A stretch of 6,821 nt of DNA from Candidatus Woesearchaeota archaeon. Its GTDB lineage: Archaea; Nanoarchaeota; Nanoarchaeia; Woesearchaeales; UBA11576. This document shows, in pieces, positions 1 to 6,821 of this stretch. Position 1 is the stretch's first letter, and the number at the start of each line of letters is the position of its first letter. Below the pieces are notes generated by a model. It did not search any database. It had not been told where the DNA came from and worked only from the letters and a program-made list of their open reading frames with translations. Location: positions 318-7,138 of the forward strand of contig DUGW01000195.1 in assembly GCA_013331125.1 (NCBI GenBank). The letters are read 5' to 3'. The position numbers and the translations under genes were made by a program.

Positions 1-186
1 ACATACATAGAGAAGACAAAAGAAGACCCGGAACAGCTCTACAGGTTCATAATACTCAATACGGCAAGGGTGCTACACGACAACCTGAAAGAAATCGGGA
101 AGATACCCCAGAAAAACATGGATGCTTTCAAGACGCTGCTGAATGACGAGAAGATGATACGCATACTGAAAGATCAATCTGTATAG
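1..186 (+). CDS. C-terminal part of an unrecognised protein (5' end outside window)
   Basis: An open frame runs from the first base of the window to a TAG stop at 184-186 and encodes the last 61 residues of a protein. The visible part is rich in Lys, Glu, Asp and Ile/Leu, looks wholly alpha-helical, and has no cysteines, no membrane segment and no motif I recognise (it begins TYIEKTKEDPEQ and ends RILKDQSV). Base use is purine-rich with ata and aag codons, like the large gene further along the same strand, which supports it being real coding. Its last 13 bases overlap the 3' end of the convergent minus-strand gene. No terminator-like T-run follows. A cytoplasmic protein is likely; the function cannot be told from this fragment. 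Confidence 0.7.
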   Translation, partial: TYIEKTKEDPEQLYRFIILNTARVLHDNLKEIGKIPQKNMDAFKTLLNDEKMIRILKDQSV

Positions 187-869
187 CAATACTCATTGGC
201 TGATGAAGTAGTGATACCATTGCTGCCATGACTGCCGTCACATCCTGAAGAATAATGGTCGCTGGCGTGACAACGCACGGCCTTGAATTCTGCATCTATG
301 ACATCGTGATGGTGCTTGGCCTGAAGACCCAGACTGCCTGACTCCTTCACCTCCTCAACCTCGAGATCATTCTTATGCCAGTAGATCGGACCAAGATCCT
401 CGATGTCCTCATCATTCTCACCATAAAGAAGTTCCCCACCACTGTTGAAGTGGTTACCGGCACAACAAGTATAAAGGTGGTCGGAAACCTCGCAGGTAAA
501 GCCTGCCAATTCATCAGTATTGATGTTTATCGGCACATAATGATCATCCGGAATCCCGCGGGTGAGAGCCTTAGTTTTCACAAAGTCCTGGAACTTGAAC
601 TGGAGGGTGACGCCGCGAGAGGAGACACAATCAGACCCGCCATGAGTGAAATGCAGATTGGTGATGACCATAGTATTACCGTCGTTGAAACCCACGCACC
701 TACCATCATCATCGATTTGAGACCTTTCCCAAATCTTTGTACTCCCAAGCACAGGAGTAGCAGAAAGGGCAAAAGAGAGCAAACCCATGTAGACAAGACC
801 TTTCTTAGCAGAGCTGCCAGACTCATCAAGAAAAAAATCAGCCAGCCTCTTCTTCAGTTCAGGCAACAC
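174..869 (-). CDS. Membrane-anchored or secreted cysteine-rich protein, family not recognised
   Basis: Predicted protein of 231 residues if translation begins at the GTG at 867-869. That start has a perfect GGAGGTG ribosome-binding site 8 nt upstream and overlaps the preceding gene's stop by 11 nt. ATG codons at 908 and 911 would add 13-14 residues, but their purine tract (AGAGG) abuts the start and they overlap the upstream gene by 50 nt or more. From the GTG, a short charged N-terminus (ELKKRLADFF) is followed by one hydrophobic segment at about residues 24-42, which could be an anchor or a signal peptide. The remaining ~185 residues have eight cysteines (58, 81, 126, 135, 136, 200, 210, 228), an acidic stretch near 150-175, a HHH at 186-188 and a Gly/Ser-rich tail. 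The even cysteine count outside the hydrophobic segment suggests disulfides in an extracellular domain (inference). I know no family match. It is the second gene of a two-gene operon. Confidence 0.72.
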   Translation of the reverse strand: MLPELKKRLADFFLDESGSSAKKGLVYMGLLSFALSATPVLGSTKIWERSQIDDDGRCVGFNDGNTMVITNLHFTHGGSDCVSSRGVTLQFKFQDFVKTKALTRGIPDDHYVPININTDELAGFTCEVSDHLYTCCAGNHFNSGGELLYGENDEDIEDLGPIYWHKNDLEVEEVKESGSLGLQAKHHHDVIDAEFKAVRCHASDHYSSGCDGSHGSNGITTSSANEYCYTD

Positions 870-1977
870 CTGAAATACACCTCCAATAAGCAAAATCCAA
901 TCCTTCATCATCCTCTGACTGGCGACTATAAAAATGTTTGTATAGTCTTGCAAAATCGGATAGGTAACCAACAGAGGAGCCTTGAGCATAATCAAGAACC
1001 TGCCTGCAAGTAAAACCTTTCTTCCACACCAGGTCCTGAGAAAGATCATAGAAACACATCAACTTCTGGAAATCCTGAAGGGTCTGGCCGGGAGAAACCC
1101 ATCCGACAGTTCCAGGAGTAAAATTCCTGGCAGCATAACTGGTCTCACAGAAAGGCACGACAGAATCCAGATCGTTTATGATCTCTTTATTACAATCGTA
1201 CCGTTCGGCTGCACCAGACATCAGATTGCAGATCTTTCTGTCAGAACGGTCAACAGCCACCATGAGAAGGCAGGAAGCGTTCTCTGACCCGTAGATGTCA
1301 CAGAAATCCGCATCCAGAGATGCCTTGTTCAGCGCATAGTATACATCCAAGCAGGAAACAGACCCGTCACAGAGGGAAGGGTCATTTCTAGATGAGAACT
1401 GGGCAACGACATCAGACTGGCACTGCTCCCTCAAAGCGCGAGATACTCTGCGACACTCGGCGAAATCCAGATCCTTCACTGCCTGATCAGAATAACATAC
1501 GTCACCAGGAAGACCCATGATTCGTTGGAAGAAGCAGTAGTCAGTCTCCCAGATACTACCTGTACAATAATAATACTTGTTATGGTCCTTTACATGCTTA
1601 CAAGCAGAGGTGTCGTTGGTCTTTGACGCGTAGAGAAGGACCTCATTATCAGACATACCTTCAAAAGTCACAATTTTCTCGACTTTCTGGACCTCTTCAA
1701 CATACTTGACTGTCTGGGTTATCTTGAAATAAGCGAAGACCGCTGCAGCGGCGATTATTAGGACAATGATAATACCATAGACAATCATATTGGTCTTAGG
1801 CTGCTTGCGGAGATGGGGCTTCACGCGGAAGACATACTCAGCAGCCTCTTCAATCGCTTCGATAGGATGACCAGCATCTGCCAATGCGCGCTTGACCTTC
1901 TTCAGGTCAACACCCTTCTCAAGATGCTGCTCAATATAAGAAATGACATTCTCATTAGGCTTCTTATTACCTGCCAT
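859..1977 (-). CDS. Single-pass membrane protein with N-terminal helical module and 16-cysteine outer domain
   Basis: Protein of 372 residues starting at the ATG at 1975-1977, which has an AGAGGT ribosome-binding site 4 nt upstream and a TATA box at a sensible distance. The open frame continues upstream to 2085, but that extension would run through both divergent promoters, so I reject it. Residues 8-50 form a small helical module with a KGVDLKKVKRALADAGHP core. From memory, similar modules sit at the N-terminus of hypothetical membrane proteins of DPANN archaea. After a basic stretch comes a transmembrane segment at about 64-84 (MIVYGIIIVLIIAAAAVFAY). The remaining ~288 residues contain 16 cysteines, often in DxC, SxC or YxC settings spaced about 8-25 residues apart, which suggests a repeated disulfide-stabilised helical domain outside the cell. 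The positive residues before the segment place the N-terminus in the cytoplasm. The next gene begins within its last codons, so the two are probably co-translated. No enzymatic motif is visible and the function is unknown. Confidence 0.85.
   Translation of the reverse strand: MAGNKKPNENVISYIEQHLEKGVDLKKVKRALADAGHPIEAIEEAAEYVFRVKPHLRKQPKTNMIVYGIIIVLIIAAAAVFAYFKITQTVKYVEEVQKVEKIVTFEGMSDNEVLLYASKTNDTSACKHVKDHNKYYYCTGSIWETDYCFFQRIMGLPGDVCYSDQAVKDLDFAECRRVSRALREQCQSDVVAQFSSRNDPSLCDGSVSCLDVYYALNKASLDADFCDIYGSENASCLLMVAVDRSDRKICNLMSGAAERYDCNKEIINDLDSVVPFCETSYAARNFTPGTVGWVSPGQTLQDFQKLMCFYDLSQDLVWKKGFTCRQVLDYAQGSSVGYLSDFARLYKHFYSRQSEDDEGLDFAYWRCISGVA
878..884 (-). promoter_or_regulatory. Ribosome-binding site GGAGGTG that decides the start of the second cysteine-rich gene
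   Basis: On the minus strand the sequence GGAGGTG lies 8 nt before a GTG codon at 867-869, inside the last codons of the upstream gene. It is a full-length match to the usual archaeal anti-Shine-Dalgarno consensus and the strongest such site I found in the window. It favours the GTG start over the upstream ATG codons at 908, 911 and 1049, and implies translational coupling of the two genes. Confidence 0.65.
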
Positions 1978-1981
1978 AGGG

Positions 1982-2027
1982 ACCTCTTTTTGATAGAAAG
2001 ACAACATATAAAGCGCATTTATAAAGG
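1982..2027 (-). promoter_or_regulatory. Promoter and ribosome-binding site of the cysteine-rich operon
   Basis: Reading the minus strand, CCTTTATAAATGCG at 2014-2027 carries a good archaeal TATA box (TTTATAAA at 2018-2025). Transcription would be expected near 1996, giving a leader of roughly 19 nt that contains AGAGGT at 1982-1987, 4 nt before the ATG. A second AT-rich element (CTTTATAT, 2005-2012) lies closer to the gene. It would put the transcript start at about the ribosome-binding site, so I consider it less likely. Confidence 0.55.
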
Positions 2028-2049
2028 TTTCTTTAAGATTGACAAAGAT

Positions 2050-2060
2050 ACTTAAATAAA
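2050..2060 (+). promoter_or_regulatory. TATA box for the radical SAM-glycosyltransferase gene; probable leaderless transcript
   Basis: The sequence ACTTAAATAAA contains a TATA-like CTTAAATA at 2051-2058, centred about 24-25 bp before the ATG at 2079. In archaea transcription begins about 25 bp downstream of the TATA box, so the mRNA would start at or next to the start codon. There is no convincing ribosome-binding site at normal spacing; an AAAGAG tract directly abuts the ATG. This fits leaderless initiation. Confidence 0.5.
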
Positions 2061-2078
2061 AAGAGCTTAAACAAAGAG

Positions 2079-4220
2079 ATGGCAAAAAGAGCAGAGATAA
2101 GTCTGGGAAGGTTATGCAACAACAACTGCGTATTCTGCCTGAAGGAAGAAGGTGAACCCGCAGTTGTGGAAAAAGAAATCATCTTCAGGCGTCTTGAGGA
2201 ATTCGAGAGAAACGGGATAACTGAAGTGCAGTTCACGGGCGGAGAACCAACAATAAGAAAAGACCTTTTCGATATAATCGACCACGCAAAAAGACTCGGA
2301 TTAAAAGTGCATCTGCAGACAAACGGACGGGCATTCTATTACAAGTCATTCGCGAAAAGGGTATGCGAACAGGGAGTGGAATCATTCCTGATCAGCCTAC
2401 ACGCACACACACCCGAACTATACGAAAGGCTGTGCGGAACAAAGGGTCATGAACAGGTGATAGTGGGCATAAGAAACCTTCTTGAGCTGAAACAGAATGT
2501 TGTGATCAATTGCGTATTGTCAAAAGACAACATAGGATACGCAGAAGAGATAGCAAAACATCATGCAAGACTCGGAGCTGAACACCTACAGTTCGGATGG
2601 GTAACACCGAAAGGGAGGGCGCTGAAGAACTTCGAAAGCGTGGTGCCAAAGTTTGATGAAAGCATCCATCACCTCCTGAAGGCGATCGACTGGCTAGATG
2701 AGAACCATAAAGGAACACTGAACATCCTAGGTATACCGCAATGCATACTCGGAAAAAGATCATTCTTCAAAGCAGAAGAGTATGAAGGACAGGTCATCCT
2801 CAAGAACGGCGAAGCCAAGGAAATAAACAGGGACGGCGCGCTGCAGAACAAGACAAAACCAGAAAAATGCAGAAAATGTGTTTATGATCAAAGATGCGAG
2901 GGCCTGTTCGCCGAATATGTGAAGAGACATGGAACAGAAGAAATCAGGCCGGCTGAAGAACCGCTGCTGAAAGTGCTGCTCGTCGCCGGTTATCACCCAG
3001 AGAAGGACACTGACGAAATACCAAATTACGGAGCAAACAGGGTGACAAACGAACTGTTACTGGCACTGGAAAAAAGCGAGATGATTGACAAAGTCGTCTA
3101 TATTGTCGGTGCTGACAGATACAGAAAGAAGAAGGAACTTCAGAACGGGCGGGTCAAGATGTGCCTTGACAGCATGACGCAAAGCGTGGCAAAAAAATAC
3201 GAAACAGACGTGGTCGCCTGCTATTGTATACTCAGACAATTCTCTGAGAGACTAAAAGATTTCGGGTTCAAGAAGATAATGCTGATACACTCGCAGGACG
3301 CGCCAGACATACTCGAGGTATACGGCAGATACATATTCGAATGGAACAAAAAGAACTCCTGGTGGATAAGCCCCAGCGAAGCCGGCAAAGAGATAGCGAT
3401 GAACATATTCCGCGAATTCGAGAGACACAAAGGGGGGAACTATGACCACAGGATCAAAGTCATACCTTGGGGTATAGGCCCCGTTGCAGAGAGAAAAAAA
3501 TCCCCTGACAAGATAAGACTCCTTTACCTGGGAAGGCTGGACAGAAGATACAAACTGGACATAATCCCGCTGATCAAGACATTCAGAGAACTGCAGAAAA
3601 AATACCCCGACATCGAACTACACCTAGCAGGAAAGATGGCCAAATGGGAAGAGAAAAACCTAGGAAGAGAACTCACAAAAGGGATAGGATACTACGGAGA
3701 GATAGCCGAGAAACACAAAATGGAATTCATAAGAAGACACGACATGCTGATATCGCCGGTGAACTCAATACAAGAGACGTTCGGGGTGACGCTGATAGAG
3801 GCGGCAAGCCAGGGACTCGACGCGATAGGGACAGACTGGACTGGATACAATGAGATACTGAAAGAGGAAAAGCTGATAAAAACCAAAAAAAGGACGCCAG
3901 ATGTTGGCCTGCCTGTAGGAAAGGAAAAATTCCCAGAGTTCTACGCTGTCGCAGAGAGGATACGAGAAGGAATAGAGATAGACTGGACAGACTGCCAGAA
4001 AAAACTCGAGAAAGCGATTGCTGACGCCAGGGATGGAAAAAGGCCCGACCCGCTGAAGCATGGAATAAAGAATTACCTGTGGAACAACATCGTGAAAGAA
4101 CATGAAAAATTATGGTTAATGAGAGACGATCAAAAAGAAGACAAGACAAGACCATACATCCCAGACCTGACCATCCCTGCCAGCCTGTTCTTCATCACAA
4201 CTCAGCACAGACGGGCATGA
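2079..4220 (+). CDS. Radical SAM enzyme fused to a GT4-type glycosyltransferase
   Basis: Single 713-residue open frame joining two enzymes. Residues 1 to about 240 are a radical SAM domain: the cluster motif is C13-x3-C17-x2-C20 and the SAM-binding GGEP motif is at 54-57 (FTGGEPT). A second cysteine motif, C264-x2-C267-x5-C273, is followed by a Gly-x-x-x-Tyr-like tail and RPAEEP at 290-295. This resembles the normal end of stand-alone radical SAM proteins with an auxiliary iron-sulfur site. The next residues (KVLLVAGYHP, from 298) begin a GT-B fold glycosyltransferase with its N-terminal Rossmann domain to about 470. The donor-binding half has GRLDRRYKLD at 485-494 (likely phosphate-binding Arg and Lys) and the GT4 EX7E signature E566-E574 (ETFGVTLIEA). 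The protein is cytoplasmic, with no signal or membrane segment. GT4 enzymes are retaining and use nucleotide-sugar donors; neither substrate can be assigned here. No start codon with a ribosome-binding site occurs at the junction, so this reads as a true fusion. Its last 26 bases overlap the convergent lipoprotein gene. Confidence 0.93.
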   Translation: MAKRAEISLGRLCNNNCVFCLKEEGEPAVVEKEIIFRRLEEFERNGITEVQFTGGEPTIRKDLFDIIDHAKRLGLKVHLQTNGRAFYYKSFAKRVCEQGVESFLISLHAHTPELYERLCGTKGHEQVIVGIRNLLELKQNVVINCVLSKDNIGYAEEIAKHHARLGAEHLQFGWVTPKGRALKNFESVVPKFDESIHHLLKAIDWLDENHKGTLNILGIPQCILGKRSFFKAEEYEGQVILKNGEAKEINRDGALQNKTKPEKCRKCVYDQRCEGLFAEYVKRHGTEEIRPAEEPLLKVLLVAGYHPEKDTDEIPNYGANRVTNELLLALEKSEMIDKVVYIVGADRYRKKKELQNGRVKMCLDSMTQSVAKKYETDVVACYCILRQFSERLKDFGFKKIMLIHSQDAPDILEVYGRYIFEWNKKNSWWISPSEAGKEIAMNIFREFERHKGGNYDHRIKVIPWGIGPVAERKKSPDKIRLLYLGRLDRRYKLDIIPLIKTFRELQKKYPDIELHLAGKMAKWEEKNLGRELTKGIGYYGEIAEKHKMEFIRRHDMLISPVNSIQETFGVTLIEAASQGLDAIGTDWTGYNEILKEEKLIKTKKRTPDVGLPVGKEKFPEFYAVAERIREGIEIDWTDCQKKLEKAIADARDGKRPDPLKHGIKNYLWNNIVKEHEKLWLMRDDQKEDKTRPYIPDLTIPASLFFITTQHRRA

Positions 4221-4548
4221 CATCTATACCAGACTCGCCCATCGGAAGCTCAAAAGAGAACTGGGCAGGCTTTGACGCGCCCGGCTCAAGAATGCCGAGA
4301 GAGCCCTTCTTCTTGAAACCCTCTGTCTCGTGATCGACAACCAAGAGGAGCTGACAGTCAAGGGAAAAAGGTTCCTGGTTCTTGACGATGAAAGAGAGCT
4401 TCGTCATCGTGTTGTTTGTCTTCTCATTCAAAACATCAGACTCTGAAAGGTTGTAGATGGCGACAGCATACTGCCTCTCCTGCTTCTGAGGGGCACAGGC
4501 CAGAAGAAAGATGAAAAGAACAAAAAGTGCGAATATGAAAAATCTCAT
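4195..4548 (-). CDS. Small predicted lipoprotein with an Ig-like beta-sandwich domain
   Basis: Protein of 117 residues. The N-terminus is a classic lipoprotein signal: Arg2, a very hydrophobic stretch at 3-17, and a lipobox ending Leu-Ala-Cys at 16-18 (FLLACAPQK), so Cys18 would be lipidated and the ~100-residue mature part would lie outside the membrane. The mature region is predicted to be mostly beta strands (TKLSFIVKNQEPFSLDC, ILEPGASKPAQFSFELP). That pattern is like the FxLyD/CARDB type of small beta-sandwich, but this is fold-level resemblance only. Cys65 and Cys114 could form a disulfide. It starts 15 nt after the Rpp30 stop, so both are probably on one mRNA. No good ribosome-binding site is present; GAGGT is 17 nt away, and the ATG sits in the loop of a small inverted repeat. 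The 3' end overlaps the convergent fusion gene by 26 bp. The role is unknown; a cell-surface binding protein is plausible. Confidence 0.8.
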   Translation of the reverse strand: MRFFIFALFVLFIFLLACAPQKQERQYAVAIYNLSESDVLNEKTNNTMTKLSFIVKNQEPFSLDCQLLLVVDHETEGFKKKGSLGILEPGASKPAQFSFELPMGESGIDVMPVCAEL

Positions 4549-4554
4549 AGATTT
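4540..4554. repeat. Perfect inverted repeat centred on the lipoprotein start codon
   Basis: Six-base arms AAATCT and AGATTT flank the start codon exactly (AAATCTCATAGATTT on the plus strand). In the mRNA the AUG would be the 3-nt loop of an AU-rich hairpin. The stem is weak and could be chance, but its position over a start codon lacking a good ribosome-binding site makes it worth noting. Confidence 0.4.
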
Positions 4555-4563
4555 GGGAGGGAA

Positions 4564-5187
4564 CTACCTCTTATTAATTGTTTCCAATCGTTTAAAAACA
4601 GAGCCCAGAGAAGAGGCGGCGTCGGAAGGGTGCATACCAAGGGCCTCAAAAAAAGAAGAAAGGTCCCGGGGTGAACGGAGATGATAAGGCTTCGCTGCAA
4701 AAGAGGCTATGCAGGCAGTAAAACCGAACTTGCGCGCAAAGATGATGTTCTGGGAAAGGCGACCCATAACGATTGAGCGGCGACGGCTCGACGAGGACAA
4801 GATGTCAGAGAAACTGAAACCTATGATGATATCGTTCTTCCTGGCGAGATCCGCGTGGATATGATTAAGGCCAGAAGCCCGATGATGGATGAAATCAGAA
4901 CGGCCAGAGAACTCAAGACCGAAAAGGATGTCAGGCTTCGACTGCTCAAGGACAAGACGGATCCTGGACTGGTCAGAAGGACAACGCATGACGGTGAGGT
5001 GCTGGCCCTTATACTTGCGAATCGTCTCTTCGGTGCAGAGGACTGCAGAAAAGAGCTTCAATGAGGTCTTGACCTGCGGAGGAGGCGTGGGCCTATCATA
5101 GACAAAGCAGAGCCCCTGAAGACCAAGACGCTCAGCAAGAGCTATGAATGCGTTCTCGTCGTTTTTGGGAAATACAAGATCAATCAT
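4564..5187 (-). CDS. rnp3: Ribonuclease P protein component 3 (archaeal Rpp30, p30 subunit)
   Basis: Protein of 207 residues, about the usual length of archaeal Rpp30. It is a PHP-like TIM-barrel subunit of RNase P, the ribonucleoprotein that removes 5' leaders from pre-tRNA; with Pop5 it supports the catalytic domain of the RNA. I recognise the family from the N-terminal IDLVFPKNDENAF with a following ALAERLGLQGL helix, the central SGLNHIHADLARKNDIIIGF (105-124) followed by SFSDIL (125-130), and the C-terminal AAKPYHLRSPRDLSSFFEAL region (164-183) ending in the usual LG. Rpp30 genes often sit near ribosomal, Pop5 or exosome genes; here the neighbours are a second radical SAM gene upstream and a lipoprotein downstream. 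The start at 5187 is the first ATG and lies about 25 bp after a TATA box, so a leaderless mRNA is likely. There is no ribosome-binding site. The call is from remembered family sequence, not a search. Confidence 0.85.
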   Translation of the reverse strand: MIDLVFPKNDENAFIALAERLGLQGLCFVYDRPTPPPQVKTSLKLFSAVLCTEETIRKYKGQHLTVMRCPSDQSRIRLVLEQSKPDILFGLEFSGRSDFIHHRASGLNHIHADLARKNDIIIGFSFSDILSSSSRRRSIVMGRLSQNIIFARKFGFTACIASFAAKPYHLRSPRDLSSFFEALGMHPSDAASSLGSVFKRLETINKR

Positions 5188-5207
5188 AGCAGAGGAGAAA
5201 GAAACCA

Positions 5208-5215
5208 GATTTATA
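5208..5215 (-). promoter_or_regulatory. TATA box of the Rpp30-lipoprotein operon; leaderless start likely
   Basis: On the minus strand, AGTAATATAAATCTGG includes ATATAAAT at 5208-5215, centred about 25 bp before the Rpp30 ATG at 5187. Transcription is therefore expected to begin essentially at the start codon. The 20 bases before the ATG (TTTCTTTCTCCTCTGCT side) are pyrimidine-rich and contain no ribosome-binding site, which agrees with leaderless translation. Confidence 0.6.
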
Positions 5216-5220
5216 TTACT

Positions 5221-5233
5221 GTCGCTAAGCGAC
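5221..5233. repeat. Short GC-rich palindrome between the radical SAM stop and the Rpp30 TATA box
   Basis: GTCGCTAAGCGAC is a perfect inverted repeat with 5-bp arms and a 3-nt loop. It begins 2 bases past the stop of the upstream radical SAM gene and ends 5 bp before the Rpp30 TATA box. It could be an operator next to the promoter or an mRNA 3'-end hairpin. No T-run follows it on the minus strand, so it is not a classical terminator. Chance cannot be excluded at this length. Confidence 0.45.
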
Positions 5234-5235
5234 CC

Positions 5236-6207
5236 TCAAATCTCTCCCTTAAATGGGAAAAATGGGTCCATGTCAAGCTGATCTGCGCAATGGCGACAGA
5301 GCCTGATAGAGGAAAGCTTCCCTTCAGCGTGGAGCTGCCTGAGCATCTGCATAGGCTTGCCATTCCAAACATCAACCAAAGACTCCCTGTTCAGGTCACC
5401 AAGGACGCAGAGACCATCATAATCATAACAACAGGGAACAACCCGCCCATCCCAAAGGACAGTCAAAGATGACCAGGGAAAAGAACAACGCCTTGCTGCC
5501 ACGGGTCTTGAGGAGCCAATGCTAAAAGAGTTTATCAAAGAGTCATCGCCGTTCCATCTGGAGAATGGTTTTATCTTCACAGAGTCGACGCCAAGAGAGA
5601 GCCATTTCCTCTTGAACTCATCCACGTTGCCTTCAGTCCCTTTCATCAGGATCATCTGGACCTTTATGTGTGGCTTTCGAAGACTGTTCTTCCTCTTATA
5701 ATCAACAAGCTTCAGGACATTCCTCTCAGCCAGAGCAAGATCTGCATTTGGTCCCCTGATGCCCTTGAACTGCGCATCGGACAATCCGTCTACCGAAACC
5801 TCAAGAAGCGACAAACCACCATCACAGACAGCCTTTATCCTATCGTCAGTCAACTCTCCAGGGTTGATCGACATGCCGACGACCAAACCCTTGCCTTTAA
5901 GGTATGAAAGGATGGGACCTAATTGCGGGTGAAGGAGAGACTCACCAAAATGGTGAAGACGAAAAGGACGGTAACAGCCACTCGCAGAGGTTATCGAAAC
6001 AAGCTCATCAACAATCTTCCTGAACAGGCCAAGAGAGATATATCCCACTTCTCTGGACATCTTCTTACGAGGACACATGACACAACTCATGGTGCAGGCA
6101 TTCGTAAGCTCAATCTGACAGATGCTGGGGGATGTCTGTGACTCTATGGCGCCTTCCTTGAACTCTGCAAGCTGCTTGAGAAACTCTGAATCGTGAGGGC
6201 CAGCCAT
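5236..6207 (-). CDS. Radical SAM protein with SPASM-like C-terminal iron-sulfur domain
   Basis: Protein of 323 residues. An N-terminal helical segment (~1-28) precedes the radical SAM barrel: cluster motif C38-x3-C42-x2-C45 in ELTNACTMSCVMCP, and HHFGESLLHP at 85-94, where most relatives have G-E-P (here Ser90 replaces the Pro). The C-terminal part has the SPASM-like arrangement: C241 in RRCSFPW, a strand ending in DGRVVPCC (C259, C260), LGDLNRESLVDVWNG at 269-283, and C304-x2-C307 near the end. These would hold one auxiliary 4Fe-4S cluster. SPASM radical SAM proteins modify peptides, proteins or small molecules through a 5'-deoxyadenosyl radical; the substrate here is unknown and no precursor peptide is seen nearby. 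It is cytoplasmic. It starts 4 bp after the DUF218 stop, so it is the last gene of a tight operon. There is only a weak purine tract (GATAAG) before the ATG. Confidence 0.9.
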   Translation of the reverse strand: MAGPHDSEFLKQLAEFKEGAIESQTSPSICQIELTNACTMSCVMCPRKKMSREVGYISLGLFRKIVDELVSITSASGCYRPFRLHHFGESLLHPQLGPILSYLKGKGLVVGMSINPGELTDDRIKAVCDGGLSLLEVSVDGLSDAQFKGIRGPNADLALAERNVLKLVDYKRKNSLRKPHIKVQMILMKGTEGNVDEFKRKWLSLGVDSVKIKPFSRWNGDDSLINSFSIGSSRPVAARRCSFPWSSLTVLWDGRVVPCCYDYDGLCVLGDLNRESLVDVWNGKPMQMLRQLHAEGKLSSIRLCRHCADQLDMDPFFPFKGEI

Positions 6208-6211
6208 CTTA

Positions 6212-6703
6212 TCATCTTATCCCAAAAACCTTCAGCCATGAAAGGAGGACAAACTCCTTGACTTTCCTGAAAGCCATCTCGATGTCGTCGATGTTGTCTG
6301 TGACAGGCTCGAATATCAACGAAGACTCCAGATGGGCATAGGTCTTGCGGAAGATGAACTTCGTGCGGGGCATATGCCATTCAGAGGTAATGATGGTTAT
6401 CTTCTTCGGGTGCAGATCCTTGATGAGCTCCCAGCAGAACAAGGCATTATGCAAGGTATCACGGGAATTCTTCTCGACAATGATATCCTTATCGGGAATG
6501 AACCTCAAAGTCATGACGCGCATGATCTCAGACTCTGGCACGGGAAAACGTCCAGGACCGCCAGAAAAGATGACTTTGGAGTAACTGTTCTTCCTGTAGA
6601 GCTGGACAGCCTTACGGACGCGGTTGACCATTAAATTAGACGGGCGACCATCGCTATTCGGCTGACAGCCAAGCACAATCAAAACGCTCTTTGTCTTAGA
6701 CAT
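6212..6703 (-). CDS. DUF218 (YdcF/SanA-like) domain protein
   Basis: Protein of 163 residues covering one complete DUF218 domain. Visible family features, in order: VLIVLGCQPN at 7-16, a conserved R28 before the helix leading to Tyr36, VIFSGGPGRFPVPESE at 44-59, the VEKNSRDTLHNA segment at 76-87 (family pattern E-x-x-S-x-x-T-x-x-N), and IITSEWHMPRTKFIF at 104-118. Bacterial relatives (SanA, YdcF) are linked to the cell envelope and often carry a membrane anchor. This copy has none, so it is probably cytoplasmic. The biochemical activity of the family is poorly defined and I do not assign one. The start at 6703 has a good ribosome-binding site (AGAGGAG at 6712-6718, 8 nt away) embedded in the end of the upstream gene, whose stop is only 3 bp upstream. 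The next gene starts 4 bp after its stop, so all three are likely one operon. Confidence 0.85.
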   Translation of the reverse strand: MSKTKSVLIVLGCQPNSDGRPSNLMVNRVRKAVQLYRKNSYSKVIFSGGPGRFPVPESEIMRVMTLRFIPDKDIIVEKNSRDTLHNALFCWELIKDLHPKKITIITSEWHMPRTKFIFRKTYAHLESSLIFEPVTDNIDDIEMAFRKVKEFVLLSWLKVFGIR

Positions 6704-6706
6704 CTT

Positions 6707-6821
6707 CTATTCTCCTCTGATTTTCATGAAAAGCTCACGCATATCCTTCTCTGAATAACCTATCAAGGGGGTAAGCATGACGGAGCCGACAGAGCCATAT
6801 GCTGACGGGTCGAAACTGTCG
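6707..6821 (-). CDS. C-terminal end of an unrecognised protein (5' part outside window)
   Basis: On the minus strand an open frame enters at the window edge and ends at a TAG at 6707-6709, giving 37 residues. The fragment starts DSFDPSAYGSVGSVMLTP and ends MRELFMKIRGE; its first half is Gly/Ser/Val-rich and its last 15 residues look helical and charged. I do not recognise the family. Its reality is supported by its stop lying 3 bp before the DUF218 start, with that gene's ribosome-binding site overlapping its last codons, the usual arrangement in tightly packed operons. It is probably co-transcribed with the DUF218 and SPASM radical SAM genes. Confidence 0.6.
   Translation of the reverse strand, partial: DSFDPSAYGSVGSVMLTPLIGYSEKDMRELFMKIRGE

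Follow-up and report, generated by a model that had tools for sequence, protein, structure and literature searches.

The window, a 6.8-kb stretch of archaeal DNA on a contig of 7364 bases, encodes a protein, P0001, that joins a glycosyltransferase of family GT4 to a radical SAM enzyme akin to HxsC, a maturase in the His-Xaa-Ser (Hxs) peptide system. We propose that this woesearchaeal (DPANN) protein is a bifunctional Hxs-type maturase that would both radical-modify and glycosylate the product of a precursor gene at positions 174-869 of the same window, a reading to which we assign a probability of about two in three. The Hxs system was reportedly first described by Haft and Basu, and to our knowledge its product has not been determined. 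Its components, namely the HxsA precursor, the radical SAM maturases HxsB and HxsC, and HxsD, have already been defined as NCBIfam families (TIGR03976-TIGR03978, HxsA2-A4). HxsB and HxsC are mentioned as putative maturases in the accessible part of one published paper (PMC9062424). The features of the window are listed in the table.

Table. Features of the window, with position, strand and the evidence for each.
Feature	Position	Strand	Evidence
HxsA-like precursor, 231 aa, GTG start, candidate substrate	174..869	-	leave-one-out leader and C-terminal core profiles
orfA, membrane protein with Cys-rich part, overlapping the precursor start	859..1977	-	31% identity over 273 aa to the L098 counterpart
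HxsC-type radical SAM / GT4 fusion (P0001), 713 aa	2079..4220	+	ORF, Pfam, full-length relatives, model
Radical SAM half, residues 1-296	2079..2966	+	Pfam, tree; scores under the NCBIfam cut-offs for HxsC4 (136.5 bits) and HxsC (83 bits)
CX3CX2C radical SAM cluster motif, residues 13-20	2115..2138	+	cysteines in 240, 241 and 241 of 243 aligned domains
Cys222, fourth cysteine of putative auxiliary Fe-S site	2742..2744	+	invariant in five fusions; 219 of 243 domains
CX2CX5C auxiliary Fe-S motif, residues 264-273	2868..2897	+	cysteines in 209-210 of 243 domains; gaps in most of the rest
GT4 half with complete GT-B fold, residues 298-713 (fold spanning about 297-684)	2970..4217	+	Pfam, fold comparison, model, stand-alone P0020
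GRLD motif, residues 485-488	3531..3542	+	sequence motif, alignment
E-X7-E GT4 signature, residues 566-574	3774..3800	+	invariant in five fusions
Small putative lipoprotein, landmark	4195..4548	-	26-29% identity to genes in the corresponding position of L097 and L098
RNase P protein p30, landmark placing the window in archaea	4564..5187	-	annotation, homologue search
Second radical SAM/SPASM protein	5236..6207	-	Pfam; three best relatives near HxsC-type genes

The gene for P0001 is a single unbroken frame of 713 codons with intact motifs in both halves, which confirms the original prediction that one open frame carries both enzymes. A complete radical SAM enzyme (residues 1-296) is followed by a complete GT4 glycosyltransferase (residues 297-684). 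In a search of ∼5.8 billion proteins, we found the whole architecture in four further proteins, P0002, P0003, P0004, and P0005, with 50, 49, 46, and 37% identity to P0001, respectively, each across 97-99% of the query. Each side of the junction has residues that are invariant among the five fusions. The sequence of P0001 itself is carried by one contig alone, but the four full-length homologues come from other contigs and share these invariant residues; they contradict the worry about an assembly error that accompanied the prediction and rule out an assembly chimera, leaving virtually no chance that P0001 is an artefact or a read-through. Each half has stand-alone relatives. For the glycosyltransferase half, a search with this half alone found P0020, a protein of 413 aa assigned to GT4 by Pfam and 50% identical across 98% of the half, whose first methionine falls at the P0001 junction; therefore the junction is the boundary between two complete enzymes. 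For the radical SAM half, stand-alone relatives of ∼300 aa are common. On the sequence evidence, P0001 is thus a genuine fusion of two complete enzymes, as had been suspected.

The fusion architecture is rare. With the reservation that in many genomes the top three candidates alone were scored, so that its absence is not exact, the fusion was not found in the 371 genomes sampled from the phylum to which the Woesearchaeota genome of L009 belongs, where all 23 matches to P0001 (E ≤ 1e-25) were to the radical SAM half only. The matches listed for the order of genome G172 (7 of 330 genomes at 1e-45; this set overlaps with the 371 genomes) were likewise to the radical SAM half only, as were those in the phylum Diapherotrites (one of 87 genomes at 1e-50) and in the phylum of L002's Aenigmatarchaeota genome (three of 34 at 1e-50). 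A search of viral contigs for relatives yielded two pattern matches, neither of them a relative. P0004 was not recovered by the profile search, probably due to the selection of candidates. The C-terminal extension of P0005 matched neither the kinase profile nor the end of P0013, and Rfam and tRNA scans of the window found nothing.

The radical SAM half belongs to the radical SAM superfamily, as its score against PF04055 is 81.5 bits (gathering score 29.5) and C13, C17, and C20 are all present. By sequence, it is related to the HxsC maturase. Against HxsC (TIGR03977), P0001 scores 83.0 bits over residues 9-278, covering nearly the whole model, with a curated cut-off of 267.9, and against HxsC4 (NF038332) it scores 136.5 bits with a cut-off of 500; all ten relatives that we tested likewise fall below these cut-offs. 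P0001 may work like HxsC, yet with such scores it should not carry the HxsC equivalog name. The family to which the radical SAM half belongs probably extends beyond Hxs. Three other assignments were considered and rejected. A viperin-like defence role was not retained, as PADLOC pVip matches reach at most 49.3 bits and are confined to the radical SAM core. Similarly, matches to MoaA-type or sugar-modifying enzymes cover the core only and, for the 25 families listed, fall short of the curated cut-offs, and the SPASM domain of SPASM-type maturases was not found in P0001 at E ≤ 1.

To characterize the genomic context of the radical SAM half, we scanned GTDB species genomes and kept the best 80 of 149 relatives, which yielded 79 loci matching P0001 over its first ∼300 residues. 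Many of them contain tandem arrays of related radical SAM genes, and many end at contig ends. The loci were searched with our own profiles for HxsB, HxsD, A24, orfA, leader, GT, radical SAM, and APH, which comprise 2 to 10 sequences each and have no curated cut-offs. HxsB was found in 25 of the 79 loci, HxsD in 17, and an HxsA leader in 14, and 19 loci encode a protein with at least six H-x-S triplets. Taken together, 30 loci carry HxsB, HxsD, leader, or repeat marker, and 15 carry A24 only. In 34 loci we found no HxsB, HxsD, leader, repeat, or A24 marker, which counts against the Hxs reading. When thirteen HxsB genes were compared with the curated cut-off of 370 bits, 11 passed. In particular, the HxsB proteins of three related archaeal loci, L098, L099, and L101, score 462, 463, and 403 bits, and the HxsD proteins, at 50.2, 46.6, and 52.0 bits, respectively, are at or near the cut-off of 50. 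All three loci also encode precursors that combine an HxsA-type leader with 6-9 H-x-S triplets and score 30-42 bits, short of the 55-65 set as cut-offs for HxsA.

In a tree of 243 radical SAM domains, some of which are counted twice (the domain of the window is also present as P0001, and L036 and L099 overlap), the five fusions form one clade with the support of 0.975. Its sisters are P0014, P0015, and L103 (node support 0.983), followed by L001 and L003 (0.902). Domains with scores of at most 95 bits or spanning at most 170 model positions were excluded, and L080-L085, L091-L096, and L102 are not in the tree; all of these but L093 either duplicate other loci or lack a radical SAM domain belonging to the family. 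L103 is the nearest relative of P0001 with a known context, and it directly adjoins HxsB (433 bits), HxsD, and an A24 peptidase. The C-terminus of the L103 protein is cut by the contig end, so that the protein may itself be a fusion or a stand-alone enzyme. L001 has HxsB (348 bits, the gene being cut by the end of the stretch), HxsD, and A24 within the same 21-kb stretch, and in L003 our profiles found no Hxs marker.

HxsB and relatives of P0001 also tend to occur in the same genomes. Among the 371 genomes of the L009 phylum, HxsB exceeds its curated cut-off in 32. With limits that were picked after earlier results had been seen, HxsB (E ≤ 1e-80) is present in 34 genomes, a match to P0001 (E ≤ 1e-25) in 23, and both in 21; hence 21 of the 23 genomes with a P0001 match have HxsB, compared to 13 of the 348 genomes without it (Fisher p = 2e-23, with the caveat that related genomes are not independent events). 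The two genomes with a P0001 match and no HxsB are G170 and G226. In the window itself, neither Pfam nor our profiles found HxsB, HxsD, or A24.

The original prediction included neither the Hxs context nor a precursor. A candidate precursor is encoded on the minus strand by the ORF at 174-869, whose GTG start overlaps the end of orfA. Its N-terminus reads VLPELKKRLADFFLDESG, with the leader written as LPELKKRLADFFLDESG... A leader profile of ten HxsA-like proteins, from which the window and L098 had been excluded, picks this ORF with E = 2.9e-6 among 147 frames of the window, the next frame being at 1.7, and the same profile assigns it 1.4e-4 among 6991 ORFs of the loci. Similarly, a profile of the C-terminal core, built from five other archaeal HxsA-like proteins (L098, L120, L127, L129, and L130), picks 174-869 with E = 2.6e-6, the next frame being at 0.54; the core HxNxL...AxHxHx is common to them all. 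As an initial leader profile had included the window sequence, the leave-one-out values are the ones given here. In a direct BLASTP comparison with the L098 precursor, it is mainly the leader that aligns (35% of 34 aa, E = 2e-5). The protein thus has an HxsA-type leader, as judged by the leave-one-out profile. By contrast, it does not have the His-Xaa-Ser repeat, with three triplets in 231 aa versus 6-50 in the repeat-type proteins, and its score against HxsA3 is 15.1 bits (E = 0.015), below the curated cut-off of 65. As there are only three H-x-S triplets, we regard it as a putative HxsA variant rather than a classical HxsA. Low counts are also seen in L127 (one triplet), L129, and L130 (none in either).

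The layout of the precursor and orfA recurs as well. A counterpart of the window orfA lies beside the L098 precursor, and orfA adjoins the precursor in L120 and L127 in the same order as in the window, and in L129 and L130, but on opposite strands. What the window has in common with the Hxs system is an HxsC-type enzyme related to proteins beside HxsB and HxsD, a precursor with a similar leader, and an orfA-precursor layout as in archaeal Hxs loci. It differs from the Hxs system in that the HxsC-type enzyme is fused to GT4, the precursor has no repeat, the HxsC and HxsA scores are below the cut-offs, and HxsB and HxsD were not found within the 6.8 kb of the window.

The other genes of the window serve to place it. 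Its RNase P p30 is 51% identical to that of G172, which places the window near this genome, and RNase P p30 lies within 6 kb of HxsB on one contig in eight of the 20 genomes with both matches. The G172 locus, L097, contains orfA (cut by the contig end), the lipoprotein, RNase P, and a DUF218 gene in the order of the window, but both the fusion and the radical SAM/SPASM gene are missing from the corresponding places. The slot is filled there by a gene of 219 aa with no Pfam match at E ≤ 0.1, and neither a P0001 match nor HxsB was found in G172 at E ≤ 1e-20. Between the lipoprotein and orfA, L098 has an APH-type kinase; P0014 and P0015 contain kinase domains related to it. Among the ORFs searched, the three best relatives of the radical SAM/SPASM protein at 5236-6207 are close to HxsC-type genes in L126, L125, and L124.

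The second half of P0001 belongs to GT4, as it scores above the gathering score of PF00534, carries the E-X7-E signature, and has the two-domain GT-B fold; the GRLD motif presumably has a role in the donor site. Among the folds closest to it are those of BshA, PimA/PimB', TarM, and two protein O-GlcNAc transferases, GtfA and SdgB. The VIA-align list contains only glycosyltransferases and related GT-B enzymes, since the GT domain fills the list. GT4 enzymes that glycosylate Ser-rich protein repeats exist, GtfA and SdgB being examples. The Foldseek matches 4pqg and 7vfl (ranks 22 and 40) we take to be GtfA of the serine-rich repeat adhesins and SdgB of the SD-repeat proteins, partly on the basis of the entry titles. 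These enzymes share with P0001 the GT4 fold; the identity, however, is as low as 14-15%, and likeness of fold does not identify the acceptor. We know of no radical SAM fusion among enzymes of the GtfA/SdgB type.

P0001 is not the only combination of these activities in an Hxs context. In an Omnitrophota genome, locus L015 carries at 8810-10882 a GT4-HxsC fusion of the reversed order, situated between HxsD-HxsB-HxsA (HxsB 376 bits, cut-off 370) and A24, and 48% identical to P0006, which is incomplete at the N-terminus. Like P0001, this protein unites the two activities in one chain, and it does so inside an Hxs operon. Unlike in P0001, the glycosyltransferase is N-terminal; moreover, its GT part has no BLASTP alignment with that of the window beyond chance, and its radical SAM part is on a separate branch of the tree, far from P0001. 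Therefore, the fusion of GT4 and HxsC has arisen at least twice. In addition, a GT28-type domain is fused to radical SAM in the DPANN Hxs loci L009 and L117, and separate glycosyltransferase genes are present in L032 (GT4) and L141 (GT2 and GT4), both with HxsB above the cut-off. In L137, an HxsC-type domain is fused to an HxsB-like one (277 bits versus 370), beside a GT2-radical SAM fusion.

Kinase-like domains are combined with HxsC-type enzymes in a similar way. P0014 and P0015, sisters to the radical SAM half of P0001, likewise have the second modifying enzyme at the C-terminus; in these proteins it is of the APH type (36.5 bits in P0015 and 22.0, just under the Pfam cut-off of 23.2, in P0014) rather than a glycosyltransferase. 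P0003 seems to have both, as it looks like a radical SAM-GT4-kinase protein; its kinase part has no Pfam listing at E ≤ 0.01. Radical SAM enzymes with a fused APH-type kinase domain are also encoded in L112 (two proteins), L120, L129, and L130; in L130, the radical SAM part scores 26.7 bits, under the Pfam cut-off of 29.5. The 645-aa HxsC-type protein of L120 was considered as a further glycosyltransferase fusion and rejected, as it actually comprises two radical SAM domains and SPASM. Such combinations with glycosyltransferases and kinases are expected if all of these enzymes act on one precursor.

How far do these data speak for a shared substrate? The original prediction had suggested that both reactions act on the same substrate, for example a radical-modified peptide. 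The peptide part of this suggestion is strengthened by the association with Hxs and by the HxsA-like precursor in the window, while the sharing of the substrate is still something that we infer. The radical SAM half could instead serve Hxs while the glycosyltransferase modifies something else, for instance a lipid or a different protein, in which case co-expression or scaffolding would be the purpose of the fusion. Neither the sequence nor the fold of the GT4 half is informative on the acceptor, its neighbours in fold ranging from BshA, PimA/PimB', and TarM to GtfA and SdgB. Still, we consider this arrangement rather unlikely, given that HxsC-type enzymes and GT4 were fused on two or more occasions, that the order differs between the fusions and their GT4 domains have no BLASTP alignment beyond chance, and that the reversed fusion of L015 sits between HxsA and A24.

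It is improbable that P0001 is a pair of sugar enzymes, in which the radical SAM half would alter a sugar or nucleotide-linked substrate and the glycosyltransferase would transfer it in glycan or lipid synthesis. BlsE, viperin, and Tes are indeed among the sequence and fold matches of the radical SAM half, and viperins, BlsE, and NifB are also in the top Foldseek rows for P0001. However, the fold matches of the radical SAM core are unspecific, the peptide maturases SkfB and SuiB being among them; no gene family of sugar-nucleotide or lipid metabolism was recognised in the window, so that the sugar and lipid substrates that the prediction had offered as alternatives find no support among its annotated genes; and the HxsC-type relatives, the co-occurrence with HxsB, and the precursor all point elsewhere. 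Finally, the fusion could act on a different Hxs-type precursor encoded elsewhere in the genome, with 174-869 not being the substrate. The absence of a His-Xaa-Ser repeat from this protein and the presence of more than one HxsA-like gene in some loci (L010 and L142) would fit this, but the orfA-precursor pair adjoins the fusion and recurs in Hxs loci, which makes it very improbable.

Under the bifunctional maturase model, C13, C17, and C20 would bind the SAM-binding cluster, and C222, C264, C267, and C273 would form the site of an auxiliary cluster. The leader of the 174-869 precursor, the most likely substrate of the fusion, would be recognised. With HxsB as its partner, the radical SAM half would modify the His/Cys/Ser-rich body of the precursor, and the tethered GT4 domain would then place a sugar on this same polypeptide, Ser or Thr being the probable site. 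Exposure of the product on the cell surface may follow, with the Cys-rich membrane protein encoded by orfA as a possible partner. Lying beside the gene for a likely target peptide, the fusion suggests that a peptide of this archaeon carries both a radical modification and sugar.

In the titles and opening parts of abstracts that we searched, a set that includes few subscription journals, we found no radical SAM-glycosyltransferase fusion in an archaeal or RiPP context and nothing on RiPPs of DPANN archaea that describes such a fusion. Glycosyltransferases are named in the accessible part of a survey on fusions among archaeal protein families (PMC11237513), where the word "radical" does not occur.

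These observations place Hxs-type loci in DPANN archaea. We tentatively suggest, as a possibility that we hold somewhat short of an even chance, that these archaea produce surface peptides of a class that is both glycosylated and radical-modified, and that HxsC-type enzymes have repeatedly captured a second tailoring domain, be it GT4 (in both orders), an APH-like kinase, or both as in P0003. One chain would then radical-modify the precursor and subsequently glycosylate or phosphorylate it, and the radical step could possibly create the attachment site for the sugar. A maturase with its own glycosyltransferase predicts a hexose or HexNAc, visible by mass spectrometry, on a peptide of the HxsA type, and offers a single-gene handle on it. 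The GT4 fusions, which arose at least twice, the kinase fusions, and the one HxsB-like fusion point to one shared substrate, and the fusions suggest that glycosylation or phosphorylation may be regular steps of archaeal Hxs pathways.

Among the 79 loci surrounding the best 80 of 149 relatives that match the radical SAM half of the radical SAM/GT4 fusion, many contain tandem arrays of numerous radical SAM paralogues; these arrays are hosted by DPANN archaea, candidate-phyla bacteria, Elusimicrobia, and Myxococcota. In the same set, an Hxs marker is absent from 34 loci, and the A24 prepilin peptidase is the sole marker in 15.

Features of several individual loci are given in the table. The HxsB-like half of the L137 ORF scored 277 bits, below the cut-off of 370, and a 554-aa GT2-radical SAM fusion is encoded on the strand opposite to this ORF. 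The 1168-aa protein of L009 is encoded on a Woesearchaeota contig, where a fragment of HxsB and an HxsA repeat gene also lie nearby. Fusions of radical SAM and APH-type kinase domains, in either order, occur in the Hxs loci L112, L120, L129, and L130. Three proteins (P0009, P0017, and P0018), ∼960–990 aa in length, combine a GFO/IDH/MocA oxidoreductase domain with a radical SAM domain, as assigned by Pfam for P0009 and from precomputed domains for the other two. As judged by eye, the short ORFs of L098 look like fragments of a single decayed radical SAM gene.

Features of individual loci, with coordinates within each locus
Locus	Coordinates	Strand	Length (aa)	Description
L137 (G508:C17)	2463-6176		682 and 554	HxsC-type half followed by HxsB-like half in a single ORF (682 aa), and GT2-radical SAM fusion (554 aa) on the opposite strand
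L009	3998-7501	minus	1168	Two radical SAM stretches in addition to a GT28 C-terminal domain and a GT2 domain
L009	1072-3768			DUF362-ferredoxin-radical SAM
L004	1191-3023			DUF364 (putative heavy-metal chelation) joined to radical SAM of the same family as the radical SAM half of the fusion
L036	6484-8286			DUF364 joined to radical SAM of that family
L010	3132-4796		555	HxsA leader, ∼50 H-x-S triplets, and additional C-terminal region
L098	10045-11114			Three short consecutive ORFs in the HxsA to HxsC interval

The gene for RNase P p30, which is also present in the window, lies at most 6 kb from HxsB in 8 of the 20 archaeal genomes matching both. In archaeal loci, a gene encoding an A24 prepilin-type peptidase often adjoins HxsD/HxsB (L098, L099, L101, L103, L032, L064, and others). 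As A24 is frequent beside these genes, this suggests that the peptidase has a role in precursor processing, or else a link to pili.
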